Source: an uncultured SAR116 cluster alpha proteobacterium
GTDB taxonomy: Bacteria > Pseudomonadota > Alphaproteobacteria > Puniceispirillales > Puniceispirillaceae
Direction of reading: 5' to 3'
NCBI GenBank assembly: GCA_902596655.1
Contig: CACJUX010000008.1
Coordinates: forward strand, 1 to 64,000
Length of the DNA: 64,000 nt
Shown in pieces: positions 1-64,000 of this stretch; position 1 is the stretch's first letter; every line of letters starts with the position of its first letter. A program made the position numbers and the translations under genes. Below the pieces are notes generated by a model. It made no database searches, was not told the DNA's origin, and saw only the letters and a list, made by a program, of their open reading frames with translations.

Positions 1-1151
1 CTGACATCAAGGCGTCCAAGAAGCAGATTGGCATCCGAGATTGTCGGTTCTTCACCGCCATACCCGTAGCAGATCGGCCCAGGATCAGCGCCCGCGCTTT
101 GCGGCCCGACCTCGAGAAGCCCAGCATCATTGACCCGGGCAATTGAACCACCCCCGGCCCCGATTGTCCGCACATCGACCATGGGCAAATGGATTGGCAT
201 TGCATATTCTAGCTCAATCTCATGCGAAACAGAGGGCTCACCATCACGAATAAGGGCAACATCCGTCGAGGTGCCGCCCATATCATAGGTGATCAGATTT
301 CGCCGCCGCGCAGCGCATCCGGTATAGGCAGCGGCAATCACACCGGATGCTGGCCCAGACATCACCGTTTTTGCCGCCTCGCGAACGACACGTTTCGCCG
401 AAACGGTGCCACCATTGCCATTCATCACAAGTAGTTCGCCACTATAGCCGCCGGCAACGAGTTCATCATCAAGTCGACCAATATAGCGCTTGAGAATAGG
501 CTGTACCGAAGCATTGACCGCCGCGGTCACGCCGCGCTCGAATTCGCGGCTCTCGGAGAGCAGCGAATGACCAGTGGTTATATATTCATTGGGCCAAAAT
601 TCAGCCAGAATATCCGCCGCGCGGCGCTCATGCGCGGGATTGGCATAAGCGTGTAGGAAATGTACGACAACGGATTCCGCCCCGGCGGCAAGCAGGGTTT
701 GACCGGCGGCGCGCACAGCGTCCTCATCCAATGGTGTTACAATGCGCCCGGCATGATCCATCCGCTCGCCAACCTCAAGGCGCAGGTCACGGGAGATGAT
801 TGGCAGAAATTGCCCTTTCATCCCGTAGGGCTGTGGCCGTGTGCGGCGACCAAGCTCGAGAATATCGCGAAACCCTGCGGTCGTGATCAGCCCTGTGCGG
901 CTGAGTTTGCGTTCCAGAACCGCATTTGTCGTGATTGTCGTACCGTGAACAACAAGGGCGACATCGGGCAGCACTGTTTCTGCCTCGGCAAGTGCCTGCA
1001 TGACACCAAAAGCCTGATTATCCAGCGTGCTGGCAACCTTAGCAAGACGCACCCTGCCTGTTGCCGGATCCATCCTTATAAGATCGGTAAAGGTACCACC
1101 GACATCAACGCCGATCAGGTCACCAGTATATTCTGTCTCTGTTTTATCCAT
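1..1151 (-). CDS. Hydantoinase/oxoprolinase family protein (HyuA-like), truncated by the left window edge
   Basis: Reverse-strand translation from ATG at 1151: MDKTETEYTGDLIGVDVGGTFTDLIRMDPATGRVRLAKVAST...VVHGTTITTNAVLER...TYDMGGTSTDVALI, the typical HyuA/oxoprolinase N-domain and ATPase-like motifs. Not in the ORF track because it runs off the edge. Confidence 0.85.
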   Translation of the reverse strand, partial: MDKTETEYTGDLIGVDVGGTFTDLIRMDPATGRVRLAKVASTLDNQAFGVMQALAEAETVLPDVALVVHGTTITTNAVLERKLSRTGLITTAGFRDILELGRRTRPQPYGMKGQFLPIISRDLRLEVGERMDHAGRIVTPLDEDAVRAAGQTLLAAGAESVVVHFLHAYANPAHERRAADILAEFWPNEYITTGHSLLSESREFERGVTAAVNASVQPILKRYIGRLDDELVAGGYSGELLVMNGNGGTVSAKRVVREAAKTVMSGPASGVIAAAYTGCAARRRNLITYDMGGTSTDVALIRDGEPSVSHEIELEYAMPIHLPMVDVRTIGAGGGSIARVNDAGLLEVGPQSAGADPGPICYGYGGEEPTISDANLLLGRLDV

Positions 1152-1219
1152 CTGCCCGGCTTGCCAAGAGGTTTGTCACGCCCGAATGGAGAGAGTCCCG
1201 GCGAAACGTGAGCGAATGC

Positions 1220-1238
1220 AAATTGTTTGCATACAAAT
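1220..1238. promoter_or_regulatory. Candidate MarR operator, copy 1 (divergent HyuA / membrane protein promoter)
   Basis: AAATTGTTTGCATACAAAT. Its reverse complement ATTTGTATGCAAACAATTT matches 17/19 bases of ATTTGTACACAAACAATTT at 8017-8035. Confidence 0.55.
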
Positions 1239-1250
1239 GAGCCTCAAATA

Positions 1251-1265
1251 TTGACAACTTGTCAA
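1251..1265. promoter_or_regulatory. Short inverted repeat TTGACA-ACT-TGTCAA in the divergent promoter
   Basis: Perfect 6-bp arms with a 3-nt spacer, just upstream of the 1287 ORF. Confidence 0.35.
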
Positions 1266-1286
1266 TGATGTTTCCACTCTTGGTTC

Positions 1287-2708
1287 ATGCGCAATCTCGG
1301 ACCCAACAAACGACAGCACAAGCAGGCGGTAATTTTAGCCAGCACCCTGACCACCATCTTGCCAGCCCCTGCCCTTGCTCATGCCACAGGCCAAAGTATT
1401 GTCGCCCTGTTGCCGACCGGCCCATATATGGCGGTTGGCGTGATGATTGTGGCGCTGAGCATTTTATTGTTGTGGTTCCTGCCGCATCAATCAGCCGACA
1501 GATTGCTGCCTCGCCTGTTGATTGGGCGAATGGCCACGCCGCACCGGTTGCGAAGCATCAGCAGCCTTGGTTTTTTCCTGTTGTTCTGCTGGCTCCTTCA
1601 TACCGGTTTTACCGGAACACGTGACCCTCTGGAGAATGCGCTCATCCTCGGGTTTTGGGTAGTGTTCTGGATGGCGGCGCTGATGATTCAGGGGCTTGTT
1701 TTCAATCTGTGGGGGTGGATTTCACCCTTTTATTGGTTGGTCCGAACAGTGACTCGAATGCGGAAAAGGGGCTTTATGACGCTACCACGGGCCATCGGTG
1801 TCTGGCCAGCGGTTGGTCTGCTGCTGGGTTTTTCCGCCTTCACCCTGGCGGACCCGGCACCTGATGATCCAAAAAGACTCGCCAGCATCGGCGTCACCTA
1901 TGTCTGCATCACAGTAACAGGGATGTGGCTTTGTGGCCCACGGAGATGGCTCTCGCAGGTAGAATTATTTTCCATTATCATGGCACTTTTTGGCCGACTC
2001 GCACCCTATGGGCGGCGTGGCCAAACCCTCTGGTTAGGCTGGCATGGCTGGCAGATTGGCCAGGGGTTGTCTGTCCGACCGGGCCTTTCCATTTTCATTC
2101 TTGTTCTACTTGGCACAGGCTCATTCGACGGATTCAATGAAACCTTTGTCTGGCTTGATCTGATCGGAGTCAATCCGCTGGCCTTTCCGGGTCGCTCGGC
2201 AGTCATCATTCCAGTGATCTGCGGCCTTGCAGCGGGCAATCTAATTCTTGTGGCCACCTTTACCCTGCTTATTTTGCTAGGTGACAGGATCACTGGTGGG
2301 CAGGCAACAGCGCGCCAGCTGCTACCCCGTTTTGCCCCAACCATCCTGCCTATCGCGCTTGCCTATCACACCGCACATTACCTGCCCTCGCTTCTCGTTG
2401 ACGGGCAATATGTGCTGATGGTCCTGAATGATCCCTTCAACACGGGTGCCAATTTGCTTGGTCGCGACGGGTTCTATGTAACCACCGGATTTTTTAATCA
2501 CCGCGAGACGATGCGGATGATCTGGCTAAGTCAGGCGCTGGTCATTGTCGCCGGTCATGTCCTTGCCGTGGTGCTGGGACATGCACAGGCTCTGCATTTA
2601 TACCGCAATCTGCAACGGGCCTTTGTTGCCGGGCTGCCGTTGGCGATTTTCATGATCCTATATACCTGGCTTGGGCTCTGGCTTCTTGCAGCACCAAAGG
2701 GAGGATGA
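1287..2708 (+). CDS. Multi-spanning integral membrane protein of unknown function
   Basis: 473-aa ORF with many hydrophobic segments; no recognised family motif. Confidence 0.75.
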   Translation: MRNLGPNKRQHKQAVILASTLTTILPAPALAHATGQSIVALLPTGPYMAVGVMIVALSILLLWFLPHQSADRLLPRLLIGRMATPHRLRSISSLGFFLLFCWLLHTGFTGTRDPLENALILGFWVVFWMAALMIQGLVFNLWGWISPFYWLVRTVTRMRKRGFMTLPRAIGVWPAVGLLLGFSAFTLADPAPDDPKRLASIGVTYVCITVTGMWLCGPRRWLSQVELFSIIMALFGRLAPYGRRGQTLWLGWHGWQIGQGLSVRPGLSIFILVLLGTGSFDGFNETFVWLDLIGVNPLAFPGRSAVIIPVICGLAAGNLILVATFTLLILLGDRITGGQATARQLLPRFAPTILPIALAYHTAHYLPSLLVDGQYVLMVLNDPFNTGANLLGRDGFYVTTGFFNHRETMRMIWLSQALVIVAGHVLAVVLGHAQALHLYRNLQRAFVAGLPLAIFMILYTWLGLWLLAAPKGG

Positions 2709-2814
2709 AAATTAGGCTGGACAATTTGTTTTTACACACAGAAACTTCGCCTAACAGATCGTCAATCAAACCGGAGAAATATCCGGGTGCTGATCCATAA
2801 TGAGGGAGGCTCTT

Positions 2815-4155
2815 ATGACCAAGTCAAACAGTGATCATATCAAAATCGTCGAAACACCGACGATTACCGACACCAAGCAACCAAACCGTCGGCAGGCAAT
2901 CAAAACACTTGCCGCAACCACTACACTGGCAGCCGTCGCCAGCACAACGCCACTTTTTGGACGTTATGGCCAGGCGCAGAGCGCCGAGCCAATCAAGATC
3001 GGCTTTCAGGTGCATCGCACCGGCATCGGCGCTGCCTATGGCCGCTGGTACAACCGTACAACGGAGGCCGCCGTCAAGAAAATTAATGACGAGGGCGGCA
3101 TCAATGGACGCGAGGTGCAGATCGTCGCTGAGGATGATGGCACCGATCCCAAGCGCGGTGCCGAGGTTGTCGAAAAACTTGCAACCCAGCATGGATGTGA
3201 TATCGCATTCGGCACCCTGTTCAGTCATGTCGTCATCGGCTCAGCGCCGCGTGCGGGCGAGCTGAAAATACCCTATTTCGTTGTGTCTGAGGGGCATCAC
3301 GTCGCCAGCGGCATGTTGAACCGCTATACGTTGCAGCCGGGAATCACAGACGTAAAAAGCCAGGTGCAGGCGATGGCACCTTTTGTCAACAGCACGCTTG
3401 GCAAGAAGGTAACAATGATTTATCCCGATTTTGCGTTCGGGCATGACCATCGTGACTATTTCTCTGCCGCTGTCGAGGCGCAAGGAGGCAAGGTTGTCGC
3501 CAAGATTGCAATTCCGCCAACAGAATCGTCCTTCACCAAATATTTCCCGAAAATCCCCCGCGATACCGAGGTGATCTATCATGTGATGGTGGGGCCGGCA
3601 GTGCTGACCTTCGTCAAGGAGATGGGTGAATTCTTTGGCAACTCGCGCCCGGAAATCTTTGGTTTCATCGACTCGCTGGAAGCGGTTGACCTTGCCAGCC
3701 CAGGGCTTGAATTCCTTGAAGGGACATATTTCTGGGAGGGCAATCCGCGCTATGCACAAGCCAACCAGTCAGATTTTGACAAGGCCTATCGTGCGGCGGT
3801 TGGCGTCGACAAAAATGGCGCTTCGATCTCTGACTCAAAGGATGTATCGACCTATGCTCACATGTTTGGATGCTGGGAGACATTGCATATCGTAAAGGCC
3901 GGCATGGAAGCGTCAGGCTATGCCGGTGCTGGTGACCGGGCTAAGCTGATTGAGGCTGTCGAGGCGATGAACTCGATGCCGCATTCTTATGCCAATCCAC
4001 AGGGCGCAAAGGAATTCAACGGCAAAACGCACCAAACATTCGGCCATCAGTACATTACGCGCGTTGAGAATGGCAGGTTGGTATTGGCACATACAACATC
4101 GATTGCCGATACCTATTATCCGGATGAAGTCGATTACACAACACAATCCTTCTAG
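2815..4155 (+). CDS. Branched-chain-amino-acid-type ABC transporter substrate-binding protein, Tat signal
   Basis: NRRQAIKTLAATTTLAAVAS twin-arginine leader, then EPIKIGFQVHRTGIGAAYG...INGREVQIVAEDDGTDPKRGAEVVEKL (Peripla_BP_6 type); followed by LivH/M/G/F-like genes. Confidence 0.88.
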   Translation: MTKSNSDHIKIVETPTITDTKQPNRRQAIKTLAATTTLAAVASTTPLFGRYGQAQSAEPIKIGFQVHRTGIGAAYGRWYNRTTEAAVKKINDEGGINGREVQIVAEDDGTDPKRGAEVVEKLATQHGCDIAFGTLFSHVVIGSAPRAGELKIPYFVVSEGHHVASGMLNRYTLQPGITDVKSQVQAMAPFVNSTLGKKVTMIYPDFAFGHDHRDYFSAAVEAQGGKVVAKIAIPPTESSFTKYFPKIPRDTEVIYHVMVGPAVLTFVKEMGEFFGNSRPEIFGFIDSLEAVDLASPGLEFLEGTYFWEGNPRYAQANQSDFDKAYRAAVGVDKNGASISDSKDVSTYAHMFGCWETLHIVKAGMEASGYAGAGDRAKLIEAVEAMNSMPHSYANPQGAKEFNGKTHQTFGHQYITRVENGRLVLAHTTSIADTYYPDEVDYTTQSF

Positions 4156-4168
4156 ACAAACAAAATCG

Positions 4169-4188
4169 GCCCGGCGGCAACGCCGGGC
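4169..4188 (+). promoter_or_regulatory. Stable hairpin with GCAA tetraloop between SBP and permease genes
   Basis: GCCCGGCG-GCAA-CGCCGGGC: 8-bp perfect stem with a GNRA tetraloop, no T-run. Confidence 0.6.
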
Positions 4189-4242
4189 TGCCTCATCTGT
4201 GCCCCTTCACCCTTGCCCCGGGATTTTGATCTCGCTTGTCAC

Positions 4243-5169
4243 ATGGAACTTGTTCCCTATCTCATTCTTGGATTGCTTGAAGGGCTGGTGACGGCCGCGG
4301 TTCTGTCGCTGATGGCGCTTGGCCTGTCGCTGGTCTTTGGCGTGATGCGCGTCGTCAATGTCGCCCATGGTGAATTTTTCATGGTGGGCGCGGTTCTGGC
4401 CTGGCAGATTGCCAGCCTCTTTGAAGGACACCCCGCGTGGGGATTTCTGGCGGCATTGCTAGTTGCGCCACCGCTTACAGCCTGCATCGCCGTTGCTGCA
4501 AATCAGCTTGTTCTCAAACGCATCGAATATGATCCCGAACGCACAATCGTCGCGACAATCGGGCTATTATACATCATCCAGCAGGTCACACTAATGACTT
4601 ATGGTCCAGATGCGCGCCCCGTTGAGGCACCATTCAATCAACGACTGTCGATTCCACTTGTTGAGTGGACAGAGAGCGGTCTGTCACTCTATTGGCCTTG
4701 GGGGCTTGGCACGACAACCTATAAACTTGCCGTGATCATGGCCGCGGTCATGTTGCTGACAGGCATCTGGATATTGATGACACGCACCCGCTCTGGCCTG
4801 TTAATGCGGGCAACCCAGCTTGACCGTGAGACAGCGCAGGCCTTTGGCATTCCTGTTGGCAGGGTTTATGCTACTGTTTTCGGACTTGGCGCGGCTCTGG
4901 CGGCGCTTGCCGGTGTGCTTATCGTTCCCATTCAGCAGGCCCATTATCTGATGGGGCATGACCCGTTACTGCTGTCCTTCATCGTTGTCATCATTGGGGG
5001 GCTTGGCAGTCTTCCCGGCACGGTTGTTGCCGCGCTGTTGATTGGCATCAGCGATGGAATGATTTCAGTCTTCTTCTCGCCAACACTGGCCAAGATCATC
5101 GCAACGCTTGGCGTGGCCTTTGTTCTGATTTTCATGCCGCAAGGCCTTTTTGGGAAACGCGGCCTATGA
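4243..5169 (+). CDS. Branched-chain amino acid-type ABC permease (LivH family)
   Basis: MELVPYLILGLLEGLVTAAVLSLMALGLSLVFGVMRVVNVAHGEFFMVGA...IIGGLGSLPGTVVAALLIG; start moved from the ORF-track start at 4213. Confidence 0.9.
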   Translation: MELVPYLILGLLEGLVTAAVLSLMALGLSLVFGVMRVVNVAHGEFFMVGAVLAWQIASLFEGHPAWGFLAALLVAPPLTACIAVAANQLVLKRIEYDPERTIVATIGLLYIIQQVTLMTYGPDARPVEAPFNQRLSIPLVEWTESGLSLYWPWGLGTTTYKLAVIMAAVMLLTGIWILMTRTRSGLLMRATQLDRETAQAFGIPVGRVYATVFGLGAALAALAGVLIVPIQQAHYLMGHDPLLLSFIVVIIGGLGSLPGTVVAALLIGISDGMISVFFSPTLAKIIATLGVAFVLIFMPQGLFGKRGL

Positions 5170-6110
5170 GCGAAATCCGCAAATCATGGGGCCTTCATAC
5201 TGGTGTGGTGGCGCTGCTGCTAGCGCTGAATTTCATCCTGCCTGACTATCACCACGGCAATCTGGCTCGGGTGATGGTGCTAGCCTGCTATGCCATGGGT
5301 TACAACATGCTGTTTGGCTATACCGGATTACTGAGTCTGGGTCATGCGCTGTTCTTTGCTGCTGGCATGTACGGCATGTCACTGACGGTGCAGCATCTGG
5401 GATGGTCGGCAGGACCAGCAATAATTGTCGGCCTTGCCAGTGGTCTTGCAATGTCTCTGGTGGTTGGCATTCTCTCGCTACGTACGGCAGGAGTCGCCTT
5501 CATGATCGTCACATTGATGTTTGCTCAGGCCGGCTATCTGGCGGCGCTGTATTTCGGCGAATATACAAGAGGTGATGAGGGATTTGTCATCCAAAAGGCG
5601 GCGCGGCAGATTGGCGGCATCGATTTGTCTGATCCGATGAGTCGCTATCTGGCCGCGCTGGTGCTGTTTGCCGTCTGCCTGTTTATAACGCTGCGTGTTG
5701 TGCAGACCGGTTTTGGCCGGGTGCTTGTCGCCATTCGCGAAAATGAGGAGCGCACCCGTATGCTTGGCTATGACGTGCATCTTCACAAGTTGCTGGCGAT
5801 CCTGCTGTCCGGTACAATGTCTGCCGCTGCAGGGGCTGCTTACGGGCTGTTGTTCGGCTATGCTGGAGCCACCTTTGCCTCAGTGCAATATTCTATTTTT
5901 CCCCTGCTATGGGTGCTGCTTGGCGGTGCTGGCACGGTGTTGGGGCCCTTTGTCGGCACGCTGTTCATGTTCTATCTGATTGACCTATCGAGCGATATAT
6001 CAACAGCCTATATGCTGATTGCCGGACTGACACTTGTACTGCTGACTCTGTTTGCGCCGCAGGGGCTTGTCGGTGAATTGCGACGACGAACGTTGAGGTG
6101 GCTGCCATGA
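5166..6110 (+). CDS. Branched-chain amino acid-type ABC permease (LivM family)
   Basis: YNMLFGYTGLLSLGHALFFAAGMY... plus position in the liv-like operon, overlapping the preceding gene. Confidence 0.9.
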   Translation: MSEIRKSWGLHTGVVALLLALNFILPDYHHGNLARVMVLACYAMGYNMLFGYTGLLSLGHALFFAAGMYGMSLTVQHLGWSAGPAIIVGLASGLAMSLVVGILSLRTAGVAFMIVTLMFAQAGYLAALYFGEYTRGDEGFVIQKAARQIGGIDLSDPMSRYLAALVLFAVCLFITLRVVQTGFGRVLVAIRENEERTRMLGYDVHLHKLLAILLSGTMSAAAGAAYGLLFGYAGATFASVQYSIFPLLWVLLGGAGTVLGPFVGTLFMFYLIDLSSDISTAYMLIAGLTLVLLTLFAPQGLVGELRRRTLRWLP

Positions 6111-6820
6111 TGTTGTTGTCAACACGCGGGCTCAGCCGCCATTTTGGCGGATTGAAGGCTGTCGAGAATGTCGATTTTGACCTTCCTGAGGGCCAGGTGC
6201 GTGCGCTAATTGGTCCGAATGGCGCCGGCAAAACAACCTACGTCGGCCTTCTGTCCGGACGCATTCCGGCAAGTGCGGGATCAGTCACCTTCGATGGGCA
6301 GAATATAACGCATCTGCCAGCTCATCTGCGCATTCGCGCCGGCATGGCCTACACCTTTCAGATCACGTCGATCTATGGCCGCCTGTCCGTCCAAGAGAAT
6401 GTTGCGCTGGCCCTGCGGTGGCGTAAAGGCGGCAATGAAGCAGCGACAACGAAACGCGCCACCGACGCATTGGAGCGTGTTGGCATCGCCAAACGCGCCG
6501 ACCAGCTTGCCGGTGATCTCAGCTATGGCCATCAACGTCTTCTGGAGATTGCCATGGGCATTAGCCAGCAACCTAGGCTGCTGATTCTCGATGAGCCAAC
6601 ACAGGGCCTTGCCGACAGTGAAATTGTCGATTTCATCTCCCTAATCCGCGATCTTGTAGGCGAGATGACGATCTTGCTGATTGAACACAATATCCATGTT
6701 GTGATGCAAACCGCCGACGCGATCACGGTTCTCAATGGTGGCGAAATTCTCGCTGAAGGCACACCTGGTGAAATACGCAAAAATACGGCTGTGCAGGCTG
6801 CCTATCTGGGGACAAAATGA
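6107..6820 (+). CDS. ABC transporter ATP-binding protein (LivG family)
   Basis: Walker A GPNGAGKTT, signature LSYGHQ, Walker B LLILDEPTQGL. Confidence 0.9.
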   Translation: MMLLSTRGLSRHFGGLKAVENVDFDLPEGQVRALIGPNGAGKTTYVGLLSGRIPASAGSVTFDGQNITHLPAHLRIRAGMAYTFQITSIYGRLSVQENVALALRWRKGGNEAATTKRATDALERVGIAKRADQLAGDLSYGHQRLLEIAMGISQQPRLLILDEPTQGLADSEIVDFISLIRDLVGEMTILLIEHNIHVVMQTADAITVLNGGEILAEGTPGEIRKNTAVQAAYLGTK

Positions 6821-7515
6821 TGCTCTCAATCCGGAATTTATCATCTGGCTATGGCGATGCGCAGATCCTTCATGACATCTCCTTTGAGGTGAACGCAGGC
6901 GAGATTGTCTGTCTTTTGGGACGCAATGGTTCAGGAAAGACAACCTGCATGAAGACGATCATGGGTTTGATCCCAGCCAATGCCGGCTCGGTTAAAGTGA
7001 GTGGCGAGACGGTCTCTTCGCTTCCGGCTCATGAGGTGCCAAAACGTGGTATCGGCTACATTCCACAGGGACGTAGGTTGTTCGCCGAACTGACCGTCGC
7101 CGAAAATCTAGAAATTGGGCTGATGGTGCACCAGCGGGGCGATAATATCCGCGATCAGGTGCTTGGCATGTTCCCGCGTCTGCGTGAACGTCTTGACCAG
7201 CGTGCCGAGACACTGTCTGGTGGTGAACAGCAGATGCTGGCCACTGGTCGTGCGCTTTGTATCAACCCCTCAGTGCTGCTTCTCGATGAACCAACGGAAG
7301 GACTTCAACCCTCGATGATTGAACAGATCCGTGAGGCGGTTAAGGCACTGCGCGCGCGCGGTGTTGCTATTCTTCTGGTCGAACAGCGCGTCGATGCCGT
7401 TCTGTCAATTGCTGATCGCGTGGTTTTTCTGGAAAATGGCAGGAATCACCCACCTGTCACCACCGCCGAACTCGAGGCAAAACCAGAACTTCTGACGCGG
7501 TTTGTTGGCGTTTAA
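6817..7515 (+). CDS. ABC transporter ATP-binding protein (LivF family)
   Basis: Walker A GRNGSGKTT, signature LSGGEQQML, Walker B LLLDEPTEGLQP. Confidence 0.9.
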   Translation: MMLSIRNLSSGYGDAQILHDISFEVNAGEIVCLLGRNGSGKTTCMKTIMGLIPANAGSVKVSGETVSSLPAHEVPKRGIGYIPQGRRLFAELTVAENLEIGLMVHQRGDNIRDQVLGMFPRLRERLDQRAETLSGGEQQMLATGRALCINPSVLLLDEPTEGLQPSMIEQIREAVKALRARGVAILLVEQRVDAVLSIADRVVFLENGRNHPPVTTAELEAKPELLTRFVGV

Positions 7516-7523
7516 TCGACAGC

Positions 7524-7943
7524 TTAGTCAAGTTTTCTTAGCAACACCATCAATTGCTGGCTTTCAGTCTCTGACAGTGGGCTTAGTGTTTGCATAGACA
7601 CCTCACGCGCCCTGGAAACCAACTTTCTGTAGAGCGCCTTGCCCTGTGGGGTTGGGGTCAGAGTCAGCCGCCGCTTGTCAGTGGCGAGCGGTTCAGCCAA
7701 AACCAGCCCACGCGCCCGCAACCTGTCAACCACCCCCTTGATTGTGGCAACATCCATCGAGGTCAACCGTCCAAGCTCGTTCTGTGATGCCTGACCCAGC
7801 TCACACAGTTTAGCGAGTGCGGCAAACTGCGTCGGCGTCAAATCCGGAATCAGGGAGAAGAAAATTGCGATATGGCGCTGCACCACACGGCGCATGACAA
7901 AGCCAATCTGGCTTTCCAGAATGTAGCGGTCGCTGTCTTCCAT
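7524..7943 (-). CDS. MarR family transcriptional regulator
   Basis: MEDSDRYILESQIGFVMRRVVQRHIAIFFSLIPDLTPTQFAALAKL...LTSMDVATIKGVVDRLRARGLV...DKRRLTLTPTPQGKALY: winged-helix MarR. Start chosen at 7943 within a longer ORF. Confidence 0.85.
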   Translation of the reverse strand: MEDSDRYILESQIGFVMRRVVQRHIAIFFSLIPDLTPTQFAALAKLCELGQASQNELGRLTSMDVATIKGVVDRLRARGLVLAEPLATDKRRLTLTPTPQGKALYRKLVSRAREVSMQTLSPLSETESQQLMVLLRKLD

Positions 7944-8016
7944 AATCCATTCTCCTGCCTGCGGCATGATAGCCATAAATCCTGGTTGACACACCCCTGT
8001 CAGCATAGCACAGTCT

Positions 8017-8035
8017 ATTTGTACACAAACAATTT
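8017..8035. promoter_or_regulatory. Candidate MarR operator, copy 2 (divergent marR / Mo-hydroxylase promoter)
   Basis: ATTTGTACACAAACAATTT containing the palindrome TTTGTACACAAA; 17/19 match to the site at 1220-1238. Confidence 0.6.
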
Positions 8036-8061
8036 TTGCAACAGTATCTGGTGCTTGGTCG

Positions 8062-8907
8062 ATGGCATATCTACGGCCTGACAAACTCGATGACGCATTG
8101 GATTGGCTGGCGGCAGAACAGCCTCTGGTGATGGCGGGTTGTACTGATATCTATCCCACACGCTATACGACCACACTTGGCGGCCCGCTTCTTGACATCA
8201 CAGCGATTGATGAGCTTCGCGGCATCGAGATGAAGGATGGATGGCGGCGGTTTGGGGCAGCGACAAGCTGGCGTGAAATCCTGCAGACACCGCTTCCTGC
8301 CAGCTATGCAATGCTCAAGCAGGCAAGCCGCGAGATCGGTGCCGTGCAAATCCAGAACAGCGGTACAATTGGCGGCAATCTGTGCACGGCGTCACCAGCG
8401 GCTGACAGCGTACCCTGTCTGATGGCGCTTGACGCGGAAGTCGAGCTGTCGTCCGTGCGTGGTCGCCGACGGCTTGAGCTTGCTAAATTTCTGACCGGCG
8501 CTCGTCAAACGGCGCTTGCGCCAGATGAACTGGTGGTCGCTATTCATGTCCCGGAAACGGCCGAAACCGGGTGCTCTGCATTTCACAAGCTCGGCGCTCG
8601 GCATTATCTGGTCATCTCAATCGCCATGGTTGCCGTCCGGCTGGTTGTCGACGGTGGCAGGATTAGAGCTGCACGGATTGCTATAGGTGCCTGCGCGCCG
8701 GTTGCTGTACGCCTGTGGGAACTAGAGGACGCGCTTGTTGGTTCAGACGTGAAAGACGCCCCTAAACTGGCACGCGAGATGCTTACTGGCATCAGTTCTT
8801 CACTCTCGCCAATTGCCGATGTGCGCGCGTCGGCGGAGTATCGGCACAGGGCAGCAGCGGAGATCAGCCAGCGCGTGATTGCAGATCTTTGTTCAAGGGT
8901 ATCATGA
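8062..8907 (+). CDS. Molybdenum hydroxylase FAD-binding (medium) subunit, xanthine dehydrogenase/CoxM family
   Basis: AEQPLVMAGCTDIYPT...ISREIGAVQIQNSGTIGGNLCTASPAADSVPCLMALDAEVEL: FAD_binding_5 motifs. Confidence 0.88.
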   Translation: MAYLRPDKLDDALDWLAAEQPLVMAGCTDIYPTRYTTTLGGPLLDITAIDELRGIEMKDGWRRFGAATSWREILQTPLPASYAMLKQASREIGAVQIQNSGTIGGNLCTASPAADSVPCLMALDAEVELSSVRGRRRLELAKFLTGARQTALAPDELVVAIHVPETAETGCSAFHKLGARHYLVISIAMVAVRLVVDGGRIRAARIAIGACAPVAVRLWELEDALVGSDVKDAPKLAREMLTGISSSLSPIADVRASAEYRHRAAAEISQRVIADLCSRVS

Positions 8908-11672
8908 TGGATGGCGTATCACAGAATGGCAATCGGATGAATTTTACCGTTAACGGAGTCAGCACAGAAATCGAATGTCCGCACTCGATGCGGCTCAGTG
9001 ATGTTCTGCGTGAGAAGTTCGGGCTGCGCGACACTAAAATTGGCTGTAATGCAGGTGATTGCGGGGCATGCACAGTCCTTCTTGATGGTGATCCGGTTTG
9101 CGCCTGTCTTGTTCCTGCCGGACAGGCCAGTGGCCGCAGGATTGAAACCGCCCTGTCGCTGAATGAGGATGATGACAGGCTGTCGGCCTTGCAGCAATCC
9201 TTCTTGCGCCATGGTGCCGCCCAATGCGGAATTTGCACGCCAGGCATGATGATGGCGGCAACCGCGCTGTTGCGGCAAAATCCAAGGCCCGACAGACAAA
9301 CCGTTCAGGATGCGCTTGGTGGCGTGTTGTGCCGCTGTACTGGCTACATCAAAATCATCGATGCCGTGCTTGATGCCGATGCCTGCCTCGTGGAAAAGCC
9401 CTCGCCTGCCGCCGGTGCGGCTGTGGGGGCTGGGGTATGGCGTCTTGACGGGCACCAGAAAGTTACTTTCAGTGAAGTTTTTGGGGCTGATCACTGGCCA
9501 GATGATGCACTGCTTGTACGGGCGATCAGGTCGCCGCATTTTCATGCGGCATTCACACTTGGCGACATTGAGGAATGGCAATCACGCCACCCGTTCATCG
9601 AAACAATTGTCACCGCCGCAGACATTGCCGGCGTAAACGCGTTTGGTGTGATTCCACCCTTTGCCGACCAGCCAGCGCTTGCTGAGACAATTGCTCGCTT
9701 CCGAGGTGAGGCTGTTGCCCTTGTCGTTGGTGAGGCTGATCAACTTGCCAGCTTCGACCTCGGGGACTTTCCGATTGTCTGGACACCTCTCCAGCCGGTG
9801 ATGAGCAGTGAGGAGGCCAGAGCCGCCAAGGATATCATTTTGCATAAAAACCGTGATGGTAATCTTCTTATTACTGGCAGGGTGAAATCGGGTGATGGCG
9901 CAGAAGGGCTGGATCATGGCGAAATCGTCGTCGAAGCCGCCATCAGCACCAGCTATGTCGAACATGCGCCCATCGAACCCGAGGCCGGATGCGCCTGGAT
10001 GGATGGCGATATAGTGACCATCGCCGCCTGTACGCAGGCGCCGGTGATGGATCAGGAGGATACGGCGAAGGTTCTGGGCCTGCCGCTGGCGCGTGTTCGG
10101 ATTGTTCCGGCCGCTGCTGGAGGCGGATTTGGCACAAAGCTGGATGTATCCCTGCAGCCCCTTCTTGGTCTGGCCACCCTGAAAACAGGACGGCCCTGCC
10201 GCATGGTCTACACACGTCATGAATCGATGACATCGACGACAAAGCGCCACCCGGCAAAGATGCAAGGGTGGCTGTCAGCAAATCGCGATGGAACGATTGC
10301 TGGCATGATTTTTGAGGGTGATTTCAACACGGGTGCCTATGCTAGCTGGGGACCAACCGTTGCCACACGCGTTCCAATACACGCGTCTGGCCCATATCGT
10401 GTGCCACATTATCTTGCCGAGGCCAGCGCTATTCACACCAACGGGCCAGTTGCGGGCGCGTTTCGCGGTTTTGGAGTGCCGCAGGCCGCACTCCTGCAGG
10501 AAAAACTCATGGACCGGCTGGCAGACGCTGTGGGACTTGATCGGCTTCAGATCAGAATCCAGAATGCGCTTCGTGATGGTGACAGAACGGTTTGTGGTCA
10601 AGAGCTTCATGGGGTGGGCATTGCCGAATGTCTTTTGGCGCTCTCAGACGGATGGCAGGCCGCGAGTGACCGCGTGGCGCGCTTCAATGCTGCAAATGAA
10701 CAGTCCAAACGCGGCGTTGGGGTTGCCTCTTGCTGGTATGGATGTGGAAATACCGCTCTTCCCAATCCATCCACCGTGCGTCTTGGCATCACTCCCGCTG
10801 GAGCGCTCAGACTGCATCAGGGCGCAACGGATATCGGTCAGGGTTCAAATACGGTCATTGCCCAGATTTGCGCTGATGCGCTTGGAGTCAGCCTAACAGA
10901 TTTCGAATTGATCGGGCCAGATACCGCACTGACCCCAGATTGCGGCAAAACATCTGCCTCACGCCAAACATTTATTACCGGCAAGGCGGCTGAATTGTCC
11001 GGGCGCGCGCTACGCCGGGATATTCTGCGCCGTAGCAATATGGATGACAGCGCCACCCTGAGGCTCGAAGGAACAAAAATCATCATCAGCGGCGAAGCCG
11101 ACATCCGGCATATCGAACTCTCGGATATGCCAGTTAATGAATTTGGGTATGTACTGTGCGCTGAGGAGAGCTTTGATCCACAGACCAAACCACTTGATGA
11201 GGATGGTCAGGGCAGTCCTTATGAGGTCTATGGCTACGGTGCCCAACTTGCCGAGATCGAGGTCGACCTATTGCTTGGCACCGTCCGGGTGCTGCACATG
11301 GTTGCTGCACATGACCTTGGCCGCGTTATCAACCCAGTTCTTGCCACCGGACAGATTGAGGGCGGAATAGCACAGGGCCTTGGCATGGCGCTGATGGAGG
11401 AATTCATCCCTGGGCGAACCGAAAATCTACATGATTACCTGATCCCCTCAATTGGCGATATGCCAACCATCGAGACAATATTGATTGAAAAGCCGGATCC
11501 GGTTGGACCAATGGGCGCAAAGGGTCTTGGTGAACATGTCTTGATCCCAGCAGCGCCTGCGATACTCAACGCCATCCGCCACGCAAGTAGGGCTGATCTT
11601 GTTATGGTTCCAGCACTGCCCCACCGCGTTCTGGCCGCGATTGAGGCTAGTAAGTCAGGAGCTTGCAGATGA
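8904..11672 (+). CDS. Fused 2Fe-2S plus molybdopterin-binding subunit, xanthine dehydrogenase/aldehyde oxidase family
   Basis: N-terminus GCNAGDCGACTVLLDGDPVCAC...QCGICTPGMMMAA...CRCTGY (two 2Fe-2S clusters) continuous with a Mo domain ending GPMGAKGLGEHVLIPAAPAILNAI. Overlaps the preceding stop codon (ATGA). Confidence 0.9.
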   Translation: MMDGVSQNGNRMNFTVNGVSTEIECPHSMRLSDVLREKFGLRDTKIGCNAGDCGACTVLLDGDPVCACLVPAGQASGRRIETALSLNEDDDRLSALQQSFLRHGAAQCGICTPGMMMAATALLRQNPRPDRQTVQDALGGVLCRCTGYIKIIDAVLDADACLVEKPSPAAGAAVGAGVWRLDGHQKVTFSEVFGADHWPDDALLVRAIRSPHFHAAFTLGDIEEWQSRHPFIETIVTAADIAGVNAFGVIPPFADQPALAETIARFRGEAVALVVGEADQLASFDLGDFPIVWTPLQPVMSSEEARAAKDIILHKNRDGNLLITGRVKSGDGAEGLDHGEIVVEAAISTSYVEHAPIEPEAGCAWMDGDIVTIAACTQAPVMDQEDTAKVLGLPLARVRIVPAAAGGGFGTKLDVSLQPLLGLATLKTGRPCRMVYTRHESMTSTTKRHPAKMQGWLSANRDGTIAGMIFEGDFNTGAYASWGPTVATRVPIHASGPYRVPHYLAEASAIHTNGPVAGAFRGFGVPQAALLQEKLMDRLADAVGLDRLQIRIQNALRDGDRTVCGQELHGVGIAECLLALSDGWQAASDRVARFNAANEQSKRGVGVASCWYGCGNTALPNPSTVRLGITPAGALRLHQGATDIGQGSNTVIAQICADALGVSLTDFELIGPDTALTPDCGKTSASRQTFITGKAAELSGRALRRDILRRSNMDDSATLRLEGTKIIISGEADIRHIELSDMPVNEFGYVLCAEESFDPQTKPLDEDGQGSPYEVYGYGAQLAEIEVDLLLGTVRVLHMVAAHDLGRVINPVLATGQIEGGIAQGLGMALMEEFIPGRTENLHDYLIPSIGDMPTIETILIEKPDPVGPMGAKGLGEHVLIPAAPAILNAIRHASRADLVMVPALPHRVLAAIEASKSGACR

Positions 11673-13144
11673 CGGCAATGCAGAGAGAGGAGAAGATTAG
11701 ATGCGATGCCTGCCCGGTTATGTGCTTCATAGCCGAGGGGAAAAGTGGCGCCTGTGACCGTTATGCCAATGACAGCGGCAAGATTGTGCGCCTTGATCCA
11801 TTGACCATCCTCGATCGACGGCTTGCGGCTGGTGATCAAGTAAAGCCGTTTCTTGGCGCTGGCTGGGATGGCGGTTTTGACCAAAGCGACAAGATGTTTG
11901 TCACCGCTGTCGGTGCTGGCACGACCTATCCGGACTACAAGCCCGCCCCTTTTATTATCAGCAGGGAAATCGACGGTATTGATTTTGTTACCGTCGTTAC
12001 CGAAGCCATTTTCTCCTATTGCGGTGTCAAGGTGAAGATTGACACTGATCGCCATCTTGGCAAGGAAGGTGCAACCGTGCGCTGCAATGGCGAGACGGTT
12101 GGCCTGATGATAACTTCGGAATATGGCTCTCAGATGCTCTCACTTGGCGGTGTAGACCATCTAACCGGCGGATCAAAACAGGAGGGCCGCACAACTTGTG
12201 ACACGCTGAAGCGCCTGTGCAACAAAGAGGCTGTCGAACTCTCGATTGACGGCGGTGCCACCATCACTGTGCAGGCAGGCAAAGCACCGATAGTCAATGG
12301 CGTGGTCGAGAAACGTATGCGCGTCGGCTGTGGCTCAGCGACGATTGGCATGTTTGCATCACAATGGAAAGGACTTGTCAATGAGGTCGTGGTGGTCGAT
12401 GATCATATCACCGGTGTCGTTTCCGAACATCAGGCAGGCAAGGTTATTGACTGGCCAGAGACAGGTATCAAGATAAAGGGAAGGCGCTCTACCCCAGGGC
12501 GGTATTTTCAGGTCGCCGAGCCTGGTCTTGGCTGGGGTGGTACCGACATCCAGGATCCTCTTACCATTCTTGGTGAATGGAATCCAAAAAAGGGCGCCCG
12601 ACCCGGCCTGACCTTGCTCATGGTTTCAACCACCGGGGACCAGTTTGCCTATTTTGAGCTTAATGAGGAATTGCAGCCACAGGCAAAGCCCCTGCCCCCG
12701 ACATTACGACCGACCGTCGACCTGATCACGGAAAATTGTGAGCCGGCGCTCTGTACGATTCTGTTCATGGGCGGTGCCGGCGGATCATTGCGTGCCGGCG
12801 CAACGAAAAACCCCGTCAAACTAACTCGGTCAGTACAGGCGCAGCACACCGCCGTATCATGTGGCGGCGTACCTGCCTATGTATGGCCCGGCGGCGGCAT
12901 CACGATCATGCTTAACGTTCTGAATTTGCCGGACAATGCCTTTGGTTATGTGCCAACGCCTGCTCTGGTGGCACCTCTGGAATTTACTGTCAGCCGCGCG
13001 GATTATCTTGAACTTGGCGGGCATGAAAGCGCCATCCGCAGCATTGCCGAGGCTGTCGAGACTGGCAGCGAATATGGCGCCAATTCACAGTTTATTGCGC
13101 CCGGTGCCAACTCGTTGCTTGCCAGAGATGATGATGACTGTTAG
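11663..13144 (+). CDS. 6-hydroxynicotinate reductase-like iron-sulfur protein
   Basis: REEKIRCDACPVMCFIAEGKSGACDRYANDSGKIVRLDPL: N-terminal Cys cluster; recalled similarity to proteins annotated as 6-hydroxynicotinate reductase. Confidence 0.6.
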   Translation: MQMTAMQREEKIRCDACPVMCFIAEGKSGACDRYANDSGKIVRLDPLTILDRRLAAGDQVKPFLGAGWDGGFDQSDKMFVTAVGAGTTYPDYKPAPFIISREIDGIDFVTVVTEAIFSYCGVKVKIDTDRHLGKEGATVRCNGETVGLMITSEYGSQMLSLGGVDHLTGGSKQEGRTTCDTLKRLCNKEAVELSIDGGATITVQAGKAPIVNGVVEKRMRVGCGSATIGMFASQWKGLVNEVVVVDDHITGVVSEHQAGKVIDWPETGIKIKGRRSTPGRYFQVAEPGLGWGGTDIQDPLTILGEWNPKKGARPGLTLLMVSTTGDQFAYFELNEELQPQAKPLPPTLRPTVDLITENCEPALCTILFMGGAGGSLRAGATKNPVKLTRSVQAQHTAVSCGGVPAYVWPGGGITIMLNVLNLPDNAFGYVPTPALVAPLEFTVSRADYLELGGHESAIRSIAEAVETGSEYGANSQFIAPGANSLLARDDDDC

Positions 13145-14045
13145 CCCCCTGCACAAAGCCACTGGAATGCAGGCCCGCCTGATCGGCGCTGGTAACAGGC
13201 TCCATCTCCAGCATGGCCCCATCGACATGATCATTGATGCCGATGGCCGTCACAAAGGCGCACTTTTCACCGCGGCGACAAAGGCCGGCATATCGATTCT
13301 TGCAACATTGGTTGAGGAATTGCCACTGCTTCGGGCCCGCCATCACAGTGGCCGGCAATTTGCGGGATCTGTAGCACGGCGAATGCAGGCGGCCTGTCAT
13401 CTGGCGGATGGACGCTTTGTCACGCCGATGATTGCTGTTGCCGGCGCGGTGGCCGATCATATTCTAGCCGCCATGCTTGCTGACAAATTCGCCAACGACG
13501 TGACAAAAATCAGTGTTAATAATGGTGGCGATGTTGCTTTCTGGACGGCTCCCGACGCCATAACTAAAGCACAACTTGCTGGAGTTGCCGGCGGAATGAT
13601 GGAGATACACGGGCCAACAGTCTGGCGCGGACTTGCGACATCAGGATGGCAGGGCCGAAGCCATTCCCTTGGCATCGCTGACAGCGTTAGCGTTCTTGCG
13701 CGCACGGCAGCCACCGCAGATATAGCGGCGACGCTGATTGCGAACAGCGTTGCCTTGTCAAGTCACAGAGGGATTGAGAGGGTCCCGGCAAACAGTCTCA
13801 ACCCCGAGAGCGATCTTGGCGACAGGCTCGTTACTACTGCGGTGCCCCCACTACCTCGGGATGATGTGTTTGCCGCGGTGGATGGTGGCCGGACTGTGGC
13901 GCAGCAGATGCTTGATCAGGAACATATCGCCGGGGCGGTGATATCGCTGCAGGGACATACCAAGATCATCGGCATGGCAGGGCAGAATATTACCGCTGAT
14001 TTTGTTCAAGATAACAACAGGAAAGCAGAAAAACATTATGCCTGA
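13128..14045 (+). CDS. UPF0280 family protein (COG2122, ApbE superfamily)
   Basis: HKATGMQARLIGAGNRLHLQHGPIDMIIDADG...VAGAVADHILAAML...ISVNNGGDVAFW...ADSVSVLARTAATADIAATLIAN. The ORF track opens at 12936, overlapping the upstream CDS; the exact start is uncertain. Confidence 0.7.
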   Translation: MMMTVSPLHKATGMQARLIGAGNRLHLQHGPIDMIIDADGRHKGALFTAATKAGISILATLVEELPLLRARHHSGRQFAGSVARRMQAACHLADGRFVTPMIAVAGAVADHILAAMLADKFANDVTKISVNNGGDVAFWTAPDAITKAQLAGVAGGMMEIHGPTVWRGLATSGWQGRSHSLGIADSVSVLARTAATADIAATLIANSVALSSHRGIERVPANSLNPESDLGDRLVTTAVPPLPRDDVFAAVDGGRTVAQQMLDQEHIAGAVISLQGHTKIIGMAGQNITADFVQDNNRKAEKHYA

Positions 14046-14619
14046 CTTCACATTGCGGAAAATGATGACCTTTATTGAGACCATTCATCATGAAAATGGT
14101 CCGGTTGGTGATCAGCCGCGCTGCCGCGCTGCCATTGTCGCCGTTGTCGCTAACCCCTTTGCTGGGATCTGGCAGGAAGATCTGCAATCCGCCATGGATG
14201 ATCTAAAACCGCTGGGTATTCAGATGACAGATTCGCTGATTGATGCGCTGGGAGGCATTGGGGGCATCGATGGTTATGGCAAGGCAGCACTTGCCGGTGA
14301 AGGCGGTGAGCTTGAGCACACCGCCCTGTGGCACGTGCCTGGTGGCTATGCGATGCGCGAGAGGCTTGGCGAGGCTAAGGCCATTGTACCCTCAGCGATG
14401 AAGGTCGGTGGCCCTGGCATCCCGATCGACATTCCGCTTGGCCATATCAATGCTGCCTATGTGCGCAGCCATTTTGATGCGATGGAAGTCCGCCTTCCCG
14501 ATGCACCGCGCAGTAGCGAGTTGATGTTTGCACTAGCAATGTCACGGGGTCCCCGTATCCATCACCGTATGGGCGGGCTACAAACCCATGAGGTCAAAGG
14601 TGAGGACGGGCTTCGTTGA
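14038..14619 (+). CDS. Amino acid synthesis family protein (DUF1185)
   Basis: MPDFTLRKMMTFIETIHHENG...GEGGELEHTALWHVPGGYAMRERLGEAKAIVPSAMKVGGPGIPIDIPLGHINAAYVRSHFDAMEVRLPDAPR. Confidence 0.75.
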   Translation: MPDFTLRKMMTFIETIHHENGPVGDQPRCRAAIVAVVANPFAGIWQEDLQSAMDDLKPLGIQMTDSLIDALGGIGGIDGYGKAALAGEGGELEHTALWHVPGGYAMRERLGEAKAIVPSAMKVGGPGIPIDIPLGHINAAYVRSHFDAMEVRLPDAPRSSELMFALAMSRGPRIHHRMGGLQTHEVKGEDGLR

Positions 14620-14688
14620 GGCTTTGACTTACGCTGAAAAGACCCTAGCATTGAATAAATAAAACTAGGTTATAGCAGGGAAAATGAG

Positions 14689-15282
14689 ATGAATTGTCTT
14701 GTTGTGGTTGACCCGCAGAATGATTTTTGCCCCGGCGGGGCATTGGCGGTCGAGGGTGGCGATCAGATCATGCCTTCGATTAATGAGATGATGGCAGCAC
14801 ATGATTTGGTGGTGCTGACGCAGGACTGGCATCCGCAGAACCATAGCAGCTTTGCCTCGTCACATCCAGGAAAGACCCCGCTAGAGATGATCGACATGTC
14901 CTATGGTCCACAGGTTCTGTGGCCGGACCATTGCATTCAGAGGAGCGATGGCGCGGCCTTTCATCCCGCGCTCGATACATCACGCGCTGCCGCGATCATC
15001 CGGAAAGGAATGAATCCCGCAGTTGATTCTTATTCGGCCTTTTTTGAAAATGACAAGAAAACACAGACTGGCCTTGCTGGGTATCTAAGGGAGACTGGAT
15101 GCACACAGTTGACCTTGGCAGGGCTGGCAACGGATTTCTGTGTGGCTTGGTCGGCCCTTGACGGCGTTGCTGAAGGTTTTGAAGTGGAAGTCCGGTTAGC
15201 GAGTTGCCGGGGGATTGATTTTGACGGATCACTTGATGCGGCACTGGAAAACATGCGTAAATCCGGCGTAAAGCTGGTTTAA
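14689..15282 (+). CDS. pncA: Nicotinamidase / isochorismatase-family hydrolase
   Basis: LVVVDPQNDFCPGGALAV...VVLTQDWHPQNHSSFASSHPGKTP...LWPDHCIQ...TQLTLAGLATDFCVAWSALD: PncA catalytic and metal motifs. Confidence 0.9.
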   Translation: MNCLVVVDPQNDFCPGGALAVEGGDQIMPSINEMMAAHDLVVLTQDWHPQNHSSFASSHPGKTPLEMIDMSYGPQVLWPDHCIQRSDGAAFHPALDTSRAAAIIRKGMNPAVDSYSAFFENDKKTQTGLAGYLRETGCTQLTLAGLATDFCVAWSALDGVAEGFEVEVRLASCRGIDFDGSLDAALENMRKSGVKLV

Positions 15283-15304
15283 ATTGAATTTTTGGAGTGA
15301 TGTT

Positions 15305-15856
15305 ATGACACCCTCAAAACACCCCTACAACGGCGATGAAACTGCGCTAGCCAAGACAGCAGGCAGAAGCATAGTCATTACATTCCTGACAGGTGGGCTT
15401 ATCGGAGCCGCCCTGTTCTGGATTGCTAGCGATCTGTCGAACATGCCCGCCAGCATGCAAATGGAAAACCACATGAATATGAATGGCAGCACGTCCAGAG
15501 AGGAAGCAGGCGCGCATACACACGGGATGCTTGCGGTTGACGACTGGCTGGCAAAGCCAGCCATTACCGCCACGATTCAAAAAGACCCTATTGGTGGCTG
15601 GAATCTCAATCTGCGGACAAAAAATTTCACCTATAACGCGGCGGCGGCCGGCCTTGAGAACAAACAGGGCGAGGGTCATGCCCATATCTATGTCAATGGC
15701 GCAAAGCTGGCGCGCATCTATGGCGACTGGTTCCACATCGGCAAGCTCCCTACGGGCCATAATATAATCTCGGTAACACTGAATGCGAATGACCACAGCT
15801 CACTTACGCAGAATGGTGTCATGCTTGAACACAAGCTCACGGTCATGGTTGAATAA
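15305..15856 (+). CDS. Membrane-anchored periplasmic protein of unknown function, Met/His-rich linker
   Basis: N-terminal TM segment, MQMENHMNMNGS...HTHG linker, then a beta-rich domain GEGHAHIYVNGAKLARIYGDWFHIGKLPTGHNIISVTLNANDHS. Confidence 0.65.
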   Translation: MTPSKHPYNGDETALAKTAGRSIVITFLTGGLIGAALFWIASDLSNMPASMQMENHMNMNGSTSREEAGAHTHGMLAVDDWLAKPAITATIQKDPIGGWNLNLRTKNFTYNAAAAGLENKQGEGHAHIYVNGAKLARIYGDWFHIGKLPTGHNIISVTLNANDHSSLTQNGVMLEHKLTVMVE

Positions 15857-16021
15857 AGCGTTCTGCAAAGCTGTTTTGAAAAATGGCAAAAGCGCCCTCT
15901 AAGCCCGCATTTTCTAATTGCAGACAGACCATTTCATCATACAAACCCAAAATGAATCATGAGGTATTGACCTTCCTCACCGGTTTGGGTAGACACCCCG
16001 TATCGTTCATTTACGAGTTCC

Positions 16022-16111
16022 GGAGAGGTGGCAGAGCGGTTGAATGCACCGGTCTTGAAAACCGGCAAGGGTGCGAGCCCTTCGTGGGTTCGAATCCCAC
16101 CCTCTCCGCCA
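16022..16111 (+). tRNA. tRNA-Ser (anticodon TGA), CCA encoded
   Basis: GGAGAGG acceptor pairs with CCTCTCC; anticodon loop cTTGAaa; long variable arm; T-arm GGTTCGAATCC; 3' CCA. Confidence 0.95.
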
Positions 16112-16112
16112 T
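16101..16112 (+). repeat. Candidate attL core CCTCTCCGCCAT (tRNA-Ser 3' end)
   Basis: Identical 12-mer at 19877-19888 in the same orientation. Confidence 0.55.
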
Positions 16113-16261
16113 TATACATCACTAAAACATGTCATAGCGTGCCAAAACCATAAGCAGGTATTGGCTTTAAAGCTTTTTAAGCTAAGCATGCGACTTCACT
16201 GCAATGCACCTTATACCAGCTCACCTTGTGGGCTGGGTTGTGGGCCAGAGTAGAGGGCGCA

Positions 16262-17455
16262 ATGACATTGACAAATACCAAGATCACCCAGTTGCCAATA
16301 GGCAAAAAGACCTGCGATGGGCGGGGCTTGTACCTGCAACTAACAGGGCCAAAACGGGGCAAGTGGAGCTTTAGATACACCATTGGCGGGATAAGCCACG
16401 AGATGGGATTGGGTACATACCCCGAGATTAGCCTTGCAGAGGCCAGGACTTTGAGGGAGGCAGAAAAAATAAAACTGGCAAAGGGCAAGGACCCATTGCT
16501 TGAAAAGCAGAGAGCAGCACAGGTGAATGCTGAAAAAAGCAAGGTGAGGTTCTCCCACATTGCAGAGGACGTAATTGAATTGAAACGGCCAGGTTGGACA
16601 AGCCCAAAAAGCCGCCCTCAGTGGCGGAACACTCTCAAAACATATGTTTACCCGCATTTTGACCAAAAGCCTTTGTGTGAGCTTGATAGGGCTGATGTGT
16701 TGGCTGTTTTGCAACCCTATTGGAATTCCAAACACACAACTATGCGAAGATTGGTGGATAGAATGACCGCAGTTTTTGCATACGCAAAAGCAAGCGGACT
16801 CTACACAGGTGATAACCCCGCTGAATGGCGTAATAACCTAAGCCCACTATTGAGCCAAAAAAGAAAGCCAAAACACCACCCTGCCCTAGACTACAGAGAC
16901 TTACCCCAGTTTTTCGCCGAGCTCGCGAATATTGACACCATAGGCTCACTGGCCCTGCAATTTACAATACTTACAGCCGCTAGAACCTCTGAGGTAATAT
17001 TTGCCAGACCTGACGAAATTGATTTGAGACGGGGAATATGGCGCATACCCGCAAGCCGCATGAAGGCAAGAGAGATACACAGAGTACCATTAGCACCGCA
17101 GGCGGTGGCACTGTTGGAGGCATTATTATTGGGCCATAACCAACCCTTCATATTCCCTGGCCGCGACGCCGAAAAATCTCTCTCAAATGGCACTATGCAC
17201 CAGTTGTTAAGACGCCAATTCCCCAATCTAACAGCAACAGTGCACGGCTTTAGATCAACATTCCGTACTTGGGCAGCGGAGATTGGAGATTACCACCAGC
17301 ACTTAGCAGAAGTGGCTTTAGCACACAGGTTGGACCAGCGGGTGGAAGGGGCTTATAACCACTCGGATTATTTTACCAAGCGCAAAGCCATGATGATGGA
17401 TTATGCTAATTATGTGACCCAACACGTACCAGAAAGGACTATAGTTGCCCACTGA
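16262..17455 (+). CDS. Tyrosine recombinase/integrase, P4-type with DUF4102-like N-terminus
   Basis: DGRGLYLQLTGPKRGKWSFRYTIGG...LTAARTSEVIFARPDEID...TVHGFRSTFRTWAAE...VALAHRLDQRVEGAYNHSDYFTKRKAMM (catalytic R...HxxR...Y); directly 3' of tRNA-Ser. Confidence 0.92.
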   Translation: MTLTNTKITQLPIGKKTCDGRGLYLQLTGPKRGKWSFRYTIGGISHEMGLGTYPEISLAEARTLREAEKIKLAKGKDPLLEKQRAAQVNAEKSKVRFSHIAEDVIELKRPGWTSPKSRPQWRNTLKTYVYPHFDQKPLCELDRADVLAVLQPYWNSKHTTMRRLVDRMTAVFAYAKASGLYTGDNPAEWRNNLSPLLSQKRKPKHHPALDYRDLPQFFAELANIDTIGSLALQFTILTAARTSEVIFARPDEIDLRRGIWRIPASRMKAREIHRVPLAPQAVALLEALLLGHNQPFIFPGRDAEKSLSNGTMHQLLRRQFPNLTATVHGFRSTFRTWAAEIGDYHQHLAEVALAHRLDQRVEGAYNHSDYFTKRKAMMMDYANYVTQHVPERTIVAH

Positions 17456-17559
17456 AAGCCGTTACGATACACTAACCAAGTGAGCAGATGCTCCATAACC
17501 GATTAGGCAGACGCCTTACGCACCTGCCCCTTGTTAGGGGCTAACGTGGAGGTCTGCTT

Positions 17560-17832
17560 ATGACTTACTCCGATAACATCTCAAAAAAACAGGTTGCCCG
17601 CATGGTTGGCGTGAGCGAAAGCACCATTGTACGTTGGGTAAAGGCCAAGAAATTTCCCTTACCCTACACCATTGGCGGAAGAACTTTTTACTACAAACCA
17701 GAAGTAGAGACGTGGCTTGAGAAAAAAAGAGATGAAAGAGGTTTTCAAAAAATATTTTCTGATTTGAAACAGAATCTTAAAGAAGATTTCCTAATTCATA
17801 ACCTTAAATTTGAAAAAGACGAAAAACCTTAG
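17560..17832 (+). CDS. AlpA-like excisionase / helix-turn-helix DNA-binding protein
   Basis: ISKKQVARMVGVSESTIVRWVKAKKFPLPYTIGGRTFYYKPEVETWLEKKRDERG. Confidence 0.8.
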   Translation: MTYSDNISKKQVARMVGVSESTIVRWVKAKKFPLPYTIGGRTFYYKPEVETWLEKKRDERGFQKIFSDLKQNLKEDFLIHNLKFEKDEKP

Positions 17833-18149
17833 AGATACACACAAAAATGGGACAAAATGGGTATTAGGTGATAACGGTCGCGCAGTTAAAAATGTGTTTT
17901 TGGACCGTGCTAACCCAGCATGGTGGAGCATGTAGTATCTATTGAAAAAATGTGTCTCATAACGCGAGCCTATCTGGAGCTTTAATTGACGATGAGGCAT
18001 AGTGATTTAGCCCTGCTTACACCCACATAATGCAACTCTCGTCTCGCGTGTTCGGGCACTTCTCCTCAACCCCATGAAATAAGCACCGCCTTTGCAATGT
18101 GCTTTTTTTTATGGCAAAATTTTTATCAAATATTTGGAGGAGGCAAAGG

Positions 18150-19151
18150 ATGGAAGGCTCGATAGACCTTAGTTTTGAGTCCGTTGTGGGTATCAAGCAG
18201 TTACCTTCAACAGAAGGCAGAGGTTGGTTGGCATCGGATCTTTCTCAAGAAGATTGGACCGTCAAATTAAATCACACGGCGTTAGAAGAAATCGCGTCGA
18301 TGGTTAATCAACTAAAAAGGAATCCGTTACCCACTCTATTACTCCGTCCCGAGCAGTTTGAAATTCCTGAGCTATCTCGTGCGTATCAAAAAGCCAAAGA
18401 CATTTGTGATATCGGAACAGGCTTTGCTGTTATAGATCAGCTGCCGATTGATCAATATGAAATTGAGGATATGGTCGATGTCTATTGGACACTCGGTTAT
18501 TTAATGGGCCAGAACGTCGCTCAAAAATGGGATGGCACCATGATTTACGATGTTACAGATACTGGCAAAAAATATGGTTATGGTGTCAGAGGGTCAGCCA
18601 CGAACGTAGAATTAGGTTTTCACACAGATAATGCTTTTGGAATTTCTGTACCCGATTACGTTGGTTTGATGTGTAAATACCCAGCAAAAGAAGGCGGATT
18701 GAGCCGTTTTTGCAGTCTCCACACAGTTCATTGGCGTATGGAAAAAAAGTATCCGTCTGAGTTAATGAGGCTGTATAAGCCCGTGTATTTCGATAGGCAA
18801 GCTGAGCACGACATAGGTAAAGAAAAAACCTCCTTCGCTCCGATGTTTAGCTGGAAGGATGACAAACTTAGATGTCGCGCGAACAGTTCATTGGTGAGAA
18901 AAGGTTATCAGGTTGGCGGTATTGAAATGGATGCACAACTAAAAGATGCTTTAGACGCCATCGATGAAGTTAGTCAATCACCAGACCTATGGATTGAAGC
19001 ACCTTTATCTCGAGGAGAGGTTCAATATTTAAACAATCACGAACTAGGTCATTATCGATCTAATTTTGTTGATCACGATGACCCATCCAAGAAAAGACAT
19101 CTCTTTCGTCTCTGGCATCGCAGTTCAGGTGGCATCAATTACGACGGATAA
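18150..19151 (+). CDS. TauD/TfdA-family Fe(II)/2-oxoglutarate-dependent dioxygenase
   Basis: LGFHTDNAFGISVPDYVGLMC (HxD) and distal H...R in KRHLFRLWHRSSGG. Confidence 0.75.
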   Translation: MEGSIDLSFESVVGIKQLPSTEGRGWLASDLSQEDWTVKLNHTALEEIASMVNQLKRNPLPTLLLRPEQFEIPELSRAYQKAKDICDIGTGFAVIDQLPIDQYEIEDMVDVYWTLGYLMGQNVAQKWDGTMIYDVTDTGKKYGYGVRGSATNVELGFHTDNAFGISVPDYVGLMCKYPAKEGGLSRFCSLHTVHWRMEKKYPSELMRLYKPVYFDRQAEHDIGKEKTSFAPMFSWKDDKLRCRANSSLVRKGYQVGGIEMDAQLKDALDAIDEVSQSPDLWIEAPLSRGEVQYLNNHELGHYRSNFVDHDDPSKKRHLFRLWHRSSGGINYDG

Positions 19152-19369
19152 AGTCATCGGATGGGCATCTGCGGTTCTGCAAGCATGCGATTGGCAAAAA
19201 GAACAGAAAACCAAGTCGGTTTTGCTCATGCGCTAAAATAAACCATAACACTGCTGTGTCTAAAGTGACATTTGGCAAAAATTGGCTGAACTACAATTTC
19301 TTGATGCGTATATTTTATGCGTAACGTTTGGATCACTTAACTGTTTCATCCACCAAAAAGAGCAGAAAA

Positions 19370-19765
19370 ATGATAAATTTTCTTACGCTTGGAACAAACA
19401 ATTTGCAAAATGCCGAGGAATTTTATGACAGTGTTTTAGAACCTCTCAATTATGCGCAGATGGAGAAAGAAAAAACATATGTCGGTTACGCAAAACAAGA
19501 TGAAGGTTCGTCGCCTATATTATACATCGGGAATCCATTCGACAAAGAACCTGCAAGCTCAGGCAATGGCGCCATGGTTGCATTCTCCTGCCCATCAGAG
19601 GCTATCGTTAATAAGTGCCATCAACTCCTTATCATGAACGGTGGCGCAAATGAGGGTGATCCAGGACCGCGTCCGCATTACTCAAGTAATGGTTATTACG
19701 CCTATGGAAGAGATCTTGACGGCAATAAGTTACTTTTCTACTTCGACGCGGAAGACTCAAATTAG
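19370..19765 (+). CDS. VOC (glyoxalase/bleomycin resistance) family protein
   Basis: MINFLTLGTNNLQNAEEFYDSVLEPL...YYAYGRDLDGNKLLFYFDAED. Confidence 0.8.
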   Translation: MINFLTLGTNNLQNAEEFYDSVLEPLNYAQMEKEKTYVGYAKQDEGSSPILYIGNPFDKEPASSGNGAMVAFSCPSEAIVNKCHQLLIMNGGANEGDPGPRPHYSSNGYYAYGRDLDGNKLLFYFDAEDSN

Positions 19766-19876
19766 CGAGCCTTGGCAGAATTTTTAAACTAATTGTAGAC
19801 CCATTTGTGGGCTGGGATATTTTCTGTTAAAATTAAGTAATGAAAACATTGTCTTGCAGTGAAGTTAGGCGGAGGG

Positions 19877-19888
19877 CCTCTCCGCCAT
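19877..19888 (+). repeat. Candidate attR core CCTCTCCGCCAT
   Basis: Identical to the tRNA-Ser 3' end and followed by a T-rich tract. Also forms the 3' arm of a GGCGGAG/CTCCGCC hairpin. Confidence 0.5.
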
Positions 19889-20182
19889 ACTCCGTTTTTC
19901 TTTGGCTTTTGATTGTTAGCTATATTGGCTGTTAGAATCGTATTATATAATATGACATCTGGACATCAAATGAGAACTGACCAGTCTAATCCAAGACATC
20001 GTTAAAACTCCGTTCAAGTATCGGATCAGTTACGAACATCGCAAGCCAATCAAAACTAATCCATCCAAGGTCCAAGTTCCAAGACACAAGGTTCACGAAC
20101 CTCTGAGGGGTTAAAACAATAAGTTTTTATTAGCTGTAATTAGCATGACAAATGAAATGGTTATTTTGCCCCGGTGAAGAGT

Positions 20183-20290
20183 AGTTTTCACAATTTCCTA
20201 AAATTTTCGCCACAAAGTCGTCAAAGGGAGAGAATATATACGCATGTGATCCTCCCTAGACTCGGACCGGCTTTTGCCGGTCCTTTTTTT
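20183..20290 (+). ncRNA. Repeated noncoding element with intrinsic terminator, copy 1 (sRNA or leader attenuator)
   Basis: Near-gapless alignment with 24878-24985, including identical GCCACAAAGTCGT and TCCTCCCT and the terminator GGACCGGCTTTTGCCGGTCC-T7. Confidence 0.6.
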
Positions 20291-20367
20291 GCAAACGCGT
20301 AATAGCTTAGCTTGCTCGAAGCACTACGGTGGATTTAGACTATAATCCTTATTTGAGGTGAAAAAAG

Positions 20368-21261
20368 TTGATCAATCTTTCCAAGAACCATTTAGGCATG
20401 ATGATGGTCCTTGTATCTTCAGTTTGTTTCGCCTTTGTGCCAAACTCTGCAAAATTAGCAATGGAAGAAGGCTCTTCTTTGTTCTTTTTGATTTTATCAC
20501 GTTACGCTATTGGCGCATTTTTCTTGCTTCCCCTTTTATTTTTAAAGAAGACTTCGGTTCGTATTCCCAAGCATCTAATTTGGCGAGTTGTGGTCTCAGG
20601 GCTGTTAGCATTATTTCTGCTAGCAGCAACATATCACGCGGTGAATTTTCTGGATGTTGGGCTCGTCCTGCTAATTTTATATTCATTTCCTCTTGGTGTT
20701 GCTTTGGTCTTTCATCTGACAGGAAAACAGAGGATCAAGCAAAGCCAGTGGCACTGCATAGCGATGGTAATGATTGGTCTATTGATCATGATTTATGATG
20801 GTCAGGCTAAAATTAACCTGTATGGGCTGGCCGTGAGCTTTTTTGGACTTTTTTGTTTTGTCTTGTTCATAATCCAATCAAATGTATTGGCAATGACAAT
20901 AGGGTCTCCTTCCTTAAATTTTTTCATCAGCATTTTTGGATTGACCACCTTATCTCTCCTACTTTTATTTTTTCCCCATAGCACATCGATGACAATGCCA
21001 GTTTCGGCAAAAGGCATGATAGCAATATTCAGCAATGGATTTTTTTATATTTTAAGCTGGGTTCTATTCTTCGAAGGCGCACGACACATTGGCGCCGTCA
21101 GGGCTTCAATGATGGCTTGTGTTGAACCTCTTTTTGCGGCTCTGCTTGCGATGTTTTTTTTGTCTCAGATACTCTCTGTTATTGAGTGGATAGGCTTTTT
21201 TACTGTTCTGTCTTCCATATATCTGTTCGAGAAATTTAGCAGCGAGCATGAACAAAAATAA
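20368..21261 (+). CDS. EamA/DMT family transporter
   Basis: About 10 TM segments; two-fold EamA repeat architecture. Start appears to be TTG after GAGGTG. Confidence 0.8.
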   Translation: MINLSKNHLGMMMVLVSSVCFAFVPNSAKLAMEEGSSLFFLILSRYAIGAFFLLPLLFLKKTSVRIPKHLIWRVVVSGLLALFLLAATYHAVNFLDVGLVLLILYSFPLGVALVFHLTGKQRIKQSQWHCIAMVMIGLLIMIYDGQAKINLYGLAVSFFGLFCFVLFIIQSNVLAMTIGSPSLNFFISIFGLTTLSLLLLFFPHSTSMTMPVSAKGMIAIFSNGFFYILSWVLFFEGARHIGAVRASMMACVEPLFAALLAMFFLSQILSVIEWIGFFTVLSSIYLFEKFSSEHEQK

Positions 21262-21664
21262 TAATTTTCGTTTTGCTTCGTATTTGGTTACGGCAAATAC
21301 GAATCTCCTAATGACAGTCTTTTTTTGCAGACTGTAAATCCCTTACACTATTTTTTTCATCACCTAGGCAAATCAGTGTCTTAGTCTCTAGAGATTAGAT
21401 ACATATAGATACCAACAAACAGTGATTGTGATCCCCAAAATAATCCTCTAATCGATCCAAAATGCGCTTGTTAAAGCATTGATTAGAAATGGTTTTAAAC
21501 GATATCTAGCAGGCACAAAATAAAGGCCAATTTCAGCAAGAAAAAGATTTAAAAATGACGATTCCTCAGAAACCCTGAATTTATATCAACTGGCAGCACT
21601 CCCGGGTCCTGCGGCAGCAATCTATCTTGAAGCTGAATCAACAGCCTGCTACCTTTTTAATATT

Positions 21665-22717
21665 ATGTCGAATTACCGCGATTATTCTCTCCTCGGCCGT
21701 GATGGCGTGGCAGCATTGGAAAATGGGCTCGCCAGATCAAACTGGTACCAAACTGAGATACCACGTAAATCGCTCGCCGCTTTGATGAAGCCTACTAACG
21801 GCCCAGCTATCCGTGATACTTTAATCCTTATTGTTGCTATGGTCGGATTAGCCACCATAGCGGGGATTCTTTACGATTCGTTGCTTTCGCTGCCCTTTTT
21901 TCTTGCGTATGGAATTCTATACGGGTCGGCAATGGACTCTCGCTGGCATGAGTGCGGTCACAAAACTGCCTTCAAAACACGCTGGATGAACGACGTCGTT
22001 TATCAGGTTGCCTGTTTCTGCATGATTCGGAACCCACACACTTGGCGATGGAGCCACGCGCGACATCACACTGACACCATAATTGTTGGCCGTGATCCCG
22101 AGATCCAGCTAATGCGGCCACCCCAATTAGCAAAACTGATAGCAAATTTCTTAGGGCTTCTTGACGTTCCAACGGGACTGCGGTTGATGGTGCTCAACGC
22201 CTTTGGAAAACTTGACCCTCAGGAAAAAACTTACATTCCTCAAAGCGAACAACACAAGGTAGTACGTGTGGCACGGCTCTGGATATTAATCTATGGAGCC
22301 ACAATCAGCGTGGCTGTTGCGACGCAGAGCTGGTTACCATTGCTGCTAGTCGGCACGCCTCGGCTCTATGGCGCTTGGCATCATGTAATGACAGGAATGC
22401 TGCAGCACGGCGGCCTTGCTGACAATGTTACCGATCACCGACTTAACACACGAACAGTGCTGATGAATCCGATTTCAAGGTTCATTTACTGGAACATGAA
22501 CTATCATATAGAACACCACATGTATCCGAAAGTGCCCTACCACGCGTTGCCAGCACTCCATCAATTGGTGCGGCACGATCTGCCATCGCCATCACCTTCA
22601 ATCGCGGCCGCATTTACTGAGATGTGGCCAGTTCTGGTTCGACAGCTTCACAACGAGAATTATTTTTTGAAGCGGAGACTGCCAGAAAGTGCGACACCTT
22701 ATCGAGAGTTGTCATGA
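21665..22717 (+). CDS. Membrane fatty acid desaturase-superfamily protein, MocD-like
   Basis: Three His boxes HECGH, HARHH and HIEHH; N-terminus DYSLLGRDGVAALENGLARSNWYQTEIPRKSL resembles MocD-type oxygenases. Confidence 0.8.
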   Translation: MSNYRDYSLLGRDGVAALENGLARSNWYQTEIPRKSLAALMKPTNGPAIRDTLILIVAMVGLATIAGILYDSLLSLPFFLAYGILYGSAMDSRWHECGHKTAFKTRWMNDVVYQVACFCMIRNPHTWRWSHARHHTDTIIVGRDPEIQLMRPPQLAKLIANFLGLLDVPTGLRLMVLNAFGKLDPQEKTYIPQSEQHKVVRVARLWILIYGATISVAVATQSWLPLLLVGTPRLYGAWHHVMTGMLQHGGLADNVTDHRLNTRTVLMNPISRFIYWNMNYHIEHHMYPKVPYHALPALHQLVRHDLPSPSPSIAAAFTEMWPVLVRQLHNENYFLKRRLPESATPYRELS

Positions 22718-22871
22718 GTGGTTTGAAGGGACAGCCCGCTACCGCCAAACATTGCAAAAAACACCAATTAAATAAAATAATTCACATCAGAAAACTTGCA
22801 AATAACTTTTGAAAATAGCAACCAAGTGAACTTACCACGTCTCAGAACAAACCTTGTCTGAAGGAGATGAC

Positions 22872-23678
22872 ATGTTGGGTTCTACTGTTTACACTTTACT
22901 ATTGGCGTTGTTTTGTAATTTGATAGTAAATAACGCCTGGTCGCGTGAAATTGAGGTGCAGCTGACTTACCAAGTGCAATGGGGTGACCTTGATATAGCG
23001 AAAGCTGAAGCTGAATGGGTGTTTAAAGAAGGTACATATACGATGAGTGGTGCCTCACAAACTTTGGGTATTGTGAAAAAAATTAGAGATTTTAGAGGCG
23101 CTTCCAAACTATCGGGTAATATAATCGAGGATGCTTTTCAGCCTGTTAAACTTCAAATAACCAGCGTTTCTGGTGAACAAAAAAAACAAGCTGAAACAAC
23201 TTGGAACCCAATAAATGGCGCGATAAAGACAAAACGACACCCTAAGATTGACAAGGAAAAAGTATTTCCATTACGCCAGAAATTAATAACAAGTTCGATT
23301 GATCCTTTTAGCGCGATGTTGAACACGCTGAGAACAATACAAAAAATTGGTAGATGCGAAGGTACTTATCGCATCTACGATGGTCTCAGAACTGCGATTT
23401 TGAGTTTTCATGATATGGGAGTGCAACATTTAATCAAGGATAGGCCTTCTGCTTTTGGAGGCAGCACAATAAAATGTGGAGTTGTAAGCAAGCCCACTGG
23501 GGGGCATCAGATAAAAAACCGGTGGAGGAAAAAAAATAAAGAAAAAGATAACGTTGTTGGGTTCATTTCAGAGTTAGAGTCGGGGTTGTTCATTCCTGTC
23601 AGAATTGAGGTGGCTACACCGATTGGTAAAATCATCTCTAGACTTCACATGCCCAGCTTAATCGTCACTGAACGTTGA
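22872..23678 (+). CDS. DUF3108-like periplasmic protein
   Basis: Signal peptide, then EVQLTYQVQWGDLDIAKAEAEWVFKEGTYTMSG...ITSVSGEQKKQAETTWN; DUF3108-type pattern. Confidence 0.6.
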   Translation: MLGSTVYTLLLALFCNLIVNNAWSREIEVQLTYQVQWGDLDIAKAEAEWVFKEGTYTMSGASQTLGIVKKIRDFRGASKLSGNIIEDAFQPVKLQITSVSGEQKKQAETTWNPINGAIKTKRHPKIDKEKVFPLRQKLITSSIDPFSAMLNTLRTIQKIGRCEGTYRIYDGLRTAILSFHDMGVQHLIKDRPSAFGGSTIKCGVVSKPTGGHQIKNRWRKKNKEKDNVVGFISELESGLFIPVRIEVATPIGKIISRLHMPSLIVTER

Positions 23679-23714
23679 GAGGTAATCGATCCAATTCATA
23701 TCGCTAGACATTAC

Positions 23715-24617
23715 TTATTTGGGTGCTTCGGAGGGTTTCATAACGAATAGGCCTGCGCCGACAACTAAAAAGCTACCTATAAGGGTTGTTATAGCAGGTG
23801 TCTCATCAAATAAAAAAGCGCCCCAAAGCAACGCAAAAACAAGCCCAAAATAATTTAATGGTGCCAAATCTGATGCACCGTTCAATTGAAATGCTCTTAT
23901 AAGTAAAAAATGCCCAAGGCTTGCTAATGTTATCATCACAGCGATTGCTAAAATTTCAGCTACGGTCGTTGGATTTACCCATACAAAAGGTATAACAAAA
24001 CAAGTCGCAAGTGCTCCGAAAGCCGTCGTATAAAAGAGTGTTGTCCGAGCGTCATCACCCTTTCCAAGTGACCTGGTAAGCACACTGTAAATTGCATAAA
24101 ATGTCGCTGCGAGTATCGGTAAAAGCGCAAATGCTGAAAAATGAAATTGTTGCGGCTGCACTATAATGATTGCTCCAGTAAAGCCTAGCAGTATACCAAA
24201 GCATTTTTTTATACCAAGACTCTCTCCAAGAAACAGCATTGCCAGCAAGGAAATAATTAGCGGTGCCACTTGGAAGGTTGCAGCAGCTTGACCTTGGTCA
24301 ATAAATTTTAGCGCAAAAAAGAAACAAACAGTTGTTCCAAATAATGTGCCTGACCTTAAGATTTGAATGCCTAAATTATCTGTTTCAGCTGAAGCCCTCA
24401 GATTTGATGACAGTATGCACAGCACTACAAGAAATTGACCGAGATAGCGAAACCAAATTACTTGCATAACTGGCATTGTTTGGGACAAATATTTCGCCAT
24501 TGCATCCATACCAGGTAAACAGCACATCGCTGTAACCATCAGAATAAAACTGAGTTGCCTACTCGTTGAATGTTCCATTAACTCCAGCTCACTCAGTACA
24601 AGTTGCAAATAGGTCAT
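23715..24617 (-). CDS. EamA/DMT family transporter
   Basis: MCCLPGMDAMAKYLSQTMPVMQVIWFRYLGQFL...GASDLAPLNYFGLVFALLWGAFLFDE: typical EamA. Confidence 0.88.
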   Translation of the reverse strand: MTYLQLVLSELELMEHSTSRQLSFILMVTAMCCLPGMDAMAKYLSQTMPVMQVIWFRYLGQFLVVLCILSSNLRASAETDNLGIQILRSGTLFGTTVCFFFALKFIDQGQAAATFQVAPLIISLLAMLFLGESLGIKKCFGILLGFTGAIIIVQPQQFHFSAFALLPILAATFYAIYSVLTRSLGKGDDARTTLFYTTAFGALATCFVIPFVWVNPTTVAEILAIAVMITLASLGHFLLIRAFQLNGASDLAPLNYFGLVFALLWGAFLFDETPAITTLIGSFLVVGAGLFVMKPSEAPK

Positions 24618-24877
24618 TGATAGTCAGATTAGCATTTGATTTTTTGGACCACTGAATTGAATTTTCACCGGACGCCTTCACCAAATCACCAAGGTCCGAG
24701 GCCAAAGAGCAAGCACTCATACCTAATAATCCTGCATCCTCCAAGCGAAAGACCAGCTAAATCAGCGACGAGCATCAATAAACTGGGCTCAAAATCGGCT
24801 ATCAGTGCCTGACCGTCCGTGGACCACTGACTTTTGTTTTTGAACTATGTGTTTATACCCCTACTCTGGTTTCAGAC

Positions 24878-24985
24878 AATTTTCACACTGCCATAACATT
24901 TTAGCCACAAAGTCGTTATACTGAGTGAACATTTTCTTCATATTTCCTCCCTTAAACTTGGACCGGCTTATGCTGGTCCTTTTTT
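24878..24985 (+). ncRNA. Repeated noncoding element with intrinsic terminator, copy 2 (sRNA or leader attenuator)
   Basis: About 75% identity by hand count to 20183-20290; terminator GGACCGGCTTATGCTGGTCC followed by a T-run. Confidence 0.6.
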
Positions 24986-25035
24986 ATGAAAAATTGAATC
25001 TTGAGTTTACAGATGATTGCCTTAACTCATGGTCA

Positions 25036-25713
25036 ATGAGTAAAGTCCCGAATATGAGTTTAAGAAAGAATATCCCATCGACAGCCAGTGTTGCAATTCC
25101 GGGCCAAGATGGCCGCCTTTTGGCGACGGCGGCAGATAGGAACGCTAATCCCATCGTAGACCTTGTTGTGGAGATTGCACCTGAAACTGGTCAGGCGTTG
25201 GAAATAGCAAGCGGAACAGGCCAACACATCGTGAAGCTAGCTGCTGCAAAACCCAAATTAAACTGGCAACCATCCGATATTGATCCAACACGTATTGCAA
25301 GCATCAAAACTTGGAGCTCGGACAAAACTCTAGCTAATTTGAATACACCAATTTTTTTAGATGCAACTCAAGTTGGTTGGTCTTCAGAACATACTAATCA
25401 AAACTTTGTACTTTTAGTAAACCTCATCCACTTGATAAGTGTATCTGAGACGAAAACAATTATCGGCGAAATCTCCCTTGCTCTGGCGTCAGGTGGCCGC
25501 TCCATAATTTATGGGCCTTTCAAAAGGAATGGAAAACTAACAACTCCTGGCGACAAGTCTTTTCATCAAAGTTTAAAAGCAACTGACCCTGAAATTGGAT
25601 ACAAAAATGACACATGGATGATTGAGCAAGTTAAGAGAGAGGGATTAGCTTTGTTGAGAATTGAAAAAATGCCCGCAAATAATCTCGCATTCATTGTTGA
25701 AAAACAAAGATGA
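25036..25713 (+). CDS. DUF938 family class I SAM-dependent methyltransferase-like protein
   Basis: ATAADRNANPIVDLVVEIAPETGQALEIASGTGQHIVKLAAAKPKLNWQPSDID...; start placed downstream of the terminator at 24960-24985. Confidence 0.8.
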   Translation: MSKVPNMSLRKNIPSTASVAIPGQDGRLLATAADRNANPIVDLVVEIAPETGQALEIASGTGQHIVKLAAAKPKLNWQPSDIDPTRIASIKTWSSDKTLANLNTPIFLDATQVGWSSEHTNQNFVLLVNLIHLISVSETKTIIGEISLALASGGRSIIYGPFKRNGKLTTPGDKSFHQSLKATDPEIGYKNDTWMIEQVKREGLALLRIEKMPANNLAFIVEKQR

Positions 25714-25899
25714 AGTCAGCCAAAAGTCCTTGCATTGATATTTGCGATTTCTCCGGACCCAAAGGATAGTGCCTGGGTTGTGGCCGTAATCGCTCTGAAT
25801 GTGACAAATGAAAAAAGATGAGGCCATACGACATCAAGGCTCTACAAGGTCAATTAAAAAAAGGTTAGTGCAAATGACAATAAAAGATAAAAGTAAGTG
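25710..25899 (+). pseudogene. DUF1289-family small Cys-rich protein gene with two in-frame stops
   Basis: Frame from the ATG overlapping the DUF938 stop: MKSAKSPCIDICDFSGPKG*CLGCGRNRSECDK*KKMRPYDIKALQGQLKKRLVQMTIKDKSK*. Cys pattern and KKM tail match DUF1289; the stops are TAG and TGA. Confidence 0.7.
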
Positions 25900-26006
25900 A
25901 TCGCCTGGGATGATCACTATCACCAGTAAATTACGATAAAAAAAGCGATCGCCCTATTTACATTCGTTTTTGTCGATCATCGACATATAAGGTGCTGATT
26001 TGATTG

Positions 26007-26267
26007 TCAGATCTGTTTAGTCAACTTGTTGATGTCAGTTTCTTGTATATCAGCAATAGCTTTTGCAACACGCCAATCATTCGTCGTTCCATCTGGTGAC
26101 CGCGCAGTTATGACTGTTTCTGTTGGTGGGCACCCCGGTTCGTGGCAATTAAGTTCAGCGACACTCAGTGTTGTGTCATCTGGCAACTCAAATTGCTCTG
26201 CCACAATTTTTTTTAAGTTTCTTACAGCGTTTGCGTCAGGGCGCTTTTTATTAAACATTCCTTTCAT
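26007..26267 (-). CDS. Small conserved-looking protein of unknown function in the CobW/WD40 operon
   Basis: LSVAELNCHEPGCPPTETVITARSPDGTTNDWRVAKAIADI; overlaps the WD40 gene on the same strand. Confidence 0.65.
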   Translation of the reverse strand: MKGMFNKKRPDANAVRNLKKIVAEQFELPDDTTLSVAELNCHEPGCPPTETVITARSPDGTTNDWRVAKAIADIQETDINKLTKQI

Positions 26268-27330
26268 AAGCTGCTCCAGTTCCTAGTGGTGCCCACAAAA
26301 CGTTTCCTTTAGCATCACCTATTGCGAGGTGGGATTTCGATGGTGAGAGTGCCATCGCTGTAATCTCGGCGCCGGAAGAACCTCGAATAGCTATTGGATC
26401 TACCGTTTCATCAAGCTTCGCCAACAACACTGACCCATCGCGAAAACCAGCAAAGACGGCATCCTCATTCTGCAATGCTAAAACACACGTTGCTATTTGT
26501 TTACGATTGTGGGCAACGCACAAGGGAGATCGTTCCATGGGGCCATTCTTGCCATCAAATGGCCAGCAGATAGCTTCATCAGCACCGGAGGTTACAAGAA
26601 AAGGGGTGTCTCCGGCCCATGCAAAACTTTTGACCTTGGCGGGATAACCTGACATGGCAAGGTTCGCTTTATCGCGTATCCTCCACCCATGAACAGCATT
26701 TTCTTGCATGGCAGAGACAAGATATTTTCCATCTGGACTAAAGGTTACGGCACCATGAAATCCTTTCCACGCAAAAGTTGAGGATTTCCATTTTCGCTTA
26801 GTGCGTTCCCACACTGTGACACCCCCATAATGTGCCACGGCAAGCCGTTGTCCTCTTACATCAAAACTCAGGCCGCCAACGGTGCTTGAGTGAACAAAGT
26901 TTATTGGCTTAGATTGCCTAGCGGACCACAGTTGAACATTTTTGCCAGAAGAGCACGCTACTAACCCCTGAGTTGCTGCAACGCAATCAACCCACTTTGT
27001 ATCAAAATCAGCAAGTTCTTGCATGATCCCATTGGGTGTGATTTTAAGACAACGCCCATCGTCACCACCGGTCACTAAAACATCCTGGTAAGCAGCCATG
27101 CACAAGATAACTCCGAGATGGCTTTGCTGAACAGAGGGTTTTTGCCCGGGACGAAAAAATCTTATAGAGCCATCGCCAAAGCCAACGGCAACAGCATCTC
27201 CAACAGTCGCGGCACCAGTGACCGGTGCTCCAAGCTCGTATTTAAGCCCACGCCTCTCAACTTCAGTTTCGCTAATCCCTATTCTCTTAGCAGTGCGATC
27301 AACAGTTGTTGACGTTACGCCGCTTTGCAT
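26251..27330 (-). CDS. WD40-repeat protein
   Basis: Repeats such as GFGDGSIRFFRPG, VTGGDDGRCLKI, VTFSPDGKYLVSAMQENAVHGWRI and MALSPSKSHLAIGDAKGNV. Confidence 0.8.
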   Translation of the reverse strand: MQSGVTSTTVDRTAKRIGISETEVERRGLKYELGAPVTGAATVGDAVAVGFGDGSIRFFRPGQKPSVQQSHLGVILCMAAYQDVLVTGGDDGRCLKITPNGIMQELADFDTKWVDCVAATQGLVACSSGKNVQLWSARQSKPINFVHSSTVGGLSFDVRGQRLAVAHYGGVTVWERTKRKWKSSTFAWKGFHGAVTFSPDGKYLVSAMQENAVHGWRIRDKANLAMSGYPAKVKSFAWAGDTPFLVTSGADEAICWPFDGKNGPMERSPLCVAHNRKQIATCVLALQNEDAVFAGFRDGSVLLAKLDETVDPIAIRGSSGAEITAMALSPSKSHLAIGDAKGNVLWAPLGTGAAYERNV

Positions 27331-28286
27331 CCTTCAAAACCCTCCTTGAGGTTCATGCTTTCCAGGTTGCGACCGATAAAAACCATACGCGAATTTCTAT
27401 TTGCTCCCTCTGGCCAAGCCCCCATTGGCGACGCATCCATAAGCATGTGTACACCCTGGAACACATAGCGTTCATCAATCCCAAGAAATTCAATAATACC
27501 CTTCGAACGTAAAATATCTTGGCCATGTGTTTGAAGAAGCTTTCCAAACCAGGCCTCAAATTTTTCCAGGTCAAGTGGAGCCTCAGATACAAACGACACG
27601 CTGGTTACATCATCATCATGCTCATGATCATGGTCGGAGTCTAAAAAATCTGGCTCCACCTCAAGGACACGCTCAAGGCTGAAAGCGTCTAGGCTAAGAA
27701 TGTTTTCCAGCGGCGCGTCGCAGTGCGCAGTTCGGATGATTTTAGTGTATGGATTGATTTTTTTTATACGCTTTTCAACGCCATCTAGACCAGTTTCGTC
27801 CACAAGGTCTGTTTTGTTAAGCAACACAACATCTGCAAATGCAACCTGCTCCTCAGCTTCGTGATGTTCACCTAATTGGGAATTTAGGTGCACAGCGTCA
27901 GCTACTGTAACGATGGCGTCTAGTTTCGTGCGATCTGCTACATCCTGGTCTACAAAAAAAGTCTGGGCTACTGGTGCTGGATCTGCGAGGCCAGTGGTTT
28001 CAACGATAATCGCATCTAATTGGTCTGCACGTTTCATAAGTCCGCTCAGAATGCGGATTAAGTCGCCCCGGACAGTGCAGCAAATGCAACCATTATTCAT
28101 CTCAAAAACTTCTTCATCAGCATCTACTACGAGGTCATTATCAATACCCTCTTCGCCAAATTCATTAACGATCACCGCGTATCGACGCCCATGTTGTTCA
28201 GTGAGAATGCGGTTCAGAAGCGTAGTTTTCCCCGCACCAAGAAAGCCGGTCAAAACGGTTACAGGCACTTGTTGTGTTTGGTTCAT
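27315..28286 (-). CDS. COG0523 (CobW/P47K) metallochaperone GTPase
   Basis: VTVLTGFLGAGKTTLLNRIL, GCICCTVRGDL (CxCC), NKTDL, His/Asp-rich DSDHDHEHDDD. Confidence 0.9.
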   Translation of the reverse strand: MNQTQQVPVTVLTGFLGAGKTTLLNRILTEQHGRRYAVIVNEFGEEGIDNDLVVDADEEVFEMNNGCICCTVRGDLIRILSGLMKRADQLDAIIVETTGLADPAPVAQTFFVDQDVADRTKLDAIVTVADAVHLNSQLGEHHEAEEQVAFADVVLLNKTDLVDETGLDGVEKRIKKINPYTKIIRTAHCDAPLENILSLDAFSLERVLEVEPDFLDSDHDHEHDDDVTSVSFVSEAPLDLEKFEAWFGKLLQTHGQDILRSKGIIEFLGIDERYVFQGVHMLMDASPMGAWPEGANRNSRMVFIGRNLESMNLKEGFEGCKAA

Positions 28287-28346
28287 ATTTTGTCTCTCTA
28301 TAACGTTTGGTTGAAGAGAATGCTAACCCTTTGCTGAGCTACTGCA

Positions 28347-28362
28347 TTATGTTATAACATAA
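28347..28362. promoter_or_regulatory. Candidate Zur operator between divergent COG0523 genes
   Basis: TTATGTTATAACATAA, a perfect 16-bp palindrome resembling alphaproteobacterial Zur boxes (GTTATAnnATAAC type). Confidence 0.65.
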
Positions 28363-28484
28363 CACCATAAAGTCGGCAAAAAGATAAATGAACTGGCATT
28401 TATTTTCTAGTATTCCTAGGGTTAAATGGTGCAAGGCACAAAATTCAGACACTTGGTCAGAAAATATTAATATGTGATTACTAT

Positions 28485-29567
28485 GTGGAGATGATTTTGG
28501 ATCGAGTGCCGGTAACACTTCTTACAGGTTTTCTTGGTAGTGGCAAATCAACACTGCTAACACAAATTTTACATGATCCGGGGTTTGCTGATACCGCGGT
28601 CATTGTCAACGAATTCGGTGAAGTTGGGCTTGATGGGATCTTAATCCATCATGAAGATGGACAGATTGTAGAAATGACATCAGGATGCATTTGTTGCACC
28701 ATCAGAGGCGACATCCGTCAAACGCTTCTAAAGCTTCAAAGAGACCTTGACCTAAGAAAAATCCCAAACTTTTCGAGATTAGTTGTGGAGTCGACCGGAC
28801 TAGCTGACCCTGCCCCTGTTATCCATACCCTTATGAGTGATCCGTTTCTTGATAACCACTATATGTTGGGTGGAGTTATAACAACAATTGATGCAATCAA
28901 TGGAGAAGAAACGCTTAATTCACACAAGGAATGCTTAAAGCAAATAGCCGTAGCTGATCGATTGGTAATTACAAAAACAGATCTAATTGATGAAAGTAGT
29001 AACCTGGAAAAGTTGGAAAAACTGAAAGCTAAACTTTCTTCTATAAACCCTAATGCTCCAATTCTCTGTTGTCACGAACAAGATTTTGAATTTAGCAGTC
29101 TTTTTAACACCTCACTTTATGACCCGAATAGCAAGACAATGAACGTTCGACAATGGTTGAATGACGAAGCCAATATAAAAAACGAGAAAATCCACAACCA
29201 CCAACATTCACACGGCCATACCCATCAAGATGTGACACGGCATGGTTCCGACATCAGGTCGTTTACCCTAGTATTTAATCAGCCGATAGAAATAGATAGC
29301 TTTGCTAAAGCGCTGGAGGTTTTAGCCTTTACTAACGGGGCGAATTTATTGCGCCTCAAGGGCATAGTTAACACTAAAGACCGGCCAGGAAAGCCTCTTG
29401 TTATCCATGGCGTCCAGCATGTGTTCCATGACCCGGTCTGGTTGGATGATTGGCCGGATGAGAACCATCAAACGCGGCTTGTTTTTATCACCAATAAAAT
29501 TGACCGAGAGATATTAGATGATTTCTTCAAGTCATGGTTAGGTTCATATAACGGGCAGTGGCAATAA
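28485..29567 (+). CDS. COG0523 (CobW/P47K) metallochaperone GTPase, second paralogue
   Basis: VTLLTGFLGSGKSTLL, SGCICCTIRGDI, TKTDL, HNHQHSHGHTHQD His-rich segment. Confidence 0.9.
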   Translation: MEMILDRVPVTLLTGFLGSGKSTLLTQILHDPGFADTAVIVNEFGEVGLDGILIHHEDGQIVEMTSGCICCTIRGDIRQTLLKLQRDLDLRKIPNFSRLVVESTGLADPAPVIHTLMSDPFLDNHYMLGGVITTIDAINGEETLNSHKECLKQIAVADRLVITKTDLIDESSNLEKLEKLKAKLSSINPNAPILCCHEQDFEFSSLFNTSLYDPNSKTMNVRQWLNDEANIKNEKIHNHQHSHGHTHQDVTRHGSDIRSFTLVFNQPIEIDSFAKALEVLAFTNGANLLRLKGIVNTKDRPGKPLVIHGVQHVFHDPVWLDDWPDENHQTRLVFITNKIDREILDDFFKSWLGSYNGQWQ

Positions 29568-30030
29568 ACATTTCCCGTTGGTTTTCCGTCACCACATCAA
29601 AATATTACTAAAATCCTAATCCTTCGATGCTCCAACAAGACACAAAGCCCAAGAAGCAGAAGTCACCGCCCAGAATGGCTGACACTCCAAACGAAAGAGG
29701 AACTGAACCAGTAAACTGCAAAAGTAATCCGCGATTAGAAGGTGAGTGCAGATTTAGGGCGGGATTTTGGTAGCGTGATATTTTCTATTCTAAAAAGATA
29801 GTTATTTCGATGTGTACAATCTAACCTTTACACAAAAAAGCGTCATCAGATTTAGTCAATAAACTTCAATGTCCATTTTAAACTTCTGGTTGCGTTGAAT
29901 TATCCAAACCAAAGCATTTCATTTAAAACCTTATTAATTAAACTCATTTATAGGTCACGCTATTTTCTGTGTTGATCATTTCATAAAAATATTTGCTTGC
30001 AATGAACTCAAGCGGAGGGCTTCAGGTCAT

Positions 30031-30708
30031 CTAAATGGATACTTTTGGCGCCGATGACGATTTTCCATACCAATGTTGGTGTCCAGTCTCCAAAATTAAT
30101 GAGTTCGAACAGAAACCCATTGCTGCATCACTATTCTGGTCAACAAGAATTACCGCGATGCCTTTTTTCACCAATTTCCCCAATGCCTCATAACATTCAT
30201 CCACAACACTTGGCATAAGCCCTAATGAAAGTTCGTCCACAAGCATTAAGCTAGGGTTTGACATCATTGCTCTCCCAAAAGCGAGCATCTGTTGTTCACC
30301 ACCAGAGAGAGAGCCAGCAAGTTGTTTTTGGCGATCCGATAATCTTGGAAAAACATCCATTACGCGGGTTATGTTTTCAGCCTGCATTTTGTTTGGACGA
30401 GAGTAACCGCCCACCACGAGGTTCTCAAAAACCGTTAAATCAGGAAAAACTCTACGTCCCTCTGGTACCAATCCAACCCCCAAAAAACAACGCTTGTCAG
30501 GCCCTTTGGATGCTAGATCCGTTCCATTCAATATTATCTTGCCTGAATTTGGTGAAATGTGACCCGAAATTGACATCAATAAGGTTGTCTTTCCTGCACC
30601 ATTTGATCCTACCAAAGCGAGAGTCTCTCCTTCCTCAATCTCCAAATTAATGTCGCGAAGAACCGTTATATCTCTATATCCAGAGCATAAATCTCTAATC
30701 TGCAACAT
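30031..30708 (-). CDS. ABC transporter ATP-binding protein (LivF family)
   Basis: GSNGAGKTT, LSGGEQQMLAFGRA. Confidence 0.9.
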   Translation of the reverse strand: MLQIRDLCSGYRDITVLRDINLEIEEGETLALVGSNGAGKTTLLMSISGHISPNSGKIILNGTDLASKGPDKRCFLGVGLVPEGRRVFPDLTVFENLVVGGYSRPNKMQAENITRVMDVFPRLSDRQKQLAGSLSGGEQQMLAFGRAMMSNPSLMLVDELSLGLMPSVVDECYEALGKLVKKGIAVILVDQNSDAAMGFCSNSLILETGHQHWYGKSSSAPKVSI

Positions 30709-30710
30709 CG

Positions 30711-31478
30711 CTACGCATCCACTCCAAGATAGGCCCGTCTGACCTCTGGTTCGGCTATAACTTTATTTGTGTCCCCAAAGGCCAATGCACGTCCATTTGA
30801 TTGGACATATAGCGTGGGGCAAACACGTTGGACTTGGAGTAAATTGTGCTCAATCAAAATCACGCTTAGACCTTTTCTAGGAAGGCTAGCAATCAAGTCT
30901 GCCATCTGCTCTGCCTCGGGTTTACTCAAGCCTGCTAAAGGTTCATCTAATAGCAATAACAGTGGATTGAGAGCCAAAGCTCGTGCGACTTCTAATCTCT
31001 TTAGAAAACCCAAGGGAAGTTCATTGGGTAGTTTTTGTACATGGTCACCAAGACCTACTTGTATTAACAATTCCTGAGCCACTTCACGCTCCTCAGATCG
31101 TTCTCGCACCATTAACGCTCGCAGAGGCGAAAGCAACTTCGCTCCGCCAGAAGCCAATGCAACGTTATCCAACAAAGACATCTTTCTAAGTGGCTTAACA
31201 ATTTGTTGGCCGAGGGCGACACCAGCATGTATGCGCTGGACGGACCTAAGGCCAGTGATATTTTTGCCATCCAAAAAAACACTGCCACTAAGAGGGGTAA
31301 TCATTCCCATAATCACACGCATTAACGTAGTTTTGCCCGCACCATTCGGGCCAATAAAACCAAGTAATTGATTATCATCTATCTCAAAGCTGACGTCTTG
31401 AAGTGCAGAAAGGCCGCCAAATTTCACAGACACGTTTTTGATTTGGAGTCGCTTTGTGGTCATTTCACAGCTCTCCAT
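30711..31478 (-). CDS. ABC transporter ATP-binding protein (LivG family)
   Basis: GPNGAGKTTLMRVIMG, LGFLKRLEVARALALNPLLLLLDEPLAGL. Confidence 0.9.
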   Translation of the reverse strand: MESCEMTTKRLQIKNVSVKFGGLSALQDVSFEIDDNQLLGFIGPNGAGKTTLMRVIMGMITPLSGSVFLDGKNITGLRSVQRIHAGVALGQQIVKPLRKMSLLDNVALASGGAKLLSPLRALMVRERSEEREVAQELLIQVGLGDHVQKLPNELPLGFLKRLEVARALALNPLLLLLDEPLAGLSKPEAEQMADLIASLPRKGLSVILIEHNLLQVQRVCPTLYVQSNGRALAFGDTNKVIAEPEVRRAYLGVDA

Positions 31479-32305
31479 CTTGAGACTTTTCTCAACAACC
31501 CGTCGATGCCGTCAGGCGCAAAGCGCATGGCTCCAAACAAAAGCAGCCCATAAACGAGTAACTTGTAATCATCAATCACCTGAAAGAACTGGGGCAAAGC
31601 AGAGAGGAAAGCCGCAGAAAGGATGACGCCCCAAATGGAACCAATACCCCCAACAATAACCATTGCGAGTACTGAAATAGATTCCACAAATCCAAAACTA
31701 TCAGGTCCGATAAATCTGACTTGATGAGCATATAGCGCGCCTGCTAATCCAGCGCCTGATGTGCCAACAATAAATGCGAAGAGTTTGAATTTGGGAACAT
31801 TGATCCCCAACAGTGTTGCTGTGTCTTCGTCTTCAGAGATCGAGTCAAAAGCGAACCCTGTCCAAGATCTACGTATCCAAATTGTAAAAAGGAGATAAGC
31901 CAGAACACACAGCAGCGAAGTCACGAGCAAGCCTATTCTTCCAAAGTCTGGCGCGGGAATTCCTGCAATTCCAATCTCACCACCCAGAAGCTCTTGTTTT
32001 CTAACAATTCCCGTAAATAAAAAAACCACACCCATAGTGGTTATGGCGAGAAAGTCGTGGCGAACGCGGAGTGATGCAACACCAACAATCAAACCAATTA
32101 ATGCTGCCGTGCCCATGGCTGGAATGAACGTTATGACCATTGGCACGCCGGCTTTGCTGAGCATGGCACTGGTGTAGGCACCTATACCAAGAAAGGCTGC
32201 ATGACCCAAACTGACTTGACCACAAAAACCCGTTATAACGTTAAGCGATAATGCAAACAAAACTGCGATTGCCATATTCGTCAAAACAACAATCTCATAA
32301 GTCAT
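31460..32305 (-). CDS. Branched-chain-type ABC permease (LivM family)
   Basis: ALSLNVITGFCGQVSLGHAAFLGIGAY; operon context. Confidence 0.9.
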   Translation of the reverse strand: MTYEIVVLTNMAIAVLFALSLNVITGFCGQVSLGHAAFLGIGAYTSAMLSKAGVPMVITFIPAMGTAALIGLIVGVASLRVRHDFLAITTMGVVFLFTGIVRKQELLGGEIGIAGIPAPDFGRIGLLVTSLLCVLAYLLFTIWIRRSWTGFAFDSISEDEDTATLLGINVPKFKLFAFIVGTSGAGLAGALYAHQVRFIGPDSFGFVESISVLAMVIVGGIGSIWGVILSAAFLSALPQFFQVIDDYKLLVYGLLLFGAMRFAPDGIDGLLRKVSRWRAVK

Positions 32306-32309
32306 AAAA

Positions 32310-33173
32310 TTAACCCCTCGCCAAAAGGCCTTGAGGACGAACCATCAACACCATTATGAGAAAGGCAAAGGCAATTGAGTCTCTGTCTAGAAGATGGCCA
32401 ACATAAATCGTGCCAAATGACTCTATTATTCCAAGCGCTAGAGACGCAATAAGGGCTCCACGCACACTCCCAAGCCCACCAAGAACAATAATTGCCAAAG
32501 CTTTATATGATGGAACGGAGCCCATCGTCGGTTCGACTAGGTTGTTCAGAAGGGAAACCATAACTCCTGCAGCACCTGCAAACGCTGAACCTATAAAAAA
32601 ACTTCCATATCGGATTATCTCCACATTAACACCGCTGCTTGCTGCTATTTGTGGATCGACCACGGTGGCACGCGCTGCAATACCCATACGCGTATTAATT
32701 GCTAACCAGCCGACACCAGAAAGGAGTCCAACGGCAAGTATCACTACCAAAACACGTGCCTGGCTGAGTGAAATTCCAGGTAAAATTTCAATTTGAACTT
32801 GCAAAGGAGGGCTAACATACGAAAGACCATAAGCGCCAAAGAAAATTCGAAATAATTCTTCCGAGGCGATAAAGATGCCAATTGAAGCTATCAGAGCAAT
32901 CAACGGCGTTCTATTTAGCAACGGCTTATAGATGATTGTATAACTGCTCATTCCCACCACACCAACGACTAGCATTGCTGTCATTAGAGCAAGCAAAAAA
33001 CTTCCACTACCGTTGGTCACTAAAACGCCAATGTAGCCACCCAAAGTGAAAAGCGCGGCATGAGCGACGTGGAGGATACGCAACAGTCCATAGACAAGAG
33101 TCAACCCCAAGGCAATCAGTGCATAGATTGCTCCCTGGATTACACCTTGGATGCATAAATCAACAAACAACAT
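32310..33173 (-). CDS. Branched-chain-type ABC permease (LivH family)
   Basis: GAIYALIALGLTLVYGLLRILHVAHAALFTLGGY...VLGGLGSVRGALIASLALGI. Confidence 0.9.
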   Translation of the reverse strand: MLFVDLCIQGVIQGAIYALIALGLTLVYGLLRILHVAHAALFTLGGYIGVLVTNGSGSFLLALMTAMLVVGVVGMSSYTIIYKPLLNRTPLIALIASIGIFIASEELFRIFFGAYGLSYVSPPLQVQIEILPGISLSQARVLVVILAVGLLSGVGWLAINTRMGIAARATVVDPQIAASSGVNVEIIRYGSFFIGSAFAGAAGVMVSLLNNLVEPTMGSVPSYKALAIIVLGGLGSVRGALIASLALGIIESFGTIYVGHLLDRDSIAFAFLIMVLMVRPQGLLARG

Positions 33174-33187
33174 TTTGACAGGTCAAA

Positions 33188-33221
33188 AAGCAAGCCCCAA
33201 ATCTTTTAGAGGAGCTTGCTT
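33188..33221 (-). promoter_or_regulatory. Hairpin in the SBP-permease gap
   Basis: AAGCAAGC ... GCTTGCTT: perfect 8-bp arms just after the SBP stop codon (minus strand). Confidence 0.5.
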
Positions 33222-33238
33222 CAGTTGATTGTAATTTC

Positions 33239-34390
33239 TTACTTTGACGGCGGGGCTAAAAGAACTGCATCACTTATCACTGAATGATGATGCCAATTAC
33301 CATTTTTGACAATTTGGACTTGTACATCCTTTTGAACCTCACCCAAAGCGTTGAAGGAAATTTTGCCTGTTGACGCAGAAAGGTTAGTTTTCGAAATAGC
33401 GTCACGCAATGCCGAGGCGTCACTTGATCCGGCTCTTTTTAGCGAATCTGCCAACACCAAAAGAGCTGTATGACCAGATGCCGCAACCATATCAGCTGGG
33501 TAACCAGCCTTTTTAGCAAAACCACTGATAAAAGCTTGCGTTTCAGGACTAGAGGAGTCTCGATCCAAAGATGTTGTAATCATTACACCCTCAGAGGCTC
33601 TACCAGCAATTTCAATGAATTTCTGGCTATCATAACCTTCCTGGCCAACTATTGGCTGACTCAAACCCGCTGCTCGGATTTGGCTCACCATGGGCCCGGC
33701 GGTGAAAAAATATCCAGATGCATAAATAGCATCTGGTTTATCAGCTTTGATCTTAGAAATGATGGGCCCAAACTCTCGATCTTTAATGCTGTAGTCGTAT
33801 TCAGCCACTATTTCCACACCAAAGTTGCCAGCCTGCTCCCTAAATCCTGCAGCTAATGACTTTCCAAAATCGTTGTTGAGAGTAACCATCACTACACGTT
33901 TTTTTCCTAACATTTCACCTATCAGTTTTGCGCCTGCTCGGCCTTGTACTTCACCCATGAAAGATGTTCGGAAGACATAATCACCTGCCCGAGTAATATC
34001 AGGATGAATGGCATAGGCAGATATATATGGAACTTTGCTCTCGGCAAAAATCGTGGCTGCCGCCCGAGTTGCACCAGAATAACTGCCCGAAATTCCAGCA
34101 ACAACGTTATCTTTGCTGATCATTTTAACGGCGAGTGGGCCAGACTCCTTCGGACTAGCCTGATCGTCGTAGACAACTAACTCCAACATACTGCCATTTA
34201 CACCGCCAGAGCCATTTACCTGGCTTACGGCAAGCTCAGCTCCATGTAGGGCAGATTGACCATCCGCAGCTGCAAATCCAGTGAGGGGCACATTAAAGCC
34301 TATTTTAATGGTATCAGCAGACGCAGAAACAACTGCTGCGCTAACGGCTAACGCGCTGCCAAGTAACGTGGCTTTAAGATATTTTTTCAT
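33239..34390 (-). CDS. Branched-chain-type ABC transporter substrate-binding protein
   Basis: Sec signal MKKYLKATLLGSALAVSAAVVSASA, then DTIKIGFNVPLTGFAAADGQSALHGAELAVSQVN. Confidence 0.9.
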   Translation of the reverse strand: MKKYLKATLLGSALAVSAAVVSASADTIKIGFNVPLTGFAAADGQSALHGAELAVSQVNGSGGVNGSMLELVVYDDQASPKESGPLAVKMISKDNVVAGISGSYSGATRAAATIFAESKVPYISAYAIHPDITRAGDYVFRTSFMGEVQGRAGAKLIGEMLGKKRVVMVTLNNDFGKSLAAGFREQAGNFGVEIVAEYDYSIKDREFGPIISKIKADKPDAIYASGYFFTAGPMVSQIRAAGLSQPIVGQEGYDSQKFIEIAGRASEGVMITTSLDRDSSSPETQAFISGFAKKAGYPADMVAASGHTALLVLADSLKRAGSSDASALRDAISKTNLSASTGKISFNALGEVQKDVQVQIVKNGNWHHHSVISDAVLLAPPSK

Positions 34391-34730
34391 GTCTCTCTCC
34401 AAAATTTTTGTCTTACGACAGCTCCCCTCATTGAAAGGAAGAGCCGATCTCTCTTAATACTAAGCCTGAAAAGGTAAATCAGTCAAAATGACTTGGTTTA
34501 TCCATAATAATTTACGTGTGACCTTCAATTGATAATTACAACCATCAGCATACAATGGAGAGGAGGATTAAATATTTGTTTGTAGGCTGAAAGTTTTTAT
34601 TTTTAAGACATGTGATTCAGAGAATTTGGGATGGAAAATCTATTTGCTATCTAGCCTTACAAGAAATTTTTTTATCCTTAAACTGTTGACAGTAATTTTG
34701 CTTGGACAAATCAAATATTAATTCACCGAG

Positions 34731-35903
34731 TCAAAATGCCTTCAATAAATTTCTCAATGTTGCCGCGACAACACCCATGTAGACATCATCGTAACCGTCT
34801 TCATTTTCGAGAACGCTCAGAAATGAAATTGAAGTTTTCTTTTGGGTATCGACCAACAGAAATTGCCCCCCATACCCTGCATGACCTACGAAACGACCAT
34901 CTGTCATGACATGGTTTGAATACCTTAGCCAATCTTTCGGTTCTGATAGCTTAGGCGCCGGTCTGGCGAGGCTTTTTGATAGAAATTTCTCATTAGCAAA
35001 AGGCTGACCACTTATATCCTTTCCCTTTCTTGTGAAAATTAGGCCAAAACGCGCAAGATCACGTGCACTTAAGCAACCACCACCAGAAAAAGCGGGATAA
35101 CCTTCAGGACTGAGACTAATGTAAAAAGCACCTTCATAACCTATCGCATCCGCAATTTCTTCGATGTGTTGAGCAGGAGTCTTTTGTGAGATTTTTGCAA
35201 TTATTCGAGTCAGAACATCTGTATTTGCAGATTTATACTGCGCCTCGCCAAAAGATGCGTCATCTACGTATCCTGTTATGCTGTTCGTAAATTCTTCGAG
35301 ATTTGTCTCCTTAAGGCTCTGATCACGCGGTAAGCGCCATCCAAGCGCAATTTCTTCAGTGAAACAATCAGAATTCGGATCGAAATAATCCTCCGAAAAG
35401 TTATTGTTCACTGACATATCAAGAAGTCTCTGAACGGGTGCGTTTGCGTAGCCGGTTCCAATATCCGGCAAATAATCACTTACTTTTGCGTTTAGAGATA
35501 AAACCCCTTGCCCAATCAAACGACCAACAATTAAGTGGACATGAAGTTTTGAAATTGACTGGATAGAGTGGGGCCGCGTTGGTGAAAAATCGTCTGCGGA
35601 CGCTTCCAACACAATTTCATCTTCATGAATACAGCATAAAGCTGAAAAAGCCGGATGACACATTAATTCCTGCAAATCAGGACCAATTGTAATAGTCGAC
35701 GCCTCGTTGTGATCAAGAACCAACACGTCCCTTGATCTTACCATCAGCGCACGACGGAATAGGTTGTTCGCATTATGAAATCCATGTCGCCTATGCCGAG
35801 CCTGATTCCACCGCTGCTTGTTATTTTCACCTATCGTCAAATCAGGATTTGATATCGTATTATAATTTTGCATTTCACCACATCCAAATTTGCAATCAAA
35901 CAA
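34731..35903 (-). CDS. Class C beta-lactamase-fold serine hydrolase, NylB/esterase-like
   Basis: SIQSISKLHVHLIVGRLIGQG (SxxK), YKSANTDVLTRII (Yx[SN]-type), GHAGYGGQFLLVD. Confidence 0.8.
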   Translation of the reverse strand: MFDCKFGCGEMQNYNTISNPDLTIGENNKQRWNQARHRRHGFHNANNLFRRALMVRSRDVLVLDHNEASTITIGPDLQELMCHPAFSALCCIHEDEIVLEASADDFSPTRPHSIQSISKLHVHLIVGRLIGQGVLSLNAKVSDYLPDIGTGYANAPVQRLLDMSVNNNFSEDYFDPNSDCFTEEIALGWRLPRDQSLKETNLEEFTNSITGYVDDASFGEAQYKSANTDVLTRIIAKISQKTPAQHIEEIADAIGYEGAFYISLSPEGYPAFSGGGCLSARDLARFGLIFTRKGKDISGQPFANEKFLSKSLARPAPKLSEPKDWLRYSNHVMTDGRFVGHAGYGGQFLLVDTQKKTSISFLSVLENEDGYDDVYMGVVAATLRNLLKAF

Positions 35904-35940
35904 AAGAGGTTAATGCCCTTAACTAAAGCGCGCACGTTAA

Positions 35941-37395
35941 TCACGACATTTCAGGCGCTAAACCCGGTCTTCTCTCAGCACAATCAAGCCACGGTTTTTC
36001 ATTTTCAAAGGCCTTAGCAATTCGAAACACTGTTTGATCATCATATGGTCGACCAATTACCTGTATGCCTGTCGGTACACCACTAGATGCTCGGCCAGAT
36101 GGAACCGCTATGACTGGACATTTGTTAAACATATTCCAAAGGACCGCCATAGTGGTGTCAGTATCGGTGTATTCTTTGCCATTTACATTAACGGTATCTT
36201 TTTGCCATCCGGTAGCTGGAATATCAGTGTAAGCAGTCGTAGGAGTTATAAAGGCATCATATTCCTGAAAAAGAGGGCCGAGATTATCTGACCATACTTG
36301 GCCGGCCGCAAGAATAGATTGATGATAAACTCCAGTCGAGTAACTGTTGGCAGTTTCAACTAATTGCGGAACATAATCACTAACAATATCGCCATGTTGT
36401 TTAACGGTTTCATTTAAAAATGCCGCAAATAATACCTCCTGATTGCCGAGAGCAAGATCGATGAGTTCACTCGCCCAGGTTACTGACACTTCATCCACTT
36501 TAGCCCCAGCATGGCGCAATACCCGTAGTGCTTCATTGCTCTCACGTCGGACATCAGCTGAAATTTCGTAACATCCCAAATCCATTGAAAACGCAATTTT
36601 CATGCCCTTTACATTCTGATCGCTAAGCTCTATTTCGACAGGACTAATGAAGGAATTATGGTCTCTGTGATCTCGACCGGACATCACATTTGCCATTAAC
36701 GCACAATCTTCAACAGTTCGTGTCATTGGACCTGATTTAGAGTATGCGTTAAATGAGCTAGTGCCAATGGTTGGAATGCGCCCATGGGGTGGTTGATAAC
36801 CAACGACACCACATTGGCTAGCCGGTTGCCGAATCGAGCCAGTGCTGTCGCTACCGGTTGCGATTGTCGTCGCCCCTATGCTTAACGCAGCTGCTGAACC
36901 ACCTGAGGACCCTCCTGGAGATATTCCTTCTTTCCATGGGTTATGAGTAACTCCCCACATTCGGGATTGAGTAGTAAACAGCCATGCAAATTCAGGGATT
37001 GTTGTTCGCGCAAAAACATTTGCACCAGCGTCTAAAAGCCTTTGTATGTGTGGAGATGTTTGTTCACAAATATTTTGGGCATTGATAAGAGATCCTGCTG
37101 TTGTACGTTTCCCTGCTATTTCACAAAGATCTTTTACCGCAAGAGGGATGCCCTCGAGTGGGCCAATGTCTGCAATCCTTTGTGTATATAAGGTTTCAGA
37201 TTTTTTTGCATTTTCTCTGGCCTCTTCAAAATAGCAATCAGCGAAAGGATTCACTGTATCAGCTACCAAATTCGCTTTTTTTATGATAGCGTCAATCATT
37301 TCCACCGGAGATAGAGATAAATTTCGAAATCTCTTCAGAGCTTCATTGGCGGACATGTAGCAAAGATCATCAATACTCATCAAATTTTTCCACAA
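35941..37395 (-). CDS. Amidase signature family hydrolase
   Basis: LEGIPLAVKDL, GGSSGGSAAALSIGATTIATGSDSTGSIRQPASQCGVVGYQP: Ser-cisSer-Lys triad region. Confidence 0.92.
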   Translation of the reverse strand: MWKNLMSIDDLCYMSANEALKRFRNLSLSPVEMIDAIIKKANLVADTVNPFADCYFEEARENAKKSETLYTQRIADIGPLEGIPLAVKDLCEIAGKRTTAGSLINAQNICEQTSPHIQRLLDAGANVFARTTIPEFAWLFTTQSRMWGVTHNPWKEGISPGGSSGGSAAALSIGATTIATGSDSTGSIRQPASQCGVVGYQPPHGRIPTIGTSSFNAYSKSGPMTRTVEDCALMANVMSGRDHRDHNSFISPVEIELSDQNVKGMKIAFSMDLGCYEISADVRRESNEALRVLRHAGAKVDEVSVTWASELIDLALGNQEVLFAAFLNETVKQHGDIVSDYVPQLVETANSYSTGVYHQSILAAGQVWSDNLGPLFQEYDAFITPTTAYTDIPATGWQKDTVNVNGKEYTDTDTTMAVLWNMFNKCPVIAVPSGRASSGVPTGIQVIGRPYDDQTVFRIAKAFENEKPWLDCAERRPGLAPEMS

Positions 37396-37405
37396 TTATT
37401 CAATT

Positions 37406-38842
37406 TCATATTTTTGTCATTGAACTCAAGGGAGGCCACTTGTTAGGTGATGCCGCCCATGGTTGGACTCGTTCCAAAGCGGCGCCAATTTGAAAAACCG
37501 TAACATCATCACAAGGGCGGCCAATAATTTGCAACCCACAGGGCAAGGCTTCATCTGTAGTTCCGCTAGGCACTGAGAGAACGGGACATCTACTATAAAG
37601 ATTAAACAATCCTGTCATGGTTATTTCCGTATCAGTAAGTTGATAACCGTTAACCACTATCTTTTGTTTTTGCCAATTTTCTGCAGGCACCAAGGGGGAG
37701 GATACAGTTGGACAGAGCAGCGCCTCATATTTTTCAAACAAAGGCCCAAGGTGGCTTTGCCAGATTTCACCGGCAAGTGCCATGGATTTGCAAAAATCTG
37801 ATGAGTTGAAACTTAGTGCTGTCTCAAGCAACTCTGGAACATAATCGCTAATGATATCCGGAAATTTGTCTATGGCTTCTTGAAGAAACTGATGTGCCAA
37901 AAACTCCTGAGCGCCATGTGACAACCTAATTATCTCATCAAGGCCGTTCAGTGATATTTCTTCGACCTGGGCACCCGCTTTTTGGAGGGCATCTATTGAT
38001 GTTATGAATTCTCGCTCAACGTCATCTGCAAGTTGGAAATATCCAAGATTTCTGGAAAAAGCTATTTTCATGCCGATGATGTCCGGCAGGCAATCTGGAA
38101 TCGTGACTAAGTTATTGAGGGTTGTGTGGTCTAACGGGTGGGGCCCTGACATCACGTTTGACATCAAAGCCACATCAGACACAGTCCTTGCCATAGGACC
38201 AACTTGAACAAACGGATCAAAAGAATTCGATGGAGAGAGGGGCATTCGCCCATATGGTGGTTTATAGCCAACAATCCCACATTGGCTCGCAGGTTGTCTT
38301 ATCGAGCCAGCGCTATCGCTGCCTGTGGCAATTGTCGTTGCACCAGCAGCCAAGGCTGCAGCTGATCCACCTGATGAGCCGCCTGGCGTGATATCCAACC
38401 GCCAGGGGTTGCGCGTAACTCCCCACATGCGTGAATGACAGGTGAAAAGCCAGCAGAACTCAGGACAAGTGGTTCTGGCAAACAAATTTGCACCACTCAC
38501 CAACAGTCTTTCAATTGACGGGTTTGTATGTCGATCAATGCGATCTTTGTTGATAAGCGAACCATTAGTGGAACGTCGAGCCATTATTGGCGTGCTATCC
38601 TTAACAACCAATGGCAATCCCTCTAGGGCCCCTAACCTGTCATCTGGATCTTTGTACTTTTCCTCAGCTATTTTCGCATTGTTAAGCGCCTCATCAAAAT
38701 ATTTGTCTGCGAATGGATTAATAGTATCTTGTATTTGTTCAGCTCTTGTTATTACTGCCTCATTAAGCTCTAGAGGGGATAGCGAGCGCGACCTAAACTT
38801 CTTCAAAGCATCTGTAGCTGATATGTAGACTAGGTCATTCAT
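37406..38842 (-). CDS. Amidase signature family hydrolase, tandem paralogue
   Basis: LEGLPLVVKDS, GGSSGGSAAALAAGATTIATGSDSAGSIRQPASQCGIVGYKP. Confidence 0.92.
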   Translation of the reverse strand: MNDLVYISATDALKKFRSRSLSPLELNEAVITRAEQIQDTINPFADKYFDEALNNAKIAEEKYKDPDDRLGALEGLPLVVKDSTPIMARRSTNGSLINKDRIDRHTNPSIERLLVSGANLFARTTCPEFCWLFTCHSRMWGVTRNPWRLDITPGGSSGGSAAALAAGATTIATGSDSAGSIRQPASQCGIVGYKPPYGRMPLSPSNSFDPFVQVGPMARTVSDVALMSNVMSGPHPLDHTTLNNLVTIPDCLPDIIGMKIAFSRNLGYFQLADDVEREFITSIDALQKAGAQVEEISLNGLDEIIRLSHGAQEFLAHQFLQEAIDKFPDIISDYVPELLETALSFNSSDFCKSMALAGEIWQSHLGPLFEKYEALLCPTVSSPLVPAENWQKQKIVVNGYQLTDTEITMTGLFNLYSRCPVLSVPSGTTDEALPCGLQIIGRPCDDVTVFQIGAALERVQPWAASPNKWPPLSSMTKI

Positions 38843-38863
38843 TTACCAATGCGCTCTTTCTTA

Positions 38864-40546
38864 TCAGTCTGGCAAGGCATGTATGTTTGAATTCAACAAA
38901 CGCCTTGTGTATTCGTGCGCCGGTTTGGAAAATATATCTTCTGTGGTCCCCTCCTCTACAACTTCACCCATCAACATAATTACCATTCTGTCACTTATGT
39001 GCCGAACAACATTGAGATTATGGGTGACAATCAAAATCGGTAATCTAATTTTGTCCTGAATTTCAGCCAAAAGGTTTAGGATTTCACCTTGAATAGACAC
39101 ATCCAATCCCGCAGTTGGTTCATCGGCAATTAATAATTTAGGGTTTTGTGCTAACGCTCTAGCCACGCAAACCCGCCGTGCTTGACCTCCAGAAAGTTCA
39201 TGAGGATATCGACTGGAAAATTTAGCGGGAAGTCCAACCAAGGAAAGGAGGTTTTGAACCTCTTGAACCTGATCATTGGCATTAACTACTACATTGGGAA
39301 GCGCTTCTTTAATTATTTTTTCAACTGTCATCCTCGGGCTTAAGCTGCCGGTGGGATCTTGAAAAATATACCCAATTTCATTTCGGGTTGACTCCAAGTC
39401 ATCCCGACTTTGATCAAGTATCGATTTGCCGAAAAAACTAATTGTCCCTGTCTGACAAGAAACCAACCTGATTATGGAACGAATTAAGGTTGTTTTACCT
39501 GACCCACTCTCACCAACAATAGCAAGTGTTTCTCCTGCAAAGAGGTGTAGCGATACATTATTTACAGCCGTAATGTTCCTTGAAATTGCCTTTTGAAACA
39601 AAGTTGCCAATCCAAATGGCTTCGGAAATTTCACTGTAAGATTCATTATCTGTAAAATAGGTGCTCGGTCTCTAGAAAGGCGCTTGGCTTTTGCTGTTTC
39701 GTCTTCAACTCTTTTTTCGTTAGGTGCGTCCATCGTCGGTAACTGTCGGCATTTTTCTTCAATCCGAGCTGGATCACACTTCAGAAGGTTTTTCGTGTAA
39801 TTATTTTTTGGTCTCAGAAAAACATCTCTAACGTTTCCTACTTCCTGAATGCTACCCTGATGCATTACCACCACGTCATCACAAAGTGAGGCAACTACCC
39901 CGAGATGATGAGTAACAAAAACCATTGCGCACCCTATCTTACTTTGAAGCTCCTTTAGCAAGGCGATGATCTCAACTTCTAACGTTGCATCCAATGCAGT
40001 TGTTGGCTCGTCGGCAATAAGAATTTTGGGCTTAACCATCACTGCCATCGCAATGGAAACGCGTTGTTTTTGGCCGCCGGATAACTCATGAGGATACATT
40101 GACAAACGCGCTTCAGGATCCGGCATATGCACTGACTCCAATGCTGCAATGGAGCGTTGTCTTTTTTTTGCGAGGCTGATGTTTTCACGAAATTGAATGT
40201 CGATGAGATGCTGACCGATTGTGAGCACTGGGTTTAAGGCACTCAGCGAGTCCTGTGAGACCATTGATATAAAATGCCCACGTAACTCGCTAAGTGTCTC
40301 TGATGACACCAGGGTATTTTCTTGGTTATCAAAAAAAATTTGCCCGCTGGTGATCCGTGCCGAGTCTGGGAGCAGACCAATTAATGCAGAAGCGAGGGTC
40401 GATTTGCCGCTCCCACTCTCGCCAACTATTCCAACGATGTGCCCTTTGCTAATATTTAAATCGACTGACTTCACTGCGGGCAATCCGTTAAACTCAATCG
40501 TAAGTCCACGGACCTCAATGACAGGTGACATTGTTGGTTTCATCAC
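38864..40546 (-). CDS. Dipeptide/oligopeptide-type ABC transporter, fused double ATP-binding protein
   Basis: Two ATPase modules: GESGSGKSTLASALIG...LSGGQKQRVSIAMA and GESGSGKTTLIRSIIR...LSGGQARRVCVARALA. Confidence 0.92.
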   Translation of the reverse strand: MMKPTMSPVIEVRGLTIEFNGLPAVKSVDLNISKGHIVGIVGESGSGKSTLASALIGLLPDSARITSGQIFFDNQENTLVSSETLSELRGHFISMVSQDSLSALNPVLTIGQHLIDIQFRENISLAKKRQRSIAALESVHMPDPEARLSMYPHELSGGQKQRVSIAMAVMVKPKILIADEPTTALDATLEVEIIALLKELQSKIGCAMVFVTHHLGVVASLCDDVVVMHQGSIQEVGNVRDVFLRPKNNYTKNLLKCDPARIEEKCRQLPTMDAPNEKRVEDETAKAKRLSRDRAPILQIMNLTVKFPKPFGLATLFQKAISRNITAVNNVSLHLFAGETLAIVGESGSGKTTLIRSIIRLVSCQTGTISFFGKSILDQSRDDLESTRNEIGYIFQDPTGSLSPRMTVEKIIKEALPNVVVNANDQVQEVQNLLSLVGLPAKFSSRYPHELSGGQARRVCVARALAQNPKLLIADEPTAGLDVSIQGEILNLLAEIQDKIRLPILIVTHNLNVVRHISDRMVIMLMGEVVEEGTTEDIFSKPAHEYTRRLLNSNIHALPD

Positions 40547-41430
40547 GAACCCCGGTCTATTTTAGGGTCAAAAATATCACGAAGCTGCTCGCCCAAGAAT
40601 GTGAATCCGATGGTGACAAGTATCAAAGGAATGCCTGCGCTAATCAAAATCCACTTGGAGTTTCTGATATAAGTGTATCCATCATTTAAGATACTCCCCC
40701 AACTTGGCGTAGGCGGCCTGACGCCAAGGCCAAGGAAACTCAGTCCTGCCTCGAGTGCTATGACAAACGGCACATCCATGCTCGCCACGATGAGAATTGG
40801 ACCGATGGTGTTTGGTATAACATGCCTGACAAGAATTCGAGGCATCCCCAAGCCAAGAGCCCGCGCTGATAATATATATTCAGCTTGCCGGAGGCTTTGC
40901 GTCTGCGTGCGCATCAAACGGCCGTAAGTGGGAAATGAGGTGGCAACAATAATTGCCATAATTGTAAAAAGGCTAGGACCAAACAGTACGACAACGGCAA
41001 GTGCAAACATGATAACGGGATATGATCGCACCATGTCAAACAACAACATGATTACGAAATCCAGCCAATTGGGTCCATACCCGGCAATTGCACCTAAAAT
41101 TGAACCAATGAGCACAGCCAATCCAATTGATACTCCTGCCACCATCAAAGCTATTTGTGTTCCATAAATCAATCTTGATAGCGTGTCTCGACCCAATTGA
41201 TCGGTTCCAAACAAGTGGTCTGCACTAGGTCCTTGAAGTTTGTTCAAAATATCAATCTTGCTCGGATCATAAGGCGCTAGAAAATCTGCAAAAATTGCGA
41301 TTACAACGAAGCTGACTACAATCAGCAATCCAACTACGCCCATTGGATCTTTATAGAGTCGGTAGATTACCCCAGACGACAGGCCATCTGAAAAATTCTG
41401 CACCTCCTTTTTCTGGTCCAAAGCCATCAA
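40543..41430 (-). CDS. Dipeptide-type ABC permease (DppC family)
   Basis: FADFLAPYDPSKIDILNKLQGPSADHLFGTDQLGRDTLSRLIYG. Confidence 0.92.
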   Translation of the reverse strand: MMALDQKKEVQNFSDGLSSGVIYRLYKDPMGVVGLLIVVSFVVIAIFADFLAPYDPSKIDILNKLQGPSADHLFGTDQLGRDTLSRLIYGTQIALMVAGVSIGLAVLIGSILGAIAGYGPNWLDFVIMLLFDMVRSYPVIMFALAVVVLFGPSLFTIMAIIVATSFPTYGRLMRTQTQSLRQAEYILSARALGLGMPRILVRHVIPNTIGPILIVASMDVPFVIALEAGLSFLGLGVRPPTPSWGSILNDGYTYIRNSKWILISAGIPLILVTIGFTFLGEQLRDIFDPKIDRGS

Positions 41431-42371
41431 TCATTTTCCTTCACTGCTCTCGGGTCGAGTGCCGCATTTATCAGATCAGCTATTGTAGTGCCGCCAACTA
41501 TGAAAATTGTGCTGACTAAAACCGTTCCCATGACCAGGGGATAGTTTCTGCTAAGAACAGATTCATAAAGCAGGCTGCCAAGCCCCGGTCGGGCAAATAT
41601 AATCTCAGTTATCACTGTGCTGGAAAGTATGAATGCCACGCTCACACCCATCATTGTTATGGAGGGCAGGACAGCGATACGCAGTGCGTACCTGCTAATC
41701 ACCCTAGTCTCTGGCAATCCAAAGGCTTTTGCCATTCGCACATGATTTTGACTCAAAACTTCAATCATAGATGCACGAACAAGCCTTGAAATATATCCTA
41801 TCCAGGCAATGCTAATCGTGATGACGGGCAGCGTTAAATGCCACAAATAATCAAGCCACTCCTCGCTGTCTCCAGCTCCAATCACCGGGAAAACGCGCAA
41901 CTCAACTGAGAAAAATAAAAGCAAATATAGGCCAACAACAATTGCTGGCATTGCTATAATTGAAACAGAAATCGCGCCGACAATTCTATCGAACTTGCCA
42001 TTCCTATGTATCGCAGCATAGCATCCAACGGGGATGCCTAATGTGGATACAATGAGCGCTGAAGACACCAGAATAAAGGTGTGAGGTAACTGCTCCAGAA
42101 CGATGTCAAGAACAGGCCGATTTGACCTGAGATCAAATCCAAAATTTCCAGAAATAAGGCCTTTAAAAAAATAAAATAGCTGCGTGCTCAAAGGTTGATC
42201 AAGATGCAACCTTGCCCGCAATGCCTCTTTAATTTCCGGGGTGGCCCTTGGCCCGAGCATTACATTAGCTGGATCACCCGGAACTGCGTGTATCATCACA
42301 AACATCGTAGAGACCGCACAAGCGATAATCAACGAAGCCAATAAAACTCTCTTTATCGTGTAAATTATCAT
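41427..42371 (-). CDS. Dipeptide-type ABC permease (DppB family)
   Basis: MIHAVPGDPANVMLGPRATPEIKEALRARLHLDQPL; start at 42371 chosen within a longer ORF. Confidence 0.92.
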   Translation of the reverse strand: MIIYTIKRVLLASLIIACAVSTMFVMIHAVPGDPANVMLGPRATPEIKEALRARLHLDQPLSTQLFYFFKGLISGNFGFDLRSNRPVLDIVLEQLPHTFILVSSALIVSTLGIPVGCYAAIHRNGKFDRIVGAISVSIIAMPAIVVGLYLLLFFSVELRVFPVIGAGDSEEWLDYLWHLTLPVITISIAWIGYISRLVRASMIEVLSQNHVRMAKAFGLPETRVISRYALRIAVLPSITMMGVSVAFILSSTVITEIIFARPGLGSLLYESVLSRNYPLVMGTVLVSTIFIVGGTTIADLINAALDPRAVKEND

Positions 42372-42461
42372 GAGTTTCTCAGAATTTAATCCGACATAAG
42401 AAATCATAAATAACCAAAATTAGAAAAACAAATTCGACCACTTAATTAAACCGCAGTGGCT

Positions 42462-42487
42462 AAAAAAGGGCCGACTTACGCCGGCCC
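42462..42487 (-). terminator. Intrinsic terminator/attenuator after the SBP gene
   Basis: Minus strand GGGCCG-GCGTAAGT-CGGCCC-TTTTTT. Confidence 0.7.
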
Positions 42488-42505
42488 AAATTCTTATTTA
42501 TTGGA

Positions 42506-44155
42506 CTATTTTGCCGGCTGAAATGCAGACAATTTCAATCCACCATTTGGGTATAGTCCTGGCTTGATATTGTCACGGTAAAGAATCACGCTAGGCGGAT
42601 GCATTATGAACAAAAATCCACCAGACTCATCCATGACCCTCTGCATATCGTAATACATCGTCTCTCGTTTTGTTATGTCCGTTTCTTTCAATGCTGCAAA
42701 ATGCAAATTGTCAAATTCCTCACTATCTAACCATACCCAATTCCAAATTCCTTTCTGATCTCGAAGAAACCATTGGGTTGACCATGATGGATCTGGCGGA
42801 CTGGTGTAGTTATTCAAGGTGAGTTGGAGCGCTTCTTTTCTGTCGGCTGCAACATTCCAGAACGCACCCGAGTCCAGTTGGTTGATTTGCAGGTTTATCC
42901 CAATCTCTCCAAGGTTAGCCTGAATAATTTGCGCAGCAGTGATAAACTCAGCAGTATTTAGAACGTCAACCTCAAGGCTAAGACTGTTAACACCAGCCTC
43001 CGCGAGTAAGGCCCTAGCCCCATCAACATCACGGGGGTCGGGAACAACACCGGTGTATCCGACCAATCCAGGAGCAACAAGTCCTGTGGATTTTTCTGGA
43101 ACGCCAAAATAGGCGCCTTCCAAAATAGCATCGACATCAATAGCCTTTTTTATGGCTTGCCTGACACGAACATCAGAAAGATCTTCATTTGCAATGTTTA
43201 TACCAAGAAACGTGTAATCTGCAGTTGGACGAACATCTAAAACACCACCAGTTGGGGGTGATTTTTTAAAGTTTGGCACTGAGCCTATTGAAATTTCTGT
43301 GATGTCAACTTCACCTGCTTCAAACGCAATTTCTGCAGATTTTGGCTCTTGAATTGGCAAAATTGTTATTTTGTCAAAACCTGCTTTGGGTCCATTCCAG
43401 CCATCATGTGGCACAAGCACCGTTTTTTCACGGGGAGTCCAAGATTCAATTTTATAAGCTCCTGCCGTAGCACCAGGATCAGTTGTAAATTTTCCACCAG
43501 CTTTTTCAGTTGCCTTTTTTGATACAATTGCGCCGCTGGTATACGGTAAAGTACTCCACCAGATAGGTGCAAACGGTTCTTTTAGATGTATTATACCACT
43601 GTATTTATCTACGATTTCGACCTCTTTCAGCGACAACCAATCACCAATAATAGGCGAATTTAATTCTGGATCGATATAACGCTCATATGAATACTTTACA
43701 TCTTCTGTGGTTACTTCTCCATAATTCCCGGTCCACAACAAACCTGGCTTAAGCTTGAATTTTATGGTCAATTCATCAACCTGTTCAATTGACTCAGCCG
43801 CTTGAAGTTCATATTCCCAATCCGATCCAGATTTAAATTCGATTAGTTTTGGAAACAGAACGTTGATCATTGTGTAGTCTGCACCACTTTGCCAAAACGC
43901 AGGATCAAGTGTCGTAAAGTCCTCTCCTAACCTAACATTCAATTCCGCACTTTTAGCGGCATTAATTGATCCAATTATCGAAAAAGAGCATATAAGTGCA
44001 GCTAGACCCAGATTTTGAGAAAATCGTGCTATTGCTTTGATAAGTTTTAACTTGAACACGCCAAGCCTCCCCCAATTTTTGCCTGATAGCATTCTTTTCA
44101 GGCATTGTTTCATCGAAAAGATCCTAAATGGATCCTTAAACAAACTATGAGCCAT
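42506..44155 (-). CDS. Dipeptide/oligopeptide-type ABC transporter substrate-binding protein
   Basis: AELNVRLGEDFTTLDPAFWQSGADYTMINVLFPKLIEF...: SBP_bac_5 pattern. The N-terminal extension before the signal suggests a later start. Confidence 0.88.
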   Translation of the reverse strand: MAHSLFKDPFRIFSMKQCLKRMLSGKNWGRLGVFKLKLIKAIARFSQNLGLAALICSFSIIGSINAAKSAELNVRLGEDFTTLDPAFWQSGADYTMINVLFPKLIEFKSGSDWEYELQAAESIEQVDELTIKFKLKPGLLWTGNYGEVTTEDVKYSYERYIDPELNSPIIGDWLSLKEVEIVDKYSGIIHLKEPFAPIWWSTLPYTSGAIVSKKATEKAGGKFTTDPGATAGAYKIESWTPREKTVLVPHDGWNGPKAGFDKITILPIQEPKSAEIAFEAGEVDITEISIGSVPNFKKSPPTGGVLDVRPTADYTFLGINIANEDLSDVRVRQAIKKAIDVDAILEGAYFGVPEKSTGLVAPGLVGYTGVVPDPRDVDGARALLAEAGVNSLSLEVDVLNTAEFITAAQIIQANLGEIGINLQINQLDSGAFWNVAADRKEALQLTLNNYTSPPDPSWSTQWFLRDQKGIWNWVWLDSEEFDNLHFAALKETDITKRETMYYDMQRVMDESGGFLFIMHPPSVILYRDNIKPGLYPNGGLKLSAFQPAK

Positions 44156-44257
44156 TAATGATAGTATGGGAATGGGTGCAGAATCAATTTTTTGACACCA
44201 ATCGTCAATTTGAATTTCTTAATAGTGTCTCCATTAGCAAATTTGGCGAAAAATTAA

Positions 44258-44945
44258 ATGGATAAAATTGATACAAGCAAAAATCTTAGACTTCTTGTGG
44301 GGTATAGCTCATTGACCAAGCAAGTGTGCAGGCAGATTAAAATTTCGAGATAACAATTTACAAAATAATTGTCTGGAAAAGTATCACCAAGACTTCAGAG
44401 TTTACAGCGAATTAACGATCACTTTGGTTTGGAAGATTTGGAACTTCTGTTTCCACATGAAAAATTTAGGAAACTAGTCGCTCTCAGGCGACCGCAAGAA
44501 ATTTCAACTAACCGATCCCATGCAAACAATTTTTTGTCCGACAAAAGTAGCAGGTCATCACCGACTGATTCTTTGGATTCTTTTTTAGGTTATTACTATA
44601 ACCAATTTATTGTTAAGGCGAGGAAGAGCATGATTCAACGAAGCCCCGTTCATATTTTTGAAGCTGATGGCATTTTAGGGACAAAGACAGTTGCACGCAT
44701 TGTAAATCATGACGGATCGATAGGTTTCTCACAATACAATGGCTTCGCTTAGCGCTCTGATCACTGCACTTACATATCCGAGCGCGAAAAATTTTTGTGG
44801 CAAGCTCTATGGCATACGACTGTCTATGCCACCACGGCCGAACGCGAGAAGTTTTTTCAGGCTCGGGGTTGGGTTAATAACACTGACAATGTTCAAGATA
44901 TCTCTTGATAGCGATCAATATTTCAATTTCTTGGCAGCTGAGTAA
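44258..44945 (+). pseudogene. Disrupted XRE-family transcriptional regulator
   Basis: MDKIDTSKNLRLLVGYSSLTKQVCRQIKISR*QFTK*LSGKVSPRLQSLQRINDHFGLEDLELLFPHEKF...GFSQYNGFA* in one frame, continuing in another frame as ALITALTYPSAKNFCGKLYGIRLSMPPRPNARSFFRLG: two stops in the HTH plus a frameshift. Confidence 0.7.
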
Positions 44946-45163
44946 ATAATTGTGACGCTCTCCGCTGATTCGGTTTGTTTAGTCTGAAGATCCGGAGTTT
45001 CCAGCCTACATAAGCGAGCACATCAACAACAAAATTGAGATTGGCGATAATGCTTTTGTTGCAGCATAATCAAACATCCTAAACGAGTCTCGTGGTAAAT
45101 TCTTTAAACCCACCAAAGCCCAGGGACCGAGGCCCAAACCACTTCGGCTAACAAACCTGCCCA

Positions 45164-45268
45164 TCAGTGTGGAGGTGGTTTAAGATTGCATCCACCATCA
45201 GTGAATGTTATTTCAGGACCTAAATATTCAGAATCTGGAGAAGCACAAACAACTGCACGAGATATCAT
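45164..45268 (-). pseudogene. Possible C-terminal remnant of a short-chain dehydrogenase
   Basis: MISRAVVCASPDSEYLGPEITFTDGGCNLKPPPH resembles the SDR tail ...LASDEASYITGQxxxVDGG. Confidence 0.35.
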
Positions 45269-45278
45269 GATGTGCGGA

Positions 45279-46142
45279 TCATTGCTTTGAGTTTGCGTCC
45301 TCCCTTGCCTGTCTGAGTGACGCAAGCTCATCCACAATTTTGTCCAGCTTGGTATCTAATTTCCTCAAATCGCTTTGGGTCACGGGGGCGTCATCATCCA
45401 AACCAAAAGCCTCGGCTTCAAGTTTTTGCGCCGTCTGCATAGAGTCAACAATGATCCCAATGAAAAAGTTCAAAACGGCGAAGCTAGTAATTATTATAAA
45501 AGGCAGAAAAAACGCCCAAGCCCATGGAAACAAATCCATCGTTGGTCTGACCACGCCCATGGACCAGCTCTCAAGAGTCATAATTTGAAAAAGGGTGTAT
45601 GCAGACGCGCTGATTGTGCCAAACCACTCCTGCATATCAGGATTTGGATGGGCGCCAAAGAGTTTGGTTGCCAAAACTGCAGCAACATAAAAAATAAGGC
45701 CAAGCACGCCCACCACTGACATCATACCGGGGATCGAATACCCTATCGCCGAGACTACCCGCCGCATTTGTGGGACAACTGAAATCAGGCGCAAAACACG
45801 CAAAATTCTCAAAGTACGTAGTATGGTGAGCGCACCGCTTGTAGGCAACCAAGCAATGCCAACAATGGAAAGATCAAAAATATTCCAGCCTGAACGGAAA
45901 AAACCCAGGCGATAAACGTAGAGTTTAAGTGCAATCTCAACAGAAAAGATCACAAGAATGGCGCGATCCAACCAAGCCAGTATGCTACCAAACTCAGATA
46001 CGATAACTGCGTCGGTCTCCATGCCAAGGGTGACCGCGTTAATAAGTATCAAACCGGTGATAGCCGTAGTAACTACGTTGCCTTCCAAAAAAGAAGTGAT
46101 TCTGTTTTTGTGATCAAGAGCAGGCATAAAAGTGACATCCAT
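45279..46142 (-). CDS. Bacterial voltage-gated sodium channel (NaChBac/NavAb family)
   Basis: S4 TILRTLRILRVLRLISVVPQMRRVV; selectivity filter LFQIMTLESWSMGVVRP; S6 FIIITSFAVLNFFIGIIVDSMQ; C-terminal coiled-coil-like helix. Confidence 0.93.
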   Translation of the reverse strand: MDVTFMPALDHKNRITSFLEGNVVTTAITGLILINAVTLGMETDAVIVSEFGSILAWLDRAILVIFSVEIALKLYVYRLGFFRSGWNIFDLSIVGIAWLPTSGALTILRTLRILRVLRLISVVPQMRRVVSAIGYSIPGMMSVVGVLGLIFYVAAVLATKLFGAHPNPDMQEWFGTISASAYTLFQIMTLESWSMGVVRPTMDLFPWAWAFFLPFIIITSFAVLNFFIGIIVDSMQTAQKLEAEAFGLDDDAPVTQSDLRKLDTKLDKIVDELASLRQAREDANSKQ

Positions 46143-46389
46143 GAAAAATTTGGGCGCAAGATATGTGCATACGATCCAAGATACAAGATCGAAACCTTTT
46201 CAGAATTTGTTGTAAGAGCATAAATGGCAAGCGCTTAACCGAGCTCTTCTATGTCAGTTATTGTCGGTTCTGTAAGGAGGGACCCTCCACGTGGAAATTC
46301 GCGCGCGCCTGCAATTGCATATCTTCCGGCGCCGAATGTTTTTAGAAAGTATATGGTCATGATCATGTGTCTAACGGATAGAAGACACC

Positions 46390-48150
46390 TCACCGCCTTG
46401 AGGGCGAGGTTTGATTGGTGATCCAGACTGTCTGGTAGGGACTCATCTTTAGATATTTCTCATTTTCGTCGATTGGCTTTTGCGTGACAAGATCATGCCA
46501 GTTTTCCGTGTCAATCAGATTGATCACCGATAGATCAAGTTCCTCCTCGCTGGCACACAGGTTGGTGATTGCAAAAATGCTCTGCTTACGATCCTGACTT
46601 TGTCGCCAGACACCAAAAAGCTCAGATCGTAACTGCAGAGTGAATTGCGTGGCATTGGGATGAAACGCCGGCTGCTGCTTCCGAATCATCAGCAATTCCT
46701 TCAATTTGACGAGACCCAAGCTTTCCCTGCTAGCTGGCTCCGATAGCCTGTCATCAAGCCAATATTTAGCAAATTTCTGGCGGTTTATCCGCCGTTTCAT
46801 GCCCGACCGGGCAACGCCATCGATGTCATTTTGCGCTGATATCAGACTGTTGATGTAGATAGCGGGGATCCCCTCAAGTCCAAACATCAGCGCATAGGCA
46901 GCGACAAAACGCGCCGAGCTCAGCGCACCAGCCGGATCATCATCAGTCTTGTCGAGCGCGCTGAATAAAGTCGTATTAGCTTCATAGACGCTTTTCGTTC
47001 CATCGGCTTTCGTGCGGCGCGAAAACAGGCTGCCGTTGGCTTCCAACCTGTCAAGCAGACGCTGGCGCTGCGCCTCGTCCAACAGGCCTTCTGTCGGGCG
47101 CATGCCAAAACCATCATGCGAGGACAAAAAATTGAGATAGCTTGTTCCGCCAAGGGCCGGTGGCATCCTCATGCTCCACCGCCGTAAAATACTGGAATCA
47201 GCGAACAATAGAGAATAGAGGATCAGCGGTGGCAAAGAAAAATTATAAATCCAATGGGCCTCGTTACCATTGCCAAAATAGCTCAAATTCTCCTGATTTG
47301 GAAGGTTTGTCTCGGTGACGATTACCGTGTCTTCATCGTAGATATCGACGATGTATCGGATGAGTTGGATGATGGCATGTGTCTGGCGCAGGTTAAGGCA
47401 GGTTGTCCCCGTCTCCTTCCACAAAAAGCCCACGGCATCGAGGCGAAGGATACGAATACCATGATCAATGAAATCCAGGATTATGTATATGAATTCCTCC
47501 AGAAGGAGCGGATTGGAAAAATCAAAATCAACCTGATCCTCGCTGAAAGTACACCAGACCCGCCTTTCTCCGCTAACCGTTGTTACCGATTGCAATAAGG
47601 CATGTTCGCGCGGGCGAATAACACTCGAAATGTCAAAATCTTCATCGACGGCTAGGAAATAGCCGCTACCAGGTGTCTCTCCATCGACAAACTGTCTGAA
47701 CCACACACTCGATCTGGAACCATGGTTTAAGATGACATCAGCCATGATTTTCAGCGAGGCTGACATTTTTGTCAGATCACCCCAGGAGCCAAGACGTGGA
47801 TCGACGGCCCGGTAATCCATCACCGAGAAACCATCATCACCGGTGGAGGGGAAGAACGGCAATATATGCACAGTGTCAACAACGTCGCTCAGATTTGTCT
47901 CAACAAATTCGTGAAGACAGCGCAGGGGAGATTTGCAACCATTTGTAATGCTGTCGGCATAGGATATCAACACACAGGTCGACTCATCCCACCGTGATGC
48001 CGAGGCTTTGCCGGGAGATGTTGTGGCACTCTCGAGACGCGCTACTACCCTGTCCACAAGTGCGCCAAGGCTGGCGTTGTCAACACCTTGATAGATTTTC
48101 TCAAGTCGATGCATCAACCCGTCTTGATGATTAATCTCAACCACACTCAT
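46390..48150 (-). CDS. GH13 sugar phosphorylase (sucrose / glucosylglycerate phosphorylase-like)
   Basis: VDTVHILPFFPSTGDDGFSVMDYRAVDPRLGSWGDL, ILRLDAVGFLWKETGTTC, VTETNLPNQENLSYFGNGNEAHWIYNFSLPPL; operon with GpgS/GpgP-like genes. Confidence 0.85.
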   Translation of the reverse strand: MSVVEINHQDGLMHRLEKIYQGVDNASLGALVDRVVARLESATTSPGKASASRWDESTCVLISYADSITNGCKSPLRCLHEFVETNLSDVVDTVHILPFFPSTGDDGFSVMDYRAVDPRLGSWGDLTKMSASLKIMADVILNHGSRSSVWFRQFVDGETPGSGYFLAVDEDFDISSVIRPREHALLQSVTTVSGERRVWCTFSEDQVDFDFSNPLLLEEFIYIILDFIDHGIRILRLDAVGFLWKETGTTCLNLRQTHAIIQLIRYIVDIYDEDTVIVTETNLPNQENLSYFGNGNEAHWIYNFSLPPLILYSLLFADSSILRRWSMRMPPALGGTSYLNFLSSHDGFGMRPTEGLLDEAQRQRLLDRLEANGSLFSRRTKADGTKSVYEANTTLFSALDKTDDDPAGALSSARFVAAYALMFGLEGIPAIYINSLISAQNDIDGVARSGMKRRINRQKFAKYWLDDRLSEPASRESLGLVKLKELLMIRKQQPAFHPNATQFTLQLRSELFGVWRQSQDRKQSIFAITNLCASEEELDLSVINLIDTENWHDLVTQKPIDENEKYLKMSPYQTVWITNQTSPSRR

Positions 48151-49379
48151 TGCAAATCCTGATTGTCGGCCTCAACGGCTCTGCGAAGTTGGTAACCTAT
48201 ATCAGGGATCGCTGAGAGAACACGCGTCCATGAAGGTGTGAAGGGTGTTTCCATCGGAGAATAATAGAACTCCTCGCCAGCGCGCATTATGTTTTCGGCA
48301 AACAATTCGACCGCACGCTCCTCGGCATCAATGTCGAAAGACAGACCGTTAATTTCGGCGTCAGTCTGGTAGATCCGAACCATGTCGAGAGCAATGCGAA
48401 AATAAGTTGCCTTTATCGTACGAAAGGTTTCATGGCCAAAACAATGGCCCTTGGTCGCAAGTTTGCGAATCAAAACCTTTGAAATATCTGACGACATGCG
48501 CGACAGGCCCGCGCCTCTATCATCCTCGGAAAGCAGCTGATGTTTGTGGTCGTAGGTTTCCGCAATATTTACCTGACAGATGCGGTTGCTTGCCTGATTG
48601 CGGTACATTTCGGACAGGATTCCCACCTCAAGTCCCCAATCAGAAGGGATTCTGAGTTCCGGTATCAGCGACCGGCGGAAGGAAAATTCTCCAGCAAGCG
48701 GATATCGAAAACTTTTCAGAAAATCGAGATATTCATTGCGGCCAAGCACACGTTCCATAGCCATCAAAAGTGGTGCGAGCAATAGCCTTGTAACCCGACC
48801 ATTCATCTTGCCATCAGCTACACGGGCGTAATACCCCTTACAGAATTCGAATTGGTAGTTCGGATTGGCGATTGGATAGAACAATCTGGCGAGTAGCGAG
48901 CGATCATAGGTCAGAATATCGCAATCATGCAGCGCAACCGCCTCAGCCTTGCCCCTGGCATTTGCAAACCCAATACAATACCAAACATTCCGGCCCTTCC
49001 CAGGTTCGGTGGGTGCAAGACCCCGATCGACGAGCTGGGAATGGATATTCTGAAGCCGCGGCCCATCATTCCACAGCAGCGAGAAAGGTTTATTTAAATT
49101 TTGAAAAAATGAATGTGCTACCCGGTATTGATCTTCATCAGCGCGGTCCAGCCCGATTATAACATGGTTGAGATAGTCTACCTTGCTGATTTCCTCAACA
49201 ATATGATTTAGCGCTAGCCCATCAAGTTCCGAATAAAGACAGGGAAGAACCAGTTCCATCGGCCTGTATCCGGAGAACAGCTTGAGGTCTGCCTCCAGAT
49301 CCTCAAGCGATCTTGTTTGAAAATTGTGCAATGTTGCAACAATGCCGTCTTGATATGCATCACCCATTTTGTTCACCAT
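48147..49379 (-). CDS. Glucosyl-3-phosphoglycerate synthase-like glycosyltransferase
   Basis: LVLPCLYSELDGLALNHIVEEISKVDYLNHVIIGLDRAD...VALHDCDILTYDRSLLARLFYPIANPNYQFEFCKGYYARV. Confidence 0.75.
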   Translation of the reverse strand: MVNKMGDAYQDGIVATLHNFQTRSLEDLEADLKLFSGYRPMELVLPCLYSELDGLALNHIVEEISKVDYLNHVIIGLDRADEDQYRVAHSFFQNLNKPFSLLWNDGPRLQNIHSQLVDRGLAPTEPGKGRNVWYCIGFANARGKAEAVALHDCDILTYDRSLLARLFYPIANPNYQFEFCKGYYARVADGKMNGRVTRLLLAPLLMAMERVLGRNEYLDFLKSFRYPLAGEFSFRRSLIPELRIPSDWGLEVGILSEMYRNQASNRICQVNIAETYDHKHQLLSEDDRGAGLSRMSSDISKVLIRKLATKGHCFGHETFRTIKATYFRIALDMVRIYQTDAEINGLSFDIDAEERAVELFAENIMRAGEEFYYSPMETPFTPSWTRVLSAIPDIGYQLRRAVEADNQDLQ

Positions 49380-50223
49380 GTTTCTGTTCGATGATGTGCA
49401 AGGCCTGTTTGGCAGCCTCTAGCCAACCAAGCGGCGCAACGGCACTTGCCTGAATCAGCATTTGTGGCGGATTTGACAGAACAAGAGGCTGGCATCCAGG
49501 GCGAGGAATGACACAGGCGACATCGCTTTTTTGCAGCATCGATACATCATTCTGCGCGTCACCAAATCCAACAATAATGCACGTAGCGCCCTCATCCACC
49601 ACTGTCCTCCTGATTAATTGATGATAGCTAGCCTTGTCATGCGGCGCAGATAGCGCGCAAACACGCCCGCCGCACTGCACTAATAGACCAGCCTGTACCG
49701 CCTGTTCCTGCAGTACACCGAACTCAGAAGGCGTACCTTTAAATGTAAAAAGTGCTGAATGGCTGCGGTCCATTGCCATTGCAAGCTGCTCACCTGCGAG
49801 ACCAAGAATGGCCTCCTGACCTGCAGCGTCCATTTCATCCAAGAAGATGCAGTTTTCCTGTAAATTGGGCCTTAATGAATGGCGCCAAACTCTTAGCAGC
49901 GCCGACTGATTAAGCCCAAGGACATGGCTAGACATCGTGTTTCGGCCTGTGCCACTCTTCCGGTGCAACAGATGGCTGTTTACCAGCGCTGCGCCATTTT
50001 CACAGATAAAAGGCAGATCAACACCAAGCAAGCGGCAAAAATCCTCAATCTCAGGCTGTGTTTTGCTGGAAGCCGGTATTAGGCTGATGCCCTTCGCCAG
50101 AAACGCGATAATCGCGCCCTTGATTTCCTCAAAACGAAAATCGGTTTGGCCGAGCAATGTGCCATCTAGGTCGCTTATAAAAATGACACGCATGCCAGTT
50201 CCAAACATATGTTTCATTGACAT
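49360..50223 (-). CDS. HAD-superfamily (mannosyl/glucosyl)-3-phosphoglycerate phosphatase
   Basis: FISDLDGTLLGQTDFRFEEIKGAIIAFLAKGISLIPASSKTQPEI...PFICENGAALV...IIVGFGDAQNDVSML. Confidence 0.85.
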   Translation of the reverse strand: MSMKHMFGTGMRVIFISDLDGTLLGQTDFRFEEIKGAIIAFLAKGISLIPASSKTQPEIEDFCRLLGVDLPFICENGAALVNSHLLHRKSGTGRNTMSSHVLGLNQSALLRVWRHSLRPNLQENCIFLDEMDAAGQEAILGLAGEQLAMAMDRSHSALFTFKGTPSEFGVLQEQAVQAGLLVQCGGRVCALSAPHDKASYHQLIRRTVVDEGATCIIVGFGDAQNDVSMLQKSDVACVIPRPGCQPLVLSNPPQMLIQASAVAPLGWLEAAKQALHIIEQKHGEQNG

Positions 50224-50516
50224 TTATTATAAGGAAAGCAGAAAAAAAGAGTTAAATTTTTTGCACGCTGCTGCGAAATTTGCATCATTAAAAAAAGCAG
50301 ATCAGAAAAGACCTGCTGGCTGCATCGCCATCAGTAAAACGAAAGGGCGATCAATGTAAAGAATAAGACACTGCTAGGTTGAAATGCTCTATAGAGTTTT
50401 CATTGGCGGGTATCCGCTCCAAAATGTAACATAGTTGGTAAAGGCCTTGCTAAATAGGCTTGTTGGATTAGATGGAAAAGTTGCGCAGACTGCACTTTTG
50501 GAGGGGGATCGGCCTA

Positions 50517-51734
50517 GTGGGTGACGCAAAGACAGAGATAACAGGTGGACCACTCTCAGGATTGCGGATTCTTGATCTATCGCGGATTTTGGCCGGGCCA
50601 ACCTGCACCCAACTCTTAGGGGATTATGGTGCTGATATCATCAAAATCGAGAAACCCGGAATCGGTGATGACACACGGTCCTGGGGACCGCCCTTTCTTA
50701 GCGACGATAGCGGCATAATATCGGGTGAAAGCGCCTATTTTCTATCTTCTAACCGCAACAAGCGCTCTCTTGCTATCGATATAACTGGTGATAAAGGACA
50801 GGTACTTATCCACCGGCTGGTAAGGCATTGCGATGTAGTGATCCAGAATTTCAAGGTTGGCGGACTGGCCAAATACGGCCTCGACTACGCAGCCATAAGT
50901 GCATCTAATCCGGCAATTGTCTATTGCTCGATATCTGGCTTTGGGCAGACTGGACCAAATGCGCACCGTCCGGGATATGATTTGCTGGCACAGGCTTATG
51001 GTGGGATCATGAGCCTCACAGGCGATCCCGATGGTGAGCCGATGAAGGTCGGTGTTGGCATTGCCGATGTGATGTGCGGTATGTACGCTGCTACAGCCAT
51101 CCTTGCGGCACTGCGACACAGAGATGCCACTGGGGAAGGCCAGCATATCGACCTTGGGCTTGTTGATACGCAAATTTCATGGCTAATCAATTCCGGAACC
51201 AACCATCTTGTCTCGGGCGCAGCACAGCACCGCATGGGCAATCAACACCCGAACATCGTTCCTTATCAGGTTTTTGCAACAACGAATGGGCATCTGATCG
51301 TCGCCGCCGGCAATGACGCACAATTCGCCCGTTTCTGCGACGTTCTGGGGCGGCCAGAATTGGCCAAAACAAAAAATTTCCAGACCAACCAGATGCGGCT
51401 AAAAAATCGTGATCAATTAATTCCACTGCTTTCTGCCGAAGTTGGCAAATGGGAACTTGATGCGCTTGTCGCGGCACTTGATGCGGCAAATGTCCCGAGT
51501 GGTGCAATCCAAGATGTAAAGGATGTTTTTAACTCGGATCAGGTTGCCGCGCGAAACATGAAAATTAACATGAAGCATCCAGCGGCAGGCAAAAAGGGAG
51601 TCGACCTAATCGGCAATCCAGTCAAATTCAGCAAAACAGAAGTCAGCTACCGTCGGCCACCCCCGCTTTGTGGTGAGCATAATGACGAGATTCTGGTGGA
51701 GCTAGCGCAATGGGAAGCGGAGAAGGAATTATGA
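50517..51734 (+). CDS. CaiB/BaiF (family III) CoA-transferase
   Basis: GPLSGLRILDLSRILAGPTCTQLLGDYGADIIKIEKPGIGDDTRSWGPPF...; GTG start proposed at 50517. Confidence 0.92.
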   Translation: MGDAKTEITGGPLSGLRILDLSRILAGPTCTQLLGDYGADIIKIEKPGIGDDTRSWGPPFLSDDSGIISGESAYFLSSNRNKRSLAIDITGDKGQVLIHRLVRHCDVVIQNFKVGGLAKYGLDYAAISASNPAIVYCSISGFGQTGPNAHRPGYDLLAQAYGGIMSLTGDPDGEPMKVGVGIADVMCGMYAATAILAALRHRDATGEGQHIDLGLVDTQISWLINSGTNHLVSGAAQHRMGNQHPNIVPYQVFATTNGHLIVAAGNDAQFARFCDVLGRPELAKTKNFQTNQMRLKNRDQLIPLLSAEVGKWELDALVAALDAANVPSGAIQDVKDVFNSDQVAARNMKINMKHPAAGKKGVDLIGNPVKFSKTEVSYRRPPPLCGEHNDEILVELAQWEAEKEL

Positions 51735-52933
51735 GCAGACTGACGACAGACCAGCTGGCATTGCAGGAGTCCGCGCGCGATCTGGCCGAAACTGCCTTCA
51801 AGCCCACCGCCGCGGCAACGGATCTAAACGAGGCCTATCCATGGGACAATGTTGCCAGCTTGCGAGATAATGGCTTCATGGGAATGACAATCCCAACTGC
51901 ATTTGGCGGCCGCGGTCTGAGCTACTTGGATAGTTTACTGGTCATCGAGGAGATGGCGCGTTGCTGTTCGACCATGGGCCGGATTACGGTTGAGGCGAAT
52001 ATGGGCGCAATCGGTGCGGTGATGAAATATGGCTCTGAGAGGCAAAAGCGCCTTGCCGCCGATTATGTTCTTAGTGGCGACAAGCCTGCAATATGCATCA
52101 CGGAGCCTAATGCGGGCAGTGCCGCCACTGAGATGACAACCACGGCGATAAAGCACGGCGATAAATATATTATCAATGGCAAGAAACATTGGATTACTGG
52201 AGGTGGCGTGTCAAAATTCCACCTGGTCTTTGCTAGGGTCATGGAAAATGGCGTTAGTCTTGGTATAGCAGGCTTTATCGCCATTCTTGACGAGACACCA
52301 GGCCTTGTCATCGGCCGCCGCATCCCGGCAATGGGGGTTCGTGGCATCCCGGAGACAGATGTCACCTTCGCTGATATGGAGGTGGCTGAGAATATGGTAG
52401 TCATTCCAAAATTCGGCCTTAAGAAGGGCTTTGCCGGGCTGATGAATGCCTATAACGCTCAGCGTCTCGGTGCTGGAACCGTGGCACTCGGGATTGCCCA
52501 GCGCGCCTTCGAGGAGGCACGAAATTTTGCCCTGAACCGCATTCAGTTTGGACGACCAATCGCCGAGTTTCAAGGCTTGCAATGGATGCTGGCCGACATG
52601 TCAATCAGCTTAAAAGCGTCGCGCGCATTGCTACATGATGCGGCGCACGCTGCAGGTGATGGTTTCCCCGATATCTGCGCTGCCGCTCAGGCCAAAATTT
52701 TTGCCTCGGAAACCGCGATCAAAGTTACACAGGATGCGTTACAGATCCATGGTTCGATGGGATATTCATGTGACCTGCCGATGGAGCGCCTGACCCGAGA
52801 TGCGCGGATGTTCACCATTGCTGGCGGCACCGCACAAATCCTGCGCACGCAGGTGGCCGGTTCCATCCTTGGCATTAAGACGCCACAAACTCGCTATGGC
52901 TATGCAAATTTGCACGACAAAGTGGCAGAATAG
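51731..52933 (+). CDS. Acyl-CoA dehydrogenase
   Basis: AICITEPNAGSAATEMTTTAIKHGDKYIINGKKHWITGG...QIHGSMGYSCDLPMERLTRDARMFTIAGGTAQILR. Confidence 0.93.
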   Translation: MSRLTTDQLALQESARDLAETAFKPTAAATDLNEAYPWDNVASLRDNGFMGMTIPTAFGGRGLSYLDSLLVIEEMARCCSTMGRITVEANMGAIGAVMKYGSERQKRLAADYVLSGDKPAICITEPNAGSAATEMTTTAIKHGDKYIINGKKHWITGGGVSKFHLVFARVMENGVSLGIAGFIAILDETPGLVIGRRIPAMGVRGIPETDVTFADMEVAENMVVIPKFGLKKGFAGLMNAYNAQRLGAGTVALGIAQRAFEEARNFALNRIQFGRPIAEFQGLQWMLADMSISLKASRALLHDAAHAAGDGFPDICAAAQAKIFASETAIKVTQDALQIHGSMGYSCDLPMERLTRDARMFTIAGGTAQILRTQVAGSILGIKTPQTRYGYANLHDKVAE

Positions 52934-53137
52934 ACGGTTTTCATTTCTCAGAATGAGTAATTTGAGTCTTGAACAATTTCACGTTTCGTGATTCACTTTA
53001 ACTTGATGAAGCGTTTGAACAAACTTGGCTTAAAACATTAAAAAATCTATCAGATAAAATCCAAAAAAAACAATAATCAATGGGTTTCTGACTAGAGACA
53101 CCGCTCACTTCGGCGCACCCGATTAGGCAGGTGTGAG

Positions 53138-53500
53138 ATGACTAGGTATTTGAGAAATTTTTGTCTTGGATTTGCATGCCTTTGCATCACGCTGTTTGTT
53201 TCAATAGCAGCCCAGGCCGGTGATGAAAAAAGTGGTTTCGGATTGGGCATGAAGCTTATGCAGGATTTGTGGAGGGGCGTTACGGAACCTGAGAGAAAAA
53301 CCACCTGCCGCCTTGCCACCAAGAGGGTGTATAAGGGCGAGCAGATTTGTGTTTACACGGGAGCTAATCGAACTGTTCTCGGAATCTACAACTCGGCTGG
53401 CGACTATTGTGCAACGGCGATGGATTGTAGGTATGAACCAGATAGCGATAAAACCGTTGGCCAGCTGGTTCAAGATTTTATTGACGCCGCTGACGAGTAG
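53138..53500 (+). CDS. Small secreted protein of unknown function
   Basis: Signal peptide NFCLGFACLCITLFVSIAAQAGDEK; Cys-containing mature part. Confidence 0.6.
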   Translation: MTRYLRNFCLGFACLCITLFVSIAAQAGDEKSGFGLGMKLMQDLWRGVTEPERKTTCRLATKRVYKGEQICVYTGANRTVLGIYNSAGDYCATAMDCRYEPDSDKTVGQLVQDFIDAADE

Positions 53501-53553
53501 AGGTGGTGTTTTTATCCAATCCCGGCATCAGCAAACACAAGGGATATGAACCC

Positions 53554-53584
53554 TTAGGTCGCTTTTTTGCCCTGACCTTTTTAC
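53554..53584 (+). terminator. Probable intrinsic terminator after the 53138-53500 gene
   Basis: AGGTCGC...GCCCTGACCT followed by TTTT. Confidence 0.5.
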
Positions 53585-53922
53585 TCGCTAAATAGGCGCT
53601 TATTTTTGCTGGTAATGGCTTTCTGAGAGGCCGTGCCAGCCAAAACATTTTCCATTCCGCAAACGAAAGCGTCCACATTTCGTTGCCTCAACCATGAAAT
53701 AATTCTATTTTTAGGATGTAATCCGTTGATACACGGCAGGAAGGCGTCAACGGCTGGTATTGAAACTATGGCAAACAGTGTTTTACCCTGAACAGTAAAA
53801 TCCGTGTCGCCTTTGTGGTTGCTGCCAACACGGCGGACCACGTCACACATGAGCACAGGACCTAATATCATAGAATTGTGATATTGATGGTGAGTGCGGC
53901 TCGCCCCTAGGCGTTCCTCCAT
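53581..53922 (-). CDS. Hypothetical protein
   Basis: VRRVGSNHKGDTDFTVQGKTLFAIVSIPAVDAFLPCINGLHPKNRIISWLRQRNVDAFVCGMENVLAG looks protein-like; weak evidence only. Confidence 0.4.
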   Translation of the reverse strand: MEERLGASRTHHQYHNSMILGPVLMCDVVRRVGSNHKGDTDFTVQGKTLFAIVSIPAVDAFLPCINGLHPKNRIISWLRQRNVDAFVCGMENVLAGTASQKAITSKNKRLFSE

Positions 53923-53965
53923 TTTTATGGCACCGTTTTAGTGTTTTTATTTCCAGGAGATTGAA

Positions 53966-54256
53966 ATGGCGTTTGGCTATGTTGTTGCCCAAATCAATGT
54001 AACTGATCCTGAGACTTATGCAGGCTACATTAAGTTGGTTTTGCCGACGATCCAGCATTTTGACGGTGAATTTCTGGTCCGGGGTGGTAAATCGATCAGC
54101 TATGAGGGTAAGCCACATGGCAGCCGCATGGTTGTCATCCGCTTCCCATCTTATCAGGCTGCGCAGGATTGGTACCATTCAGACAAATATGCCAAGGCCA
54201 AGAGCATTCGAATGTCAGCCTCGACTAGTGTACAGACAATCGTTGAGGGTTTGTAA
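53966..54256 (+). CDS. DUF1330 family protein
   Basis: GYVVAQINVTDPETYAGYIKLVLPTIQHFDGEFLVRGGKSISYEGKPHGSRMVVIRFPSYQAAQDWYHSDKYAKAKSIR. Confidence 0.88.
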   Translation: MAFGYVVAQINVTDPETYAGYIKLVLPTIQHFDGEFLVRGGKSISYEGKPHGSRMVVIRFPSYQAAQDWYHSDKYAKAKSIRMSASTSVQTIVEGL

Positions 54257-54257
54257 G

Positions 54258-55091
54258 GTGTCGATCAACGAAGCGAAAGTTGCCGACTTTTATGAAAAGA
54301 CAAATCTCTGCTCCCGAATCATGACTGGCTTGCAGTTGGCCGGTATCGAACAAGTTACGCCGCATGATCTCAGTGCAGTTGACGAATTCCATATTGGCGG
54401 TACTGGCGCTACCAGATTTGTTAGCGCCGCGTTGGCGCAGACGGCATCAGGCAAAATTTTGGACATTGGTTGCGGCATTGGCGGACCTGCACGTTTTATT
54501 GCTGCGGATACCGGCTGTCATGTAACCGGCATTGACCTAACAGAGAGCTTTGTTGAAACGGGCAATCACCTAAGCTGGTTGGTCGGGTTAAAGGATCAGG
54601 TCATGCTCAACACTGGTAATGCGTTGGCGCTGCCCTTTGCCAAAAATGAATTTGACGCCGCCTACATGATCCATGTGGGGATGAACATCGCCGATAAGTA
54701 CCTGTTAATCAGCGAGGCCGCACGCGTGATCAAGCCAGGCGGCAGGTTTGTAATCTATGATGTTATGCAGATGCAAGACGCGACGCTGCCCTATCCCCTG
54801 CCCTGGGCTGAGACTGAGAAAATCAGTGCGGTCAGTTCACCCGCAATATATTTAAACGCGCTGGCCAGATCTGGACTTGTTGCTCCACCGCCCCAGAATA
54901 AGCGTGATTTTGCCCTGGAGTTTTTTGATCGAATGATGAAAAGAACGGCAGGAAACCAGCCGCCGACACTTGGTCTGCATCTGGTCATGGGAGCGACAAT
55001 GTCCCAGAAAATCCAGAATGTTCATCAGCAGATTAGGCAAGGAGTTCTGGCACCTCTCGTCATCACCGCATCGCGCGAATTAGCCTCTTGA
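54258..55091 (+). CDS. Class I SAM-dependent methyltransferase
   Basis: GTG start; DEFHIGGTGATRFVSAALAQTASGKILDIGCGIGGPARFIAADTGCHVTGIDLTESFV...EAARVIKPGGRFVIYDV. Confidence 0.85.
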   Translation: MSINEAKVADFYEKTNLCSRIMTGLQLAGIEQVTPHDLSAVDEFHIGGTGATRFVSAALAQTASGKILDIGCGIGGPARFIAADTGCHVTGIDLTESFVETGNHLSWLVGLKDQVMLNTGNALALPFAKNEFDAAYMIHVGMNIADKYLLISEAARVIKPGGRFVIYDVMQMQDATLPYPLPWAETEKISAVSSPAIYLNALARSGLVAPPPQNKRDFALEFFDRMMKRTAGNQPPTLGLHLVMGATMSQKIQNVHQQIRQGVLAPLVITASRELAS

Positions 55092-55155
55092 GGGTTTTCA
55101 TTCTTAGCGTATGATGGCCCAGCTTTTAACCCGCTTGATGAGATGATTTGGTCAT

Positions 55156-56070
55156 ATGTGCGGCATTATCGGATTGTTTTTGAAGGACCAGAGCCTGCAA
55201 GCCCAATTGGGAACATTGCTTACGGAAATGCTGGTTACCATGTCAGACCGTGGACCTGACAGTGCCGGCATCGCCATTTATGGCGGTGATGGTGAAGTCA
55301 GCAACAGCATGACCAAGTTTACATTACAATCAAACGCGCCTCATGAAGATTTTGCTGAACTTGCAGCAGATATGGCGGCAGCAACAAGCATTGATGACAG
55401 CAAAGTATGGCTGGCTGTCAAGGACACTCATGCTGTGCTTACAGTGCCAGCAGGCATAACTGCCGATGTCCGCGCGTCGCTGGGCGAAATCAGGCCCACT
55501 GTGCGGATAATGAGCGTTGGCGAGGCCATTGAGATTTACAAGGAGGTCGGGCTGCCACGATCTGTTGCCGAGCGGTTTTCGGTATCACAGATGAGAGGGA
55601 CACATGGCATTGGCCATACGCGCATGGCAACCGAGTCTGCAGTCACGACAATGGGCGCACACCCTTTTTCTACGGGAGCCGATCAATGCCTTGTGCACAA
55701 TGGCTCACTATCCAATCACAACAGTTTGCGGCGCAAACTGATCCGTGATGGCGTTCATTTCGAGACGGACAATGACACCGAAGTGGCAGCCGCCTATCTC
55801 ACACATCAGATGCAACAGGGCGCCAGCCTTGGCGAAGCACTGGAGAGTGGGCTTGACGATCTGGATGGGTTTTACACCTTTGTCGTCGGCACGCGGGATG
55901 GATTTGGTGTTGTGCGTGACCCTATAGCCTGCAAGCCTGCCGTGATGGCTGAAACCGATCAATATGTCGCTTTTGGCTCAGAATATCGCGCTTTGGTGAA
56001 TTTGCCCGGGATTGACGCAGCGCGCATCTGGGAACCGGAACCCGCAACTGTTTATTTCTGGACACATTGA
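55156..56070 (+). CDS. Class II glutamine amidotransferase-like subunit (GlxB/MgsA type)
   Basis: MCGIIGLFL N-terminal Cys; HTRMATESAVTTMGAHPFSTGADQCLVHNGSLSNHNSLRRKL. Confidence 0.85.
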   Translation: MCGIIGLFLKDQSLQAQLGTLLTEMLVTMSDRGPDSAGIAIYGGDGEVSNSMTKFTLQSNAPHEDFAELAADMAAATSIDDSKVWLAVKDTHAVLTVPAGITADVRASLGEIRPTVRIMSVGEAIEIYKEVGLPRSVAERFSVSQMRGTHGIGHTRMATESAVTTMGAHPFSTGADQCLVHNGSLSNHNSLRRKLIRDGVHFETDNDTEVAAAYLTHQMQQGASLGEALESGLDDLDGFYTFVVGTRDGFGVVRDPIACKPAVMAETDQYVAFGSEYRALVNLPGIDAARIWEPEPATVYFWTH

Positions 56071-56071
56071 C

Positions 56072-56755
56072 ATGCAGACTTTTGACCTAGAGGAACAGGG
56101 ATTACGTGCACTGAACCAGACGCTGCATGATCAGGCAAATGACACCAACCAGACTAGCTGGGAAATCATTAACCCCCGCGGCAGCCACGCTATCGCCGTC
56201 GGCCTTGACGCTCCGATTGAGGTTAAAATCAAGGGCTCAACCGGCTATTATTGCGGCGGCATGAACAAACAGGCAGATATTCTTGTCGAAGGATCGGCCG
56301 GTCCCGGCGTTGCCGAAAACATGATGTCGGGAACCGTTGTCATCGAGGGTGACGCCAGTCAATATGCCGGCGCCACCGGACGGGGTGGTCTGCTTGTCAT
56401 CAAGGGCAATGCCTCGTCACGCTGTGGCATTTCGATGAAGGGCATCAACATTGTTGTCCATGGCAATATCGGCCATATGTCTGCCTTCATGGCACAGTCG
56501 GGAAATCTGGTTGTTCTTGGCAATGCAGGTGATGCGCTTGGCGATTCGCTATATGAGGCGCAGCTGTTCGTTCGGGGAACAGTAAAAAGCCTCGGCGCTG
56601 ACTGTGTGAAGAAGGAAATGCGGGCTGAACATATCACGCTGTTGCAGGATTTGCTGAACAAGGCCGGTGCCAACGCCAATCCGGAAGAATTCACTCGCTA
56701 TGGCTCAGCGCGAAAGCTCTATCATTTTGACATCGACAACGCCGGCACATATTGA
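56072..56755 (+). CDS. Glutamate synthase alpha-C-like beta-helix subunit (GlxC/MgsB type)
   Basis: VKIKGSTGYYCGGMNKQADILVEGSAGPGVAENMMSGTVVIEGDASQYAGATGRGGLLVIKGNASSRCGISMKG: GXGXG-type repeats. Confidence 0.87.
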   Translation: MQTFDLEEQGLRALNQTLHDQANDTNQTSWEIINPRGSHAIAVGLDAPIEVKIKGSTGYYCGGMNKQADILVEGSAGPGVAENMMSGTVVIEGDASQYAGATGRGGLLVIKGNASSRCGISMKGINIVVHGNIGHMSAFMAQSGNLVVLGNAGDALGDSLYEAQLFVRGTVKSLGADCVKKEMRAEHITLLQDLLNKAGANANPEEFTRYGSARKLYHFDIDNAGTY

Positions 56756-56765
56756 GGACGGACAC

Positions 56766-58103
56766 ATGGATGATCACAACACCAACAGACCACGCACCAT
56801 GCCGATCCAGTCAGCAACCTTCAGCGGATCGGTCAATGCTGAAATCAGACGCGCCGCAGCAACTGGTATCTATGACATCCGCGGTGGCGGTGCAAAGCGC
56901 AAGGTACCACATTTTGATGACCTGCTGTTCCTTGGCGCCTCAATGTCGCGCTATCCACTTGAGGGCTATCGGGAAAAATGTGAGACAAGTGTTACGCTGG
57001 GGACGCGTCACGCAAAAAACCCGATTGAACTCGAAATTCCGATCACCATCGCCGGGATGAGCTTTGGCGCGCTGTCAGGACCGGCTAAAGAGGCGCTTGG
57101 CCGCGGTGCGACGATGGCGGGCACATCAACAACCACAGGTGATGGCGGCATGACCGAAGAAGAGCGCGGTCATTCGCAAAAACTGGTCTATCAATATCTG
57201 CCATCACGCTATGGCATGAATCCTGATGATCTCCGGCGCTGTGACGCAATCGAAGTGGTTGTCGGCCAGGGCGCCAAACCAGGTGGTGGTGGTATGCTGC
57301 TTGGCCAGAAAATCAGTGATCGGGTTGCTGATATGCGCAATTTGCCCGCCGGAATCGATCAGCGGTCAGCCTGCCGGCATCCGGATTGGACTGGACCAGA
57401 TGATTTGGAAATCAAAATTCTGGAACTACGTGAAATCACCAATTGGGAAAAGCCGATCTATGTCAAGGTTGGTGGAGCGCGCCCCTATTTTGATACCACA
57501 CTTGCGGTCAAGGCGGGGGCTGATGTCGTTGTTGTTGACGGCATGCAGGGCGGCACTGCAGCAACACAGGATGTTTTTATCGAACATGTAGGCCAGCCAA
57601 CCCTTGCCTGCATCAGGCCTGCTGTTCGCGCACTGCAAGACCTTGGTGTGCATCGTGAGGTACAACTCGTGATCTCGGGCGGCATTCGCACCGGCGCCGA
57701 TGTTGCCAAAGCGCTGGCGCTTGGCGCGGATGCTGTGTCCATAGGCTCGGCGGCAATGATTGCATTGGGAGACAATGATCCCCGCTGGGAGGCTGAGTAT
57801 AATGCACTTGGCACGACTGCCGGTGCCTATGATGACTGGCATGAGGGCAATGACCCTGCCGGCATCACAACACAAGACCCAACATTAATGGCGCGTTTTG
57901 ATCCAATTGACGGCGGCAGACGATTGCGCAACTATCTAAAGGTAATGAGCCTTGAAGCACAGACAATCGCGCGCGCCTGCGGCAAAAACCATGTACTGAA
58001 CCTCGAACCCGAGGATCTGTGTGCCCTGACCATCGAGGCAGCCGCCATGGCTGGCGTGCCTTTGGCAGGAACAGACTGGATCCCAGGGCGCGAAAGGTTG
58101 TAG
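56766..58103 (+). CDS. Glutamate synthase FMN/Fe-S domain-like subunit (GlxD/MgsC type)
   Basis: ITIAGMSFGALSGPAKEALGRGATMAGTSTTTGDGGM...VVVDGMQGGTAATQDVFIEHVGQPTLACIRPAV. Confidence 0.9.
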   Translation: MDDHNTNRPRTMPIQSATFSGSVNAEIRRAAATGIYDIRGGGAKRKVPHFDDLLFLGASMSRYPLEGYREKCETSVTLGTRHAKNPIELEIPITIAGMSFGALSGPAKEALGRGATMAGTSTTTGDGGMTEEERGHSQKLVYQYLPSRYGMNPDDLRRCDAIEVVVGQGAKPGGGGMLLGQKISDRVADMRNLPAGIDQRSACRHPDWTGPDDLEIKILELREITNWEKPIYVKVGGARPYFDTTLAVKAGADVVVVDGMQGGTAATQDVFIEHVGQPTLACIRPAVRALQDLGVHREVQLVISGGIRTGADVAKALALGADAVSIGSAAMIALGDNDPRWEAEYNALGTTAGAYDDWHEGNDPAGITTQDPTLMARFDPIDGGRRLRNYLKVMSLEAQTIARACGKNHVLNLEPEDLCALTIEAAAMAGVPLAGTDWIPGRERL

Positions 58104-58178
58104 GTTATGAGGGAAGTTGCAACGCATAAACGCATACTGGAGCAAGACTCCGCATAAGAAAAAAGGAAGGACGCTAAA

Positions 58179-59486
58179 ATGAGCATTGATCTGGCGAGTT
58201 TTGCTAAAGATAAAGGTGTGAAATATTTCATGATTTCTTTCACCGACTTGTTTGGTAGTCAACGCGCGAAGCTTGTGCCGGCACAAGCAATACCTGATAT
58301 GCAAGTCGAGGGCGCAGGCTTTGCTGGCTTTGCAACATGGCTTGATATGACACCAGCTCACCCAGATATGCTGGCGGTACCTGACGCTAATTCAGTAATT
58401 CAACTACCTTGGAAACCAGAAGTGGCTTGGGTTGCTGCCAACTGCGTGATGGAAGATAAACTTGTGATGCAAGCACCGCGCAATGTGCTCAACAATGTGA
58501 TCGAAGATGCCGCAAAGAATGGTTTGCACGTTAAAACCGGCGTTGAGGCAGAGTTTTTTCTGCTGTCTCCGGATGGAGAGCAAATATCAGACGAGTACGA
58601 TGTTGCCACAAAACCTTGTTACGACCAACAGGCGGTTATGCGGCGTTATGATGTGATCGCAGAAATCTGCGATTACATGCTCGAGCTGGGCTGGGGGCCC
58701 TATCAGAATGACCATGAGGATGCCAATGGCCAGTTCGAGATGAACTGGGAATTTGATGATGTGCTGAACACTGCCGACAAGCACAGCTTCTTCAAATTCA
58801 TGACCAAATCAGTTGCTGAAAAACACGGGTTCCGTGCCACCTTCATGCCAAAGCCAATTGAAGGTCTGACAGGCAATGGTTGTCATGCGCATATTTCTGT
58901 TTGGGATGAGAGTGGTAAGACCAACATCTTTGCTGATGATAGCATGGAGTTGGGCCTGTCCGAACAGGGACACCATTTTCTGGGTGGCATCATGAAACAT
59001 GCCAGCGCGCTAGCTGCAATCACCAATCCTACGGTGAACAGCTATAAGCGGATCAACGCCCCCCGCACTACGTCGGGCGCAACCTGGGCTCCAAATACGG
59101 TAACTTGGACAGGCAACAACCGAACACATATGGTTCGCGTACCTGGTCCTGGTCGTTTCGAGTTACGCCTTGCGGATGGCGCCGCCAACCCTTATTTGCT
59201 TCAATCGGTCATTATTGCTGCTGGTCTAGATGGCGTGCGCAATAAGGCCGATCCAGGAAAACGCTACGATATTGACATGTATGCTGAAGGGCACAAAGTC
59301 CGTGGGGCTCCAAAACTGCCGCTAAACATGCTTGACGCACTCCGCGCATTTGATCGAGACAAAGGATTAAAAGCAGCACTTGGTGAAGAATTTTCTGCAT
59401 CCTATCTAAAAATGAAGATGCAGGAATGGCATTCCTACGTTTCGCATTTTTCTACTTGGGAAAAGGAGAATACGTTAGACATTTAA
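58179..59486 (+). CDS. Glutamine synthetase-family enzyme (GlnT/GmaS type)
   Basis: VEAEFFLLSPDG..., GNGCHAHISVWDESGKTN, NPTVNSYKRINAPRTTSGATWAPNTVTWTGNNRTHMVRVPGPGRFELRLADGAANPYL; directly downstream of GlxBCD-like genes. Confidence 0.88.
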   Translation: MSIDLASFAKDKGVKYFMISFTDLFGSQRAKLVPAQAIPDMQVEGAGFAGFATWLDMTPAHPDMLAVPDANSVIQLPWKPEVAWVAANCVMEDKLVMQAPRNVLNNVIEDAAKNGLHVKTGVEAEFFLLSPDGEQISDEYDVATKPCYDQQAVMRRYDVIAEICDYMLELGWGPYQNDHEDANGQFEMNWEFDDVLNTADKHSFFKFMTKSVAEKHGFRATFMPKPIEGLTGNGCHAHISVWDESGKTNIFADDSMELGLSEQGHHFLGGIMKHASALAAITNPTVNSYKRINAPRTTSGATWAPNTVTWTGNNRTHMVRVPGPGRFELRLADGAANPYLLQSVIIAAGLDGVRNKADPGKRYDIDMYAEGHKVRGAPKLPLNMLDALRAFDRDKGLKAALGEEFSASYLKMKMQEWHSYVSHFSTWEKENTLDI

Positions 59487-59508
59487 TGCGGAACAGAATT
59501 TTAGATAA

Positions 59509-60693
59509 ATGCAGCCGCTTCAACCCGACGCTATAAAAATGCTGGTTGTTCATTGCTCGGATACCCCGGATGATAGAGCATTGCGCGCTATCGACATCCA
59601 ACGGATGCATCTTGGCTTTGGCTGGGACGGCATTGGCTATCACTACGTCATTGGCCGCGACGGGCGGTGCGAGGCAGGTCGCCCTGAATACTGGCAGGGC
59701 GCTCATGTTAGAGGCATAAATAACCAGAGCCTTGGCGTCTGTCTGATTGGTCGCAACAAATTCACTAGAGAACAGATGCACCAGTTGGAGCTGTTGCTGC
59801 GTGACTGGACCGCTCGCTATCCACACGCCCGCGTCCTTGGTCACAGGGATGCCACTGACACTGACAAGACCTGCCCGAATTTCGACGCCGTCGCATGGTG
59901 GCAGACACGCAATTTCACGAGAGTAACTCCCGTGACGGGATCGGTAGCGATGCTGTCACAGCCGGATGATAAATCAGACCTAGAAACCGAAATTCTATTT
60001 GGTGAGACGCTGGAAGTGCTAGACCAGCGCAATGGCTATCTCAAGGTCCGGCTGACAACGGATGGCTATGAGGGATGGATTCAGGCGAAGGCTGTAACCT
60101 CGGTTGAAAGCGGCAAAGTAATGAACCACTGTCTAATTTCCGCGCCTTCGGTGATTGTCAACGCTGCCCCAGATGTAAAATCACACTGCTTGATGAAATT
60201 ATCACTTGGCGCACAGATCGGCATTGAAGATCAGCAGAATGAATGGGTCACCATAGCTCTGCCGAGTGGTGGCACAGGGTATCTGCCTGCCTATGCCTGC
60301 GCAAAAGCATCGCCAACACACGATTTTGTCAGTGTCGCCGAGAATCTTGTCGGCTGCGCCTATCATTTTGGAGGGCGCACCCATGAAGGGCTTGATTGCT
60401 CAGCGCTTCTACAGCTCTCGCTGCAAGCCGCCGGCATTGCCTGCCCCCGTAACACTGGTGATCAGCAAATTTGGGCGGCAGGAAGGGGGATAACGGTTGA
60501 TACCAACAAACTTCAACGAGGTGACCTGCTGTTCTGGCCGGGCCATGTCGCCATCTGTCAATCCGCCGAGATGATGCTGCATGCCAATGCCCATCATCAT
60601 GCCGTGGCGAGCGAGGGAATTGTGCCTGCCCTGCGCCGCCTTGCCGACGCCACCGGCGGTGTTGCCACCACCATCAGACTGGTTTCAGACTGA
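59509..60693 (+). CDS. N-acetylmuramoyl-L-alanine amidase (Amidase_2) - SH3 - NlpC/P60 fusion
   Basis: VVHCSDTPDD...GYHYVIGRDGRCEAGRPEYWQGAHVRGINNQSLGVCLIG...VLGHRDATDTDKTCPNFD, then EILFGETLEVLDQRNGYLKVRLTTDGYEGWIQAKAV, then VGCAYHFGGRTHEGLDCSALLQLSLQAAGI...GDLLFWPGHVAI. Confidence 0.9.
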   Translation: MQPLQPDAIKMLVVHCSDTPDDRALRAIDIQRMHLGFGWDGIGYHYVIGRDGRCEAGRPEYWQGAHVRGINNQSLGVCLIGRNKFTREQMHQLELLLRDWTARYPHARVLGHRDATDTDKTCPNFDAVAWWQTRNFTRVTPVTGSVAMLSQPDDKSDLETEILFGETLEVLDQRNGYLKVRLTTDGYEGWIQAKAVTSVESGKVMNHCLISAPSVIVNAAPDVKSHCLMKLSLGAQIGIEDQQNEWVTIALPSGGTGYLPAYACAKASPTHDFVSVAENLVGCAYHFGGRTHEGLDCSALLQLSLQAAGIACPRNTGDQQIWAAGRGITVDTNKLQRGDLLFWPGHVAICQSAEMMLHANAHHHAVASEGIVPALRRLADATGGVATTIRLVSD

Positions 60694-60726
60694 TTACCAC
60701 TAAAGTCCCCGTGCCTTACAGGCTAC

Positions 60727-62115
60727 CTATTTTGCCCAGTTCTGCAGCTTATGGCGCAATTTCCAAAGCAACAGCAAGGACGGGATCACCATGATTGCTG
60801 TCAGAATGAAGAACAGTCCCCAATCGCCATCAAGTCCGTCAACCAGCGCTCCCGAGGAAGAGGCCAGCAGTGTGCGACCCAGAGTGCCAATCGAAGCAAG
60901 CAGCGCATATTGCGTTGCCGTGTAGTTACGATCAACCAGCAATGAGATGAATGTAACAAATGCGACCGTGGCAAAGGCGGCAGCAAGATCATCTGCGACA
61001 ACGGCGAAGGCAAACAGCAGTTCATTCGGGCCGACCCAAGCAAGGACGCTGAACAGGATGTTGGTGCCAGCCATCGCAATGCCGGAAATCAACAGCGCTC
61101 GTACAACACCGGCACGCAGTGCAAAGAAACCACCAATCAGCGTAAATGTGACGGTTGTAATCCAACCAAGACCCTTTGAATAGATGGCAATGTCCGATTT
61201 CGAGAAGCCGACTTCCTTGTAGAAAACGATTGACATTTTCCCCATGAAGGCCTCGCCTATCTTGAAGAGGAAAATAAAGGCGAGAATCATAACACCGATC
61301 TGCATACCATTTTTCCGGAAGAAGGAGAGAAGCGGGTCTAGAACGGTTGTGACAACGAAGCTAAACAGTTGGACCACTGGCCCCTGCCCGCCCATTTTAC
61401 CGGCCATCGTATCCTGCGCCGCACGTTGGCTTTCAGCGCGCTCAGCGGTACCAGTTTCAGGAACAAACATCAGGCCAATGTTACACAGAACAACCAACAC
61501 ACCCAGAAACAGAAAGGTCATCTGCCAGTAATCAGCGACTCCGGCCGTTTGCAGATAATCGGCCATCATCAGTGCCAGCATGCCACCCAGCTTGTAGCCA
61601 GACCACCAACCGACAACAGCGACCGCCGCCCCGGCGGCCATGCCCTTGTTGTCACCACTGTCGATCTGTTCGATGCGCAGCGCGTCAATGGTGATGTCCT
61701 GCGTCGCCGAACAGATGGCGATAATCAGGCCAGCGCCGATCACAAGCGCCATCGAAGTCGTCGGCTCGAGGGTCGACCAGAGACAAAGACAGACAAGTAT
61801 CACTGCCTGAAGCGTGACAATCCAAGCCTTGCGATGACCAAGCCGGTCAGTCAACAGCGGAATGCGCAGCCGGTCAATCAACGGTGCCCATAGAAAATTG
61901 ATCGCATAGACGCTGAAAATCAGGCCAGCCCACCCGATGGCGCTGCGCGACAGCCCTTCCTCCTTCAGCCAGAGTGACAGGGACGAACCGATAAGTACCC
62001 ATGGCAGACCACTTATCATTCCCAGAAGCAGAATCCGCGCCATCCGCGGCTCCAGGTAGGATGAAAGGAAATCGCTGACGATCCCAGGTGATGCACTCGT
62101 TTGTCCGTTAGCCAT
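60727..62115 (-). CDS. AmpG-like muropeptide MFS permease
   Basis: MARILLLGMISGLPWVLIGSSLSLWLKEEGLSRSAIGWAGLIFSVYAINFLWAPLIDRLRIP...DITIDALRIE...: AmpG pattern. Confidence 0.88.
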   Translation of the reverse strand: MANGQTSASPGIVSDFLSSYLEPRMARILLLGMISGLPWVLIGSSLSLWLKEEGLSRSAIGWAGLIFSVYAINFLWAPLIDRLRIPLLTDRLGHRKAWIVTLQAVILVCLCLWSTLEPTTSMALVIGAGLIIAICSATQDITIDALRIEQIDSGDNKGMAAGAAVAVVGWWSGYKLGGMLALMMADYLQTAGVADYWQMTFLFLGVLVVLCNIGLMFVPETGTAERAESQRAAQDTMAGKMGGQGPVVQLFSFVVTTVLDPLLSFFRKNGMQIGVMILAFIFLFKIGEAFMGKMSIVFYKEVGFSKSDIAIYSKGLGWITTVTFTLIGGFFALRAGVVRALLISGIAMAGTNILFSVLAWVGPNELLFAFAVVADDLAAAFATVAFVTFISLLVDRNYTATQYALLASIGTLGRTLLASSSGALVDGLDGDWGLFFILTAIMVIPSLLLLWKLRHKLQNWAK

Positions 62116-62311
62116 CTATTTCTCCCCACTGCGACAAATGCCCGACGCGATTAGTGTATGCAAAAGCGCTAATAAACTCCCTCATGCTATTCGCAGAACG
62201 CTCCAAAAGGCAATTGCTATTACCCTCACTGGCATTTGCCATTGCCCGAGCTATTACAGATAACACCGAGACTTGACCCTTTTGGAACATGCCGCCACGC
62301 TATGGTTCATG

Positions 62312-62848
62312 GACAAATGGACAATTTCACCGTGCTCGACAGGTTATGCGATCCATAATGATGAGCACAGCCATAAATGTATCATTGGCAAATCCGGCCT
62401 GATCGACGCCGCCGCGAAGAGAGAGGGCGATATGGCGACACCACTTGGCAGTTGGGTCATGCGTTGCGTATATTTCCGACCTGACCGGCGGTCAGCGCCG
62501 TTGACAGAATTGCCAGTCTATCCGCTTGGCACTGATCTTGGCTGGTGCGATGATCCAGCAGATGCCGCCTATAATCAGCTGGTGCGTCGCCCCTATCCCG
62601 GCCGTTATGAGCAGCTTTGGCGGGAGGATGAGCGCTATGATCTGCTGGTCGTACTGGGTTATAATGATGCGCCGCCAATCACCGGCATTGGCAGCGCTAT
62701 CTTCTTTCATCTATGCAATAAAAACACACAATTTACAGAAGGTTGCGTTGCTGTCCTTGAAGATCATATGATCGAAATTCTAGCCCATTCAAGCGCTGGC
62801 ACGCCGCTTGTTATAACCCGTCAACTGCATCCTGTGCCAGCTGCGTAA
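62312..62848 (+). CDS. L,D-transpeptidase (YkuD) family protein
   Basis: KREGDMATPLGSWVMR...NDAPPITGIGSAIFFHLCNKNTQFTEGCVAVLEDHMIEIL: HxxxxxxxxxGC-type catalytic region; start chosen at 62312. Confidence 0.8.
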   Translation, partial: DKWTISPCSTGYAIHNDEHSHKCIIGKSGLIDAAAKREGDMATPLGSWVMRCVYFRPDRRSAPLTELPVYPLGTDLGWCDDPADAAYNQLVRRPYPGRYEQLWREDERYDLLVVLGYNDAPPITGIGSAIFFHLCNKNTQFTEGCVAVLEDHMIEILAHSSAGTPLVITRQLHPVPAA

Positions 62849-63575
62849 TGATCTGATCGCGGCGACGACGCAGCTTGTCATTGCGAGGTGTCATCGCACT
62901 CATCAACCCGTTGCGGACATGCCCGAGCCGCGTCATCAGAGCGGTAGACATCAGGTTGAGGCATATTTTCTGCGCAGTGGCCGCTTTCAACCGTGTTGAG
63001 CCGGCCAACACCTCCGCCCCTGTCGCGAGTGCGATTGGTATCTCAGCCGCCGCCAAAAGTGGGGTTTGGTGATTATTGCTGATGCCAACGGTTAGCGCGC
63101 CGGCCTTCCGCGCCTCAACAACAGCCGTGCAGGTGAAAACCGTATGGCCACTTGCCGCTAATCCCAGCACACAATCATCCGGCATGATGGCAAGCTCATT
63201 AAGCTGCTTGGTAGCAGCATCAGCGCTGTCTTCAGCATTTTCCACCGGCTGTAACAATGCCTGCGGCCCGCCAGCAATGACAAAAGCGACACGCTCGGCC
63301 GGAAAATCGAAGGTTGGCAGCAATTCAGCACCATCCTGAACACCAATCCGGGCGGAGGTGCCAGCACCCACATAAATCAACCGTCCCCGGCCAGCCTGCA
63401 GACGTTGGTAAAGAGCAGTAATCGCAACGTCGATCGACGGCAGCGCATCATAAAGCACCGGAATGGCCTCAGCCTGATTTTCCAGCATGACGGCAAGCGC
63501 CTCGGCAGGCGGAAGCTGATCAATCCAGTGGTCAGGGCCAAGACGGGATTCGGTAGCTGGGCTGGTGTTCCTCAT
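62811..63575 (-). CDS. murQ: N-acetylmuramic acid 6-phosphate etherase
   Basis: IDVAITALYQRLQAGRGRLIYVGAGTSARIGVQDGAELLPTF...GLAASGHTVFTCTAVVEARKAGALTVGI...GSTRLKAATAQKICLNLMSTALM. Confidence 0.92.
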   Translation of the reverse strand: MRNTSPATESRLGPDHWIDQLPPAEALAVMLENQAEAIPVLYDALPSIDVAITALYQRLQAGRGRLIYVGAGTSARIGVQDGAELLPTFDFPAERVAFVIAGGPQALLQPVENAEDSADAATKQLNELAIMPDDCVLGLAASGHTVFTCTAVVEARKAGALTVGISNNHQTPLLAAAEIPIALATGAEVLAGSTRLKAATAQKICLNLMSTALMTRLGHVRNGLMSAMTPRNDKLRRRRDQIITQLAQDAVDGL

Positions 63576-63673
63576 CGTAAAAGCCTAGCAAATTACCGCT
63601 TGCATGGCGAGACAGAGTTTAGTCTTGTGAGCAGAGTATTATCTCGCAGCAAACTCAGTGGAGACAGGGTCGC

Positions 63674-64000
63674 ATGATGCTGACTATTATTGGCCTGATG
63701 TCAGGAACAAGCGCTGACGGTATTGATGTCGCCCTTGTCAGCACCGACGGACGCAGCAAATGCAGGCTGCTGGACAGCCATTTCGCCAGCTATCGCAGCA
63801 GCACACGCGCTGAAATTCTGTTGGCGCGGGACGAGCCAGCGCATTATCTGGCCGATGCAAACCGTTTGGCGGCGCTGACCACCGCAATCACTGAGGATCA
63901 TTTTTCCAGCTTTAACCATTTTCTAAATAATCCCGATTATAAAATTGATCTGATTGGATTCCATGGCCAGACAATCTATCACAATCCAAAGATTGGCAGA
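63674..64000 (+). CDS. anmK: Anhydro-N-acetylmuramic acid kinase, truncated by the right window edge
   Basis: MMLTIIGLMSGTSADGIDVALVSTDGRSKCRLLDSHFASY...IDLIGFHGQTIYHNP. Confidence 0.92.
   Translation, partial: MMLTIIGLMSGTSADGIDVALVSTDGRSKCRLLDSHFASYRSSTRAEILLARDEPAHYLADANRLAALTTAITEDHFSSFNHFLNNPDYKIDLIGFHGQTIYHNPKIGR

Follow-up and report, generated by a model that had tools for sequence, protein, structure and literature searches.

The alpha-r8 small RNAs (sRNAs), which form Rfam family RF00519 (suhB, MmgR or alpha-r8), are known to regulate carbon storage and the response to starvation. Their published features are a 10-mer core, UUUCCUCCCU, a weak hairpin that precedes it and a rho-independent terminator (PMC12559287). 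The best-described relatives of the elements reported here are MmgR of Sinorhizobium meliloti, a 77-nt RNA linked to nitrogen and carbon status, and SisA-D of Caulobacter crescentus (PMC12559287, PMC8401924). Transcription of mmgR is under NtrC/AniA control (PMC8401924), and SisA-D have no common promoter motif (PMC12559287). A second group of related systems comprises sRNAs placed within the flagellar cascade. In Campylobacter jejuni, CJnc170 (FlmR) is FliA dependent and has the paralogue CJnc10, while CJnc230 (FlmE) is RpoN dependent (PMC11187230, PMC4626219); in a reporter test, CjNC1 and CjNC4 were active in the absence of Hfq (PMC4626219). In Escherichia coli, UhpU, MotR, FliX and FlgO are Hfq-bound RNAs under sigma28 control (PMC10578931).

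The two duplicated elements described here resemble the alpha-r8 sRNAs in predicted size, in their weak 5′ hairpin and rho-independent terminator, in an unpaired core that is exact in copy 2 and agrees at 8 of 10 positions in copy 1, and in having several dispersed siblings (PMC12559287, PMC8401924). They differ from them in scoring below the Rfam cutoff and, unlike SisA-D, in sharing a promoter motif, predicted to be of the flagellar sigma28 type. Like the Campylobacter RNAs, they would be short sRNAs with paralogues whose sigma28 or sigma54 promoters assign them to the flagellar cascade (PMC11187230, PMC4626219); the two groups are not known to be kin in sequence. Whereas the E. coli RNAs derive from untranslated regions of mRNAs, the elements would be stand-alone genes of an old alphaproteobacterial family. 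We estimate at roughly 80% the probability that they encode sigma28-transcribed, Hfq-dependent, trans-acting anti-Shine-Dalgarno sRNAs, which constitute a divergent alpha-r8 branch tied to late flagellar expression. This reading is drawn from sequence, namely, from the copies, their core and terminators, a promoter that resembles those of flagellin genes, the occurrence of genes for FliA and Hfq and a gene neighbourhood that is not conserved. In our judgement, the RNA is of a familiar type and what is new is its regulatory setting, and the literature searched yielded no report of a flagellar-sigma-driven alpha-r8 branch and no prior sRNA work on this group of bacteria.

Two duplicated elements in the window

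The window, i.e., the whole 64-kb stretch of DNA analysed, carries the two elements at positions 20183-20290 (copy 1) and 24878-24985 (copy 2). The first-pass annotation had described them as near-gapless duplicates of about 75% identity, and a BLAST comparison within the window agreed, with 77.6% identity over 107 columns, 3 gap positions and E = 1.3e-16. No third full-length copy was found within the 64 kb using BLAST or a covariance model of the element (R1, see below). Of two segments initially given as identical, GCCACAAAGTCGT is the same in both copies (20209-20221 and 24904-24916), but TCCTCCCT, although present in both (20250-20257 and 24945-24952), occupies different columns of the gapped alignment. 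Both elements follow the same layout (Table 1), in which a 5′ part of the form TTTTCACA...TAAM...GCCACAAAGTCGT is followed by a C/U-rich core, an 8-bp terminator hairpin and a T run. The proposal of homologous paired terminators was borne out, as both 8-bp stems fold and the two copies fold beyond shuffled sequences (z = -3.5 and -4.0). The elements are also noncoding, as first proposed, with no reading frame common to both copies; a GTG frame overlaps copy 2, but it extends the DUF938 frame upstream and nothing at copy 1 corresponds to it. As initially noted, both copies lie on the + strand 50-80 nt before a gene, and these genes were confirmed as EamA (PF00892) and DUF938 (PF06080), respectively. 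Elsewhere in the window, a terminator resembling those of both copies occurs on the minus strand at 42461-42492 without the rest of the element.

Table 1. Predicted features of the two elements, in window coordinates
Feature	Position	Strand	Basis or remark
Copy 1 upstream box TTTTCACA	20185..20192	+	In both window copies and in several but not all genus siblings
Copy 1 predicted promoter, sigma28-type: CTAAA (20198-20202), N14, GTCGTC (20217-20222)	20198..20222	+	Motif precedes flagellins and siblings
Copy 1 predicted sRNA, about 62 nt	20229..20290	+	5′ end placed from the promoter
Copy 1 core GATCCTCCCT	20248..20257	+	8/10 match to the alpha-r8 core UUUCCUCCCU
Copy 1 intrinsic terminator: 8-bp stem (20264-20271/20276-20283), TTTT loop, T7	20264..20290	+	Sequence and folding
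Copy 2 box TTTTCACA	24880..24887	+	Alignment of the two copies
Copy 2 predicted promoter, sigma28-type: TAAC (24894-24897), N14, GTCGTT (24912-24917)	24894..24917	+	Motif match
Copy 2 predicted sRNA, about 62-64 nt	24922..24985	+	5′ end placed in the same manner
Copy 2 core TTTCCTCCCT	24943..24952	+	10/10 match to the alpha-r8 core
Copy 2 intrinsic terminator: 8-bp stem with a G-U wobble (24960-24967/24972-24979), TTAT loop, T6	24960..24985	+	Sequence and folding

The RNA part and the alpha-r8 family

At the Rfam gathering threshold, a tRNA is the sole report in the window. Relaxing the threshold reveals matches that span the whole of RF00519 in both copies, with 33.1 bits in copy 2 (E 4e-4, 24926-24994) and 24.6 bits in copy 1 (E 0.06, 20233-20298), both below the gathering score of 41 bits. 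Matches in the genome to which the window belongs, which is 73% complete, score 40.1, 38.2, 35.3, 33.1, 26.1 and 24.6 bits, the best sibling thus lying at 40.1 against the cutoff of 41. Five of these six carry the upstream element (contigs C8 twice, C15, C30 and C58), and the sixth, on C2, has an ordinary TTGACT...CATATC promoter. Among 61 genomes of relatives, 44 contain an RF00519 match at E<=0.01 and 23 one above the gathering cutoff. Model R1 was built from 12 genus copies alone, including both window copies (which score 78 and 79.5 bits for copies 1 and 2, respectively, as members of the training set), and finds matches in 26 of the 61 family genomes at E<=0.001. It also recovers canonical sigma70-type copies in G011, G019, G033, G067, G075 and G016 (E 4e-5 to 9e-4). 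Since R1 finds the canonical copies and RF00519 finds the new ones, the homology link holds in both directions.

Most genus siblings have the core TTTTCTCCCT, to be compared with the two window cores in Table 1, and a weak 5′ hairpin and a 3′ rho-independent terminator were found by folding in both window copies, the hairpin of copy 2 being present in the minimum-energy structure and absent from the centroid. Terminator cells are 99% paired, versus 25-63% for slid partners, which favours an sRNA over a leader; covariation in the terminator is thin, with 1 compensatory pair and 92 of 500 shuffles equally good. It is well supported by sequence that both elements represent a divergent branch related to alpha-r8/MmgR, which we describe as such, and not as a formal member of RF00519, because the window copies score below its gathering threshold. 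The first-pass annotation had offered, as one of two readings, a trans-acting sRNA of a new family, with a CCUCCC anti-Shine-Dalgarno core and a promoter in the 5′ half. The predicted sRNA genes, core and promoter stand, whereas the new family was rejected, as RF00519 and its relatives account for the RNA part. A further divergent sibling, L222 (G000:C73:1888), has the promoter motif and a degenerate core, TTTCCACCTT.

Siblings, neighbouring genes and conservation

The element extends beyond the pair initially noticed. Close siblings occupy three further sites in the genome of the window, which holds at least five close copies as well as divergent ones. An absence of further copies and of conservation would have counted against the original claim; siblings retaining promoter, core and terminator were found instead. 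Siblings are followed by genes that have nothing in common and that in many cases run the other way (L005, L006, L050, L052, L053 and L054 precede unrelated or opposite-strand genes), and comparison of sibling neighbourhoods revealed no conserved tie to the downstream gene. These differences in neighbouring genes argue against the second reading offered at first, in which each element acts in cis as a 5′ leader on the gene that follows it, EamA or DUF938, its terminator serving as an attenuator. Such leaders would be expected to stand where the two copies do, shortly upstream of a same-strand gene, and the copy-1/EamA arrangement is retained in the related genome G001, while L004 and L056 also precede a same-strand frame. 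However, no alternative antiterminator helix was seen and the core is that of an sRNA family known to act in trans, and the leader reading, which we rejected on the gene context of the siblings, is very improbable.

Over 17988-25146, the window shares 92% identity with G001. In that genome, boxes, core and terminator all persist in the copy-1 orthologue, while the orthologue of copy 2 has lost the core and one spacer base, suggesting that copy 2 is not under strong constraint and that siblings are born and lost. Conservation relative to G001 is 88-91% for the copies versus 93-95% for the neighbouring genes, so that neither copy exceeds the genes, although copy 1 surpasses the intergenic stretch on its upstream side (82%). 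Loss of the core in the copy-2 orthologue and in L222 would also be compatible with selfish or mobile repeat units devoid of a cellular role, or with decaying copies of one functional gene, and both L056, L004 and L053 (near integrase or replication-type genes, by eye) and a tRNA-integrase segment at window positions 16022-17455 could be taken in the same sense. Yet promoter, core and terminator are retained together in most copies across species, and the boundaries of the whole element fit a gene unit, which makes this explanation distinctly improbable. At 16022-17987, the window contains a tRNA followed by a phage-type integrase, where G001 instead has about 4.3 kb with a sigma54-class sibling.

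The promoter-like half and a predicted link to the flagellar cascade

Siblings share a promoter-like element, (C)TAAM-N14-GTCGTY, in their 5′ half. Sorting 76 RF00519 matches by their upstream sequence yielded several classes: a canonical sigma70 class (TTGAC...CATATA), present in most genomes, a sigma54 class (e.g., TTGGCACGACCCTTGC in G001 and G003) and a TAAM-N14-GTCGTY-type class with 16 of the 76 matches (shuffle mean 0.1, largest 2), while many second copies fall in none. The motif also stands upstream of 14 of 41 R1 matches outside the training set (shuffle mean 0.02), most of them already met via the promoter pattern or RF00519, with G077:C4:66267, G077:C3 and G076 being fully independent. 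Copies within the genus are recent duplicates, and their common spacer stems partly from shared descent. In genus g8, the same boxes occur at the same spacing around an unrelated spacer, which argues that the boxes, and not the whole block, are under selection. Because the bare promoter pattern is common by chance (1.74 matches expected in 64 kb; rarer genome-wide than its reversed control), its weight lies in position and context.

The strict form TAA[ACT]-N14-G[TC]CGT[TAC] was found upstream of 26 of 46 flagellin-type genes of the family (shuffle mean 0.09, largest 2) and once on the antisense strand of the same 46 upstream regions, a set that contains flagellin paralogues and whose members are thus not independent. 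A looser pattern occurs in 34 of the 46, and among the 12 that lack it, 8 carry a site of the sigma54 type. In the genome of the window, the motif precedes a flagellin gene by 94 nt, and in G037 by 71 nt. In G004, which at 96% is the most complete genome of the genus, there are three sigma70-type factors in all, resembling RpoD, RpoH and FliA. The FliA-like factor in the genome of the window scores 214.7 bits against a FliA/WhiG cutoff of 189.6, its gene follows flhF/flhG-like genes, and an hfq gene is present. Given the motif before flagellins and RpoD, RpoH and FliA as the sole sigma70-type factors, FliA (sigma28) is the likely user of the motif. The assignment of the predicted promoter of the window copies to the FliA (sigma28) type is well supported by these sequence matches, and the 5′ half, initially read as a conserved promoter of no particular type, is corrected accordingly to one of flagellar type. 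Against it stands that both GTCGTY and a spacer of 14 nt depart from the sigma28 consensus of E. coli. If correct, the motif supplies a usable sigma28 promoter pattern for this bacterial family.

The spacer ATTTTnGCCACAAAGT, conserved within the genus, and the TTTTCACA box found further upstream in several copies could instead indicate that these alpha-r8-type sRNA genes are served by an unlisted sigma factor, or by sigma70 together with an activator bound at GCCACAAAGTCGT. We regard this as unlikely, since spacer conservation is gone in other genera while TAAM and GTCGT keep the same spacing, the same two boxes precede flagellin genes and the 96% complete G004 yielded no ECF factor. An ECF sigma promoter had been considered first, as TAAC-N16-CGTT resembles ECF sites, and was dropped on the last two grounds. 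A strict promoter-plus-core pattern gave 16 matches in 11 of the 61 family genomes (reversed control, 5). Nine of these 11 genomes have a Flagellin_N-family match (flagellin or FlgL) and the other two are about 70% complete, while the pattern is present in 0 of 8 genomes of >=90% completeness that have no Flagellin_N match; in this small sample, the co-occurrence is consistent with the flagellar link and not significant. Scanning named genomes for a partial promoter plus core returned one match, in a Gastranaerophilales contig, which was judged to be due to chance, as no -35 box or terminator was seen there by eye.

With FliA as the probable sigma factor, each element would be a complete MmgR/SisA-like sRNA gene with its own promoter and terminator. 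FliA would read the common 5′ half, and the RNAs would appear with flagellin, late in flagellar assembly, a timing modelled on the sigma28-controlled FlmR (PMC11187230) and UhpU, MotR, FliX and FlgO (PMC10578931). The predicted RNA of about 62 nt would expose the C/U-rich core (GAUCCUCCCU in copy 1, UUUCCUCCCU in copy 2), and this core, with the aid of Hfq, would base-pair with purine-rich ribosome-binding sites on mRNAs from other loci and lower their translation, by analogy with SisA (PMC12559287). The sequence data suggest that, while its flagellum is being built, the bacterium produces an RNA that blocks ribosome-binding sites from several gene copies. If so, a fliA mutant would lose these RNAs, and the alpha-r8 family, with whatever part in motility or metabolism this branch may play, would be linked to motility. 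A target screen by duplex energy, run on the window and on the flagellar contig, showed nothing beyond the level of shuffled seeds; the best predicted sites include hook/rod-type and bactofilin-like genes (by eye), with mean energies no better than those of shuffled seeds. More tentatively, an ancestral anti-Shine-Dalgarno sRNA may have been copied into housekeeping, sigma54 and sigma28 classes, so that the same core would be deployed stepwise along the flagellar cascade as a post-transcriptional checkpoint on ribosome-binding sites, a possibility that we consider less likely than not.

Several other elements were observed alongside these promoter classes. Alpha-r8-type siblings stand behind sigma54-type sites (TGGCAnnnnnnYTGC) in several genera (L051:7856-7922, L055, L061, L065, L083 and L085), and other alpha-r8-type copies have a different upstream sequence, GAATC-N16-CGTA (L066, L069 and L079; GACTC-N16-CGTC in L067). 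Two noncoding elements of a different kind, L216 (G000:C16:3387) and L218 (G000:C30:9045), are 88% identical and lie behind a sigma28-type motif, GTCGTTTnATCGAGCGAT...; they are absent from the other family genomes among the 61 searched. The sigma28-type motif is also kept before a cyclic-nucleotide-binding-like gene (by eye) in three genus genomes and one of another genus (L095, L105, L106 and L118).
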